This document shows positions 1-46,924 of a stretch of 46,924 bases of DNA, piece by piece. A model generated the notes under the pieces. The model searched no databases and was not told where the DNA came from. It was given only the letters and a program-made list of their open reading frames with translations. Made by a program: the position numbers and the translations under genes. The stretch is from assembly GCA_903833215.1 (NCBI GenBank), contig CAILEM010000135.1, forward strand, positions 1-46,924. Direction: 5' to 3'. Origin of the DNA: an uncultured Armatimonadota bacterium (GTDB taxonomy: Bacteria; Armatimonadota; Fimbriimonadia; Fimbriimonadales; Fimbriimonadaceae). Numbering within the stretch: position 1 is the first letter of the stretch; every line of letters begins with the position of its first letter.

Positions 1-51
1 CAGTACAACCCGGAATTTGAACTCGGCAGTAAACCTGCGACGATTCTTTAG
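1..51 (+). CDS. possible C-terminal end of a gene cut by the window edge
   Basis: Frame 1 is open from the first base to a TAG at 49-51 and encodes 16 residues (begins QYNPEFEL, ends ATIL). The composition is protein-like and a stem-loop follows at 75-96. Too short to identify or to be sure it is coding; the upstream sequence would decide. Confidence 0.25.
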   Translation, partial: QYNPEFELGSKPATIL

Positions 52-74
52 CTTTTCTGTAGGCACACTTACTC

Positions 75-96
75 CTAGGGGGTGATACCCCCTTAG
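75..96 (+). terminator. GC-rich stem-loop, possible terminator
   Basis: Five G (78-82) and five C (88-92) enclose the loop TGATA, and the stem is extended by CTA / TTAG with one bulged base. No T tract follows. It lies between the possible gene end at 51 and the convergent gene ending at 266, where a terminator would be expected. From 97 to 265 I see no gene. Confidence 0.35.
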
Positions 97-265
97 ACAG
101 GTGGCGAAAAACTCGGGATATTACAGAGAAGGGCTGGGCAATGCGATCGTCGGTTGAGCCCTTGTTGGCGAGTATGTCGGAGATGAACCTGAGCACGTAC
201 ACGTTCGGCTAAATATCGACCAGCAATTGGAAGCAAGTTCGACCTGTGTGAGATGAAGTTCTGCG

Positions 266-1162
266 CTACGACCGCGGTGCCAGCGTCACCGACAAGATTC
301 CGTCGACTATCGCAAGATCGGTGCCCTTCACCGGATAAATCGCCGACCCGTCGATCGCGTACATCCCCGACATAGAGCAAATCGCTCGTCCGGATGAATT
401 CTGAATCACCCCGTTCACCGGCGTCAGCCGGGCCAAATCAAGGTTAAGTCGGGCCACCAAATTCGACTTTGAAGGAAACGTCTTCGGTGTCGCAATCCCA
501 GGGTTATGAATCAAGATGACGCTCGGATCGGCCCGTCCATCGCCGGTAGTCCCATATCCGACGACCGTGACCCAGTGCCCCACCATCCGTCGGTACGTCC
601 CCGGCGTGGACCCCTTGGTGTAGTAGCCCATGTTCAGAAGCACTACCGTCCGAGGGTTCGCGAGCTGATCCGCGATCATTCCAAACAGGGGGACCTTGCC
701 GTAAACCTTGCCGTGAATCGTCGCCTCATTGGCTCGCCAGCCGGAATATCCAAGGCTCTCTACCTGGTACCCCGCCTGCGTAATATAGCGAACAAGCCCC
801 GTCGCCATCGCTGGAGTCGTGGTCCCATCGACGGGATCGGTACCCAAATAGTCGCTCGACGCCAAGGTCTTTACCAGCACATGAAGCGAATCGATCGTCC
901 CGGTTCCAGAAGGCAGCAGCTTCGGGTACCCATGCCCTATCAGCCAGGAAAACGCCATCGCAGCCGAGGTCGGCCCGCAATAAGACTGCCCCATCGTCCC
1001 GTAATCGACAACCCCCTGATACAAATAGTAAGTGCTGAACGTGCGGGCATAGGAGAATGGAGGAGTCTGCTCGCCGCTTGATGGAGATTGCCCAGGAGAA
1101 CGTGACCCTAGGGCGAAAACCGCGGATACCATGAAGCCGATCCGCCCCAGGTGGGGAACCAT
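266..1162 (-). CDS. secreted C39-type (papain-fold) cysteine protease-like protein
   Basis: 298 residues. Residues 1-25 resemble an export signal (hydrophobic MVSAVFALG). The catalytic pattern of the peptidase C39-like family is visible: Q59-S-Y-C62-G-P-T-S with Cys nucleophile and oxyanion Gln, then G-H196-W-V-T-V-V-G-Y, then H-N220-P-G. This suits a peptidase or a bacteriocin-processing-like fold acting outside the cytoplasm; no ABC exporter is attached, so it is not a bacteriocin transporter. The ATG at 1162 is preferred because a TATAAT box sits 5 nt upstream; Met11 (1132) is the alternative. The gene stands alone, downstream of the HepT fragment on the same strand. The substrate is unknown. 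Confidence 0.75.
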   Translation of the reverse strand: MVPHLGRIGFMVSAVFALGSRSPGQSPSSGEQTPPFSYARTFSTYYLYQGVVDYGTMGQSYCGPTSAAMAFSWLIGHGYPKLLPSGTGTIDSLHVLVKTLASSDYLGTDPVDGTTTPAMATGLVRYITQAGYQVESLGYSGWRANEATIHGKVYGKVPLFGMIADQLANPRTVVLLNMGYYTKGSTPGTYRRMVGHWVTVVGYGTTGDGRADPSVILIHNPGIATPKTFPSKSNLVARLNLDLARLTPVNGVIQNSSGRAICSMSGMYAIDGSAIYPVKGTDLAIVDGILSVTLAPRS

Positions 1163-1167
1163 GCCTG

Positions 1168-1173
1168 ATTATA
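1168..1173 (-). promoter_or_regulatory. TATAAT box 5 nt from the start codon of the C39-type gene
   Basis: Perfect -10 hexamer on the minus strand, followed by CAGGC and ATG. Transcription would start at or near the ATG, so the mRNA is probably leaderless. No convincing -35 is visible. Confidence 0.5.
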
Positions 1174-1211
1174 GGTCATGAGGAGGCATGTTCGAGGGCC
1201 CAAATGATCTG

Positions 1212-1563
1212 CTACGAATCTATTCCGTTTGAAAGGAGCTGACTGATGATTTCATGAAGCTCGTCCAGTTTGGTATGAGCAAGTTCAAATACAGCTTCAG
1301 GGTCGGCAACGTCGTAGCCATGAGCTAGGAGGTTTCGAAATCCGATGATTGCCCGGGCATCTGGGATCGACTCGAACACAATCGGTTCACGATCCCGGAT
1401 CCTAATTAATGCCTCGCCAATGATCATGAATTGCCGCTCGACCGCTGATTGCTTCTCCCAGTTGCCGAGAAATTGTTCGAGTGAGATACCCCGAAATCGT
1501 CGATCTGATAAGAGCACTTGCGCGTAACGCGTCGTCTAGGCCAGCTCTTGTATCAAGCCGCAT
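1212..1563 (-). pseudogene. hepT: HepT-like (DUF86) toxin RNase, interrupted by a 1-nt frameshift
   Basis: The 3' part (from the GTG at 1517) encodes a HepT core with the RX4HXY nuclease motif (R-NLLA-H-GY). Its N-terminal helix is missing from that frame but lies in another frame. ATG at 1563 starts MRLDTRAGLDDALRASALI and reads on to RSTISG, then loses the frame at four C on the plus strand (1489-1492). Removing one of these bases joins RSTISG to ISLEQFLGNW, restoring a full ~117-residue HepT. The restored start overlaps the end of the nucleotidyltransferase gene by 11 nt, as is usual in MNT/HepT operons. The toxin is thus probably inactivated here, or the base is a homopolymer sequencing error. 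HepT proteins are RNases held in check by the MNT partner, which AMPylates the toxin. Confidence 0.75.
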
Positions 1564-1870
1564 ACAATTCTCGAGCCTGGGCTTCCGCTGATTCTCTGAA
1601 GAATCGGTTTTTTGCCATCGCCCAGTTCACCACGTCAACTTTTCTGCCCAGCAGATCCTCCAAAGCAAGCTGAAGACCAACTAGTTGTTCTAGAGCAGGC
1701 AAAGATCTGCTCTCTTGAGCGTATTCCGCGAGGAAGTCGAAGTCACTTTTCTGGTCATCCCATTCGTCGGTCACAGCACTCCCGAATAGGCGAAGTCTCT
1801 TAACACAAAATCTGCGGCACAGATCTTCGATGTCAACTTTTTTATCTTCAAGTAGATCGATCGGCGACAT
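1553..1870 (-). CDS. mntA: MNT-type nucleotidyltransferase antitoxin (MntA-like)
   Basis: Start taken at ATG 1870 (MSPIDLLEDK), giving 105 residues. Upstream in-frame codons run into the tRNA gene and cannot be coding. The minimal nucleotidyltransferase signature G-S-x10-D-x-D is present (GSAVTDEWDDQKSDFDF), as is a later Asp in RKVDVV. In characterised pairs this enzyme transfers AMP to a Tyr of HepT and neutralises it. The stop codon lies inside the start of hepT. The gene begins 34 nt after the tRNA-Arg gene on the same strand, so it may be read from the tRNA promoter. No -10 box or Shine-Dalgarno stands close to the ATG. Confidence 0.8.
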   Translation of the reverse strand: MSPIDLLEDKKVDIEDLCRRFCVKRLRLFGSAVTDEWDDQKSDFDFLAEYAQESRSLPALEQLVGLQLALEDLLGRKVDVVNWAMAKNRFFRESAEAQARELYAA

Positions 1871-1904
1871 GGCTTGGTTCCATCTTCGAAGACTTAAGAA
1901 ATGT

Positions 1905-1980
<76 letters not shown>

Positions 1981-1990
1981 GTGCTGTTCT

Positions 1991-2025
1991 ATTTTATCCT
2001 CTTCTAAGGGTGCGAAGGGTAGGAT
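1991..2025. promoter_or_regulatory. divergent promoter region for tRNA-Arg (-) and GH20 (+)
   Basis: On the minus strand TAAAAT (1991-1996) lies 10 nt before the tRNA 5' end. On the plus strand TAGGAT (2020-2025) lies 9 nt before the GTG of the hexosaminidase gene. No clear -35 elements. Position and matches only. Confidence 0.35.
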
Positions 2026-2034
2026 TCGTTCATC

Positions 2035-4293
2035 GTGAACTTAGCAGCGCTCTTACTTCTTCCCTCGGGCCACATTGCTGCGGCGCCGAGTTTGCCTCCA
2101 GTGGTACCAAAGCCGGTGTCCATGCACGTGGGAACCGGCAGGGGATTTACGGTTTCGCGGAACACGCTCCTTGTCGACGAGAACGGAACGACCGCGTCCG
2201 CACTCCTCCAATCCTTGCTAAAACGCGGCGCTGGCTTCACGCTGAAGACCGCCAAACACGGCAATACACGCGGTGCCATCTCCCTCATCAAAGCCCCTAA
2301 AGGCGCGCTCCGGCAGGGCGAATACAAGCTGCACTCCGGTAGCGATGGCATCCGAATCTGGTTCGGAGACAAAGGTGGTGCAGTCTACGCAGTCCAGACT
2401 CTGCGCCAGTTGCTGCCCCAAGCCATCGAAGGACCAAAGCCATCTACAACCACCAAATGGTCGGTTCCAGCGATTGAGATCACCGACTATCCCCGGTTCT
2501 CGTGGCGCGGTATGCACCTCGACGTTTCACGTCATTTCTTCCAGCCATCATTCATCGAGAAATACCTCGACTACATATCGATGATGAAGATGAACGTGTT
2601 CCACTGGCACTTGGTGGATGACGGCGGTTGGCGAATTGAAATTGAGAAGTATCCCAAGCTCACCTCCGTTGGCGCGTGGCGGTACGGCATTACCACCGGT
2701 TGGGATCAAAGCAAGTTGAGCTATGGTGCCGAGGCGGGGGCCAAGTACGGCGGGTTCTACACCAAAGCTCAAGTTCGTGAGATCGTCAAATACGCCGCAG
2801 ACCGCGACATCAACGTGGTGCCAGAGATCGAAATGCCAGGCCATACGATGCCTGTCTTGGCGGCTTACCCGGACCTGATGTGCCAGAACCAACCGGCATC
2901 TGCCGTCTCAGGACAGCCAAGCTCTAACGTGTACTGCGTCGGCAATGAGAAGACGTTTGGATTTATCCAAGACGTGCTCGACGAAGTGATGGAGATGTTC
3001 CCGTCGAAGTGGATTCACATCGGCGGAGACGAAGTCGACAAGTCGTATTGGCATCGATGCTCGCTCTGCCAAGAGAAAATGAAGGCAGAGGGGTTGAAGA
3101 ATGAGGAATCGCTCCAGAGCTACTTCGTCAAGCGCATCGATAAGTACCTGGCTTCCAAAGGTCGTCGGCTGATGGGTTGGGATGAGATTCTTGAAGGAGG
3201 ACTCGCCCCAGGGGCAACGGTTATGTCGTGGCGCGGTATCGATGGCGGCATTGCCGCTGCGAAATCCGGGCATGACGTTGTGATGTCGCCGACCTCGCAT
3301 TGCTACTTCGACTTCGCCTATTCCGGTCAGTCAACAGAGCATGTTTACACGTTTGATCCGGTTCCGGCCGCACTTAATGCCACCCAAGCCAAGCACGTCC
3401 TTGGCGGACAGGCCAACGTTTGGACGGAGTGGATCCCTACTGAAGCTCGTGCTGAGTTCATGATTTGGCCGCGAATGGGGGCAATGGCCGAAACCCTATG
3501 GTCGCCCAAAGCTGGCCGTGACACCGGCGAATTCATGGGACGCGTTTCCTCGCTGTTCGGAAGGCTTGACCGACTTGGATCTAGCTACTTCCTGCCAGCT
3601 CCGCAGGTAGCAATGAGCGCCATCTTGTTCAAAGGCAAAGCCAAGGTTGAAGCGATTCAGGACAAGCAAATGCCGGGCAAGCTGCACTACTCCATCGATG
3701 GCACGGTGCCCACCCTAAAGTCGCCGCTGTATACGAAGCCGGTGACGGTCACCAAAGCTGCATCCATTCGCTTCGCGTATCTGACTCCTTCCGGAAAGCC
3801 GGGCGATATCGCTCAAGTGGACTGTCTGCCGGCCCACACCGAGAAGGTTGCCAATGTCCAGAACGGTTGGAAAGCCGCTTACTACGAAGGCTCGTGGACG
3901 GCGGTGCCGAATTTCGCGAAGTTGAAACCGGTGATCTCCGGGTTTATGAATCGGATCGGCTTTGACATTCGCCATCACGATGAGAACTTCGCCCTCGACC
4001 TCAACGGTTACTTCAAGGCACCTAAAGACGGCGTCTATCACTTCGAGATTTCGAGTGACGACGGTTCCATTCTTAAGGTCGGTGGTGCGACCGTCATCAA
4101 TCATGATGGTTCGCACGGTGGGACGATGAAGGATGGCAACGTGTGGCTACCGAAGGGCTGGCACAAGATCGAAATCGGCTACTACCAGGGAAGTGGGGCT
4201 TACAGCCTGAGCTTGGCGGTAAAGGTCCCCGGCACCAGCAAAATAGCCAAGGCAGATTCATTTGTGTATTCCCACGGGCCGGGTCGGGATTAG
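2035..4293 (+). CDS. secreted beta-N-acetylhexosaminidase, GH20, with PA14-like C-terminus
   Basis: 752 residues from GTG (an in-frame TAG at 2020 excludes an earlier start). A signal peptide (MNLAALLLLPSGHIAAA) is followed by a GH20b-like domain (~20-140), the GH20 TIM barrel (~150-500) with the catalytic pair D332-E333 in HIGGDEVD and HWHLVDDGGW, then a chitobiase-C/fibronectin-like segment (KLHYSIDGTVPT, ~550-590), and a PA14-type carbohydrate-binding fold (~610-745; DGVYHFEISSDDGS). It releases terminal GlcNAc/GalNAc from chitin oligomers, glycoproteins or peptidoglycan fragments by substrate-assisted hydrolysis, outside the cytoplasm. Single-gene unit; the lut operon follows. Confidence 0.93.
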   Translation: MNLAALLLLPSGHIAAAPSLPPVVPKPVSMHVGTGRGFTVSRNTLLVDENGTTASALLQSLLKRGAGFTLKTAKHGNTRGAISLIKAPKGALRQGEYKLHSGSDGIRIWFGDKGGAVYAVQTLRQLLPQAIEGPKPSTTTKWSVPAIEITDYPRFSWRGMHLDVSRHFFQPSFIEKYLDYISMMKMNVFHWHLVDDGGWRIEIEKYPKLTSVGAWRYGITTGWDQSKLSYGAEAGAKYGGFYTKAQVREIVKYAADRDINVVPEIEMPGHTMPVLAAYPDLMCQNQPASAVSGQPSSNVYCVGNEKTFGFIQDVLDEVMEMFPSKWIHIGGDEVDKSYWHRCSLCQEKMKAEGLKNEESLQSYFVKRIDKYLASKGRRLMGWDEILEGGLAPGATVMSWRGIDGGIAAAKSGHDVVMSPTSHCYFDFAYSGQSTEHVYTFDPVPAALNATQAKHVLGGQANVWTEWIPTEARAEFMIWPRMGAMAETLWSPKAGRDTGEFMGRVSSLFGRLDRLGSSYFLPAPQVAMSAILFKGKAKVEAIQDKQMPGKLHYSIDGTVPTLKSPLYTKPVTVTKAASIRFAYLTPSGKPGDIAQVDCLPAHTEKVANVQNGWKAAYYEGSWTAVPNFAKLKPVISGFMNRIGFDIRHHDENFALDLNGYFKAPKDGVYHFEISSDDGSILKVGGATVINHDGSHGGTMKDGNVWLPKGWHKIEIGYYQGSGAYSLSLAVKVPGTSKIAKADSFVYSHGPGRD

Positions 4294-4337
4294 TTAGTCG
4301 CATAAAAGCGTTAGAAGACGGTTAAGAAGGATGGGGG

Positions 4338-4343
4338 TAGCAT
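4338..4343 (+). promoter_or_regulatory. TAGCAT box 6 nt before GTG of lutA
   Basis: TAnnnT box followed by GCCAGT and GTG (4350), matching the spacing seen at other genes here. It favours the longer LutA start over the internal GTG 4416 or ATG 4425. Confidence 0.35.
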
Positions 4344-4349
4344 GCCAGT

Positions 4350-5126
4350 GTGCCCCCAGACAGCAACGTAGCTAAAAAATCGGATAGTCCCGTCCGAGTT
4401 GAAGCCCGCCACCGGGTGAGGCTGATGCTTACGTGCCTTTGTGATATCTACTTCGGCGAAGTAGGTATCTCTACCGTTAAAATTCTGGAGCATCTCAACT
4501 GCGAAGTTTTGTTCGACAAGGAGCAAACATGCTGCGGGCAGCCCCCTTATAACGCAGGGGACTGGAGTGCAGCTCGACAAGTTGCGGGCCTTACCATGCG
4601 CGCCCTTTTGGAGTCGGAAGACCCCGTCGTGATGCCGAGCGCCTCGTGCGCCGCGATGATTCGCGAGGGATATCCGGTGCTATACGAAGGCATGATGCAC
4701 CCCGAAGTCTTTGAACTCGGGGAGTTCCTCGTCCATCAACTTAAAATTCGCTCTTGGCCGGTCACGACGGCAAACCCGCCCGCAAAGAGGCGTGTCGCTT
4801 TCCACCGTGCATGCCACGGCCGCGGAATTGGTTTAACCAACGAGCAGGAAATGCTTGTTGGCAGTTTGCCATGGATCCAGTTGGTTCGCATCGCACAGGG
4901 CGAACAGTGCTGCGGTTTCGGTGGAGCTTTCTGCGCAACGCACGGGGCGATATCGGCCGGCATTGGCATGGAGAAACTGCACAACATCATGAAAGCCGGG
5001 GCCGAGGAGATCGTCAGCGGAGACATGGGGTGCTTACTGCACCTCGACGGACTGATCAAGAAGAATAAGTTGCCCTTGCGGACTCGTCATTTTGCCGAAT
5101 TGTTGGCTGAGGCGATCGCTCCATGA
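4350..5126 (+). CDS. lutA: LutA-like Fe-S oxidoreductase subunit (lactate utilisation)
   Basis: Two cysteine-rich CCG domains: TCCGQPPYNAGD, with its partner near CLCDIYFGEVG, and the second pair CHGRGIG ... QCCGFGGAFC. These bind an Fe-S cluster in the heterodisulfide-reductase D/LutA family. LutABC together oxidise L-lactate to pyruvate in the cytoplasm with an external electron acceptor. Family members normally begin just before the TCL motif, which here would be GTG 4416; the GTG at 4350 adds 22 residues but has a -10 box at leaderless distance. The stop overlaps the lutB start (ATGA). Confidence 0.9.
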   Translation: MPPDSNVAKKSDSPVRVEARHRVRLMLTCLCDIYFGEVGISTVKILEHLNCEVLFDKEQTCCGQPPYNAGDWSAARQVAGLTMRALLESEDPVVMPSASCAAMIREGYPVLYEGMMHPEVFELGEFLVHQLKIRSWPVTTANPPAKRRVAFHRACHGRGIGLTNEQEMLVGSLPWIQLVRIAQGEQCCGFGGAFCATHGAISAGIGMEKLHNIMKAGAEEIVSGDMGCLLHLDGLIKKNKLPLRTRHFAELLAEAIAP

Positions 5127-6502
5127 AAGCGAAACCTGTAAACCATCCCGCCGTCGAAGCGTTCGCGCGTCAACTTGCCGAGACCACCCGAGATAGCGTG
5201 CGCGCTACGTCGGTGAAGGTTATCGAATCCCGCAAGGCGAGGCTCGTGGATGCTTTTCCTGACCTTGAAGCGACCCGAACTCAAGCGTCTCAGATCAAAG
5301 ATTTCGTCCTCGCGAATATCTCGAATCTCCTCTCGCAGCTGGAAATGAAGTGCCGACTCAACGGAGTCCAAGTTCATTGGGCAAAAGATGCAGAATCGGC
5401 ACGAAAGATCATCCTAGACATCTGTAAAGAGGCAGCTCCAGATGGCGGAACCATTGTTAAAGCAAAGTCGATGGCGACGGAGGAGATCCACCTCAACAAG
5501 CACCTTATCGACGTTGGCTACAACGTCGTCGAGACGGATTTAGGTGAATTCGTCGTCCAGATCGACAACGACACACCAAGTCATATCGTGGCTCCCATCA
5601 TTCACAAGAACCGTCGTGAGGTTGCAAAGAGTTTTGAGCGAGAGGGGCTCGGACCCTACACCGAGAGTCCCGAGCAACTTGCCGCGCAAGCACGAAAGCA
5701 TTTGAGAGAGAGGTTTGTCGAAGCGAAGATTGGCATCAGCGGTGTCAATTTTGCCATCGCGGAAAGTGGTCGCTTGGTACTCGTCGAGAACGAAGGGAAC
5801 AGTCGTCTTTCAACCACAGCACCTGATACGCATATCGCGATCATGGGGCTCGAAAAGCTTCTTCCGAGTGAAGCGGACCTGCCGCTGTTTCTCAAGCTTT
5901 TAGCTGGCTCGGCCACCGGGCAGAGGATGACCGTCTATACCCATCTCATCTCCGGTCCTCGCCGCAAAGATGAAGACGACGGACCGACAGCAGTTCACCT
6001 CGTCATCCTGGATAACGGCAGATCAAAGGTGCTCAACGGGCCCTACAAGGACATCCTGAAGTGCATCCGATGTGGTGCATGTTCTTATGTCTGTCCGGTG
6101 TATCGGCAGGTGAGTGGCCACGCCTATAGCCACGTCTATTCTGGCCCGCTCGGCGCGGTTCTGGCCCCTGCCTTGGAAGGCATAGAGGCGCTTCCGGAGT
6201 TGGCAAAGGCCTCAACTCTCTGTGGAGCATGCGAGGAAGTTTGTCCTGTAAAGATTCCGATTCCGAGAATGCTGTTGCAGCTCCGTGATGAGGCGATGCG
6301 AAAGGGCGTTGCCGAAAACCCCATTCCGTGGACACTCTTCACCTTTGGTGCCACCAGCGGGCTTCGATGGCGTACGGGCTTAAAGATGCTTCCCATGGCA
6401 CGGATAGCAAAGCATCCGCTCAAGGATGGTTGGACAGAATTTCGTGAACTTCCAAAGAAAGAAGGTCGAGATTTTAGGAAGTGGTGGAATGGCAGATCGT
6501 GA
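5123..6502 (+). CDS. lutB: LutB-like iron-sulfur protein (lactate utilisation)
   Basis: 459 residues. An N-terminal DUF162/LUD domain (~60-300) is followed by a two-cluster ferredoxin segment (CIRCGACSYVCP and CGACEEVCP, ~310-385) and a C-terminal tail typical of LutB. It probably passes electrons between the lactate-oxidising site and the LutA Fe-S centre. It starts at the ATGA overlap with lutA, implying translational coupling, and its end overlaps lutC. Confidence 0.95.
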   Translation: MKAKPVNHPAVEAFARQLAETTRDSVRATSVKVIESRKARLVDAFPDLEATRTQASQIKDFVLANISNLLSQLEMKCRLNGVQVHWAKDAESARKIILDICKEAAPDGGTIVKAKSMATEEIHLNKHLIDVGYNVVETDLGEFVVQIDNDTPSHIVAPIIHKNRREVAKSFEREGLGPYTESPEQLAAQARKHLRERFVEAKIGISGVNFAIAESGRLVLVENEGNSRLSTTAPDTHIAIMGLEKLLPSEADLPLFLKLLAGSATGQRMTVYTHLISGPRRKDEDDGPTAVHLVILDNGRSKVLNGPYKDILKCIRCGACSYVCPVYRQVSGHAYSHVYSGPLGAVLAPALEGIEALPELAKASTLCGACEEVCPVKIPIPRMLLQLRDEAMRKGVAENPIPWTLFTFGATSGLRWRTGLKMLPMARIAKHPLKDGWTEFRELPKKEGRDFRKWWNGRS

Positions 6503-7025
6503 CGACATCCTCAATGCCTTGCCCCAAACTGGGAAAAAGGCACGGGTTCCGGTACCGGCACCACCGTTGCCATCACTCACGTCGGATGCGATGTGGCAGA
6601 TCTTTGGTGCCCGACTTGAAGAGCTTGGCGGACGCCTCGGCACCCTTGAAGATGTTGAGGTCATCCTTTCTCGGCCCCACGTCATCGACCAAGAGTCGGC
6701 GACGAGGCTCGGAAGACAACCGGGTGGAGTGCCGATATGGGAAGCCGAGGTGGGAGTTACGACCGCCGATCTCGCCGTTGCCGAAATTGGCTCGCTCTTG
6801 ATCTCAACTGGTCCAGGGCGGCCGCGAATGGCTAGTTTGAGCCCAGTCGTTCACGTCGTCGTTATGCCGAAAGAACGCATCGTGGCAACGCTAGAAGAGG
6901 CTTTTGCGCGATTGAGCGACCGCTCCACTGTGATGATTACGGGGCCAAGCCGCACCGCAGACATCGAGCACGTCCTTGTCCGAGGGGTCCACGGACCAGG
7001 CGATATCGTGGTTGTGCCCGTTTAG
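6489..7025 (+). CDS. lutC: LutC-like LUD-domain protein (lactate utilisation)
   Basis: Start taken at ATG 6489 (MADRDDILNALPQ), 178 residues, overlapping the lutB end by 14 nt. An in-frame ATG at 6426 exists but would add 21 residues read within lutB. The LUD domain shows ADLAVAEIGSLLIST and ITGPSRTADIEHVLVRGVHGP, the typical LutC core. Third gene of the lactate operon. No lactate permease gene lies beside it. Confidence 0.93.
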   Translation: MADRDDILNALPQTGKKARVPVPAPPLPSLTSDAMWQIFGARLEELGGRLGTLEDVEVILSRPHVIDQESATRLGRQPGGVPIWEAEVGVTTADLAVAEIGSLLISTGPGRPRMASLSPVVHVVVMPKERIVATLEEAFARLSDRSTVMITGPSRTADIEHVLVRGVHGPGDIVVVPV

Positions 7026-7040
7026 GCGCGAAACCTTGGC

Positions 7041-7613
7041 TTAGTAGCGGACGCCGAGCGTTAGGAATATTTCGTTTTGCCCGAAATTGGGGTGGTTGGT
7101 GCCCGCATTCGAAATATGCAAATAACGCAGCCCGATCAGGAATTCCTTAGATCCATCTCGGAATACGCCACCGAGCCCTAGGACAGGCGTTGAGTTAAGC
7201 CTCGTGTCCAGATCGAGTGTTGGGCGATTCGCGAACTGCATACCCCATCCGAGGTCCACGTAGACTCCATTGCCCTGCTGGTCCATCGGCCAGCGCCACC
7301 GCGCGTATCCCAGGCCTCCAGTTGCCAGTGTTGAGTTCGGCGGGAAGCCAGATCCACCGGATTGGGTGTGGTCGACGTAGCCTTCGTAAACCAACTGCGC
7401 CGGAATATGTCCCAACTGAAATCGCTTTTCGGGTTTGCCGTAGGCATACGACAAGCCCCCGCCGAAACGACTATCCTCACTCCCGAAAATAAGCTCGCTT
7501 CGCCCAAAGAAACCCATGAAATAGTGGGATGACTTGGTCAGCGGATCGGGATCATCGGCCTTGGCTAAGTGGACGCTGAGCGCAGATACGAGGACGGCAA
7601 GGGCTAATTTCAT
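7041..7613 (-). CDS. PagL-like lipid A 3-O-deacylase (acyloxyacyl hydrolase family)
   Basis: 190 residues from ATG 7613; the longer frame from a TTG at 7682 would run into the der start region. A signal peptide (MKLALAVLVSALSVHLAKA) precedes an 8-strand beta-barrel-like sequence of alternating residues. The C-terminal RYLHISNAGTNHPNFGQN carries the PagL catalytic His-Ser pair and the NxGxN tail, and the protein ends in Tyr after a final beta-strand, like outer-membrane proteins. It would remove the 3-position acyl chain of lipid A, implying an LPS-bearing outer membrane. Convergent with lutC (15 nt apart), divergent from der. Confidence 0.8.
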   Translation of the reverse strand: MKLALAVLVSALSVHLAKADDPDPLTKSSHYFMGFFGRSELIFGSEDSRFGGGLSYAYGKPEKRFQLGHIPAQLVYEGYVDHTQSGGSGFPPNSTLATGGLGYARWRWPMDQQGNGVYVDLGWGMQFANRPTLDLDTRLNSTPVLGLGGVFRDGSKEFLIGLRYLHISNAGTNHPNFGQNEIFLTLGVRY

Positions 7614-7632
7614 AGTAGGAAGAGGTTCAAAC

Positions 7633-7646
7633 GGAGCCGAGGCTCC
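7633..7646. promoter_or_regulatory. inverted repeat between pagL-like gene and der
   Basis: GGAGCC-GA-GGCTCC, a 14-bp near-perfect palindrome 20 nt upstream of the pagL-like ATG, within the divergent spacer. It could be an operator or a 5' UTR hairpin. TACAGT at 7668-7673 (plus strand), 15 nt before der, is the best -10 candidate for der. Confidence 0.3.
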
Positions 7647-7688
7647 CGGACATGATGCAAGATCAGGTACAGTCCGACGCAAGCCCCC

Positions 7689-9101
7689 ATGCGTTCTACG
7701 CTTCCTGTTGTCGTCATCGTTGGCCGTCCCAACGTCGGTAAAAGCACTTTGTTTAACCGGCTAGTAAGAAAACGCGTAGCCGTTGTGGAGGACACGCCCG
7801 GCATTACACGCGATCGCCTCTATTCCGAAACGGAATGGAACGGTCGTCGGTTCCAAATTGTCGACACTGGCGGCATTGTGTTCCAGGAAGATGATCCCCT
7901 TTCTGAGCAGATCCGAATCCAGGCGAATGTCGCACTCGAAGAAGCCGATATCGTTCTTTTCGTCACCGACACCATCGACGGTGTGAATCCTGACGACCAA
8001 GATCTGGCCAATCGCCTGCGTCCCATCGACAAGCCTGTACTCGTGGTCGTCAACAAGGCTGATAATCCTCAGCGCGATGACTTTGCGAATGAGTTTTATC
8101 GATTAGGTCTCGGCGAGGTCTATCCCGTCTCGGGTCTACATGGCCGTGGCGTGGGTGATCTGATGGACGTGGTGGTGGAGCTCCTGCCGCCAAGCTCCGA
8201 AAAGCGAGACGAGCGAGAAGAAATTCGCGTCGCAATCGTGGGCAGGCCCAATGTCGGAAAGTCTTCGTTGGTCAATGCCTTTACCGGTGAGCAACGAATG
8301 ATTGTGTCCAGCATTGCTGGTACCACCCGGGATGCGATCGACACTGAACTCGAATACAAGGGCGAAAAATTCCGATTGATCGACACCGCCGGTATTCGTC
8401 GACGTGGAAAGATCCAAGGCTCGGTTGAGTACTACATGGTGGATCGTGCCCAAAAGGCGATCGACAAAGCCGACTGTGCCCTCATCGTTGTCGATGGCAG
8501 TGAAGGGCTGACCGATGGCGATAAGCGCATCATGAAGCTGGCGCACGATGCCGGTAAAGCCTGCGTCTTCGCGGTGAACAAGTGGGATACCAAAGAGCCG
8601 CCCGATGGTGAGCCTCGCAAGCTATCGCCGATCAAAAAAGATTTCCTTCGAGTTATCTCTGACGAGATTCCAGAGTTGGCTTATGCAACCGCCGCGTTCA
8701 CATCAGCCAAAGAAAGTGCTGGCCTCGAACCCGTGCTCGATGAGATCTTAAAGGCGCAAGAAGCTTATAGCTTCCGAATTTCGACTGGCCAGCTGAATCG
8801 CCTTATTCATGACGCGACATTTGCGCGACCGTACACCTCCAAAGGACGAGCGCTCAAGGTGTACTACGCGACCCAGGTTTCGACGAGACCTCCAACGTTC
8901 ATGTTGTTCGTGAACGATCCCGATCTACTGCACTTCAGCTATGAGCGATATTTGCTCAACAAGATTCGCGCGACATTCCCTCTCGTGGGAACGCCGGTGA
9001 GAATTCGAACGAAGTCCAGCCACGGAGACAAGGATCTGCCGCATGGCGCGAATAAGCGATCGAAGAAAGGCGTTAAGCCTTCCGTTAAGCCTGCCGAATA
9101 G
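7689..9101 (+). CDS. der: ribosome-assembly GTPase Der (EngA)
   Basis: 470 residues with the diagnostic two tandem GTPase domains. G1 motifs are GRPNVGKST (~residue 12) and GRPNVGKSS (from 185), with switch motifs DTGG and DTAG and NKAD/NKWD specificity loops. A KH-like C-terminal domain follows (~360-445), ending in a basic tail rich in Lys. Der acts on 50S ribosomal subunit maturation in the cytoplasm. The stop codon sits inside a strong stem-loop. Confidence 0.97.
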   Translation: MRSTLPVVVIVGRPNVGKSTLFNRLVRKRVAVVEDTPGITRDRLYSETEWNGRRFQIVDTGGIVFQEDDPLSEQIRIQANVALEEADIVLFVTDTIDGVNPDDQDLANRLRPIDKPVLVVVNKADNPQRDDFANEFYRLGLGEVYPVSGLHGRGVGDLMDVVVELLPPSSEKRDEREEIRVAIVGRPNVGKSSLVNAFTGEQRMIVSSIAGTTRDAIDTELEYKGEKFRLIDTAGIRRRGKIQGSVEYYMVDRAQKAIDKADCALIVVDGSEGLTDGDKRIMKLAHDAGKACVFAVNKWDTKEPPDGEPRKLSPIKKDFLRVISDEIPELAYATAAFTSAKESAGLEPVLDEILKAQEAYSFRISTGQLNRLIHDATFARPYTSKGRALKVYYATQVSTRPPTFMLFVNDPDLLHFSYERYLLNKIRATFPLVGTPVRIRTKSSHGDKDLPHGANKRSKKGVKPSVKPAE

Positions 9102-9122
9102 ATTTTATAAACCTATTCGGCA
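9092..9122 (+). terminator. perfect 10-bp stem-loop containing the der stop codon
   Basis: TGCCGAATAG (9092-9101) pairs perfectly with CTATTCGGCA (9113-9122) around an 11-nt AT-rich loop. The der TAG is the end of the left arm. No T tract follows. Probably the end of the der transcript. Confidence 0.6.
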
Positions 9123-9132
9123 CTTGGGCCGT

Positions 9133-9138
9133 TACACT
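9133..9138 (+). promoter_or_regulatory. TACACT box 7 nt before ATG 9146
   Basis: TACACT-AGGGAAG-ATG. Either a -10 for a leaderless transcript or, less likely, coincidence; AGGGAAG could also be a Shine-Dalgarno if transcription starts further upstream. Confidence 0.35.
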
Positions 9139-9145
9139 AGGGAAG

Positions 9146-9982
9146 ATGCGACGTCTCGACCGATCGAAGCAGCTACCTTATCTCAATGAGTACATCCAGT
9201 ACGCAACGGACTGGCGTGGAGACCATTGGCATGCCCAACTCACATTCAAGACTGTTGGTCTTGGTGCTGGGATCAGTCTTGCCATTGGCGTGGTAACTTC
9301 GCTTGCCGTGCATATCCCGGCAGGAGGCTTCTTAGCCGCTTCATTGGCGTTCTGCGTGTACATGCTGGGGACCTTCGCAATCGACCAAACGAAGCGAGCA
9401 AGAGATACCGACCCGCAAGTCGAACTGCGTCGAGAGGCGAAGCAAGTTGCCCAAAGACTCGAAGCAAGCGTCGGCAAGAAGCGCCTGCATCGAGATCTGA
9501 GTATCGAGGTTTCTTCACTCCTTGAGGAAGCTGCGCGAAATTGGCATCGGGCGCGAATGGCACTCGAGTCGCCATACTGGCGCGCGGCCGACCTTCCCGC
9601 TCATCTGCGCGCGGTGCGTGATCAGTCTCTGTTAGCGATTGATCAGGGCATGCAGGAGATGCTTGTTTTGTTCTCGACTTCGGTCCCCGCCAAGCCAGGA
9701 AATTGGACGTTTAGTGAGGTCGTCGATGAGGTGATGGGCCAGGACATGCTCACCACGCGCGGTCGAGTCGAACACCTATCTCCGTTTTACGATCAAGGGC
9801 GAGGGGTAGCAGGCAAGCTGCACGAGATGGCGGATCAGGTTGAGACCATTTCGCGTCAGTTGGCGAGCCAAGAGTTGATCACAGGTGCCCCCAAGCCCGG
9901 CACCGCCCTCGAATCCACTCTCGCCGAGCTTCGGCAACTGAAGCAGGCGGAAGATGAGTTGAGGCAAGAGCTTAGGGGTTAG
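9146..9982 (+). CDS. unknown protein with two membrane segments and a coiled-coil tail
   Basis: 278 residues, family not recognised. Two hydrophobic helices (~35-57 and ~59-75, the second ending YMLGTFAID) follow a short cytoplasmic N-terminus. The rest is mostly helical and charged (~80-278), with coiled-coil-like stretches at 85-130 and 215-278 (heptads LAELRQLKQAEDELRQEL). It could scaffold something at the inner membrane, but there is no catalytic motif. Monocistronic between der and a repeat-containing spacer. Confidence 0.7.
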   Translation: MRRLDRSKQLPYLNEYIQYATDWRGDHWHAQLTFKTVGLGAGISLAIGVVTSLAVHIPAGGFLAASLAFCVYMLGTFAIDQTKRARDTDPQVELRREAKQVAQRLEASVGKKRLHRDLSIEVSSLLEEAARNWHRARMALESPYWRAADLPAHLRAVRDQSLLAIDQGMQEMLVLFSTSVPAKPGNWTFSEVVDEVMGQDMLTTRGRVEHLSPFYDQGRGVAGKLHEMADQVETISRQLASQELITGAPKPGTALESTLAELRQLKQAEDELRQELRG

Positions 9983-9988
9983 TCGCAA

Positions 9989-10291
9989 GAGAGGCCATCG
10001 GTGGCGGCGTGCTCCCTCTGGTTCGAGAGTCTTGGGCTTCCGAATTAGGTGCTATTGGTCGACGGCCGGGACGTTGGCCTTTCGATTGCACAGGAGCTTG
10101 ACGCCACTGCTGCCCTCGCTCGCGTCAACGCTGGAGAGACCATCGGTGGCGCGTTGCTCCGGTCGATTAGAGAGTCTGCGGCCTTGAATGTGCCTTCAGA
10201 ACACGGAGTCCCGACACCCTTGTGAACCGGATTTGCCCTCCAAACCTCGAACGCTAAGACTCGAGAGAGGCCACCGCTGGCGCATTTCTCC
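9989..10291. repeat. three degenerate copies of a ~27-bp motif in a gene-free spacer
   Basis: The 423-bp stretch 9983-10405 has no convincing gene. It holds three related segments: 9989-10015, 10134-10160 and 10265-10291. The shared pattern is GAGAGRCCAYCGSTGGCG followed by a C/T-rich CTCC end. Copies 2 and 3 are also both preceded by AACGCT. Spacing is 145 and 131 nt. The open frame at 10188-10508 overlaps the beta-helix gene and looks like a chance frame. Origin unknown: decayed tandem duplication or an interspersed element. Confidence 0.5.
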
Positions 10292-10405
10292 GGCGGAAAC
10301 CAAGTTGCTCGAAGTACGAGAGGTACTCAGCCGGATGCATGATACGCCCGCTCTCCTGCACCGCGCCACCAGCAGCAATCAGCGTGGTTCCGCAAAGGCC
10401 CCAAG

Positions 10406-10424
10406 CCTAGCGTTTCGCGCTAGG
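10406..10424 (-). terminator. perfect 7-bp stem-loop at the stop codon of the beta-helix gene
   Basis: CCTAGCG and CGCTAGG enclose TTTCG (plus-strand reading). The minus-strand TAG stop (10407-10409) is in the stem. No U tract follows on the minus strand. Confidence 0.55.
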
Positions 10425-12752
10425 TTTCAGGCTCACCTTCAACATCGCATATCCATCGATCTGGAAGTGCTCGACTCGAATCTTGTGCTTCGTTGCATCA
10501 AGACGTAGCGGAGCGGTGTATAGGGTTGGGCCCTGATACTTCCATGCGTTTGTGACGGCTGCCTTGCCGTCGACCCAAACTCGGGCGCCGTCGTCGGTGG
10601 TTACTTCCAGTGTGTAATTCCCGGCGGGAACGCTAAAGCTGCCATCGCAAATGGTTGCGAAGTGATCATTACCGGTGGCAGGGTCAAATGAGGCGCCCGC
10701 GAAGTCAAGCTTCGAAAGGTGGAGGTTCTTGATTGGCGTTCCAGAGATCAACGACTTGAAATCGTCAGCCTTGGTTCTTGGGTCGTTGGTCGCATCCCAC
10801 TTGAAGAATTTCACGTTCCAGTCGATTGGAGCGAAGAACTCGCTGAAACCGAACTTGACCGGCTTACCGGCGGGGGTTGCGATGCCACGGTGATCTACAG
10901 TTGCGGCACCTTTGTATTCCAACTGAATCTCGGTTTTGGTCGCCTGACTTGCGGGGAGATCAATATCAACAAAGCCTGGGACATCGCCCGATGTCTTCGA
11001 GAGGGCAAGGACTCCTGACTTCGCGAGTAGGCGCCAATGACCTACTGGACCCAAGATCTCGAATCGTCGACGTGCGACCCCTGCAGGGGCATTCGGGAGC
11101 TTTTCTCTGGCCCACAGCTTGGGAGAGTGGAAATCGTATGGTCCCCACTTGTCGACGAGGATATAGCGTTGACCTTTGAGTCCGCCTTTTTTGAGGAAGG
11201 CGCTAGGCGTGCTGGCCACCTGTTTGAGGGAAACGGGTGCACCGAGTTTCTTTTCGGCAATCAAACGATTCAGGTCTTGGAGACCAGCAGTGGGAGTCCA
11301 AGGCAAGTCGAGGCGGTGTAGATACTCGCTCACATTGTTGCTGGTTCCTGGGAGCGGTTGGCCACCGGGTGTGATGGTTCGCGGAGCCGCCTTACCTGGC
11401 GTAACGCTTCCCAGATCGAAGGTGCTTCCCGTGTTAACTCCTGCTTCCTTTAAGGCGGAGACGCATTGAAGGAACTGGTTTTCGGCCACGTGGGCACGAT
11501 GGGTGTTGCGAATCGAAATCGCGGGACCAGCACTGCGATCAAACACGTTACGCACGATCTGGTAGTCGCGGCTGTCAGTGTCGTGATACTTGCCATATCC
11601 CCAATTCTTGTCTGTAATCGGGTCCTGCCAAAGATTGATGGCGGTGTTCTCACGGATGAACTGGTTGCCCGTAATCGAGATATCTTGGCCATGCTCGATG
11701 GCGATCGACTCGCCGTTGAAGCCAAAAGTGTTGTCCTTGATCTGGGTGTCAAACGAATAGCCACCCCACACGCCATGCCAGCATTCGACCAGCTTGTTTC
11801 GGATGAACGCATTGCTGCTGAAGGTGGCTTCGATCGCGTTGCAGGGGGAATGGCTGAAGTCGTTGCCGTAGAGTACGTTGCCGTTGCATCCGCCCTTTCC
11901 GGTGTCCATCATCGTTTGCCCTGCCCACAGGAAGAACCCGTCACCGCCGTGGGTCACTGAGTTGAAGGCGAAGAGATTGTTGTTGCAGAGTTCGAAGATT
12001 AGGATTCCTGCGGAGTCCTGCCCTCGGTTGTAGACGCCATAAGAGAACCCGCGAACGCACCAGTCCATCTTGTTGAACTCGATACGGTTGTTGGACGATC
12101 GGTACATTCCCAGACCAATTCCGCTCAGGAATGAGAAATTGTTGTTGGTAACCTTGCCACCGTTCGATCGGTTGAGCATAAGACCGCACTGGCCGCCAAC
12201 GGCTCGCGTGCCTTTCACCTCGAACTTATTGCAGCCGTCGAGGTACATCGCTGCGCCATAACGGAACCACTCGCCATTCTCGTTGTGGTGGTAGCTCTGC
12301 CAATCGCTTTCGTCCTCTTTGTCAGGAGTCGACATCAGGCGTTGTTTCCAGTTGTAGGAAAAGTCGCTATTGAGGATGCGCAACCCGTTGCAGTGCGAAG
12401 CGAGGAGCCCGACCATGTAGCCATGGACATGAAGGTTCTTGATCGTGATGTTGTTCCCGATGACCTGAATGGCGAGCCCCTTGCGCTCATCCGGCTCTGT
12501 CGTCGCCGGAGTTCCTCGCAGGACTGCATCGTGAAAGTCCACGGTGAGGTTGTTTCCACGAATCACGATGGCTGGTGTCAGTGCCGGGATCTGTTCGTCG
12601 CCCGCCTTTTTCACACCCTGCTTGGTTGGAAGCAGATATTCCTTCGCGGTCACGACGCAACTCTTCGAAATGACAAGACCATTCTTGAGAGGCACGGTCG
12701 TCGATGACGGTGCCGAAAGCAAAACGAGTGCTGCACTCGCAATCAAAAGCAT
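10407..12752 (-). CDS. secreted right-handed beta-helix protein with PA14-like end
   Basis: 781 residues from ATG 12752 (MLLIASAALVLLSAP signal peptide). Upstream in-frame codons up to 12914 lack membrane-targeting sense, and a TACACT box lies 6 nt before this ATG. Residues ~30-430 are repeated short beta-strand turns rich in N-N and G (GNNITIKNLHVHG, SNNRIEFNKMDWC, GNQFIRENTAINLW), the NosD/pectate-lyase-like parallel beta-helix pattern. The C-terminus (~700-775; YTLEVTTDDGARVWVDGKA) resembles a PA14 carbohydrate-binding domain. Probably a polysaccharide lyase, hydrolase or binding protein; catalytic residues cannot be assigned. Extracellular or periplasmic. Confidence 0.8.
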   Translation of the reverse strand: MLLIASAALVLLSAPSSTTVPLKNGLVISKSCVVTAKEYLLPTKQGVKKAGDEQIPALTPAIVIRGNNLTVDFHDAVLRGTPATTEPDERKGLAIQVIGNNITIKNLHVHGYMVGLLASHCNGLRILNSDFSYNWKQRLMSTPDKEDESDWQSYHHNENGEWFRYGAAMYLDGCNKFEVKGTRAVGGQCGLMLNRSNGGKVTNNNFSFLSGIGLGMYRSSNNRIEFNKMDWCVRGFSYGVYNRGQDSAGILIFELCNNNLFAFNSVTHGGDGFFLWAGQTMMDTGKGGCNGNVLYGNDFSHSPCNAIEATFSSNAFIRNKLVECWHGVWGGYSFDTQIKDNTFGFNGESIAIEHGQDISITGNQFIRENTAINLWQDPITDKNWGYGKYHDTDSRDYQIVRNVFDRSAGPAISIRNTHRAHVAENQFLQCVSALKEAGVNTGSTFDLGSVTPGKAAPRTITPGGQPLPGTSNNVSEYLHRLDLPWTPTAGLQDLNRLIAEKKLGAPVSLKQVASTPSAFLKKGGLKGQRYILVDKWGPYDFHSPKLWAREKLPNAPAGVARRRFEILGPVGHWRLLAKSGVLALSKTSGDVPGFVDIDLPASQATKTEIQLEYKGAATVDHRGIATPAGKPVKFGFSEFFAPIDWNVKFFKWDATNDPRTKADDFKSLISGTPIKNLHLSKLDFAGASFDPATGNDHFATICDGSFSVPAGNYTLEVTTDDGARVWVDGKAAVTNAWKYQGPTLYTAPLRLDATKHKIRVEHFQIDGYAMLKVSLKPSAKR

Positions 12753-12758
12753 GTGCGT

Positions 12759-12764
12759 AGTGTA
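12759..12764 (-). promoter_or_regulatory. TACACT box 6 nt before ATG 12752
   Basis: Minus-strand TACACT-ACGCAC-ATG; supports ATG 12752 and a leaderless mRNA for the beta-helix gene. Confidence 0.4.
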
Positions 12765-12799
12765 CATCTGTGGGCTCGTCGCTTCGATGATCGTCCTTC

Positions 12800-12818
12800 G
12801 AACGTGTCTTGCACGTTC
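12800..12818. promoter_or_regulatory. 7-bp-arm inverted repeat upstream of the beta-helix gene
   Basis: GAACGTG-TCTTG-CACGTTC, perfect arms. Centred about 45 bp upstream of the -10 box, so a plausible operator or activator site for the beta-helix gene. The regulator is unknown. Confidence 0.35.
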
Positions 12819-13298
12819 CTTCGTTTTATGCTGGTCCATAGCTGGGTTGGGCGCTCGCACCGATTGGTGCTGTCTCTCCCCGCCGTCCCGAACCGTCGCT
12901 TTTTCGTTCGTCATCGATGGACGCGCGCCAAACTCACCCCTTCGGGCTCAGACAGTGGCGCGCTGACTGCCCAAAGCCAAGCGAACGGCGACGATTATGG
13001 ACGTCGGAGGGCCCGTCCACCGTAGCTCTGCGAAGGAGGGAGACGAGTTGGACTTTCCCATCCGGACCCTGCGGGTCGTTGTTCGTTCCGCGGTTGTATC
13101 TGAGATGCTGAACCTACGTGAATGCATTCGGTACGCGCAGATGCCGGATCATCCAAGAAGTGCCCTTGATATTGGGCAGCAGGTAAGCCTTACTGTGCAG
13201 ACCAATGGCGTGATGGGATGCATCTGCTATACGTGGCAGACACCGTTTATTCGAGGGGGTATCCTAACTTGGTGGGTCGGCTTCAGAAGTCTTCGTCT
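12819..13298. other. gene-poor divergent spacer
   Basis: Roughly 480 bp with no convincing coding frame; the 149-residue frame at 12997-13446 has no recognisable features and overlaps the next gene. It holds an 8-bp inverted repeat (GCGCGCCA at 12923-12930 with TGGCGCGC at 12956-12963) and a perfect palindrome GAATGCATTC at 13120-13129. No structured RNA family was recognised. Confidence 0.4.
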
Positions 13299-13424
13299 AT
13301 GCGCCGAGAGCGATTCCCTTGGGTGTTGCTTTTTGTCTTGCTTGCGACGATTTACCTCTTCTGGATACTCCCCGCCCAACTCGGATCTCGCCCGGTCGAT
13401 GTCCATTTTCCGAAGCAGGTTTAG
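13299..13424 (+). CDS. possible 41-residue single-pass membrane protein
   Basis: MRRERFPWVLLFVLLATIYL... is a basic N-terminus followed by one strongly hydrophobic helix (~8-27) and a short polar tail ending FPKQV. The frame is open back to 13170, so ATG 13218 (68 residues) is an alternative start. It ends 18 nt before the YchF-like gene on the same strand. No homologue recognised and no good ribosome site. Confidence 0.35.
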   Translation: MRRERFPWVLLFVLLATIYLFWILPAQLGSRPVDVHFPKQV

Positions 13425-13442
13425 GCTTCAAGAACCGTCGTT

Positions 13443-14498
13443 ATGAAAGTTGCTCTCATCGGATATGGCTCTAGTGGCCGCAGTACGCTTTATCGCGCTG
13501 CAGCCAGGGGATTGGCGAAAGGGGACGTCACTGCGGTGCCGGTACCGGACGAGCGGTTTGATCAAATCGTTGCCCAAGTTAAGCCGAAGAAGCAAACTCC
13601 GGCAACGGTGATTTTGCATGACGACCTCGACCCGATTCAGGGTGGTGGAAAGGCGTTTTCGCTCAAGCTGATCGATAGTGCCAAGAAAGCAGAGATCTTG
13701 CTGCACGTCGTACGAGGCTTCGAGTCACCGGTTGTTCCGTACTTCGACACAGTAGACCCTGTGCGCGATCAGGATGCGATTGACGTTGAATTGGTACTCG
13801 CCGACCTTCAAATCGTCGAAAATCGCTTGGAACGACTGAAAAAATCAGCAACTCTCAAGACTTCCGGTTCTCCCGATTATATGGAGAACGACCTCTTCAC
13901 GCGCATTAAGGAGCCGCTCGAGAATGGTCAGGCCATTCGAGCGATGGACCTTTCCGAAGACGATCAAGCGATCGTTCGGAATCACCAATTCCTGAGCGCG
14001 AAGCCGATGGTTGTTGCGTACAACGTCTCCGAGGCAGAAGCAGCAAACCCATCCGACCGCCTCAAGAAGCAGATTGCGGAGTTGAAGGAGCGTGGCACAC
14101 CCGCCTTCACCGTTTGTGCGACGATTGAAGAGGAGATTGCCGAACTCGATCCTGCCGATCAAGCCGAGTTCCTTCAGGATCTCGGTCTGACCGAGCCGGC
14201 GAGCGCCCGGGTGATTCGTGCGACTTACGATGCACTTGGACTCATCACCTTCTTCACCGCAGGCGAAAACGATACGCGCGCCTGGGCACTGAAGAAGGGT
14301 AGTAACGCACTGAAAGCGGCCGCAACGATTCACAACGATATCGCCAAAGGTTTCATCCGCGCCGAGATCGTGCATTACGAGGAATACTTGGCAGCAGGAT
14401 CGCTTGATGCCGCCTACTCGGCAGGAAAGATGACCCTCGAAGGCAAAGAATATGTGATGCGAGATGGAGATCTCATCCACATTCGAAACAAGAGTTAG
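13443..14498 (+). CDS. YchF/Obg-family ATPase-like protein with altered P-loop
   Basis: 351 residues. The C-terminal half matches YchF closely: LGLITFFTAGENDTRAW starts the TGS domain, followed by KGFIRAEIVHYEEY and an EGKEYVMRDGDLIHIR end. The N-terminal nucleotide site is altered: the P-loop is G7-YGSS-G12-R13-S14-T15 (Lys replaced by Arg), and the usual DxAGLVKGAS switch segment is replaced by HDDLDPIQGGGKAFS. The NxxE motif (YNVSEAE), which gives YchF its ATP preference, remains. YchF binds ribosomes and is redox-regulated in other bacteria. This copy may bind but not hydrolyse nucleotide. Stands alone; mlaE follows 37 nt later. Confidence 0.85.
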   Translation: MKVALIGYGSSGRSTLYRAAARGLAKGDVTAVPVPDERFDQIVAQVKPKKQTPATVILHDDLDPIQGGGKAFSLKLIDSAKKAEILLHVVRGFESPVVPYFDTVDPVRDQDAIDVELVLADLQIVENRLERLKKSATLKTSGSPDYMENDLFTRIKEPLENGQAIRAMDLSEDDQAIVRNHQFLSAKPMVVAYNVSEAEAANPSDRLKKQIAELKERGTPAFTVCATIEEEIAELDPADQAEFLQDLGLTEPASARVIRATYDALGLITFFTAGENDTRAWALKKGSNALKAAATIHNDIAKGFIRAEIVHYEEYLAAGSLDAAYSAGKMTLEGKEYVMRDGDLIHIRNKS

Positions 14499-14535
14499 GG
14501 CAGCGCACTTCAATTCGCTGTCATGATATGACGTC

Positions 14536-15315
14536 ATGGCCACGAAGCCTCAGTCTATATGGGCTCCGATCACCGTGCCGGTGATGTCCTTCCTCACGTT
14601 TACGGGTGAAGTCGGCATGATCTTCGCGGATGCGGTCAAACGCTGCCTGCGACCACCATTCGAACTCGAAGAGACGATCAACCAGATGGCATTCATCGGG
14701 GTTGCTTCTGTGCCAATCGTTGCCTTAACCGGCTTCTTCTCGGGGGCAGTTCTTTCGCTGTATCTCTCGCAGCTTCTCACCGAGTACCACGCGACTTCCT
14801 TCGTCGGCGCAACGATCGGATTGACCGTTACGCGCGAAATCGGGCCCGTTATTGCCGGGATCATGGTTGCGGCTCGATGCGGTTCGGCGATGGCAGCCCA
14901 AATCGGCACGATGAAGGTAACTGAGCAGATGGATGCCCTTCGAATGCTCAGCGTTCATCCCACCAATTATTTGGTCATTCCAAGAATTATCGCTGGCATC
15001 ACCATGCTCCCCGTGCTTGCGTTGGTGTGTATGTGGTCGGGAGTCGTAGGTGGTCTCATTATTGCGGGCACCGAGCATGTGCCGTACGCGGTCTTCATGC
15101 ACTCAGTGACTCACTACGTTCAGCCCGCTGACATCATGCGTGGCTTGGTCAAAACTCCCTTCTTCGGCCTTATCACCGCTTTAGTCGCCAGCCAGCAAGG
15201 TATGCGGACAACGGACGGGGCAGTCGGCGTCGGTCGATCCACCACGAACACTGTCGTGGTTTCGATGATCCTCATCTACATCACGAACTTCTTGATCGCT
15301 CGAATGCTCTACTGA
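14536..15315 (+). CDS. mlaE: MlaE-family permease (lipid transport, YrbE)
   Basis: 259 residues with the MlaE fold: an N-terminal amphipathic segment, then about five membrane helices, with the signature [31 protein letters not shown] region and late [12 protein letters not shown]. In Mla systems this permease pairs with an ATPase (MlaF) and an MCE protein (MlaD) to move phospholipids between inner and outer membranes. Neither partner is adjacent. The start codon lies in a palindrome ATGACGTCAT (14528-14537). The last 7 nt overlap the convergent ruvB end. Confidence 0.9.
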
Positions 15316-16352
15316 GCTTCCGGTTCGTCGAATTCCAACTCTGGTGTTTCTACTCGCTTGGGTGGTTTTAACCCAAGTTGCTTGTAGGCCATGTCGGTCG
15401 CGACACGCCCTCTAGGGGTGCGCTGAAGCATTCCGATTTGCAGCAGGTACGGCTCATACACATCCTCAATCGTTGTGGAGTCTTCTCCCGTGCTTGCGGC
15501 AAGGGTTTCGAGACCGACGGGGCCACCACGATATCGCTCGATCATGATGCGCAAGAGCGTCAGGTCAATACGATCAAGACCTAGTGCGTCAATCTCAAGT
15601 GCCTTGCACGCCTTGGCGGTGATGTGACGATCGATTGACGGCAGGTCTTCGACCTGAGCGAAGTCTCGCACGCGGCGCAGAATTCGGTTGGCAATTCGAG
15701 GTGTGCCACGGGCTCGACGCGCGATTTCATCGGCACCGCTTTGGTCGATTTTGTAGCCCAAGATGCCTGCCGAGCGGGTGATGATCTCGTAAAGCGCTTG
15801 GTGATCGTAAAACTGGAAGTGGGAGATGATCCCGAATCGGTCTCGAAGGGGACCGGTGAGCAAGCCTTGCCGAGTGGTGGCGCCAACGACGGTGAATCGA
15901 GGCACGTCCAACCGGATCGATCGTGCAGCCGGCCCCTTGCCGATCATGATGTCCACCTTCGCATCTTCCATTGCGGGGTAGAGAATCTCTTCCACAGGGC
16001 GGCTCAGACGGTGGATCTCGTCGATGAACAGCACTGCTCCTGGGTCGAGGTTGGTGAGAATGCCGACGAGGTCACCGGGTCGATCGATGGCGGGGCCTGA
16101 GGTGATGTGTAACGTGGCATTCATCTCATTGGCGATGATATGGGCCAGGGTGGTTTTGCCGAGGCCGGGAGGTCCGTACAGCAAGACGTGATCAAGAGGT
16201 TCATCTCGCTGCTGGGCGGCTTTCATGAACACCGCCAGGTTCACTTTCATCTGCTCTTGGCCGATGAATTCGCGCAGAAGTTTGGGGCGCAGCGATAAGT
16301 CGAGGGCTCGGTCTTCGGCAATCTTCTCAGGATTTAGGTCGTTATCTCGCAT
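15309..16352 (-). CDS. ruvB: Holliday junction branch-migration helicase RuvB
   Basis: 347 residues. AAA+ ATPase with Walker [10 protein letters not shown], Walker B FIDEIHR, the RuvB-specific [12 protein letters not shown], sensor GATTRQG and the arginine finger region GPLRDRFG. The C-terminal winged helix carries [12 protein letters not shown]. It forms the hexameric motor driving branch migration with RuvA. It follows ruvA by 12 nt. RuvC is not in the window. Confidence 0.98.
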
Positions 16353-16364
16353 TAAAATTCGTTA

Positions 16365-16961
16365 CTACCTTTGCAATAGGCGCAGCGCAAGTCGAATCTG
16401 GTCTTGCAGGTCACCTGATTGTTCTCGGGCCTCATTGGCGGCACTCTCGGCTTCGCTTCTGCGATACCCAAGCGTGAGCAACGCATCGACCAATTCATCC
16501 GCCGGTGGTGCGACCTTGCGAACTGGCGTGGCCGACTCGATCTTTCGAATGAATGCTTCCTCTTGAATCTTGTCCTTCAACTCTAGGATGATCCGCTCGG
16601 CAAGGCGTGCTCCAACTCCCGTTGCTCTAGTGAGAGTTTTGGCGTCTTGAGCAAGGATTGCGGAGGCAACCGAATCCTCCCCAACTTGCCCGATAAGAGA
16701 CAAGCCAACCTTTGGACCGCACCCTTTCACACTTAAGAGCAAATCGAAAAGTCGCCTTTGGAAGGGCAGCAGGAACCCATATAGAGAAACGCCATCTTCG
16801 CGGAATATCTGCCGGATCAAGAGGTCGGCGCGTTCGCCAATCATGGGCAGTCGGATAATCACGGCATCCGGAACCAGGACTTCATAACCGACGCCACCAG
16901 CATCGATGACGACCATCGACCCCTCGACTTCAAGAAGCTCCCCCCGCAGGCGACCAATCAT
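16365..16961 (-). CDS. ruvA: Holliday junction DNA-binding protein RuvA
   Basis: 198 residues: OB fold (MIGRLRGELLEVEGSMVVIDAGG), tandem helix-hairpin-helix motifs (~70-130; KGCGPKVGLSLIG, ATGVGARLAERIILELK), and the flexible C-terminal domain III that binds RuvB (LVDALLTLGYRRSEA). First gene of the ruvAB operon. No LexA-like box was recognised upstream. Confidence 0.97.
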   Translation of the reverse strand: MIGRLRGELLEVEGSMVVIDAGGVGYEVLVPDAVIIRLPMIGERADLLIRQIFREDGVSLYGFLLPFQRRLFDLLLSVKGCGPKVGLSLIGQVGEDSVASAILAQDAKTLTRATGVGARLAERIILELKDKIQEEAFIRKIESATPVRKVAPPADELVDALLTLGYRRSEAESAANEAREQSGDLQDQIRLALRLLQR

Positions 16962-16967
16962 GCGTAA

Positions 16968-16973
16968 ATGTTA
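16968..16973 (-). promoter_or_regulatory. TAACAT box 6 nt before ruvA ATG
   Basis: Minus-strand TAACAT-TTACGC-ATG. TTGGCG 19 nt further upstream is a weak -35 candidate. Predicts a leaderless ruvAB transcript. Confidence 0.4.
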
Positions 16974-17040
16974 GCATGTGTCTACGTAAATTCGCCAAGT
17001 ACTCGCTTCGTGGGTCCCAATCTTGGCGTAGGAACCTTCG

Positions 17041-17072
17041 TATAATGAGGCTGCTTGACAACGTCTCAAGCA
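17041..17072 (+). promoter_or_regulatory. TATAAT box and 5' leader hairpin upstream of 17083
   Basis: TATAAT at 17041-17046 predicts a leader of about 30 nt. The leader begins with a perfect inverted repeat TGCTTGA (17052-17058) / TCAAGCA (17066-17072) around CAACGTC. This gene therefore differs from its leaderless neighbours; the hairpin could be an operator or an RNA element. Confidence 0.4.
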
Positions 17073-17082
17073 ATGAAATCGG

Positions 17083-19689
17083 ATGGACTTCCTTCGCACG
17101 CTACTGATTGGGGTCTGTATCGCATTTTGTGCGCCTTCGGCGCACGCTCTTCAGGGTTCTTTGTCAGGGTCTCCTTGGCCAGCACCAAGGCATGATTCTG
17201 CGAACACCGGGCAAGCCAGCACGGGCGGATCGAATGGCATTCTGCGATGGAGATTCTCAACTGGGGGACCCATCCTGTCTTCACCCGTTTTGGATTCCAT
17301 TGGGGACGTTATCGTCGAGGCGAATGATGGCTACCTGTATGAAATCGCGCCAGGAGGGACGCAGAAGTGGAAGTTCCTCCTGGGAAGCCTGCCCGCGACA
17401 GCCAGTTTCTCGCCGGTGATCGCGCCTTCGACGGGAGTGATCTATGCATTAGGAGTCGGTTATCAGTCGGGAATTGGCTCAGCCCAAAGCGTGCTGTATG
17501 CCGTCAATTCCGATGGATCGCAGCGATGGAAGTTGTTCACCGAGCAATCGACGGCGAGCCCTGTCATCGATGCGAATGGCACTATTTACGTATCCGGGCA
17601 CGAAAACAATCATCAGGTCTACACGTTGTTGGCCGTCAATCCGAGCGGAACGCCGAAATGGCAATTTGTGACAGGCTCGACGGTAGCGGATGCTTTGAAC
17701 TCGACTCCCGCCATCGCTGCAGACGGCACGATCTACTTCACCACTCAAAAGAACCTCGTCGCAGTGAATCCTGATGGCACCCTCAAGTGGTATTTGCCCA
17801 TCGCAACAAATGGATCTTCTCCAGCGGTGGGAACGGATGGCACCATTTACCTTGGTTCCACCGAGTCCAAAATTTATGCGTTGAATCCAGACGGGACGAT
17901 TCAGTGGAGCTATTTCATCGGTAGCCCGATTTGGTGTTCTCCCGCGATCGGTTCCAATGGAATTATCACGGTCGGAGCGCTTGATGGCTATTTGTATGGA
18001 TTCATGAGGGGCGGGTCGCTCCTTTGGAGTTTCAATACCGGCAACGCAATCGTTTCCTCACCCGTGAAGGGTGCCGATGGTACGAGCTATGTTTTCTCTG
18101 GTGTGGCTGGCGGTTCTGCCAATGCCTTTGCAGTGGGGATACCAGGGATCAAGGTTTGGAAGACCGTCGTGGGAGAGGGTGTTGTTATTTCGGCCCCAGC
18201 CATTGGACAAGATGGAGCTCTCTATGTAGGTTTAAGGGATGGCAGCCTTGTCTGCGTCGGCACAGAGGTTAACACTGTCCCGATAAGTAATTTTGTCGTG
18301 ACACCTGTCTCTACCCTTGGAGGAGGCGGTGTCGTTGGCACGGTCACACTGTCCAAGAACGCACCTGCGGGCGGGGATGTGGTCAACCTCATCGCCTCCA
18401 ACTCGTCAGCAAAGCCACCGCCTTTTGTCGTCGTGCCCGCGGGTTCAAACTCCATCTCGTTCACGATAGGGACCAGCGCAGTCTCAAAAGCAACTGACGT
18501 TACCGTGACGGCTGGGTCGGGTGGGCTCATCTCACCAACGCTACTCACCATCGTGCCCGCAGATCTGAGTAATGTTTCCATTACACCAGCGACAGTGACG
18601 GCAATGTCGCCATCGACGTTGACGGTGCGGTTCAATGGACCAATTGGCCCCAAAGGGGCAACAATCGCGCTCACCTCAGGCAATGCTGCCGTTCAGGTAC
18701 CCGCTACTGCAGCCGCATATCCGGGTGATTTGAGCATCGACGTTCCTATCACCACCTCAGGGGTTACCTACCAGACAACGGTGGTCATAACTGCCTCCAT
18801 GTCGGGCATCTCAAAGTCGGTGACTTTGACCGTGAATCCCCCGAGCCTGCTTTCGATAAATTTGGGATATTCAGAGGTCGTGGGTGGTACGTCGATCACG
18901 GGCTCAGTTTTACTCAACGGACCGGCCGGTCCTGGTGGACTCTCCGTGAGCTTGCTGAGTAACTCATCCGCGGTAAAGCTTCCCGCTTCCGTCGTCGTGC
19001 CTGCCGGAAGTAGTAAAGGGACGTTCCCTGTGAACACGACGCCAGTGTCGGCGAAAGTGCAGGCTGTCCTATCAGCATTCGCCAGCGGAGTCTCCAAATC
19101 CACGAGCTTAACCCTTGATCCCGTCTCACCTGCATCGCTTTCCGTGGTTCCTGCAACCGTGGAAGGAGCCGCCCAAGTTATAGGAACCCTGAGCCTCAAC
19201 GGCCCTGCACCCGTTGGAGGGCTGACCGTTAAGCTGTCAAGCAACCTGAAAGCCGTCGCACTTCCGGCCAGCGTCAAGGTCGCCCAAAATCAGACTTCAG
19301 TCAGCTTTGCCGTGAAGCCATCGGCCGTTGCATCAACCGTGGTGGCCACGCTCACAGCGACGCTTAAGTCGTCAACGGTTGCTGGACTGATCATGGTGAA
19401 TCCACCGTCTCTTCTCGGTGTAAAGCTAAGTTCGACGAGCTTGAAGGGTGGGAATGCTGCCCAAGGAACCGTGACTCTTTCTAGTGCGGCACCCGTGGGT
19501 GGGTTGGTACTGAAACTCGGAAGCGACTCAGGCGCAGCCAAGGTGCCTCAGACGATCACCGTGGCGGCGGGGAAGACCAGCGCTGTCTTTTCTCTTAGGT
19601 CTTCAAAGGTGGTTGCCGCCACTACTGTGACCGTTAGCGCCACTCTGGGAACGCAAACACGAACAGCTAGCCTGACGATCAATCCCTGA
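17083..19689 (+). CDS. secreted PQQ-type beta-propeller plus five Ig-like repeats
   Basis: 868 residues. A signal peptide (MDFLRTLLIGVCIAFCAPSAHA) is followed by residues ~30-395 with repeated propeller-blade motifs of the PQQ/BamB type (GTIYLGSTESKIYALNPDGT, GYLYGF, GALYVGLRDGSLVCV). Residues ~400-868 contain five ~95-residue beta-sandwich repeats with the pattern V-x-GT-x-L-S-x-x-APxGG, A-x-x-P-x-x-V-x-VPAG and ending in L-x-x-(N/D)P. No catalytic residues are evident. Probably a surface or extracellular protein that binds or displays. Monocistronic; divergent from ruvAB and ending in a hairpin shared with the convergent gene. Confidence 0.85.
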   Translation: MDFLRTLLIGVCIAFCAPSAHALQGSLSGSPWPAPRHDSANTGQASTGGSNGILRWRFSTGGPILSSPVLDSIGDVIVEANDGYLYEIAPGGTQKWKFLLGSLPATASFSPVIAPSTGVIYALGVGYQSGIGSAQSVLYAVNSDGSQRWKLFTEQSTASPVIDANGTIYVSGHENNHQVYTLLAVNPSGTPKWQFVTGSTVADALNSTPAIAADGTIYFTTQKNLVAVNPDGTLKWYLPIATNGSSPAVGTDGTIYLGSTESKIYALNPDGTIQWSYFIGSPIWCSPAIGSNGIITVGALDGYLYGFMRGGSLLWSFNTGNAIVSSPVKGADGTSYVFSGVAGGSANAFAVGIPGIKVWKTVVGEGVVISAPAIGQDGALYVGLRDGSLVCVGTEVNTVPISNFVVTPVSTLGGGGVVGTVTLSKNAPAGGDVVNLIASNSSAKPPPFVVVPAGSNSISFTIGTSAVSKATDVTVTAGSGGLISPTLLTIVPADLSNVSITPATVTAMSPSTLTVRFNGPIGPKGATIALTSGNAAVQVPATAAAYPGDLSIDVPITTSGVTYQTTVVITASMSGISKSVTLTVNPPSLLSINLGYSEVVGGTSITGSVLLNGPAGPGGLSVSLLSNSSAVKLPASVVVPAGSSKGTFPVNTTPVSAKVQAVLSAFASGVSKSTSLTLDPVSPASLSVVPATVEGAAQVIGTLSLNGPAPVGGLTVKLSSNLKAVALPASVKVAQNQTSVSFAVKPSAVASTVVATLTATLKSSTVAGLIMVNPPSLLGVKLSSTSLKGGNAAQGTVTLSSAAPVGGLVLKLGSDSGAAKVPQTITVAAGKTSAVFSLRSSKVVAATTVTVSATLGTQTRTASLTINP

Positions 19690-19694
19690 TCGAT

Positions 19695-19710
19695 GACGCC
19701 TAATGGCGTC
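19695..19710. terminator. bidirectional stem-loop between convergent genes
   Basis: GACGCC-TAAT-GGCGTC. It lies 5 nt past the stop of the propeller gene and covers the stop of the NTF2-like gene (19700-19702 on the minus strand). No T tract on either side. Confidence 0.5.
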
Positions 19711-20218
19711 GGACGGAACCCGGTAACGGGGAGGCAATCGGTTTTCCATCTTTCTTTACAGCGCTATGGATGACATTGGCATGCCTCAGCTGCCAGCCCT
19801 GCTTGCTATGAACCCAAGTGTCCATGCATCTGGCCGTGATCACATAGGAGTGGGGGCCCTTCTTGTCAGTGATTTTTCCTTCCGTGCGGTTCTCCGTCAT
19901 TGCCGCTGCTTTCTCGCCGTTAATTACGACGGAAAGGACTTTTCTCTGTGTCGTGCGGAATCTTCCATCCCAATTCTTGAGAGCATCTAGCGTTGTCTGC
20001 TTATTCATCGGCCGATTTGCGTTGCCAGCCGAATAGTCCGGGGAGAAGTATTGGGAGGCAGTAGCGACATCTTGATTGAGGTATGCCTTGGTCAGGCCAT
20101 CGTAGCGTGCCTGAAACAGAGCGATCGCAGCTTTGTTATCCTTCTGAGGCGCGGCTAGTGCCGAGCACAAAATCAAACCTGCTGAAACAATCGATGTAAG
20201 TTGTCGCAATCGCGCCAT
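19700..20218 (-). CDS. secreted NTF2-like (DUF4440/SnoaL-type) protein
   Basis: 172 residues. An N-terminal signal sequence (RQLTSIVSAGLILCSALAAP) is followed by one NTF2-like cone-fold domain: an initial helix ALFQARYDGLTKAYLNQDVATASQYFSPDY, then strands VLSVVINGEKAAAMTENRTEG, VITARCMDTWVHSKQGWQL. These domains are ligand-binding or small enzymes; no active-site assignment is possible. Divergent from the GH172 gene with only 23 bp between them. Confidence 0.75.
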   Translation of the reverse strand: MARLRQLTSIVSAGLILCSALAAPQKDNKAAIALFQARYDGLTKAYLNQDVATASQYFSPDYSAGNANRPMNKQTTLDALKNWDGRFRTTQRKVLSVVINGEKAAAMTENRTEGKITDKKGPHSYVITARCMDTWVHSKQGWQLRHANVIHSAVKKDGKPIASPLPGSVRRH

Positions 20219-20224
20219 GCCGTT

Positions 20225-20234
20225 AAGATACTCT
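20225..20234. promoter_or_regulatory. overlapping divergent -10 boxes
   Basis: Minus-strand TATCTT (20225-20230) is 6 nt from ATG 20218. Plus-strand TACTCT (20229-20234) is 7 nt from ATG 20242. They share two base pairs, so the two genes may not be transcribed at the same time. Confidence 0.45.
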
Positions 20235-20241
20235 CTGCGAA

Positions 20242-21717
20242 ATGTTCACTGTCGCACTGTTTCTCTTGGCAACTGCTTCGCCTCAGGCGATCAAGGACTC
20301 GGTGATACTTCCTGATCAGTACAAAGCCTATCGCCAGGGATCTCATAATTCCGATCCGAAGAGTAACAACGACAGCAAACGACTAAATCCGGGGAAGTCC
20401 TTGACCCTCCTCGAGGCAGACGGACCAGGAATGGTGACGCATTTCTGGATCACGATCGCAGATAGTGAATATGGCTGGCCGCGACTGCTGAGACTGCAGG
20501 TGTATTACGACGGAGCAAAATCGCCCAGCGTCGATGTGCCATTGGGCGATTTCTTTGCCACTGGGCATGGCCGGGAGAAGGACGTGAATTCCCTCATGGT
20601 CCGAAACACCAGCCAAGGACGGGCGAAGAATTCGTATTGGCAGATGCCGTACCTCAAACACATCAAGGTCACTCTCAACAACGAAGGCGAGCGACCTGCT
20701 GCCATGACCTATTGGCAGGTGGATTACCGCAAATATAAGTCGCTGCCGAAGGACGTGTTGTATTTCCACGCCCTGTACCGACAAGAGCTGCCTGCGATTT
20801 CGGGGCGTAACTACCAACTCCTATCGACGAAAGGTAGAGGGAAGTATGTGGGAACCGTTCTCAATGTAATCACCAACGAGGATCAGTGGTTTGGGGAAGG
20901 CGACGAGTACTTCTATGTAGATGGTGAGAAGGAAGCTTCGCTTTCTGGCACAGGTACCGAGGATTTCTTTAGCGACGCTTGGGGACTCCAGGAGCAGCAG
21001 AGCATGTACACCGGCACCACCGCCGCTGGTGGCTTCACGATGGGAGATCGCGTCTCTGCCTACAAGTGGCAAATCCCAGATCCGATTCCATTCGAGAAGA
21101 GTTTGGTTGCCGAGATTGAGCATGCCGGATGGACCAACAAGCCGGACGGCTCCGTTCACGGGTCGTTCGATGAGCGCCCCGACGACTTCAGTTCGGTCGC
21201 TTTTTGGTATCAAACGCCATTTCGGACGGATCTTCCCGCGTTGCCCGTCGGACGCGCGCGCCTTCCATTTGGAAATGCAACCGTGATTGACACCGAGACG
21301 CTTTTGCCTCGTGTGAAAACGGATCAAGGTTCGGCTGAGGTTCAAAAAGGAGTGTTCTGGGAGCAGAACATCATCTTCTTTCAAGCCAAAGCTCAGGGTG
21401 CCAGCATAACTATTCCGTTCGATGTTTTAGAGGCGGCACGGTACGAAGTCATGCCCACACTGATTTCAAGTTATGACTATGGGACATACACGGCGGAACT
21501 TGACGGAAAGCCGGTCGGTGGATCGATGAACCTCTATGCGACTGACGTATTGATGCCTCAGGGATATCCACTAGGTCGGTTTGACCTGTCGAAAGGCGAA
21601 CATACACTCAAGTTCACCTGCAAAGGCAAGTCCGGTCAATCTGCGGGCAACTACTTTGGAATTCACCAGTTGGTGCTCTCCAAGACATCAACCGCGTTTC
21701 CACCCATTCGAAATTGA
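20242..21717 (+). CDS. secreted DUF2961 / GH172 family glycoside hydrolase
   Basis: 491 residues. A short signal sequence (MFTVALFLLATASPQA) precedes a DUF2961 double jelly-roll with conserved GPGMVTHFWITIA, PLGDFFATGHG, YWQMPY and SGTGTEDFFSDAWG. GH172 enzymes act on furanosides such as difructose dianhydride I or arabinofuranans, using Glu residues; E of GTGTEDFF is the recognised conserved one. Substrate here is not predictable. A C-terminal strand block ends YFGIHQLVLSK. Monocistronic, with a stem-loop after the end. Confidence 0.88.
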   Translation: MFTVALFLLATASPQAIKDSVILPDQYKAYRQGSHNSDPKSNNDSKRLNPGKSLTLLEADGPGMVTHFWITIADSEYGWPRLLRLQVYYDGAKSPSVDVPLGDFFATGHGREKDVNSLMVRNTSQGRAKNSYWQMPYLKHIKVTLNNEGERPAAMTYWQVDYRKYKSLPKDVLYFHALYRQELPAISGRNYQLLSTKGRGKYVGTVLNVITNEDQWFGEGDEYFYVDGEKEASLSGTGTEDFFSDAWGLQEQQSMYTGTTAAGGFTMGDRVSAYKWQIPDPIPFEKSLVAEIEHAGWTNKPDGSVHGSFDERPDDFSSVAFWYQTPFRTDLPALPVGRARLPFGNATVIDTETLLPRVKTDQGSAEVQKGVFWEQNIIFFQAKAQGASITIPFDVLEAARYEVMPTLISSYDYGTYTAELDGKPVGGSMNLYATDVLMPQGYPLGRFDLSKGEHTLKFTCKGKSGQSAGNYFGIHQLVLSKTSTAFPPIRN

Positions 21718-21744
21718 TGAGTGGTTGGAACAGTGCATGCGATA

Positions 21745-21761
21745 AGCCCAGCCATTGGGCT
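21745..21761 (+). terminator. stem-loop after the GH172 gene
   Basis: AGCCCA-GCCAT-TGGGCT, with further partial pairing of GCGATA and TCATTGC outside it. It starts 27 nt after the stop codon. No clear T tract. Confidence 0.45.
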
Positions 21762-21789
21762 CATTGCGTCAAGTGATCGCCGTTCGCGC

Positions 21790-21795
21790 TAAACT
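21790..21795 (+). promoter_or_regulatory. TAAACT box 5 nt before the Rrf2 gene
   Basis: TAAACT-ACGTC-ATG; predicts a leaderless regulator mRNA. Confidence 0.4.
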
Positions 21796-21800
21796 ACGTC

Positions 21801-22259
21801 ATGCTTTCTAGTCGCGCTCGGTATGCCACACGGGCGATTTTGGATCTGAGCCTACTTGCCGACCAGGGGCCGATTCAGATTGCCGATATCGCAGAGCGAC
21901 AGAACATCCCAGTTAAGTTTCTCCAGCAGATCCTTGTGGCGCTGAAGATGACAGGGTTTGTCCAGAGCCGGAAAGGACCTGGAGGCGGTTACTTGCTCGC
22001 GATGCCGCCGAGGGATATCACCTTGGGTGCCGTTGTACGAGCAATGGATGGACCGATCGCACCGATAAGTTGCGTCAGCGTCACCAAGTTCAGCGAGTGT
22101 GGATGTCCGAATCCGGAAGTCTGTTCTCTGCGGAATGCGTTCAAGGATGTTCGAAACGCCATTGCAAACGTCCTCGATAGCACGACCTTTGCCGACCTTT
22201 CCGCCAAGCAGCTTGCCAACATCGACGAGATGAGCCGCTCGTTTGATTTTGTTATTTAG
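21801..22259 (+). CDS. Rrf2-family transcriptional regulator
   Basis: 152 residues. A winged-helix domain with the Rrf2 opening (MLSSRARYATRAILDLSLLA), IADIAERQNIPVKFLQQIL recognition helix and SRKGPGGGYLLA wing, then a dimerisation helix. It has a four-cysteine cluster, C-VSVTKFSE-C-G-C-PNPEV-C, close to the IscR/NsrR Fe-S loop, although Cys spacing alone does not prove a cluster. The next gene is an SsuABC-like importer on the same strand, so control of it by sulfur, cysteine or Fe-S state is likely by context (as CymR does). Confidence 0.9.
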   Translation: MLSSRARYATRAILDLSLLADQGPIQIADIAERQNIPVKFLQQILVALKMTGFVQSRKGPGGGYLLAMPPRDITLGAVVRAMDGPIAPISCVSVTKFSECGCPNPEVCSLRNAFKDVRNAIANVLDSTTFADLSAKQLANIDEMSRSFDFVI

Positions 22260-22298
22260 GCTGGATGCCCACAAGCTCCGAACAATCGACGGTTTGAC

Positions 22299-22330
22299 CT
22301 CTGATTACGCCTGCTTGATGCTGATTACGG
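22299..22330 (+). promoter_or_regulatory. direct repeats CTGATTACG in the ssuA upstream region
   Basis: CTGATTACG occurs at 22301-22309 and again at 22321-22329, 20 bp apart (about two helix turns), in the 159-bp spacer. Downstream lie GACAA-AGTG-TTGTC (22382-22395) and TTGTCA (22391-22396). These are candidate regulator or promoter sites for the importer; the Rrf2 protein is the obvious candidate. Confidence 0.35.
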
Positions 22331-22418
22331 GCTAACCTCTACGAGAGCCCTCGGGTAGCTTGGATGAAATCCATGCTGCTCGACAAAGTGTTGTCAAGGT
22401 TTTCTCTTAGGGCTATTC

Positions 22419-23495
22419 ATGTCATTTTGGCTATTTAGAAAAACGCGAGTGAGTCGGGATTTGGTCGTTGCCTTTGTGGCGACAATGGCACTCGTCATCT
22501 TGAGCATTGCCTTTGGTGGCTCACCCGAATCACGCCATTCAGGGGATGCGCGATCGGCACTCCGGTTGGCTTACTTCCCCAATTTGACCCACGCCCCCGC
22601 ACTCGTCGCGGTCGCTCGAGGAACGTTTCAAACCGAGGCAAACGGCTATTTCATCGAACCCAAGGTTGTGAATGCTGGACCAGAGGCGATGGAAGCACTG
22701 CTTGCGGGCGAAGTCGATATCGCCTACGTTGGGCCGACGCCGGCGGTCAACACCTACATCAAATCAGGTGGTAAAGCTCTGCGAATCTTGGCAGGTGCGT
22801 GCAGTGGCGGGGCATCCCTCGTAGCACGCAGCGAAGTAGATATTCGGTCCGTCCGCGATTTGGATCACAAGCGAGTTGCTGTTCCCCAATTAGGAGGTAC
22901 TCAAGACGTTTCGTTGAGGCATTTCTTGGACCTAAATGGCTTGCGGTCTTTGGCAGAAGGCGGAACGGTTGAGATTATTCCGATCAAAAACCCAGATATC
23001 TTGGCGTTGTTTCTGCAGAAGCAACTCGACGCCGCTTGGGTCCCTGAGCCTTGGGCATCGAGGCTGAAAGTCGATGCACATGCAAAAAACGTTGTTGATG
23101 AGCGTGATCTTTGGCCGAATAGATCTTTCACAAGCACGGTGATCGTTGCTCGGTCCGCGTTTTTGAAGGAGCATCCGGAAGCGGTGGAGGCGGTACTTCG
23201 AGCCCATCTGGTCACGGTGAAGTGGCTCAACAGCAACCCCACGGATGGGCAACGGGTCGTCAACGCCGAGTTGAAGCGATTGACGGGTAAAAAGCTATCT
23301 AGCTCCGTGTTGAAAGATGCCTGGAACCATGTGACCTTCACCGATGACCCAAATAGGGCCAACGTGGTGGCGTTCTCCGAAGCTGCAAAGAAGGCTGGTT
23401 ACTTGAAAGGGTCGATTGACATCACTGCTGCCTTTGACCCAAGCCGACTGGCACTTGCTCGACGTCAAGAGGGACTCGGAGTCAGCACTTGGTAA
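22419..23495 (+). CDS. ssuA: SsuA-like ABC transporter substrate-binding protein
   Basis: 358 residues. A long N-terminal membrane or signal segment (~15-35) is followed by a periplasmic binding fold of the NMT1/SsuA type: LRLAYFPNLTHAPALVA, LLAGEVDIAYVGPTPAVN, GSPESR region without lipobox. Family members bind sulfonates, taurine, nitrate or thiamine precursors; the ligand is not predictable here. First gene of an ABC operon: its stop overlaps the next start. No monooxygenase (SsuD) is nearby, so sulfonate use is only one option. Confidence 0.85.
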   Translation: MSFWLFRKTRVSRDLVVAFVATMALVILSIAFGGSPESRHSGDARSALRLAYFPNLTHAPALVAVARGTFQTEANGYFIEPKVVNAGPEAMEALLAGEVDIAYVGPTPAVNTYIKSGGKALRILAGACSGGASLVARSEVDIRSVRDLDHKRVAVPQLGGTQDVSLRHFLDLNGLRSLAEGGTVEIIPIKNPDILALFLQKQLDAAWVPEPWASRLKVDAHAKNVVDERDLWPNRSFTSTVIVARSAFLKEHPEAVEAVLRAHLVTVKWLNSNPTDGQRVVNAELKRLTGKKLSSSVLKDAWNHVTFTDDPNRANVVAFSEAAKKAGYLKGSIDITAAFDPSRLALARRQEGLGVSTW

Positions 23496-24292
23496 AGCTG
23501 TCCATACGCAATGTCGAGAAGCGATTCGTCACCGAGGACCAAAAGGTGCACGCGCTCTCCAGCATTTCGGTGGAGGTTCAATCGGGCGAGTTTCTGATTT
23601 TGGTCGGTCCTTCCGGATGCGGCAAATCGACTTTGCTCAACATCATTGCTGGCCTTGTTAAGCCAGACGCTGGCGAGGTGTTGATGAACGGTGTACCTGT
23701 GACGGAACCGGGACCCGATCGGGCATTGGTTTTTCAGGACGGTGCCCTGTTCCCGTGGCTGAATGTACGACGAAACGTCGAGTTTGGCCTGAGGCAAAAA
23801 GGAGTATCGAAGCGTGAAGCCTCCGAAAAGGCAATGCACGTGCTTGATCAAGTGGGCCTCTCAAAGTTTTCCGAGAACGATCTGCATACTCTCTCCGGTG
23901 GAATGAGGCAACGCGTTGCGATTGCCCGTGCACTCGCCTTGGAACCCGAAGTTCTCCTCATGGACGAACCGTTCTCGGCGCTTGATGCATTGACGCGTGA
24001 AGACCTTTACGTCGAGATTCAAGAGCTGTGGCAAGGCAGAGGCGCGACGATTGTATTCGTCACGCATAACGTCCGGGAAGCAGTGACACTTGGTGACCGT
24101 GTGTTGCTTCTCGCGTCTGACCCAGGTCGTCTGCAGGGTGAATTCCCTGTGAATATCCTTCGTCCGCGGCATATCGAAGATGTCGATGTCGCTCGGACCG
24201 CGCAACAGATTTCGTATGAGATGAAGAAGGGGCGCATCCCATTTGTGGGGGACGCCTCTACGCCGGATCTAGAGCCTGGGGAGGTTGTGTAG
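23489..24292 (+). CDS. ssuB: SsuB-like ABC transporter ATP-binding protein
   Basis: 267 residues from TTG overlapping the ssuA stop by 7 nt. Walker A GPSGCGKST, Q-loop VFQDGALFPW, signature LSGGMRQR, Walker B LLMDEPFSALD, H-loop FVTHNVREA. The extended N-terminus matches the SsuB/TauB subfamily. It powers the importer. Confidence 0.95.
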   Translation: MVKLSIRNVEKRFVTEDQKVHALSSISVEVQSGEFLILVGPSGCGKSTLLNIIAGLVKPDAGEVLMNGVPVTEPGPDRALVFQDGALFPWLNVRRNVEFGLRQKGVSKREASEKAMHVLDQVGLSKFSENDLHTLSGGMRQRVAIARALALEPEVLLMDEPFSALDALTREDLYVEIQELWQGRGATIVFVTHNVREAVTLGDRVLLLASDPGRLQGEFPVNILRPRHIEDVDVARTAQQISYEMKKGRIPFVGDASTPDLEPGEVV

Positions 24293-24293
24293 C

Positions 24294-25043
24294 ATGTTCA
24301 AGCGGCTCATCTTCTTCGTGGCGTTGATCGGAGTTTGGGCTCTGATTGCCGAGAGGCACGTTTGGGACCCGACCCTGTTCCCGTCACCGTGGAAGGTCGC
24401 AGAGACACTGTGGCAGAATTTCCGCGATGGCAGCTTGGTTCACGCGACCGCGATTAGCCTTCGGCGCGTCCTTGTGGGTTACTCGATTTCCCTTGCGATC
24501 GGTGTTCCTCTCGGTGTGTTGTTGGCGACTCGCAAGTGGCTAGAAGACACAGTGGGTTCGCTGGTTTCGGCATTCCAGTCGTTGCCCAGCATCTGCTGGC
24601 TGCCCCTTGCGCTGCTGTGGTTTGGGATGAATGACAAGGCGATCCTCTTTGTGGTCGTCGCTGGGTCCTTGGTGTCGATCACGGTGGCTGTACAAGACGG
24701 CATCAAGAACCTTCCGCCGACGTACGTACGTGCGGCCCAGACGATGGGAACTCCCCAGTTCAGGATCTACACTGAGGTGCTTTTGCCCGCTTCCTTGCCA
24801 GCCATTCTGACAGGCGCAAAACTCGGTTGGGCCTATGCCTGGCGCTCGCTCATGTCGGGGGAACTGCTCTTTGTTAGCCTCGGCCTTGGTCAGATGCTCA
24901 TGCAGGGTCGCGATTTGGCCGATATGAGCCAGGTCATCTCTGTGATGATCGTGATCATGTCGCTTGGACTCCTCACAGACAAGGTCATCTTTGGATCCCT
25001 CGAGCGACACGTCCGTCGCCGCTGGGGCCTCTCAATTTCCTAA
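24294..25043 (+). CDS. ssuC: SsuC-like ABC transporter permease
   Basis: 249 residues from ATG 24294, which has GGGGAGG about 10 nt upstream, one of the few convincing Shine-Dalgarno sites here; the in-frame TTG at 24285 lies inside ssuB. Six membrane helices with the permease EAA-type loop (TYVRAAQTMGTPQFRIYTEVLLPASLPAI). A stem-loop covers the stop codon. Confidence 0.93.
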   Translation: MFKRLIFFVALIGVWALIAERHVWDPTLFPSPWKVAETLWQNFRDGSLVHATAISLRRVLVGYSISLAIGVPLGVLLATRKWLEDTVGSLVSAFQSLPSICWLPLALLWFGMNDKAILFVVVAGSLVSITVAVQDGIKNLPPTYVRAAQTMGTPQFRIYTEVLLPASLPAILTGAKLGWAYAWRSLMSGELLFVSLGLGQMLMQGRDLADMSQVISVMIVIMSLGLLTDKVIFGSLERHVRRRWGLSIS

Positions 25044-25053
25044 CTTCGTTAGG
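25039..25053 (+). terminator. perfect 6-bp stem-loop containing the ssuC stop codon
   Basis: CCTAAC-TTC-GTTAGG. The TAA stop (25041-25043) is in the left arm; a 3-nt loop. No T tract. Confidence 0.5.
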
Positions 25054-25102
25054 ACTGCGTCACGAATTACGACGGATGAATTTGAAAGGTCTACTTAATC
25101 TA

Positions 25103-25130
25103 TAGACTACACCTAACATTGCGATACAAT
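25103..25130 (+). promoter_or_regulatory. promoter candidate upstream of 25133
   Basis: TAGACT and TACAAT (25125-25130) are separated by 16 bp. TACAAT lies only 2 nt before GTG 25133, so the true start is probably a later GTG (25151 or 25169). Confidence 0.35.
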
Positions 25131-25132
25131 TC

Positions 25133-25705
25133 GTGTTCTGGGCGAAGAACGTGATTGAGGCAAGTAAGGTGAGCGGGGCAAAACAGAGCAAGTTGGTCAT
25201 TCCGATCAACTTGTCGCTGCGGGTATCGGGTGCATTCTATGCGGTCTATGGTGCGGTGGGACTGTGGAAGCTCCTTCAGTCGGCCACTGGAACGAATTCA
25301 GCGATCAACATCATCGCCTGCGCGATCCTCGGGGCTTTTTGTCTCTTTGGTCTGGTCCTCAGCCTGACCGTCAACAGCTTCACTTTGGATTTCGACCGTC
25401 GACGATACAGCTACCGAAAGGGCCTGGGCCCGTTTGCCGCTGCTATAACTGGCGATGCCAGTGAGATCAGGGCAGTTTCGATTTCGCGGCACGCAAAGCC
25501 GCAAGGCGATCCCGAGTTTGCGCATACCGAATCCTTCGAACTCAGGCTAAATATCGAGTGGGTTGGCGACCAAGCTCCGCTCCACATCAGTAGAGCCCCT
25601 GAGGAAAGTCTGTTCGGGGGCAACACTTCCCGAAGCCTAACGCGAGCCGTTAAGCTCGCCCGAGATATCGGCGTCCCGGTCGAGAATCGAATGTCACAGT
25701 CCTAG
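25133..25705 (+). CDS. unknown two-helix membrane protein with a beta-rich tail
   Basis: 190 residues from GTG 25133; later GTG codons (25151, 25169) suit the promoter position better. Two hydrophobic helices (~25-50, ~60-82) precede a beta-rich region with FTLDFDRRRYSYRKG, EIRAVSISRHAK and ELRLNIEWVG, resembling the bPH-type fold of small membrane-anchored proteins. Family not recognised. Its last 12 nt overlap the convergent PIN gene. Confidence 0.65.
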   Translation: MFWAKNVIEASKVSGAKQSKLVIPINLSLRVSGAFYAVYGAVGLWKLLQSATGTNSAINIIACAILGAFCLFGLVLSLTVNSFTLDFDRRRYSYRKGLGPFAAAITGDASEIRAVSISRHAKPQGDPEFAHTESFELRLNIEWVGDQAPLHISRAPEESLFGGNTSRSLTRAVKLARDIGVPVENRMSQS

Positions 25706-26293
25706 ACGTCGCCAATCCCGAGGGGAAATGTTTGGGAGTTCCATTGCAAACTCTTTGGCAACGTATTCAGAGAAAGGCCGGACATACCAAGCAAGGCGCC
25801 CAAGTAATTCTGGCACTGTGCGCACGGCTTTGGACGCCATGCTGTTGAGTGCATTTGCCACGGCAGCCTGATCATGGTCAAACAAAACTCTCAGGTATTC
25901 GGCTGGATGGACTGCGTTGATCCCCCAAGGTTCAAGGGCAGCAGGTTTGAAGTCTTTGGCGTTAAAAGTGACAATAATCTCCGTCTTAGAATGGATTGCT
26001 GCAGCAAGTACATGTCGATCTTTGGGATGGTTTAGACAGTGGGGAATGAGGTGTTCGAACCCTTCGATCATCGCCTCCGGGAAGAACCCAGTTGCCGCTC
26101 GAACTCGAGATTCGGCAAGCTCCACTGACCAGCCGCACCTCTCGACCCATGTTCGCAGCGCTTCATCCCAGATGGCCTCCGTCCATCGTGGCAAAAGAAG
26201 TCTCGGCTCTTCTGAAAGGCGAAGGAACAGGTCGGAGACGGCCGCCTCAGCAAGTACGCAGGCATCGAGAACGACCGGAAAATCGGCCCGCAT
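25694..26293 (-). CDS. PIN-domain toxin-like endoribonuclease
   Basis: 199 residues. The N-terminal PIN core shows the first acidic residue in VVLD10ACVLAEAA, and the later acids in LNHPKDRHVLAAAI and FNAKDF, completing the metal site. The C-terminal extension (~130-199) is longer than in VapC. Gene order, HTH protein first with 6 nt between them, is that of a two-gene toxin-antitoxin pair. Target RNA unknown. Confidence 0.85.
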   Translation of the reverse strand: MRADFPVVLDACVLAEAAVSDLFLRLSEEPRLLLPRWTEAIWDEALRTWVERCGWSVELAESRVRAATGFFPEAMIEGFEHLIPHCLNHPKDRHVLAAAIHSKTEIIVTFNAKDFKPAALEPWGINAVHPAEYLRVLFDHDQAAVANALNSMASKAVRTVPELLGRLAWYVRPFSEYVAKEFAMELPNISPRDWRRLGL

Positions 26294-26299
26294 TTCAGA

Positions 26300-26767
26300 C
26301 TATTCGCCCTCGGGCCGGGTGAGATCGACGAAGCGATCGTAGACTCCCGCACTAACCAAGTCCTCCGTCATTTTGTCCAGCCCTGCTCTACGAAGCTGGC
26401 TGCGGTTACGCTGATAGTTCACCAAGTCCTTGAGAAAAAGTCGTCGATGTGTTCCAACACAGTGATAAGGAATTTTGTCTGCCTCAAGCAGCCTGACAAG
26501 GTATTGCCTCGAAACTCCAAGGTAGTTGGCGGCAGCCTGAGTGGTAAACGCCTCATCCTCATGCATTAAGAATACGGCTTGCTTCTGCTTCATGGCCTGA
26601 ACGACTGAGACAAAGAGGTCGTTCAGCGCCTTCGGCAATTCGATCACATCTCCGCCTAACGTTAACAGAACCGGTCGAACCTCTCCGAGAAGAAATCGAT
26701 CGAGGCCAGATCGCTCTTCTGGCGCGATGTCGGATGGGCCGACCCTGTTTTCTGCGATTGTGCTCAT
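26300..26767 (-). CDS. excisionase-type HTH antitoxin
   Basis: 155 residues from ATG 26767 (MSTIAENRVGPSD), which has a CATAAT box 6 nt upstream; the GTG at 26815 adds 16 residues. A helix-turn-helix of the excisionase/MerR type (FTTQAAANYLGVSRQYLVRLLEADKIPY, with HRRLFLKDLV) lies at ~75-125. A first half of about 70 residues precedes it. It probably represses its own operon and binds the PIN protein. Operon first gene. Confidence 0.8.
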   Translation of the reverse strand: MSTIAENRVGPSDIAPEERSGLDRFLLGEVRPVLLTLGGDVIELPKALNDLFVSVVQAMKQKQAVFLMHEDEAFTTQAAANYLGVSRQYLVRLLEADKIPYHCVGTHRRLFLKDLVNYQRNRSQLRRAGLDKMTEDLVSAGVYDRFVDLTRPEGE

Positions 26768-26773
26768 GTACTC

Positions 26774-26779
26774 ATTATG
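26774..26779 (-). promoter_or_regulatory. CATAAT box 6 nt before the antitoxin ATG
   Basis: Minus-strand CATAAT-GAGTAC-ATG; supports the start at 26767 and a leaderless TA transcript. Confidence 0.35.
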
Positions 26780-26919
26780 GAGCCTATCCGCTATATCTGC
26801 AACCAATTGATCCACGCTCGCTGGCTAATTCCAATGCAAAAAGAGCTGGACGGTCAGGTGGTTCAATCTTAACGCACGGTTTTACTCACTTTGTGAATTT
26901 GTACAGTCGCGCTGGATAA

Positions 26920-28008
26920 CTAGAGCGTTGGGCCAGAAACATAGTGCCAAGGCTCGATTTTTCCTTCGGAGGTTCGGACCGTACAATACATTGTGCTGGC
27001 CTTCAAACTGGGAATCGTAACCACCGCCATCAACTCCAGACCGACTTGGTGAAGCGAGGTTGCTTCTCCAACTGTTCTCTTACGTTGAAGCAGCTTGAGC
27101 CCGAATTTATCTGTCCCGAGGATGCGGTTATTACTCAAGCTCCCTCTCGCTGCATCGTAGAGGCGCGTGTTCGAACGGTCGACACTATGAAATCCGTTTC
27201 CGACTTCGGACGCACTCCCTTGGCTCATATGGATCCACTGCCGGAGTCCAGGTTTTCTTGCCAACAGGTTGGAAAGAATCGATCGGCAAGGTGTTGGAAT
27301 GCAAACCCACTTAGGACCCGAATCAAAACCGTTTTTGAGATGTCCAATAACGGCGAGCGGTATGCGATGTTTTCGACACAATCCCCGTAATTCTGTTTCT
27401 GCGATCAAATCCCAAGCTCGTAAATAGCCGAAGCAGGTCGGATCCAGTTTGTGGTGACTCGTGGTGAATAAGCCCAAATCATAGCGATTTGCCCTGATAT
27501 CCATAGCGATTTCAATGGACTGTAGTGCGATTCCCCAATCTGAACGTGGTGTCACGAAGTCCAAGTATGTCGCTCCACGCGAAAAGAACGGAATAACGCA
27601 GTTTCTTTTTGAACCAATGCCGAGCGGACTGAATCCTAACCCTACGAGATAAGGAATCAATTCAACCCGTCCACCACTCATGAAGCAAGAGAAAACTGGG
27701 GAGACTTCTCGCTCCTCATAACGAGGGTTTCCTTCGACAATCCGCGAAACCCGTTCAATAGCGGTGAAGTAGGCCCGCAACTCATCCCTTTCGCTGCTCC
27801 AAGTCGAATGAATGACCCCAAGCACGGCATCTCGTACGCGATCATTTTCTCCTGCCTTGTGGAAATAGACGAGTGCAGGTGCGTCGCTACACGGCAAGTG
27901 TGTACCACCAATCAGAGTCGTTAGAAGCAATCCGCTAATCATCTCATCGCAGCAATTACCTATGCAGAAAGCGATTTCAAACCCCGGATCGCTGCGGGCG
28001 CGATCCAT
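26920..28008 (-). CDS. unknown protein, possibly secreted
   Basis: 362 residues from ATG 28008; Met24 (27939) would give a signal-like start (MISGLLLTTLIGGTHLP). No family recognised. Cysteines are scattered and there is no obvious repeat or catalytic motif. Alternating aromatic and polar stretches (VELIPYLVGLGFSPLGIG) suggest a globular extracytoplasmic protein. Alone on the minus strand, downstream of two other orphan genes. Confidence 0.55.
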   Translation of the reverse strand: MDRARSDPGFEIAFCIGNCCDEMISGLLLTTLIGGTHLPCSDAPALVYFHKAGENDRVRDAVLGVIHSTWSSERDELRAYFTAIERVSRIVEGNPRYEEREVSPVFSCFMSGGRVELIPYLVGLGFSPLGIGSKRNCVIPFFSRGATYLDFVTPRSDWGIALQSIEIAMDIRANRYDLGLFTTSHHKLDPTCFGYLRAWDLIAETELRGLCRKHRIPLAVIGHLKNGFDSGPKWVCIPTPCRSILSNLLARKPGLRQWIHMSQGSASEVGNGFHSVDRSNTRLYDAARGSLSNNRILGTDKFGLKLLQRKRTVGEATSLHQVGLELMAVVTIPSLKASTMYCTVRTSEGKIEPWHYVSGPTL

Positions 28009-28153
28009 CGTGTCATTGAGTACCGCCTATCGACTTTGCCCCCACGTGAAGAGCCACAGGCAAGTCTGTCCACACTGTCTGGCCTAGTGGTTCCAACTCA
28101 ACCAACGCCATCTCTATATCGGCTTGATTTTGCGATCAAGGACCCACGCATGT

Positions 28154-28927
28154 TCAAAACCTGCTTGTTCGCTTGACGAGATTTCGTGGTCGAAATGCAC
28201 GTGTGCCATGCTCCTCAATGGTTTGCTCTGTCAAATCTTCAGGCAGTCCAAACGATTCGAGCCTTCCGACGTAGACCAAATCCATCCCAGGGATGACTTC
28301 GAACTTTTGCATTTCTTTCTTACCAAAGCGGAAATAGAGGTCGTAAGGGTGCTCCTTGCCCCAAACAGGTAAGGGTTTTCGTTCGGCGACGGCATAGTAT
28401 GTTGGCCGCCGTCCCCTGGCCACTTTTCGGTACTGTCGGGAATCGAGCGCATTTCGAATCACCCCAACAACTTCGCCCGATGGATGGGGTTCAAGGGACT
28501 CAATTGCCTTACCTGCCCAATTTGGACTGGGGAGTTTGGGATCATTACCTTGCCTAAACTCTGGTAAGTGAAGCGCCTCACGATTGATCTCCTGATCCCC
28601 AAATAGAAGTGATTTTGTTTGGCTGCTAAATTTGGGCCAGTCGTAGATTTCCATGAAGGGGCTCTTCAGCATGCCCTGTGGGGGCAATACGTCGACACAG
28701 ACTGCGATCCCTTGATCTCCTGCCAAGCTTCTGGCACGTTCGGCAGTTACTAGGTCTAGTCCACTCAACCTGGCGATTTCTTCCTGGCCGAAGCAGGGCC
28801 CTGATTTTGCAATCTCAGATTCAAGAAACGGGGCATTTACTAGCTGGCGACGAACCCGTACTGCGACAAGAACGGAGGCGCAACTGACCAAACCGAGCAT
28901 GACGATGCCTGCAAGGTACTTCTTCAT
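28154..28927 (-). CDS. unknown protein with one N-terminal membrane anchor
   Basis: 257 residues. MKKYLAGIVMLGLVSCASVLVAVRVRR is a signal anchor or, since GLVSC resembles a lipobox (L-V-S-C16), possibly a lipoprotein signal. The remainder is soluble with no motif recognised. The start overlaps the end of the upstream gene by 4 nt (ATGA), so the two are co-translated. Confidence 0.6.
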   Translation of the reverse strand: MKKYLAGIVMLGLVSCASVLVAVRVRRQLVNAPFLESEIAKSGPCFGQEEIARLSGLDLVTAERARSLAGDQGIAVCVDVLPPQGMLKSPFMEIYDWPKFSSQTKSLLFGDQEINREALHLPEFRQGNDPKLPSPNWAGKAIESLEPHPSGEVVGVIRNALDSRQYRKVARGRRPTYYAVAERKPLPVWGKEHPYDLYFRFGKKEMQKFEVIPGMDLVYVGRLESFGLPEDLTEQTIEEHGTRAFRPRNLVKRTSRF

Positions 28928-29289
28928 GCCTTTAGCCGTTTGTGTTTCTTGGTTGGTGTTTCAAAAACAACTTGCTTCGTCTCAGGTTCGAGGATTAAGG
29001 AGTCGTGTGCGATGACGAGTCTTTGCTTGTTTGCCTGAAGCCGAGGAATGAGATACGCAGCAATCCGCGGAACCGCCGATGGTTCCACCTGGATGAGGTG
29101 CTGAAAGCCCCATGTGTCCATGCAATCCACGTGCGTTTCGTGAATCGCTTGGTCAAGTAACTTTTGGCCAGCCGGGTCCTTGTAATCACTGCGGCAAGCA
29201 AAAGTCAGCTTAGCAATCATTGAGAAGGAAAATTTTTCCTGCTCAACAGGGAAAGCTATCAGAGCGGAGACAATGGCGGCTATCAACAT
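28924..29289 (-). CDS. unknown small exported protein
   Basis: 121 residues from ATG 29289 (MLIAAIVSALIAFPVEQEK, signal-like), with GAGG about 9 nt upstream; a TTG at 29304 is the alternative. Two Cys (CRSDYKD, HVDCMD) could form a disulfide. The C-terminus is basic (KKHKRLKA). No family recognised. First gene of a two-gene unit with 28154-28927. From 29290 to 29424 I see nothing. Confidence 0.55.
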   Translation of the reverse strand: MLIAAIVSALIAFPVEQEKFSFSMIAKLTFACRSDYKDPAGQKLLDQAIHETHVDCMDTWGFQHLIQVEPSAVPRIAAYLIPRLQANKQRLVIAHDSLILEPETKQVVFETPTKKHKRLKA

Positions 29290-29424
29290 AAAATCGGACC
29301 TCAATTTCCTTCATCCGCGTGATCACCACGGAATCTGGAAACTGACCACTATCTTAAGGCAAATATTCGCGCATCCCAAATGGCGCAGCATGCCAGCGCT
29401 CGGTTGACAATCAGAGACTCGATC

Positions 29425-32400
29425 TTAGCTCGGCTCATCCACCAGATATTTCTGCCGCTGCTCGGCACCTAGGGTTCGCCATGTCAGGAACTGTTTGCGG
29501 AGGTTGGCGAGGAAGCGGCGGTTTACGACCGGCCAGTTTTCGGGGTCACCGGCGAGGCGGGACAGGGTGAGGTCAAGCGTATACACGCCAGGTACCTGGG
29601 CGGGACTCGCGGTGAGGACAAGCCGTTGAGAGATGCCCAGGTCATAGGGAGCGAGCCAAGCTACCGCCGAAACACGAAACACATCTCCCCTCCCCGATTC
29701 CGCTTGGCTTCGAGATGTCGCGGTTTCCGCGGTCACGAAGTCACCGATCGTGTACTGCTCATATGCCTTGAGCCACTCGCCCAAGAATCGCACGAGTGGA
29801 GCTGCTTCGGCGGCACCAATGCTGAATGGTAGGGGCAGATCCCAGACGTCTCCTTCTGGATCCGTTTCAAAGACTTCTTCATTCATCGCAGGAGCTGCGA
29901 TCTGACTTGCCTTCCTTGCTGGATAGATGGTGGAGGCCAACACGACCGCCATAACGATGACCGCCGAGAAAACTGCAGACGTTGAGCTGAAGTTCAGCGT
30001 GAGGCCTGGCAATGCTCCCGTCGAAACGATTATCTTCGCCGATAGTTGGGCCACGAAGTATCCGATGACGGCACCGAGTACACCGTAAACCAGTGACTCA
30101 GCGAAGAAAAGCATCGCGATGTGGTTGGGTGCCAGACCGATGGAGGAGAAGATCGCGATCTCCCTTGTCCGCTCGTAAACACTCGCCACCATCGTGTTCA
30201 GAACGAATACCGAGGCGATGATCAGTTGGATCAGAATCAGCCCCAATCCAACGCCTTTTGAACTCTCAAATACGCTGAACTGACGGACCTCGAGTCCGCC
30301 TTGGCCATTTGGCACCGAACCGTAGAGGTTGATCCGCAAGCGCGGCATCATTGTGTCGAGAGCATGGCGCGTTTCCTTCGGATCAGCAAATGCCACAGCC
30401 ATGTTGCGAATATCCGCGCCCAAAGCAAGCGCTGTCTCAGTCGGGACGATGAAACAGGCGCTGGGGTCGAGGCGAAGATAGCTGCGGAATGCCTTCGTGG
30501 TCGATGCCGACTCCTGCTGATACTTCCTCGTGAGACTGAAATCCGCTGGCATCGCCCCGTCGCCATCGAGGTCGAGCAGTGCGCGCATAAATCCGGAGTC
30601 GATGATCCCGATGACGGTGTAGTTGACACCCGCATAGTTCACCTGGGCGGTTCCAACCTCATTAGCGTCAATTTTCAACTGCTGAGCAAGGCGCTGAGGC
30701 AGGATCATCACATCCCTCTCGCCAGGGCGGAACCATCTTCCACCTGGCAAAAGTGCTTCTTGGGGATGGAGCACTTCGGTTTCGGCAGGTTCGAAGCCCG
30801 CCATGGCACGGACCTCGGCGATGCGGTCCGCTCTTTGGAGAGTCAGTACCCCGTTATCGCCGATGTCGGCCCCGTAGTAAGCCGTTCGTCGAACGACGGT
30901 CCCTCGACCTGAGAATTCGTTGGTCAATTGCCGGTACATGGCCAGCTGCATCGGGTCGAGCCCAGGATTGCGGAGGAGGATTCCGGAATATCGAGCCTGT
31001 GTATTGCTGGGATACTCGTTCAGTGAGAGCTCCTGAACAATGGACATGAAGCTCAATACGATGAACGTCATCACGACGAGAGTCAGTGTCGTTAGGATCG
31101 TACGTGCCTTTCGGCGCCGCATGTTACTGACGCCAAGGTTGAAGGCTGCCATCGCCACGCTTGACCGTTTGATGTCAACTTCGTGAACACCACTCTGAGC
31201 TTGCCGTACTGCTTTGAGTGAAGCTTCGAACTTGCCAAGGATAAACGAGATGACGACCAGACTGAGCGTGCCCATCACGAACGCGACAAAGATCATCAAT
31301 GGGTTGCTGACAATTTCGAACGCAGGGTGGATAAGCCGCAGAAGGATAAAGGCGAGGATGAAGAACAGCACCGACCACGCCAGCTGCTTTGCCATCAGTT
31401 GGTTTCCTAGCAGAAGGCGCTCTAGGAAGTAGCTGAACGGAATCAGAAGAAACAGATAGAAGATGACGCCATTGACAACGTCGTTGGCCGTGCTTTGAAG
31501 GACGGGATGGGCGCGCAGGGCCAATCCCCATGCCGCACGAGTGTGGCGTTCGGCCTCGGGCCAGTTCAATGCCTTTTGCGCCGTTTCTGCCTCTCGTACT
31601 TCCTTCTCGGCGTCAGCCTGCAGATCAACGACGCTTTTGCTGACGATTCGGTACTTATTGAATCGGGCCAGACGCGTCGCGTTGATTCCAAGGATGTCCT
31701 TTGCTGTATTTAGAGGCAGGTTGGGGAATCGTCCGGGGCTGGGAAGATAGCCGTCGCCCGCTTCATTTCCTAAGCGCGAGTGGGTGAGGATAAGGCGTGA
31801 TGCTCCTGGGCCACCTTGGCCGAGCAGGAAGAATCGTTGTCCCGGCTTGATGAAGACAACCTGGGTGTCTTCAATCTCCGGGCTGAATTTCAGGTCAAAG
31901 CCAGGACCAAGTACGCCAAAGTCTTGGGGGTGTGCCCCTGTGGCCGCATCGCCAATCCACACCCACGCAAGGGCCTGTAGGTCTTGCGGATCGACGAGGT
32001 CGTAAAGGTCCACCGGAGTGCATGGAAACACAACCAGCGGAGAAGACCGATCTGCGGTTTTCAGCGGGAACTCGATGCGGTAGGTTTCGTCGCCGTACGT
32101 ACCCCATGACGGCGCAAAGTCGATGTCTCCTGACTTTGGGTCAAGGTGAAACGCAGCGATGCGGGTGAGGGCAACCTGAGTGTCTGGGTAGGCGGTGATG
32201 GGAGCAACGCCGATGAGCTTGTATTTGGCATCAGCGTCAACGGCTTGGAGGATATCGCCCCGCACCCCCATCATCGTCTTCTGCTTGGCAAGCACACACG
32301 CGATAGAATCTTTTACCGGTGTGTCTGGGACAAAGCTCTTGTTTGCGTCGTACAGAACGACCCTTCCCGAGAGCGTCGAGAAGCCGCCCGTTAACCGCAT

Positions 32401-33867
32401 ACCGCGCGGGGAACACGGAGCGATTGGCAGGCGGTAGTCGGACGTATTGGTCCTATCGCTTGTGTCGTTGAGGGCGTGATGGAGCATTGACGCGACGGTT
32501 TGGATTTGGCGGCGTACGTTGCTGAAATCAACCGAATTCAGAGTGTCTTGGGGAGTGTCCGTCCGCTCTCGGCTGTCCTCTACGGTCATGAACGTGAGTG
32601 CATTCAACCCAGCGTTGATAAGCGGCTCGCAGTCAAGGGCAAATTTCCCAGGGATATTGTTCTTCCAGGTTCGGCTGTCGCCGTTGTTGACCGCATCGAT
32701 AAGGACCATTCGCGCTGGGCTGATGTTCATCACCTCAGCGAGTTGGTCCGCGTGGGCTCGGAAGACGCGCGAGAGCTGGCGGAGGTTATCTTGCTCTTCA
32801 TCCCGATAGTCGTAGAACCAGCCACGGGCATAGCTGCCAATACTCCGGCTGCCTGAACTAATGTCCAGAGTCAGGCATAGAAGAGGCGGGACCGGTGCCG
32901 TCTCCAGTTGTCGTTGTGCGAATTCACGGGCTCCGCGAAGAGCAAGAAAGTGACCACCCGAGACGACGAGTCTTAATGTGCGTGGATGGGGTCGTTTGGC
33001 GTAGATTCTTGCAGTTTCTAAGAGTCCAACGAGACCACCCGCCTGTTCGGCCCCCATTGATAGCTGGGGAACGATGCTCATCGCATCGGCATAGGCCATG
33101 AGCTGGATCGGCTCGTTCGCTGCCTTGGCATCGCTTCCCGGCAAATCTGCGATCAGGTTACAACTTGGCAGCTTGACCCAATCTTGCCGGCACACTAGCT
33201 CCACTTTTCGCTTGGCGCGGCAGGCAGCCAAGACAGGCCCTGACGCTTTTATCGGAAGATAGAACCTGGGAACATTGATGGGTACCGCACTGAATTTGTT
33301 CTCCGCATCTCCCCGCGGCATAACGTCGGGCTCTACGAAAACAATCGCCGACGCCCCGAGCTTGGCTGCGTTTTTCCATGCGGCTCCAACCCCAAACTCC
33401 TCGACGACGACGGCTCCCGCAACATCAAGCCCTTTCAGAGCCTCGAGTGACCCGTCTCCGCCGTAAAGAACTCGACCGCGAACGCTACATGTTGAGGTTC
33501 GAACGAGGTTTGGCCATAGCGGAAAGAGCGCTATGGTCTTGTCGCCAATGGTGAGGTTGGCAGTGGCGTGTGGATCGGGAACGGTTACGGGGAAAGCGTC
33601 ACGATGGACGTTGATTGCCCCAAGTGCGCGAAATTGGGCTTCCGCATAGTCGATGGCTTTCTGTTCGCCGCTCGATCCCGCCAGTCTTGATCCGAATGAG
33701 GTGATCTGCCGGTAATCGTGCTCAATGCGATCCATTCGCACCTCGCGAATGAGTTCACGGTACGTCTTTTTGACTTGATCAGTCGTCGGGGAAGACCACC
33801 CAATCGTTGTAGTGAGCGCGAGCCAGAGACATAGCCAGGATCGTAACCCTCGACATCGTCGGAACAC
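29425..33867 (-). CDS. fusion of a degenerate M28 peptidase domain with an FtsX/MacB permease
   Basis: 1480 residues from GTG. After a signal sequence (~8-26), a PA-like insert (~120-235) lies in an M28 peptidase fold (~40-465). Its zinc site looks lost: the HxD pair is Y259-A-D261, the bridging Asp-Asn is E274-Q275, the general base Glu pair is G305-H306 and the final His is D437; D335 remains. A beta-rich segment follows (~480-640). Then come membrane helices (~800-885), a MacB-like periplasmic domain after FNLGVSNMRRRKARTIL (~910-1190), and an FtsX permease core with helices (~1205-1335; VYERTREIAIFSSIGL). Residues ~1335-1480 form a soluble tail. No ATPase partner is adjacent. FtsX permeases normally move lipoproteins, drugs or signals; here the dead peptidase may be a ligand-binding module. 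Confidence 0.85.
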   Translation of the reverse strand: MFRRCRGLRSWLCLWLALTTTIGWSSPTTDQVKKTYRELIREVRMDRIEHDYRQITSFGSRLAGSSGEQKAIDYAEAQFRALGAINVHRDAFPVTVPDPHATANLTIGDKTIALFPLWPNLVRTSTCSVRGRVLYGGDGSLEALKGLDVAGAVVVEEFGVGAAWKNAAKLGASAIVFVEPDVMPRGDAENKFSAVPINVPRFYLPIKASGPVLAACRAKRKVELVCRQDWVKLPSCNLIADLPGSDAKAANEPIQLMAYADAMSIVPQLSMGAEQAGGLVGLLETARIYAKRPHPRTLRLVVSGGHFLALRGAREFAQRQLETAPVPPLLCLTLDISSGSRSIGSYARGWFYDYRDEEQDNLRQLSRVFRAHADQLAEVMNISPARMVLIDAVNNGDSRTWKNNIPGKFALDCEPLINAGLNALTFMTVEDSRERTDTPQDTLNSVDFSNVRRQIQTVASMLHHALNDTSDRTNTSDYRLPIAPCSPRGMRLTGGFSTLSGRVVLYDANKSFVPDTPVKDSIACVLAKQKTMMGVRGDILQAVDADAKYKLIGVAPITAYPDTQVALTRIAAFHLDPKSGDIDFAPSWGTYGDETYRIEFPLKTADRSSPLVVFPCTPVDLYDLVDPQDLQALAWVWIGDAATGAHPQDFGVLGPGFDLKFSPEIEDTQVVFIKPGQRFFLLGQGGPGASRLILTHSRLGNEAGDGYLPSPGRFPNLPLNTAKDILGINATRLARFNKYRIVSKSVVDLQADAEKEVREAETAQKALNWPEAERHTRAAWGLALRAHPVLQSTANDVVNGVIFYLFLLIPFSYFLERLLLGNQLMAKQLAWSVLFFILAFILLRLIHPAFEIVSNPLMIFVAFVMGTLSLVVISFILGKFEASLKAVRQAQSGVHEVDIKRSSVAMAAFNLGVSNMRRRKARTILTTLTLVVMTFIVLSFMSIVQELSLNEYPSNTQARYSGILLRNPGLDPMQLAMYRQLTNEFSGRGTVVRRTAYYGADIGDNGVLTLQRADRIAEVRAMAGFEPAETEVLHPQEALLPGGRWFRPGERDVMILPQRLAQQLKIDANEVGTAQVNYAGVNYTVIGIIDSGFMRALLDLDGDGAMPADFSLTRKYQQESASTTKAFRSYLRLDPSACFIVPTETALALGADIRNMAVAFADPKETRHALDTMMPRLRINLYGSVPNGQGGLEVRQFSVFESSKGVGLGLILIQLIIASVFVLNTMVASVYERTREIAIFSSIGLAPNHIAMLFFAESLVYGVLGAVIGYFVAQLSAKIIVSTGALPGLTLNFSSTSAVFSAVIVMAVVLASTIYPARKASQIAAPAMNEEVFETDPEGDVWDLPLPFSIGAAEAAPLVRFLGEWLKAYEQYTIGDFVTAETATSRSQAESGRGDVFRVSAVAWLAPYDLGISQRLVLTASPAQVPGVYTLDLTLSRLAGDPENWPVVNRRFLANLRKQFLTWRTLGAEQRQKYLVDEPS

Positions 33868-33908
33868 GTTAAGTAGTTCGACGCGGAACTGTAAGTTCCT
33901 TTAGGTTC

Positions 33909-34805
33909 CTACTTGATATCCCACATATAAATCGCGGGATTGCGAATGGAACCAGCCCACTGGCCCAATACGTTACAGCCGATCGTCAACTGGCTCGGAT
34001 CGAGGGAGTGAACGCTGCCATCAACTTCGGCAACATTGAGTCTGCCAAGGTGCCAAGGCCAAGCGCCGCCATAGATATTGCTTGCGTTTGGACTCCCAGG
34101 CTCCCAGCCATAAGTTGTCGTGTAAACGTTGGAAACCGTCTTCACGATGCCGGTGAAACTATCGACGGCAGGTACCCCAGCGGCGGTCGGCTCATAGTAA
34201 CGGCAGGGGGGAACGACTAGCCAGCTGCCTCCCCCGGAGGGAGTGCCGCTGGGGAGGCGGCTCCAAACCGAATCCATGTACATGATCGTGTTGCCGGGAT
34301 CTGCAACGACGGTCGTCTCTCGCGGCTCAGCCATCCACCCTGCCGGGGTCTTGACGATCGGGGCGAGGTTTTGGAAGTTGTAGCCGTAATTCGACCGTTG
34401 CGAGGCGGTGTAGTACTGAGAGTCGGCATCCCCTGGCACCAAGTCTTGATCGAACGTGGCTTCAGACTGGGGGCGGCCCGTAAAGTCGGCGGGACATCGG
34501 AAGATGGCGAAGTCTTTGACATAGGGCAGCAGCATCTGTACCCACGTTCGATCGTTTCTGGAATTAGGTGTGGATGCAGGCTGGTAATTGATCGGCATGA
34601 ACCGGTCATCGTAGTCGGTGGAGTAAGCCGCTCCAGCCAAGGAAATCTGGTGCAAATTCGATGCGCATGACTCACGATAAGCAAGCCCTTTCGCGCCCAC
34701 AAAAATGGGGAAGAGAACCGCAGCAACAATCGAGATTATCGCGATCACCACGAGAAGCTCGACCAGGGTAAACGCCAGGTTGATTCGACGCACTTTACGT
34801 ACCAC
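33909..34805 (-). CDS. DUF1559-type prepilin-like protein
   Basis: 298 residues from GTG, overlapping the acetyltransferase end. The N-terminal prepilin motif is INLA-FTLVELLVVIAII, with Ala at -1 instead of the usual Gly and Glu at +5. A soluble domain follows with the DUF1559 features, including the H-X9-DG motif (HLGRLNVAEVDG) near the C-terminus. Expected to be cleaved by a prepilin peptidase and assembled into a pseudopilus or exported. Such proteins are numerous in Armatimonadota and Planctomycetota genomes. Confidence 0.88.
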   Translation of the reverse strand: MVRKVRRINLAFTLVELLVVIAIISIVAAVLFPIFVGAKGLAYRESCASNLHQISLAGAAYSTDYDDRFMPINYQPASTPNSRNDRTWVQMLLPYVKDFAIFRCPADFTGRPQSEATFDQDLVPGDADSQYYTASQRSNYGYNFQNLAPIVKTPAGWMAEPRETTVVADPGNTIMYMDSVWSRLPSGTPSGGGSWLVVPPCRYYEPTAAGVPAVDSFTGIVKTVSNVYTTTYGWEPGSPNASNIYGGAWPWHLGRLNVAEVDGSVHSLDPSQLTIGCNVLGQWAGSIRNPAIYMWDIK

Positions 34806-35574
34806 TCATTATATCGCCACGACCCGGTTTGGACAACGTGTAAACCTCAATCATGCCTGTTGCATGAAAACCCAAGTCTTCGTACCAGGACTGCAAATGA
34901 GAATCGCATTGCAGTGTGACAACCTTTTGTTGCTTGAATGCTTCAGAGAGGGCCCATGCGGTGAGCTCTTTTCCCAGGCCCAACCCGCGGCTTGCCGAGG
35001 CAACACACAGGTTATAAATGCCGATGACTTTCTCTCCGGGGCACAACATCACGCCTCCCGTGGTTCGGCCGTAGGAAAGGAGGGAGTAGAGTTCCAACTC
35101 CGTCGCGTCCGCTGTCGCCGTGGCGACCCTCGTACGAAAAGCTTCTGTCTGACGGGAAAAGAACTGTTCCGTCATGAATTGAGCGATTTGAAGGCGTGAT
35201 TCAGAATCTGTCGCCCTCACCACCATCGGACCTGAATGGCGTCCTATCGGTTCGGCCACCATTTGAACCAATCGATAGCTGATTCGAAAATCGCAGCGAT
35301 GGAGAAGTTCTTGGAGATGTTCGGGGCTATCGCCTGGAATGGCGTACACATTGAACGCCTTGCGACTTGCCGCGAGTGACGCAAGTTGTTTTGCCGACCA
35401 TGGGTCCAAGTGGAGCCCAGCGGCGAAGTTGCAGATGGGGTGTTCGAATTCACCGAGGCATGCCCGATAGCCTTCATCGGTCAGCGTCGTCGAATTTGGG
35501 ATCGCTAGGCCCAGGCTGAAATAGGTTCGAAGCAGGTTCTCAGACGCACCGAGACTAATTTCCTCGGGCGTCAT
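34795..35574 (-). CDS. GNAT-family N-acetyltransferase
   Basis: 259 residues from ATG 35574, which overlaps the upstream stop (ATGA); an in-frame TTG at 35589 is unlikely. The acetyl-CoA site is in the C-terminal half: IYNLCVASASRGLGLGKELTAWAL (V-x-x-x-x-R-G-x-G) and the final LGFHATGMIEVYTL. The N-terminal ~130 residues form a separate domain of unknown role. Substrate unknown. In a tight string with the hydrolase upstream and the prepilin gene downstream. Confidence 0.83.
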   Translation of the reverse strand: MTPEEISLGASENLLRTYFSLGLAIPNSTTLTDEGYRACLGEFEHPICNFAAGLHLDPWSAKQLASLAASRKAFNVYAIPGDSPEHLQELLHRCDFRISYRLVQMVAEPIGRHSGPMVVRATDSESRLQIAQFMTEQFFSRQTEAFRTRVATATADATELELYSLLSYGRTTGGVMLCPGEKVIGIYNLCVASASRGLGLGKELTAWALSEAFKQQKVVTLQCDSHLQSWYEDLGFHATGMIEVYTLSKPGRGDIMSGT

Positions 35575-36848
35575 AGGACAGCGCTCCAAAGCAGCCCGAT
35601 TCCAGCCTTGTGCGTGGATCCGATAATTCCGACAGCAAAGCCTTGAGTCACATCACGCCCCAGAAAAATCTCGGGCCCGCGAGGAGTCACGAATAGAGTC
35701 ATAAAGCTATCACCCTTATGATCAAATTTTAACAGATCTAATCCTACTCCTATATCAAATCCATTTCCAGAATCAACTTTGAGCCCCAATCGGATTGTGG
35801 GTGCGTACAGTTTTGCCGGTGGAGTAAATGCTACACCCGAGAATTCCTGGGTGAAGAAGTGAGAGATCTCACGCATCAAACGCCGCTGAACGAAAATCCC
35901 GCCATAGTGCCCCGTATCTAGCCACAGCACTTTTGGATCGGTGAGAGATGCGATCAGTTCTTGGGTGGATTGCTGTTTGATGACGGTGTCGTATTGCCCG
36001 CCGATCACGAGGGAGGGCGATGTCTTTCGGCTCGGTAAGTATTTCAGCGGCTCAATCGCTTGGATTGCGTCACGAAGGCTTTGTTCTGTGTAGCCCTGCC
36101 GGATAAGGACATCACGCTGCCGAACGAGGAGCGATGAAGACCAAACGACATGGGCGATATCCACGCCTCCCAAGACGAAGGCGACGTGAGTGATCCGGTC
36201 GTCAACACCGTAGGTCAATTCAGCAACCAACGCACCAAGACTCGTGCCAGCGAGTCCAAGCTTGAAATGATCGAACTCCGGACGCGAACTCAAGAAGTCG
36301 ATTGCCCGCCTTGCGTCCAAAACAGCCTGCGTCATGGTGAGCAACATCTGACGTGGATCGGGTTGGATAGCCAAGTCGCCGGAATGTCGCCCAGGAGGAG
36401 TTCGACTCAAATGATAGGGCAGTGTCATCACCGCGGCAGCGATGTTCGCCTGATTGAGTTCTTGGGCAAGCGCTCTTTCATTTTTCAGGTCTGTCGCACC
36501 CCAGTAGTGCAGCACAAGCACCACCGGTACCGGACCCGTGCTGTTGGCAGGAAGAAAAACCCGGAGAGGCACCGTGTTGTTCGTGGGAAACGGACCCGGA
36601 AGTGGGCTTGGGAATTCCTGAAGGTACTCGGTCCCGAATTCTGTTTGGGTCACTTCGTGCCAGGGCGAAAAAGTGATGGGTTCGGGTCGAACGGTGACAC
36701 TCGGTATCTTGGGCTGCTGTACCGTTTGCGCCAACGAAAGACAGGGAAGAATCGCGAACGCAAGCACAGCAACGGGTCGCAGTCGCGCACACCAGACGGC
36801 AACGTTACTCAGTAACGGCTCAAAGCTTCGGCGCTTACGGCGATTCAC
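35571..36848 (-). CDS. secreted alpha/beta hydrolase with beta-rich C-terminal extension
   Basis: 425 residues from GTG; a TAAATT box lies 6 nt upstream. A basic N-terminus and signal segment (~25-40, VLAFAILPCLSLAQ) precede an alpha/beta hydrolase fold with oxyanion HYWG, nucleophile elbow G-T-S-L-G, acid near GGQYD and catalytic His in DTGHYGG. The last ~85 residues (FTPPAKLYAPTIRLGLK...) form alternating beta strands, perhaps a small outer-surface or binding module. Substrate unknown; an esterase is likely. First gene of a string that may extend to the FtsX fusion. Confidence 0.8.
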   Translation of the reverse strand: MNRRKRRSFEPLLSNVAVWCARLRPVAVLAFAILPCLSLAQTVQQPKIPSVTVRPEPITFSPWHEVTQTEFGTEYLQEFPSPLPGPFPTNNTVPLRVFLPANSTGPVPVVLVLHYWGATDLKNERALAQELNQANIAAAVMTLPYHLSRTPPGRHSGDLAIQPDPRQMLLTMTQAVLDARRAIDFLSSRPEFDHFKLGLAGTSLGALVAELTYGVDDRITHVAFVLGGVDIAHVVWSSSLLVRQRDVLIRQGYTEQSLRDAIQAIEPLKYLPSRKTSPSLVIGGQYDTVIKQQSTQELIASLTDPKVLWLDTGHYGGIFVQRRLMREISHFFTQEFSGVAFTPPAKLYAPTIRLGLKVDSGNGFDIGVGLDLLKFDHKGDSFMTLFVTPRGPEIFLGRDVTQGFAVGIIGSTHKAGIGLLWSAVL

Positions 36849-36854
36849 ATCATC

Positions 36855-36860
36855 AATTTA
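36855..36860 (-). promoter_or_regulatory. TAAATT box 6 nt before the hydrolase GTG
   Basis: Minus-strand TAAATT-GATGAT-GTG. TTGGCA (minus, 36882-36887) lies 21 nt further upstream, a long spacer. Confidence 0.4.
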
Positions 36861-36875
36861 CTCTGGGATGCGATG

Positions 36876-36889
36876 GGTTGGTGCCAACC
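36876..36889. promoter_or_regulatory. inverted repeat GGTTGG-TG-CCAACC between hydrolase and GH31 genes
   Basis: Perfect 6-bp arms in the 158-bp divergent spacer (36849-37006), overlapping the hydrolase -35 candidate. A repressor site is plausible; regulator not known. Confidence 0.35.
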
Positions 36890-37006
36890 TACCATGGTGA
36901 CGCCCAACAAACCTATTGCGCGACGCACGCGAAGATATCGCCTATCACCCTCGTTGAGCATATTCTCAGCGGGTCATAGACGTTTCGGCCAAAATGAAGA
37001 AGTCTT

Positions 37007-39334
37007 ATGTACTTCACAAAATATCCACATAAATCGAACTTCAGCTTTACCGATAGTTACGACGCAAAAACGTCAACCATCGCCGTCGGTGCGAGGCAGT
37101 TTGAACTTGGTGTGACGGAACACCAAGGGGATATCACTCACATTCAGGTCAAGAACGCTGCCGTGTGGCAGGACAATCAGTGTTTGGAGAGTCTTGAATT
37201 ACCTGCGGTCGAAGCGAACCATCGCGTGAAAATCAGCAAGGATTTCCAGATAAATATCTTAGGGAAGAACGGAAAGCCTGCATTCAAGGGACGATTCGGA
37301 GTGTCCGGCCAGGCATCGATATTCCTATTCGAGATTCCAGAAAAGACTCAGTTTTTTGGGATGGGTGAGAAGACATTTGGCACGCTTGAGCTTTCGGGAT
37401 TGCGTACGAAGTTCTGGAATACGGATGTGTGGGGAGATTTTCACGCCGAGCATTACGGCCGAAATCCGACCGATCCTCCCTATCTCTCATTGCCCTATTT
37501 GATTGCCAAGGCCGGTGACGAATATTTTGGGTTCCTGCTTCACAATCCGCACCCTGCATTCATGGAAACCCCAGGGACAGATCAGTCGCGCGCGTTCAAT
37601 GAGTGGCAAGAGACGTCGAGTGAACTCATTCTCGGTAGCGAGGGCGGCGAACCAAACTTGTGGGTGCTTTGGGGACCAAGTCTCCGTGAATTAACGCAGA
37701 AGCTACAGAAACTTGTCGGAGTCACGCCGGTACCGCCAGCTTGGTCGCTGGGATATCACCAATCCCGTTGGGGATACGGTGGTCACGACGACCTCATGGA
37801 ACTAGATCGCCAGTTTAGCGAGCACAAGCTTCCTTGTGATTCGCTTTGGTTGGATCTGGACTACATGGACGGCTATCGGATTTTCGTGACGGACAAAAAA
37901 ATGTTTCCTAAGGGGGCAGCTCACACCGCCGAGAAACTTGCATTGACGAAAAGGCGAATCGTGCCAATTCTCGATCCTGGTGTGAAGTTCGACCCTGGGT
38001 ATGTGGTCTATGACGATGGCCACTTACACAAGATGTTTTGCCTAAACGCTGAAGGCAAAGAGTTCATTGGACTCGTGTGGCCGGGCGAAACGGTGTTTCC
38101 TGATTTCACCCAGACCAAAGTTCGCAGCTGGTGGAGTGACTACGTCAAGCAGTTTGCCAAGAGCGGCTTCGGAGCCAGTTGGTTGGATATGAATGATCCT
38201 TCCACTGGGCCAGTTGATCCTCAGGGGATGCTCTTCAACGATGGAAAGGAGCTTCACGCCGCGCACCACAACCAATATGCCCTTGGTATGCAGATGGCGA
38301 GTAAGGACGGTTTTCTTAAAGCGAGACCCGACGAACGACCATTTCTTCTTTCACGATCCGGCTTCATCGGATCAAGCAAAAATGCCGCGATTTGGACCGG
38401 AGATAACCTGTCGAATTACTTCTATCTGAAGATCACGATCCCGACTTCGGTGAACTTATCGCTGTCCGGAATTCCGTTCAACGGTCCTGATATTGGAGGA
38501 TTTGGTGGCAGTGTCTCCGACGAATTGATGATGGATTGGGTCAAGGCTAATTTCCTTTTCCCATTCTTCCGGAATCACTGCGCGAAAGGTCAGCGAGACC
38601 AAGAGCCATTTTCATTTGCCACCCCGACAATGTCGGTAATAAGGCGCTATATTCGTCTGCGCTACAAGCTGTTTCCCTACCTCTACAACCTGTTCGTCGA
38701 GCAGGAGTTGCTCGGCGATCCGATCCTGCGGCCGCTGATGTATGAATATCCGACCATTGGACTAGAAGGTGCGAATGATCAGTTCCTAGTCGGAAAGTAC
38801 ATCCTGCAAGCTCCGTTCGTTGAGGAGAAAGCAAAGACTCGGTCTGTGTTCCTTCCGGGAGATGAACCCTGGTTCGACGCGGTTTCGGGCGAATGGGTTG
38901 CTTCGGGAAGTCTGACTGTGAAAAGCGATAAGGTCTCAACTCCGCTGTACATTCGAGCAGGCGCGATTATTCCGATGCAAGCTGGCACCCCCATCGATAA
39001 CGCCAAAGAACTCCGGAATGTTCATTTTCACGTGTTTCTGCCCGAAGCTTGGTCTGGTGATTCGTCGGAGACCTACGTTGCCGATGACGGTATTTCCTTC
39101 GCGTACAAGGATGGAGGCCGTAGCTCGGCCGAAATCAGCTTCGCTTGCGCGGAAGGAAATCTAGCCCTCAACTTTGTGCAGAAGGCCTCCGGCTTTGGCG
39201 AGATCAATCCGACGTTCATCATCCACGGAGAAACCAAGAGCGTCCGCCTGAACGGGGCGGTAGTAAAGCTCTCAAGCGCAAAAGTTGTGCTGACCGGAAA
39301 GTCCTTGAAAGTGCAGATCGTCAAGCCAATTTAG
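37007..39334 (+). CDS. GH31 alpha-glucosidase-like enzyme
   Basis: 775 residues. An N-terminal beta-sandwich (~1-225) is followed by the GH31 TIM barrel (~235-580): the nucleophile D394 in WLDMND, and the acid/base D466 in WTGDN, plus FRNHCAKGQRDQEPF and FLLSRSGFIGSSKNAAIW. Two C-terminal beta domains close the protein. No signal peptide seen, so possibly cytoplasmic action on imported oligosaccharides. GAAGAAG precedes the ATG. Convergent with the following gene. Confidence 0.95.
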   Translation: MYFTKYPHKSNFSFTDSYDAKTSTIAVGARQFELGVTEHQGDITHIQVKNAAVWQDNQCLESLELPAVEANHRVKISKDFQINILGKNGKPAFKGRFGVSGQASIFLFEIPEKTQFFGMGEKTFGTLELSGLRTKFWNTDVWGDFHAEHYGRNPTDPPYLSLPYLIAKAGDEYFGFLLHNPHPAFMETPGTDQSRAFNEWQETSSELILGSEGGEPNLWVLWGPSLRELTQKLQKLVGVTPVPPAWSLGYHQSRWGYGGHDDLMELDRQFSEHKLPCDSLWLDLDYMDGYRIFVTDKKMFPKGAAHTAEKLALTKRRIVPILDPGVKFDPGYVVYDDGHLHKMFCLNAEGKEFIGLVWPGETVFPDFTQTKVRSWWSDYVKQFAKSGFGASWLDMNDPSTGPVDPQGMLFNDGKELHAAHHNQYALGMQMASKDGFLKARPDERPFLLSRSGFIGSSKNAAIWTGDNLSNYFYLKITIPTSVNLSLSGIPFNGPDIGGFGGSVSDELMMDWVKANFLFPFFRNHCAKGQRDQEPFSFATPTMSVIRRYIRLRYKLFPYLYNLFVEQELLGDPILRPLMYEYPTIGLEGANDQFLVGKYILQAPFVEEKAKTRSVFLPGDEPWFDAVSGEWVASGSLTVKSDKVSTPLYIRAGAIIPMQAGTPIDNAKELRNVHFHVFLPEAWSGDSSETYVADDGISFAYKDGGRSSAEISFACAEGNLALNFVQKASGFGEINPTFIIHGETKSVRLNGAVVKLSSAKVVLTGKSLKVQIVKPI

Positions 39335-39351
39335 CCCGTATCCGCTCCGGT

Positions 39352-39376
39352 GTAGAGAGGCACGCCTCGCATCTAC
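39352..39376. terminator. stem-loop between convergent genes
   Basis: GTAGA-GAGGC-AC-GCCTC-gca-TCTAC: two stacked perfect stems with a 3-nt bulge. It includes the stop codon of the minus-strand gene (39373-39375). Confidence 0.5.
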
Positions 39377-40488
39377 TTCGATATGCGGTAGATGTGGGGT
39401 TCGTACGGCTTGAAATCATCGGCGAAGATCCCACCTTTGACCGAGATCGTTCGATTTTCATCGACGACCTCTGCGACTCTGTTCTTTCCGACTCCCGTGA
39501 TGGAGAACTGGCCCTTGGTGGGTCCGTTTCGCATTCCGACCGCGAAGATGTAGGTGTCTGAGCCGACTCGTTTGGTCATTGTGTCGATTGGAATTCCTGC
39601 TGATGTAGATGTGACAGTGGGACCAAGGACCGAGGGGGCATTGATGACCGGGGCGAGTTTAGCGATGAGCTTGTTGAGCTTGGTCACCGAGGCAAGCATC
39701 TCAGGATCGTCGAGTAGGGCATGCTCGTCGAACGAAGGCTTGAATTGGTGGACGAAGTAGATAAGGCCCTTCGAACCATGGATGATCGACATCCAGACCT
39801 CCGAACGAACCTGCTCGGGTGTTGCTTTTCGATTCCCGTCGATTCGAGTGCATTCGATGCAATTCCATACGGATCCCGAGCCGTTCATCCACTTGTTGAG
39901 TCTGTCGACACCCTTTGGGACGTACCATAGGTAGTTTTCGGGATCTGGCTTGGAAAGGCCCGCTATCGGATACACGTCGAACGAGACGATATCGCCGCCT
40001 TTTACATAGGTCTCGTAGTCTTTTAGGCTTGAACCATTGCCACGGCCATACCACTCGTCGTTGGCGACACCCTGCCCAAGGTTCAACATCACCGGACGGG
40101 TGGGATCTTTCGCCCGGAAGGCGTGGTATTCGTCAACGATTTTCTGAGGTGGAATGCAGGGTCCATAGCCAACCTTGCCGGTCTTCGGGTCTCGAACTTC
40201 CTGTGCATTATCCGGCTCATCGCCATGCATCCAGCCGTAGATGATCGGGTCCTTGATATGAGCGAGCCCGACGGCATTCTGCTCACAAACGACTGGCATT
40301 CTGGCGGTTTTCAGGTCTCGAAGCTGGGCCTCGGTTGGACCCTGCCAGAGACCGACATACAGGTTGAATCCCGCTTCCTTGTACCGCGAGGCATTTGACG
40401 GATCTTGGAGCCAGACCGCGATTGGAAAGGTGTTCAGATCTGCTTTCGGGCCGAAAAGCCACGCACCGAGAAGAGCCAGCGAAGTCAT
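39373..40488 (-). CDS. TIM-barrel glycoside hydrolase-like secreted protein
   Basis: 371 residues. An N-terminal signal-like segment (MTSLALLGAWLFG) precedes a (beta/alpha)8-type sequence: FPIAVWLQDPSNASRYKEAGFNLYVGLW, an early acidic motif Y-G-W-M-H-G-D-E-P-D (possible acid/base Glu), GDIVSFDVYPIAG, and VWNCIECTRID with a possible second catalytic Glu. It resembles clan GH-A hydrolases, but no family is certain. A C-terminal beta segment ends the protein. Downstream of rnhC with its start 7 nt from the rnhC stop. Confidence 0.65.
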   Translation of the reverse strand: MTSLALLGAWLFGPKADLNTFPIAVWLQDPSNASRYKEAGFNLYVGLWQGPTEAQLRDLKTARMPVVCEQNAVGLAHIKDPIIYGWMHGDEPDNAQEVRDPKTGKVGYGPCIPPQKIVDEYHAFRAKDPTRPVMLNLGQGVANDEWYGRGNGSSLKDYETYVKGGDIVSFDVYPIAGLSKPDPENYLWYVPKGVDRLNKWMNGSGSVWNCIECTRIDGNRKATPEQVRSEVWMSIIHGSKGLIYFVHQFKPSFDEHALLDDPEMLASVTKLNKLIAKLAPVINAPSVLGPTVTSTSAGIPIDTMTKRVGSDTYIFAVGMRNGPTKGQFSITGVGKNRVAEVVDENRTISVKGGIFADDFKPYEPHIYRISK

Positions 40489-40493
40489 GCCCG

Positions 40494-40499
40494 ATTATG
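40494..40499 (-). promoter_or_regulatory. CATAAT box 5 nt before ATG 40488
   Basis: Minus-strand CATAAT-CGGGC-ATG, overlapping the rnhC stop codon. It would give this gene its own leaderless transcript in addition to read-through from rnhC. Confidence 0.3.
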
Positions 40500-41124
40500 G
40501 GCTGAGAACCGTCGCTGAAGTCTTGAAGTGCATTTTTGCCACATTGGACAGAGCATCGGGGCCGTACTTAGCGACGAATCGCTTGCCGGTAGGGATCACG
40601 TTGGTGGCACCCTTGGGCAATTCGATTTGATACTCTTGCCCTAGCTTCTCGAGGCGACGAACAAATTCAGATCGAGCGAGAATGGAAGCGGCGGCGACGG
40701 CAATGTCCGCCTCGGCACGGACCATCGACCGGAATTCGATCGCGCGGCCCTTCTCGTAGAGAGCTTTCTTGACTGCGGTCCCGCCCGAGGCAAATTGGTC
40801 GGAGATGACTAACTTAGCAGGCTGAAGTTCCAGAACGTTTTCGATGCATCGCGCATGTCCCCAAGCCAGGAGGGTGTTCAGATTCTTGAACTTCGCGTAA
40901 AGCTCGTTGTACTTCGCCGGGCCGATCGCAATGATCGAGTGAGGACAGATTGCCTTGATCTTGATGGCAAGCCGGTGAGACATTGCATCGGTCAGCTTCT
41001 TGGAGTCCTTGACACCTTCAAGCTCGGCGAGATGCTCCGGGCCGACGTAACACGCTGCGATCACCAACGGTCCGAAGAAGTCGCCTTTTCCGCTTTCGTC
41101 GACGCCAATATGTCCTTCATCCAT
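40495..41124 (-). CDS. rnhC: ribonuclease HIII, short form
   Basis: 209 residues. Catalytic acids of the DEDD set: D9-E10 in GVDESGKGDFFGPL and D109 in VISDQFASGG, with a further acid in RAEAD. The RNase HIII-specific GVKDSKKL and YNELYAKFKNLNTLLAWGHA are present, distinguishing it from RNase HII. Usual RNase HIII proteins are ~300 residues with an N-terminal TBP-like substrate-binding domain, absent here because ribBA ends only 30 nt upstream. It removes RNA from RNA-DNA hybrids. Confidence 0.88.
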   Translation of the reverse strand: MDEGHIGVDESGKGDFFGPLVIAACYVGPEHLAELEGVKDSKKLTDAMSHRLAIKIKAICPHSIIAIGPAKYNELYAKFKNLNTLLAWGHARCIENVLELQPAKLVISDQFASGGTAVKKALYEKGRAIEFRSMVRAEADIAVAAASILARSEFVRRLEKLGQEYQIELPKGATNVIPTGKRFVAKYGPDALSNVAKMHFKTSATVLSP

Positions 41125-41133
41125 GAACCAACG

Positions 41134-41139
41134 AGTGTA
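41134..41139 (-). promoter_or_regulatory. TACACT box 9 nt before rnhC
   Basis: Minus-strand TACACT with a 9-nt spacer, just upstream of the ATG and within 15 nt of the ribBA end. Confidence 0.3.
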
Positions 41140-41154
41140 CCGACTACTTGGCGG

Positions 41155-42360
41155 TCAATCCTTGGGAATCATGTGGCCCATTTTGTCTCGCTTTGTGCCG
41201 AGATATTTCTCTCGCTCATCCACATGGGATGCGATAAGCGGGACATGCTCAACGATTTCCAACCCATAGCCTTGGATGCCTGTCACCTTCTTGGGGTTAT
41301 TGGTCATCAGCCTGAGGCGTCGCAATCCGAGATCGGCAAGCACTTGCGCCCCCAAACCGTAGTCGCGAAGATCAGCCTTAAATCCAAGTGCCACGTTGGC
41401 TTCGACAGTGTCCATGCCGGCGTCCTGCAATTCGTATGCCTTTAGCTTGTTGACCAAGCCAATCCCTCGTCCCTCTTGGGCGATGTAAAGGACGACGCCT
41501 TGTCCAGCCGCTTCAATGTTCTCCAGAGCCATGTGGAGTTGGTCTCCGCAATCACAGCGAAGCGACCCCAATAGGTCGCCTGTGAGGCAGCTAGAGTGGA
41601 TTCTGACGAGCACGGCATCTTCGGTACAGACATCGCCTTTGACGATGGCGACGTAAGGATGGGGTTCCACCGAAGTTTCGTAAACGTACAACTTGAAGTG
41701 CCCGTATTTGGTCGGGAAGTCGATGGGACCGGCTGCACGTTCTACGAGTTTCTCATTCTTCCGTCGATAGGCGATCAGGTCCGCAATCGTAACGATGGTG
41801 AGGCCATGTTCCTCGGCAAATTGAACCAAGTTATCGAGGCGCATCATGCTGCCGTCCTCGTTGAGGATTTCACACCCGACACCGGCAGGCTTAAATCCGG
41901 CGAGGACGCAGAGATCGACGATTGCCTCCGTGTGACCAGCGCGACGCAGCACCCCACCCGGTTCTGCACGCAATGGAATGATGTGACCGGGCCGTCCGAG
42001 GTCATCAGGAGTTGCGGTGTCATCGACAAACAGCGCGACAGTACGAGCTCGATCAAATGCAGACACACCTGTCGTAGCGCCCTTAAGAGCATCGACGGTT
42101 TCTGCCATGGCCGTTCCATGACGAGCGGTGTTTTGCTTCGTCATCATCGGAATCTGAAGCTGCTTGAGGCGCTCAGCCGTCGTCGGGATAAAGGGAACCC
42201 CTCGCCCGTACTTGATCATGAAGTTCATCGCCTCGGGTGTACACGTTTCTGCGGGCATCACCAAGTCACCTTCGTTCTCGCGGTCAGGATCGTCGACCAC
42301 AATGATCATCTTGCCGGCCTTCAGGTCTTCCAGCGCATGGTGAATTCTCGCGAATGGCAT
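41155..42360 (-). CDS. ribBA: bifunctional riboflavin synthesis enzyme RibBA
   Basis: 401 residues. N-terminal DHBP synthase (1-~205) with DRENEGDL (26-33), RPGHI (123-127) and GHTEA (142-146). C-terminal GTP cyclohydrolase II (~210-401) with the zinc site C258, C269, C271 in SSCLTGDLLGSLRCDC and AQEGRGIGL (294-302). Makes the two precursors of riboflavin from ribulose-5-phosphate and GTP. No FMN riboswitch upstream. First of a minus-strand run with rnhC. Confidence 0.97.
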   Translation of the reverse strand: MPFARIHHALEDLKAGKMIIVVDDPDRENEGDLVMPAETCTPEAMNFMIKYGRGVPFIPTTAERLKQLQIPMMTKQNTARHGTAMAETVDALKGATTGVSAFDRARTVALFVDDTATPDDLGRPGHIIPLRAEPGGVLRRAGHTEAIVDLCVLAGFKPAGVGCEILNEDGSMMRLDNLVQFAEEHGLTIVTIADLIAYRRKNEKLVERAAGPIDFPTKYGHFKLYVYETSVEPHPYVAIVKGDVCTEDAVLVRIHSSCLTGDLLGSLRCDCGDQLHMALENIEAAGQGVVLYIAQEGRGIGLVNKLKAYELQDAGMDTVEANVALGFKADLRDYGLGAQVLADLGLRRLRLMTNNPKKVTGIQGYGLEIVEHVPLIASHVDEREKYLGTKRDKMGHMIPKD

Positions 42361-42369
42361 TTCAACTTT

Positions 42370-42375
42370 AGTCTA
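42370..42375 (-). promoter_or_regulatory. TAGACT box 9 nt before ribBA
   Basis: Minus-strand TAGACT, spacer AAAGTTGAA, then ATG. A second overlapping TAAAGT is 4 nt from the ATG. Confidence 0.35.
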
Positions 42376-42499
42376 CGCTCTAGCCCCAGGGGCTCGTTTT
42401 ACTCGGCGGCGGTTCTTAGTGCCTCTCTGATGATCATGTTTTCGTTTTAGGATGCACAGAACTCGGGTTACCAGGTTCCGCGCAAGCCGTTGACGTCGC

Positions 42500-42505
42500 T
42501 ATAAT
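42500..42505 (+). promoter_or_regulatory. TATAAT box 6 nt before ATG 42512
   Basis: Perfect -10 hexamer, spacer TTGGCT, ATG. TTGACG (42490-42495) is only 4 nt upstream of it and cannot serve as -35. Confidence 0.5.
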
Positions 42506-42511
42506 TTGGCT

Positions 42512-42994
42512 ATGAGTCACCTCATCGATTCGTATACAGGTGCCATTCGCCTAGAAAAAGGTTTGATCCTTACTCGTGGACAAACACCGGATGAACTCAT
42601 CCACCTCATCGGAGCTCGGCCGACGGGCAGTATCGGAAAAACGCTTTGGTATTCCGACATCCGCATGGAAACCGAGCATGGTGCGTTGATCATGGCTCTC
42701 TGCTTCAAGTCCGACTCCCTCGTCTCATTTCAGGCCAGCATTACGTCGAGCTATGGAACGACGGGCGCAATGATCAAGGCAAAGAATGACAAACTTCTGA
42801 TCGATGATTTGGGACGACCGCATGAGGACAAAACGTACTCCCCAGGGTTTATTGGGCGGTTCCTCTTGAAGCGACATGCGCAGTCGTGGCACACCACTGC
42901 CAAAGAACTTACTTGGAAGCTTCCGTTTGGCACGGTTGTGTCCACCATTGAACCTCGTGATGGTTCGTCGATTTTCAAAGTGATTTGGAAGTAA
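42512..42994 (+). CDS. unknown soluble protein
   Basis: 160 residues from ATG 42512; the TTG at 42506 sits directly at the -10 box and is unlikely. No signal peptide or membrane helix. LILTRGQTPDELIHLIG near the N-terminus and beta-rich stretches (GALIMALCFKSDSLVSFQASI) suggest a small globular fold. No family recognised. It converges on the next gene with a shared stem-loop. Confidence 0.65.
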   Translation: MSHLIDSYTGAIRLEKGLILTRGQTPDELIHLIGARPTGSIGKTLWYSDIRMETEHGALIMALCFKSDSLVSFQASITSSYGTTGAMIKAKNDKLLIDDLGRPHEDKTYSPGFIGRFLLKRHAQSWHTTAKELTWKLPFGTVVSTIEPRDGSSIFKVIWK

Positions 42995-43008
42995 GAGCGG
43001 TTCGCTCT
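42994..43008. terminator. stem-loop between convergent genes
   Basis: AGAGCG-GTT-CGCTCT, touching the stop codon of the plus-strand gene (42992-42994) and of the minus-strand gene (43007-43009). Confidence 0.5.
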
Positions 43009-43591
43009 AGAAGGCGGCAACCATTTTTCCAGCCAAGGTAACCAGGTCTTTCTCGGTTGCCTTGGCGGCGAGAGCATAAAACCCCGACCTGCGATCCTGC
43101 CAAGCGATCACGGACACAGCCCCGCCTGAAGACACAAAGAACAGAGTCTTTGCCGTTCGAACTTCCTTCATCTCTTTGAACTGCTTGGAAGCCTCGCGGA
43201 AATAGTAGAGAAGCAAAACAGACTTGCCGTACTGGTATTGGTACACGGCAGCCTGTTGGCCACCAAATTCATCCGTTCCGATTCGGGTGAGCTTGCCACC
43301 CAACTGACGAAGGTCGGGCGGGGCGACTTTGATGTGGAGTTCGTTGGAGAGGGATTTCGGGTCCTTCGGTTTTAGCCCCTGGGCGAGAGCGGTGGTTGCC
43401 GGATCGACCATGTCTGTCTTTGGTGTCGCGATTTTCGGACCGATCACTAAGAACCAAAGGACAACCGCCACGATCGCGGTTGTCACGTACGCGCCCTGCT
43501 TGTACCACCAGACCTCGTGCAGCTTTGGCTCAAGATGTCTTGCAAGGACTTCGCGTTGATCGTCTTCGTTGAATTCCTGTCCGCCGCGCAT
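43007..43591 (-). CDS. single-pass membrane protein resembling an anti-sigma factor
   Basis: 194 residues from ATG 43591 with GGAG 7 nt upstream; the longer frame to 43744 overlaps the divergent gene. An N-terminal ~30-residue cytoplasmic stretch without Cys, one membrane helix (~33-52, VTTAIVAVVLWFLVIGP), then an extracytoplasmic domain with LGGKLTRIGTDEFGGQQAAVYQYQYG and SVIAWQDRRSGFYALAA, similar to the sensor half of transmembrane anti-sigma factors. It lacks the zinc-binding HxxxCxxC segment and no sigma gene is adjacent, so this is tentative. Confidence 0.55.
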   Translation of the reverse strand: MRGGQEFNEDDQREVLARHLEPKLHEVWWYKQGAYVTTAIVAVVLWFLVIGPKIATPKTDMVDPATTALAQGLKPKDPKSLSNELHIKVAPPDLRQLGGKLTRIGTDEFGGQQAAVYQYQYGKSVLLLYYFREASKQFKEMKEVRTAKTLFFVSSGGAVSVIAWQDRRSGFYALAAKATEKDLVTLAGKMVAAF

Positions 43592-43692
43592 CCGTAAGCT
43601 CCGTGAGAAGTATGGCCCCGATACTGCCCCCGAAGCATCGCGAAAAACTCGCTTTTTTCTGGTTCGCTGGACCCATCTGTGCCAAGTGAACG

Positions 43693-43698
43693 TATGCT
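43693..43698 (+). promoter_or_regulatory. TATGCT box 7 nt before ATG 43706
   Basis: TATGCT-CGTTGTG-ATG; chosen start of the retropepsin-like gene depends partly on it. Confidence 0.35.
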
Positions 43699-43705
43699 CG
43701 TTGTG

Positions 43706-44941
43706 ATGCGACCTTTCAATCCACCGCTCCCCTTTGGGATTCAACTGAAATCGTTGGCAGCGATCGTAATCGCGTCAGGCTTGGCTATCGCTCCTTGTCA
43801 CGCAGAGTCTTCACTCGGGAGTTCAAAGAGGCAAAAGCCGATTGCGGATATGGACTTCGAATTGGTCGGGGGGCGAATCTACGTGCCTTGCACCATTAAT
43901 GGCCATGTCGGAACCGCGGTGCTGGATACGGGGGCAGGTGCGAATGTTCTTAACCTTAACCTCGTGGAAAGGTGGAAGCTTAAAAGCTCTGGAGCTCTCA
44001 ATGTCCAAGGTGCAGGAGAGAAGACCATTACCGGCAAAATGCTCTCCGATACGTCCCTGAAGATCGGTCCAATTAACGTTTCCATGATGTTCGCAATCCC
44101 TATTCCTGAGCTCTCCGCGATGGAAGGACGACCGATGCAGGCGATTGTGGGTTATGGGTTTTTCAGCAAGTACATCGTTGAAATCGACTATGCCAAAAAG
44201 CATCTGAGAGTGTTCAATCCGGAAGACGCGGTGAAGGCAAAAGGGATGGAGGTGCCGATTCACTTTGTCAGCGCACTCCCACATATTTCCTCCGCAATGA
44301 CGATTGGTGATCAGACCTACAAGATGGAGACGATGGTGGACACCGGAGCATCTGCGGCATCATTGACGACCCACTTTCTTCAAGATCACCCTCTCAAGGT
44401 TGAGTCGACACCCGAGACGATTATCGGCGCTGGGGTGGGAGGTTCGACGCTTGGTCGCTTATTCCGTCCAACTTCCGTTGAGATCGCCGGAAGCAGCTTT
44501 GCCAAGCCTGTAATCGCAATGACCACCAGCAAGGGCGGCGTGATTGGGGGACAGGCAAACTTCGATTTCCTAATGGGTGCCGATTTCTTGAAGCGATTCG
44601 TAGTCACCGTCGACTACCCGCACAAGAAGTTCATTTTCGATCCCAATGAAACCGTCAACACACCTTTTGAAGCCGATAAGGTTGGTCTCCGTATCTATTC
44701 TGAAGGGGCGGACTATCACACTTTTCGCGTGGTTGGTGTCCTTGATGGTGCGTCGGGTTCCAAGGCTGGGATCAAGCCCGATGACCTAATCGCCAGCATC
44801 GATGGCAAGCCTGCCTCGGAATACAGCCTCACTGATCTGCGGGAGTTGTTCAAATCACCCGCGGCAACCGAATGGAAGGTTGGCCTCATTCGAAAAGGGC
44901 AGCCCATTCAAGTTGTGATTGCAGCGAAGAGCATTATCTAG
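43706..44941 (+). CDS. secreted double retropepsin-like protease with PDZ domain
   Basis: 411 residues from ATG 43706; GTG 43679 and ATG 43694 are alternatives. A signal peptide (LAAIVIASGLAIAPCHA) is followed by two aspartyl-protease-like domains in one chain, with AVLDTGAG and MVDTGAS active-site motifs, each with a later hydrophobic-hydrophobic-G motif (AIVGYGFF, LMGADFL). A C-terminal PDZ domain (~335-410; GSKAGIKPDDLIASIDGKP) closes it. Two DTG domains in one chain could form an intramolecular active site as in pepsin. Probably a periplasmic or extracellular protease. Confidence 0.8.
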   Translation: MRPFNPPLPFGIQLKSLAAIVIASGLAIAPCHAESSLGSSKRQKPIADMDFELVGGRIYVPCTINGHVGTAVLDTGAGANVLNLNLVERWKLKSSGALNVQGAGEKTITGKMLSDTSLKIGPINVSMMFAIPIPELSAMEGRPMQAIVGYGFFSKYIVEIDYAKKHLRVFNPEDAVKAKGMEVPIHFVSALPHISSAMTIGDQTYKMETMVDTGASAASLTTHFLQDHPLKVESTPETIIGAGVGGSTLGRLFRPTSVEIAGSSFAKPVIAMTTSKGGVIGGQANFDFLMGADFLKRFVVTVDYPHKKFIFDPNETVNTPFEADKVGLRIYSEGADYHTFRVVGVLDGASGSKAGIKPDDLIASIDGKPASEYSLTDLRELFKSPAATEWKVGLIRKGQPIQVVIAAKSII

Positions 44942-44958
44942 AGTTGATCGAAGGTGAG

Positions 44959-46635
44959 CTACGGGTCTGTGATTTGGCTATAGGCATTTTTTGCTAGTGG
45001 GGAGGACCCGAAGAACCCACGGATGCGTCCACCTTTGAGGTAGTTGCAGAGGGAGATCAGGATCATCGACTGATCCAAGATGAGGAAGCTCTTGGAGCTC
45101 TTGTTGACTGAGGTATCGAAGCTATCAAAGAATCCAAGCATATGCACGGAGTCGCGTGAGCCAAGGCTCTCCATCTCTCTAAAGTTCTGAACAACGGCTG
45201 GTGCCCAATCCTCAACAGCCATTGCGCTAGCATACGGCGTCACGACATTGTCGCGAGGCACCATCCCGTAGGTGTTTGTGTATCCGTTTTGAGGTGAATC
45301 ACATGCCGACCATCCCCAGATGGGAGCATATACGTCGCATTGGTGGGCCATCTGGTCGAATGCGAAGTTTCTTGCAGATTGTCCGACCAGCGATTTTCGC
45401 TCGTCCACAAACATGCTGGCGATGTACTGCATAAAGAGTCCACCACCTTTCCAGCCCGGATTCAGGATGCTCACGGTGTGGGACTTGGTTGCATCCCGAT
45501 TGAGCTTCTTCCAAGTTGAGGCTGGTACCCCAGCACCCACCGCCAAGAACGACGTCAGTCTCGAGTCGGAGGCGAGGTCGGTAACCCACCAGTTCTTCAC
45601 GAAGTCGTTTGCCTGGATATCGAAGCCACCATGCAGACGGTCGCTTGCCTTGTCGTAGAAGTGGCGGAAATCCATCTGGCGGACTAAGGCATTACAGTCT
45701 TGGGCTAGTTCGGGAAACGCCTGTCCGACAGTCACTAGGCTGGCTGCGAAGTTGCCTGCATCGAGCAACGACACCACATGCTCGTTGGTGTCGATTCTAG
45801 GCTTGAGGGTATGAACGTTTGTCCAGGTAGCGATGAATCCGTGCCACGTGGGCAGAGACTTTAAGACTTCGATCACCCGTCTCAGCTTGGCCAGTGCTAC
45901 GGAATTGTCGGTAAAGCCAAATTCCCGTGCGGCTAAGATTGACGTCATGTAGAACCCGAGATTTGAGGTGGAGGTAGTTTCCGCATGCGCAGTGGAATCG
46001 TAGGGCAAACCATGGGCGGGTTCGACCAAGGCATCGATGCAGCGCCAGGTCTCGGCGGCAACGAATTTCAAATACGCCTTGTCAGCACCCGTAGCCGTCA
46101 ATCGGTGAAGTTCGAAGTCATCCCATACGTGAAACTCAGGATTCTCTGGTGCAGGGACGGCTTTCATATTGACGACACCTCGCACGGAAATGAATGCCGT
46201 TCGGGGTGGGGCCGGTAGGTTGCTGAACCGCCAATTTGCATAAGTGCCGGATTTCTGGACGGAAGGAGAGTTGAACTGTAGGATGACCAGGTGACTTGCA
46301 TCAAGGAACTGAATCTCCAGAGTCGAGAGGCTGCTCTTTAGGGAGACGGTCTTGAGCCAGCACGACGCGATGAAAACCTCGCCGGGTTCGGCGGCAATGT
46401 TTTGGTAGATCACTCGCCACTGTTCTGTTGCCGGTTGGGTCGGCAACACATCGCAGACCGCACCATTCGTTCCGCTGTGGGCGTCTTTTCCGCCGCCCGT
46501 TCGCCAGCCTAATCCCGTCGTTTTCCAGCCATCTAGCCCTTGCTCAAATCCCGGGTTTGTCAGCAAATTCTGAGCAACCACTACTTGGCTCATCAAGGCG
46601 ACGAAGGAAACGCAGAACGCTACGGACAACTTCAT
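44959..46635 (-). CDS. secreted glycoamylase-like (PF10091/GH144-type) protein with N-terminal CBM
   Basis: 558 residues. A signal peptide (MKLSVAFCVSFVALMSQVVVA) precedes a jelly-roll carbohydrate-binding-like domain (~22-185; NLLTNPGFEQGLDGW start, VWDDFELHRL end). An (alpha/alpha)6-barrel follows (~190-555), with SNLGFYMTSILAAREFGF, IWGWSACDSPQNGYTNTYG and LDQSMILISLCNYL, the pattern of the glycoamylase-like family that includes beta-1,2-glucanases. Convergent with the retropepsin gene. Substrate not certain. Confidence 0.82.
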   Translation of the reverse strand: MKLSVAFCVSFVALMSQVVVAQNLLTNPGFEQGLDGWKTTGLGWRTGGGKDAHSGTNGAVCDVLPTQPATEQWRVIYQNIAAEPGEVFIASCWLKTVSLKSSLSTLEIQFLDASHLVILQFNSPSVQKSGTYANWRFSNLPAPPRTAFISVRGVVNMKAVPAPENPEFHVWDDFELHRLTATGADKAYLKFVAAETWRCIDALVEPAHGLPYDSTAHAETTSTSNLGFYMTSILAAREFGFTDNSVALAKLRRVIEVLKSLPTWHGFIATWTNVHTLKPRIDTNEHVVSLLDAGNFAASLVTVGQAFPELAQDCNALVRQMDFRHFYDKASDRLHGGFDIQANDFVKNWWVTDLASDSRLTSFLAVGAGVPASTWKKLNRDATKSHTVSILNPGWKGGGLFMQYIASMFVDERKSLVGQSARNFAFDQMAHQCDVYAPIWGWSACDSPQNGYTNTYGMVPRDNVVTPYASAMAVEDWAPAVVQNFREMESLGSRDSVHMLGFFDSFDTSVNKSSKSFLILDQSMILISLCNYLKGGRIRGFFGSSPLAKNAYSQITDP

Positions 46636-46728
46636 CCTGACTTGAGTTTGGCCTATTTAGGAACTCTGCGCCGCACTTGAGAGGCTATCCACAGTAGTCG
46701 CACATCCTTCGCCCAATCACCAAGGCCA

Positions 46729-46924
46729 CCGTAGTCGGCGGTGATCGTACCGACGCAGCAGCCGACGAAAAGCACACATAAACCGTAACCATCAACCGGA
46801 TCCGTAGTCGGCGGTGATCGTACCGACGCAGCAGCAGAACGTAAGCACACGTAAACCGTAGCCACCAACCAGATCCGTAGTCGGCGGTGATCGTACCGAC
46901 GCAGCAGCCGACGAAAAGCACACG
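46729..46924. repeat. 73-bp tandem repeat array running out of the window
   Basis: Units begin at 46729, 46802 and 46875; the third is cut by the window end. The first 34 nt of each unit are identical in all three, beginning CCGTAGTCGGCGGTGATCG. The remaining 39 nt differ at about nine positions between units 1 and 2. The invariant part contains GTCGG...CCGAC. 73 is not a multiple of 3, so the open frames through it are chance. Confidence 0.85.

Follow-up and report, generated by a model that had tools for sequence, protein, structure and literature searches.

Many bacteria carry, instead of the normal YchF, a relative without the usual ATP switch, which suggests that the job of YchF can be done without that switch. 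The form analysed here is encoded in the window, that is, the whole 46,924-nucleotide stretch of DNA that was analysed, from an uncultured bacterium of the Fimbriimonadaceae (Armatimonadota, class Fimbriimonadia, hereafter the class). Nearly all organisms have the translation-associated NTPase YchF/OLA1, for which neither the function nor the requirement for ATP hydrolysis has been settled; a single profile (TIGR00092, or DUF933 alone) spans two distinct forms of it. A literature search of open papers, with most subscription papers outside it, found no description of a switch-deficient YchF form.

Results

A YchF homologue whose nucleotide site is altered

An initial annotation had recognised the gene as a YchF homologue by its TGS end and its NxxE motif and had called its nucleotide site altered, and it was right on both counts. 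The C-terminal domain matched PF06071 over residues 267-348 with 105.3 bits (E 1.8e-30; cut-off 27), which places the protein in the YchF superfamily by its DUF933 domain, and the NxxE motif is present as N194-V-S-E197. Against the TIGR00092 profile the protein scored 255.9 bits, under the curated cut-off of 279.2, so that it is not a canonical YchF equivalog. Its best sequence match among solved structures was H. influenzae YchF (1jal, E 3.8e-65), and an AlphaFold2 model built from a 76-sequence alignment had a mean pLDDT of 93.5 and a pTM of 0.88. The first 15 PDB matches in Foldseek were all YchF/OLA1. VIA-align ranked YchF in complex with the 50S subunit first (8kie_y, Z 36.1, rmsd 2.3, 346 residues aligned), by a small margin over 5ee9 (Z 34.8), and the G, helical and TGS domains had the same arrangement as in the solved structures of YchF; all of its first 11 PDB entries were YchF/OLA1 (Z 31.9-36.1). 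The conservation of the TGS domain and the match of the model to a 50S-bound YchF suggest that the window protein binds the ribosome.

Relatives from the same genus (L032 and L033, 80-81% identity) have the same Arg in the P-loop and the same HDDLDPI(Q/S)G. Selection on the gene is purifying, with a dN of 0.14 against the two nearest relatives and a dS that is 2.7 or saturated. With relatives sharing the motifs and dN far below dS, a sequencing error or chance is very unlikely and a pseudogene is ruled out. The features of the gene are collected in Table 1.

Table 1 Coordinates of the ychF-like gene, its motifs and the gene downstream of it within the window.
Feature	Position	Strand	Basis
CDS, switch-deficient YchF-like protein, 351 aa	13443..14498	+	ATG start, open frame; model pLDDT 93.5
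P-loop, residues 7-14, GYGSSGRS: Arg13 for Lys; canonical Asn (E. coli N12) absent	13461..13484	+	Alignment
Residues 19-32, site of deleted switch I (FCTIEPN, with E. coli C35, T36)	13497..13538	+	Gap in 55/55 class variants; T36 in 63/63 canonical
Residues 59-69, HDDLDPIQGGG replacing G3/switch II; D60 aligns with Walker B Asp	13617..13649	+	Alignment
Phe93, equivalent of E. coli F107	13719..13721	+	Alignment
Residues 95-101, loop of E. coli catalytic His114; here SPVVPYF, no His	13725..13745	+	Alignment
Residues 194-197, NVSE, kept adenine-type G4 motif NxxE	14022..14033	+	Alignment
TGS / YchF-GTPase_C (DUF933) domain, residues 267-348	14241..14486	+	PF06071 match; H297, F304, I305, R306 invariant
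mlaE-like permease gene, 37 bp past the stop of the ychF-like gene	14536-15315	Same as ychF-like gene	Named by eye

Losses and retentions at the nucleotide site

Sites were counted in an alignment of 242 proteins, on distinct sequences in four groups: 63 canonical YchFs, 55 Fimbriimonadia variants (from 74 class genomes with a variant), 33 variants of other Armatimonadota, and a set of 42 variants from other phyla or from records without assignment, of which 39 were distinct. Loci on named contigs were assigned to Armatimonadota or elsewhere from titles and similarity, and some titles look misbinned (e.g. L162, L172). Outside the counts stood 47 Armatimonadota named-contig loci, many of them repeating genomes already counted, and the fragments L070 and L254.

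Canonical YchF was close to uniform, with N12, K15, T36, G75, F107 and N207 (E. coli numbering) each in 63/63 sequences and H114 in 62/63. In the window protein the G1 motif, GxxNVGKS/T in canonical YchF, reads GYGSSGRST and thus has neither N12 nor K15, and the switch I segment with the G2 Thr is deleted (T36 in none of the 55 class variants). The G3 motif DxxG retains its Asp as D60 and has its Gly substituted, and Y100 occupies the column of the catalytic His114, followed by F101 in a loop that holds no His. The adenine-type G4 motif is intact (N194-E197). Both substitutions that the initial annotation had pointed out, Arg for the P-loop Lys at residue 13 and the replacement of the Walker B/switch segment (canonical DIAGLVKGASxGEGLGN) at residues 59-69, were confirmed; the loss of switch I and the changed His114 loop (Phe101 in the window copy) were absent from it and were found in the alignment.

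Across the 55 Fimbriimonadia variants, N12 was absent throughout, switch I with its G2 Thr was missing from every sequence and the G3 Gly was found in only one. The Walker B Asp (Asp72), F107, N207 and E210 were each present in 55/55, as were R105 and the His, Arg, Glu and Trp of the TGS domain. By these counts the base side of the pocket appears to be kept in the class and much of the gamma-phosphate/catalytic side to be gone. The invariance of the base-pocket Phe, Asn and Glu favours continued adenine-nucleotide binding by the window protein over a purely ribosome-binding role, the two options that had been put forward from the sequence.

Outside the class, a Thr in the T36 column was seen in 1/33 other Armatimonadota variants and in 0/39 distinct variants of other phyla, and an Asn in the N12 column in 1/33 and 2/39, respectively. 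The P-loop Lys was retained in all 33 other Armatimonadota variants and, outside the phylum, in 38/39 distinct variants, where the G3 Gly was kept in 23/39 and a His aligned with H114 in 35/39. The 47 loci left out of the counts had N207 and E210 without exception (47/47) and a Thr at T36 in two cases. A loop His was placed one residue later in 47 of the 53 Fimbriimonadia variants that could be parsed by pattern (2/55 unparsed), the window copy being among the six without it. Judged from the alignment, losses beyond switch I/G2 Thr and the P-loop Asn are graded across the variant group.

The emphasis that had been laid on Arg13 proved misplaced. Residue 13 is Lys in 36, Arg in 17 and Cys in 2 of the 55 class variants, so that a positive charge is kept in 53/55, and on a quick tree of these sequences the state Lys versus not-Lys required eight parsimony changes, at least two of them forced by starred branches. 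Arg13 is a recurrent, mostly charge-keeping change and not the defining event, and Lys to Arg as the key change was rejected as the main point because Lys, Arg and Cys alternate within the class.

Published residue roles allow a comparison with the human protein. According to Table 1 of a review (PMC10144078), His114 is critical for ATPase activity, hOLA1 Asn230 is needed for nucleotide binding, hOLA1 Phe127 serves base recognition and hOLA1 Asn32 makes a main-chain amide contact to the gamma-phosphate. The three hOLA1 residues would map onto N194, F93 and the P-loop of the window protein, respectively, with F93 matched to Phe127 through the numbering offset. Since the contact of the P-loop Asn in hOLA1 is made by the main-chain amide, its replacement alone need not matter.

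The retained residues also bear on whether the variant is still an ATPase, with a rebuilt active site (Lys or Arg in the P-loop, D60/D61 for Walker B and a loop His in most relatives) that cycles on the ribosome like canonical YchF. G7, G12, T15 and D60 are invariant across 26 aligned rows, which fits this reading, as do the charge at position 13, the loop His and the intact base pocket. According to a review (PMC8779481), overproduction of E. coli YchF makes cells more sensitive to ROS only if its ATP site is intact; a mutated site abolishes the effect, which implies that ATP use matters for that phenotype and lends the reading further support. However, switch I with the G2 Thr is gone from every class variant and the G3 Gly from all but one, and neither the P-loop Lys nor the loop His is left in the window copy. 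We regard a rebuilt ATPase as unlikely, though a serious contender.

Mutual exclusion of variant and canonical YchF

The initial annotation had noted a single copy, which is true of the window but not of the genome, where a search found a canonical YchF at G000:C139:15995-17083. This homologue (L087) shares 34% identity with the window protein over residues 28-347, scores 514.6 bits to TIGR00092 and carries the canonical P-loop, FCTIEPN, DIAGLVKGAS and HVAG. Holding both forms in one genome, as here, is exceptional in the class. Across 113 Fimbriimonadia genomes, 70 had the variant only, 31 canonical YchF only, four both (one of them 73% complete) and eight none, with many forms assigned from the bit score only, motifs also read at 55 variant and 22 canonical loci of the class, a partial match in G082 counted as canonical and confirmed by motifs, and G086 and G093 counted as variant from fragments by score. 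Restricting the set to the 88 class genomes with >=90% completeness and <=5% contamination gave 57, 26, 3 and 2, respectively; about 19.8 genomes with both forms would be expected under independence, compared to the three seen (Fisher p 8.6e-17, relatedness ignored).

Relatedness was taken into account on a RuvB tree of 70 genomes (the 30 nearest and 40 chosen out of 107 with RuvB), a single gene serving as proxy for the species tree. Nine independent pairs on starred branches differed in the variant, and canonical YchF differed in the opposite direction in 7.7 of the nine on average and in the same direction in none (median p 0.008); adding three genomes with neither form gave 6.9 opposite and a median p of 0.016. 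The pattern was replicated in the class of the Acidobacteriota genome G295, probably Vicinamibacteria, where a hand tally of 149 genomes gave 92 with the variant only, 46 with canonical YchF only, five with both and six with none (Fisher p 5e-26, relatedness ignored), the bit-score split having been checked by motif on 19 loci that included both copies of all five genomes with both. G119, G298 and G300 also hold both forms. In the genus of the window, G007 likewise has the two together. Overall, these data support that the variant replaces canonical YchF across genomes.

The exclusion might instead reflect lineage history and not a shared role, the variant being a paralogue with a different function. 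The separate clades of the two forms (see below) and the genomes that keep both, including that of the window, are consistent with this; the exclusion nevertheless recurred, both among independent pairs and within another phylum, and just 2/88 high-quality class genomes have neither form, so that we consider a separate function distinctly improbable. A decaying duplicate beside the functional canonical copy in the genome of the window, as that copy and the loss of both P-loop Lys and loop His might hint, is very improbable given a dN far below dS, an intact frame, a confident fold and genus relatives (G012, G016) that have the variant form only.

Two Fimbriimonadia genomes that are 97-98% complete, G045 and G091, yielded neither YchF form: G045 had no match at E 1e-10, and the one match in G091 was weak and covered just the end of the G domain. 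The cause is either a gap in the assembly or a genuine loss of this near-universal gene. In other Armatimonadota, nine genomes (G222, G247, G253-G256, G261, G270, G273) had two YchF-family matches each, which may be two variants, both forms or fragments.

Spread and phylogeny

The best 80 of 515 named-contig relatives set the window within the Fimbriimonadia of the Armatimonadota. They comprised 75 variants and five canonical YchFs by motif, and the titles of variants among these best 80 also name Acidobacteriota, Chloroflexota, Melainabacteria, Gemmatimonadota and Planctomycetota. In 19 genomes with such loci, for which completeness is not given (L164 and L182 come from records titled complete genome), 17 had the variant only and two had both. 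In an unrooted tree of 89 chosen rows, the 33 canonical sequences formed one clade (100/100), the 21 class variants formed another (100/100) nested among Armatimonadota variants, and five other Armatimonadota variants joined the variants of other phyla. Because a plant YchF in the alignment has the canonical G3, the switch loss is probably derived, most simply through a single event.

The canonical copies of the Fimbriimonadaceae (L072-L091) mostly read AGNVGLPNVGKST, their first strand bearing Asn at the position of Ile in E. coli (CGIVGLP), and they branch near the E. coli and Obscuribacter copies, apart from the core Armatimonadota canonical clade. Forcing them together with 12 core Armatimonadota canonical rows was rejected (p-AU 0.02, for a group named after the tree was seen). 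A horizontal gain of canonical YchF in the Fimbriimonadaceae is possible and a lead only.

Gene neighbourhood

Eight window genes, named by eye, were compared with 39 class loci, several of which have short flanks, and with 20 canonical loci. No widely conserved neighbour, and hence no functional lead, was found among the eight genes in the 39 class loci, and none of the eight was matched in any of the 20 canonical loci. The mlaE-like gene lay upstream on the opposite strand in 7/39 class loci and downstream in one more, which suggests that its position in the window is a local rearrangement; ruvB was near the variant gene in 5/39 and der in 4/39. Elsewhere in the window, a hexosaminidase-like gene (2035-4293) and a beta-helix-like gene (10407-12914) are both large and secreted-looking, with seemingly similar PA14-like ends as judged by eye from the translations.

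Discussion

The homology and the fold, the motifs lost and kept, the purifying selection, the spread and the replicated mutual exclusion were computed here and underlie the proposal that a switch-deficient YchF takes the place of the canonical protein, to which we give roughly even chances. The window protein belongs to a large group of YchF relatives in which the TGS domain, the pocket for the adenine base and the fold of three domains are retained, and switch I with the G2 Thr is lost together with the P-loop Asn; the Fimbriimonadia have also lost the G3 Gly, and the window copy further the P-loop Lys and the loop His. Under the proposal, the variant most likely binds either the ribosome or tRNA, in a conformation that is fixed or held by a nucleotide, and fills the role of canonical YchF in the cell with no canonical cycle of ATP hydrolysis, a bound adenine nucleotide acting as a structural cofactor or a passive (static) ligand. 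We infer ribosome binding, retained nucleotide binding, absent hydrolysis and a ribosomal nature of the shared role. The fuller historical version, in which an ancient loss of the ATP switch made a form of YchF that fills the ribosomal role without canonical hydrolysis and, in several phyla, has time and again either supplanted the canonical form or given way to it, is more tentative, and we would put it somewhat below an even call.

Several points speak against the proposal. The P-loop Lys is kept in 36/55 class variants and in nearly all others, and since Lys, G3 Gly and His are kept in many relatives, these may still hydrolyse ATP, the loss being graded. In addition, according to the review PMC8779481, the N-terminal ATPase domain of E. 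coli YchF, which is the part altered here, seems to be a major ribosome contact, the ATPase is stimulated by ribosome binding, and the ROS effect depends on the ATP site. The genomes that hold both forms, four in the class, five in the Acidobacteriota class, and G119, G298 and G300, count against the proposal as well. In a further study, E. coli YchF is reported to make contact with IF3 and with the small subunit and to keep the translation of leaderless mRNA in check (PMC8138138). If the fuller historical version holds, YchF does not need its defining ATPase cycle for its core function, and the adenine nucleotide that it binds serves as a structural cofactor. Were a natural YchF without the switch to replace the canonical form in many genomes, hydrolysis would be uncoupled from the functions of the adenine pocket and of ribosome binding.

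Similar to YchF/OLA1 (TIGR00092, redox-regulated ATPase YchF), the window protein has the three-domain architecture, the fold (Z 36), the NxxE G4 motif, the base-pocket Phe and the TGS/DUF933 domain; it differs in having no switch I and no C35/T36, a changed G3 and His114 loop, and Arg for the P-loop Lys. Its profile similarity to the YchF-related putative GTPase PRK09602 / NF007171 is weak and limited to residues 70-236, and at 32.2 bits compared to a cut-off of 387 bits the protein is not a member of that family. PseudoGTPases are GTPases that miss switch or catalytic residues, with the G-domain fold retained and the G motifs eroded. The window protein likewise combines a G-domain fold with eroded G motifs, but, unlike in pseudoGTPases, the host protein is near-universal and translation-associated, and many genomes have the eroded form in its stead.
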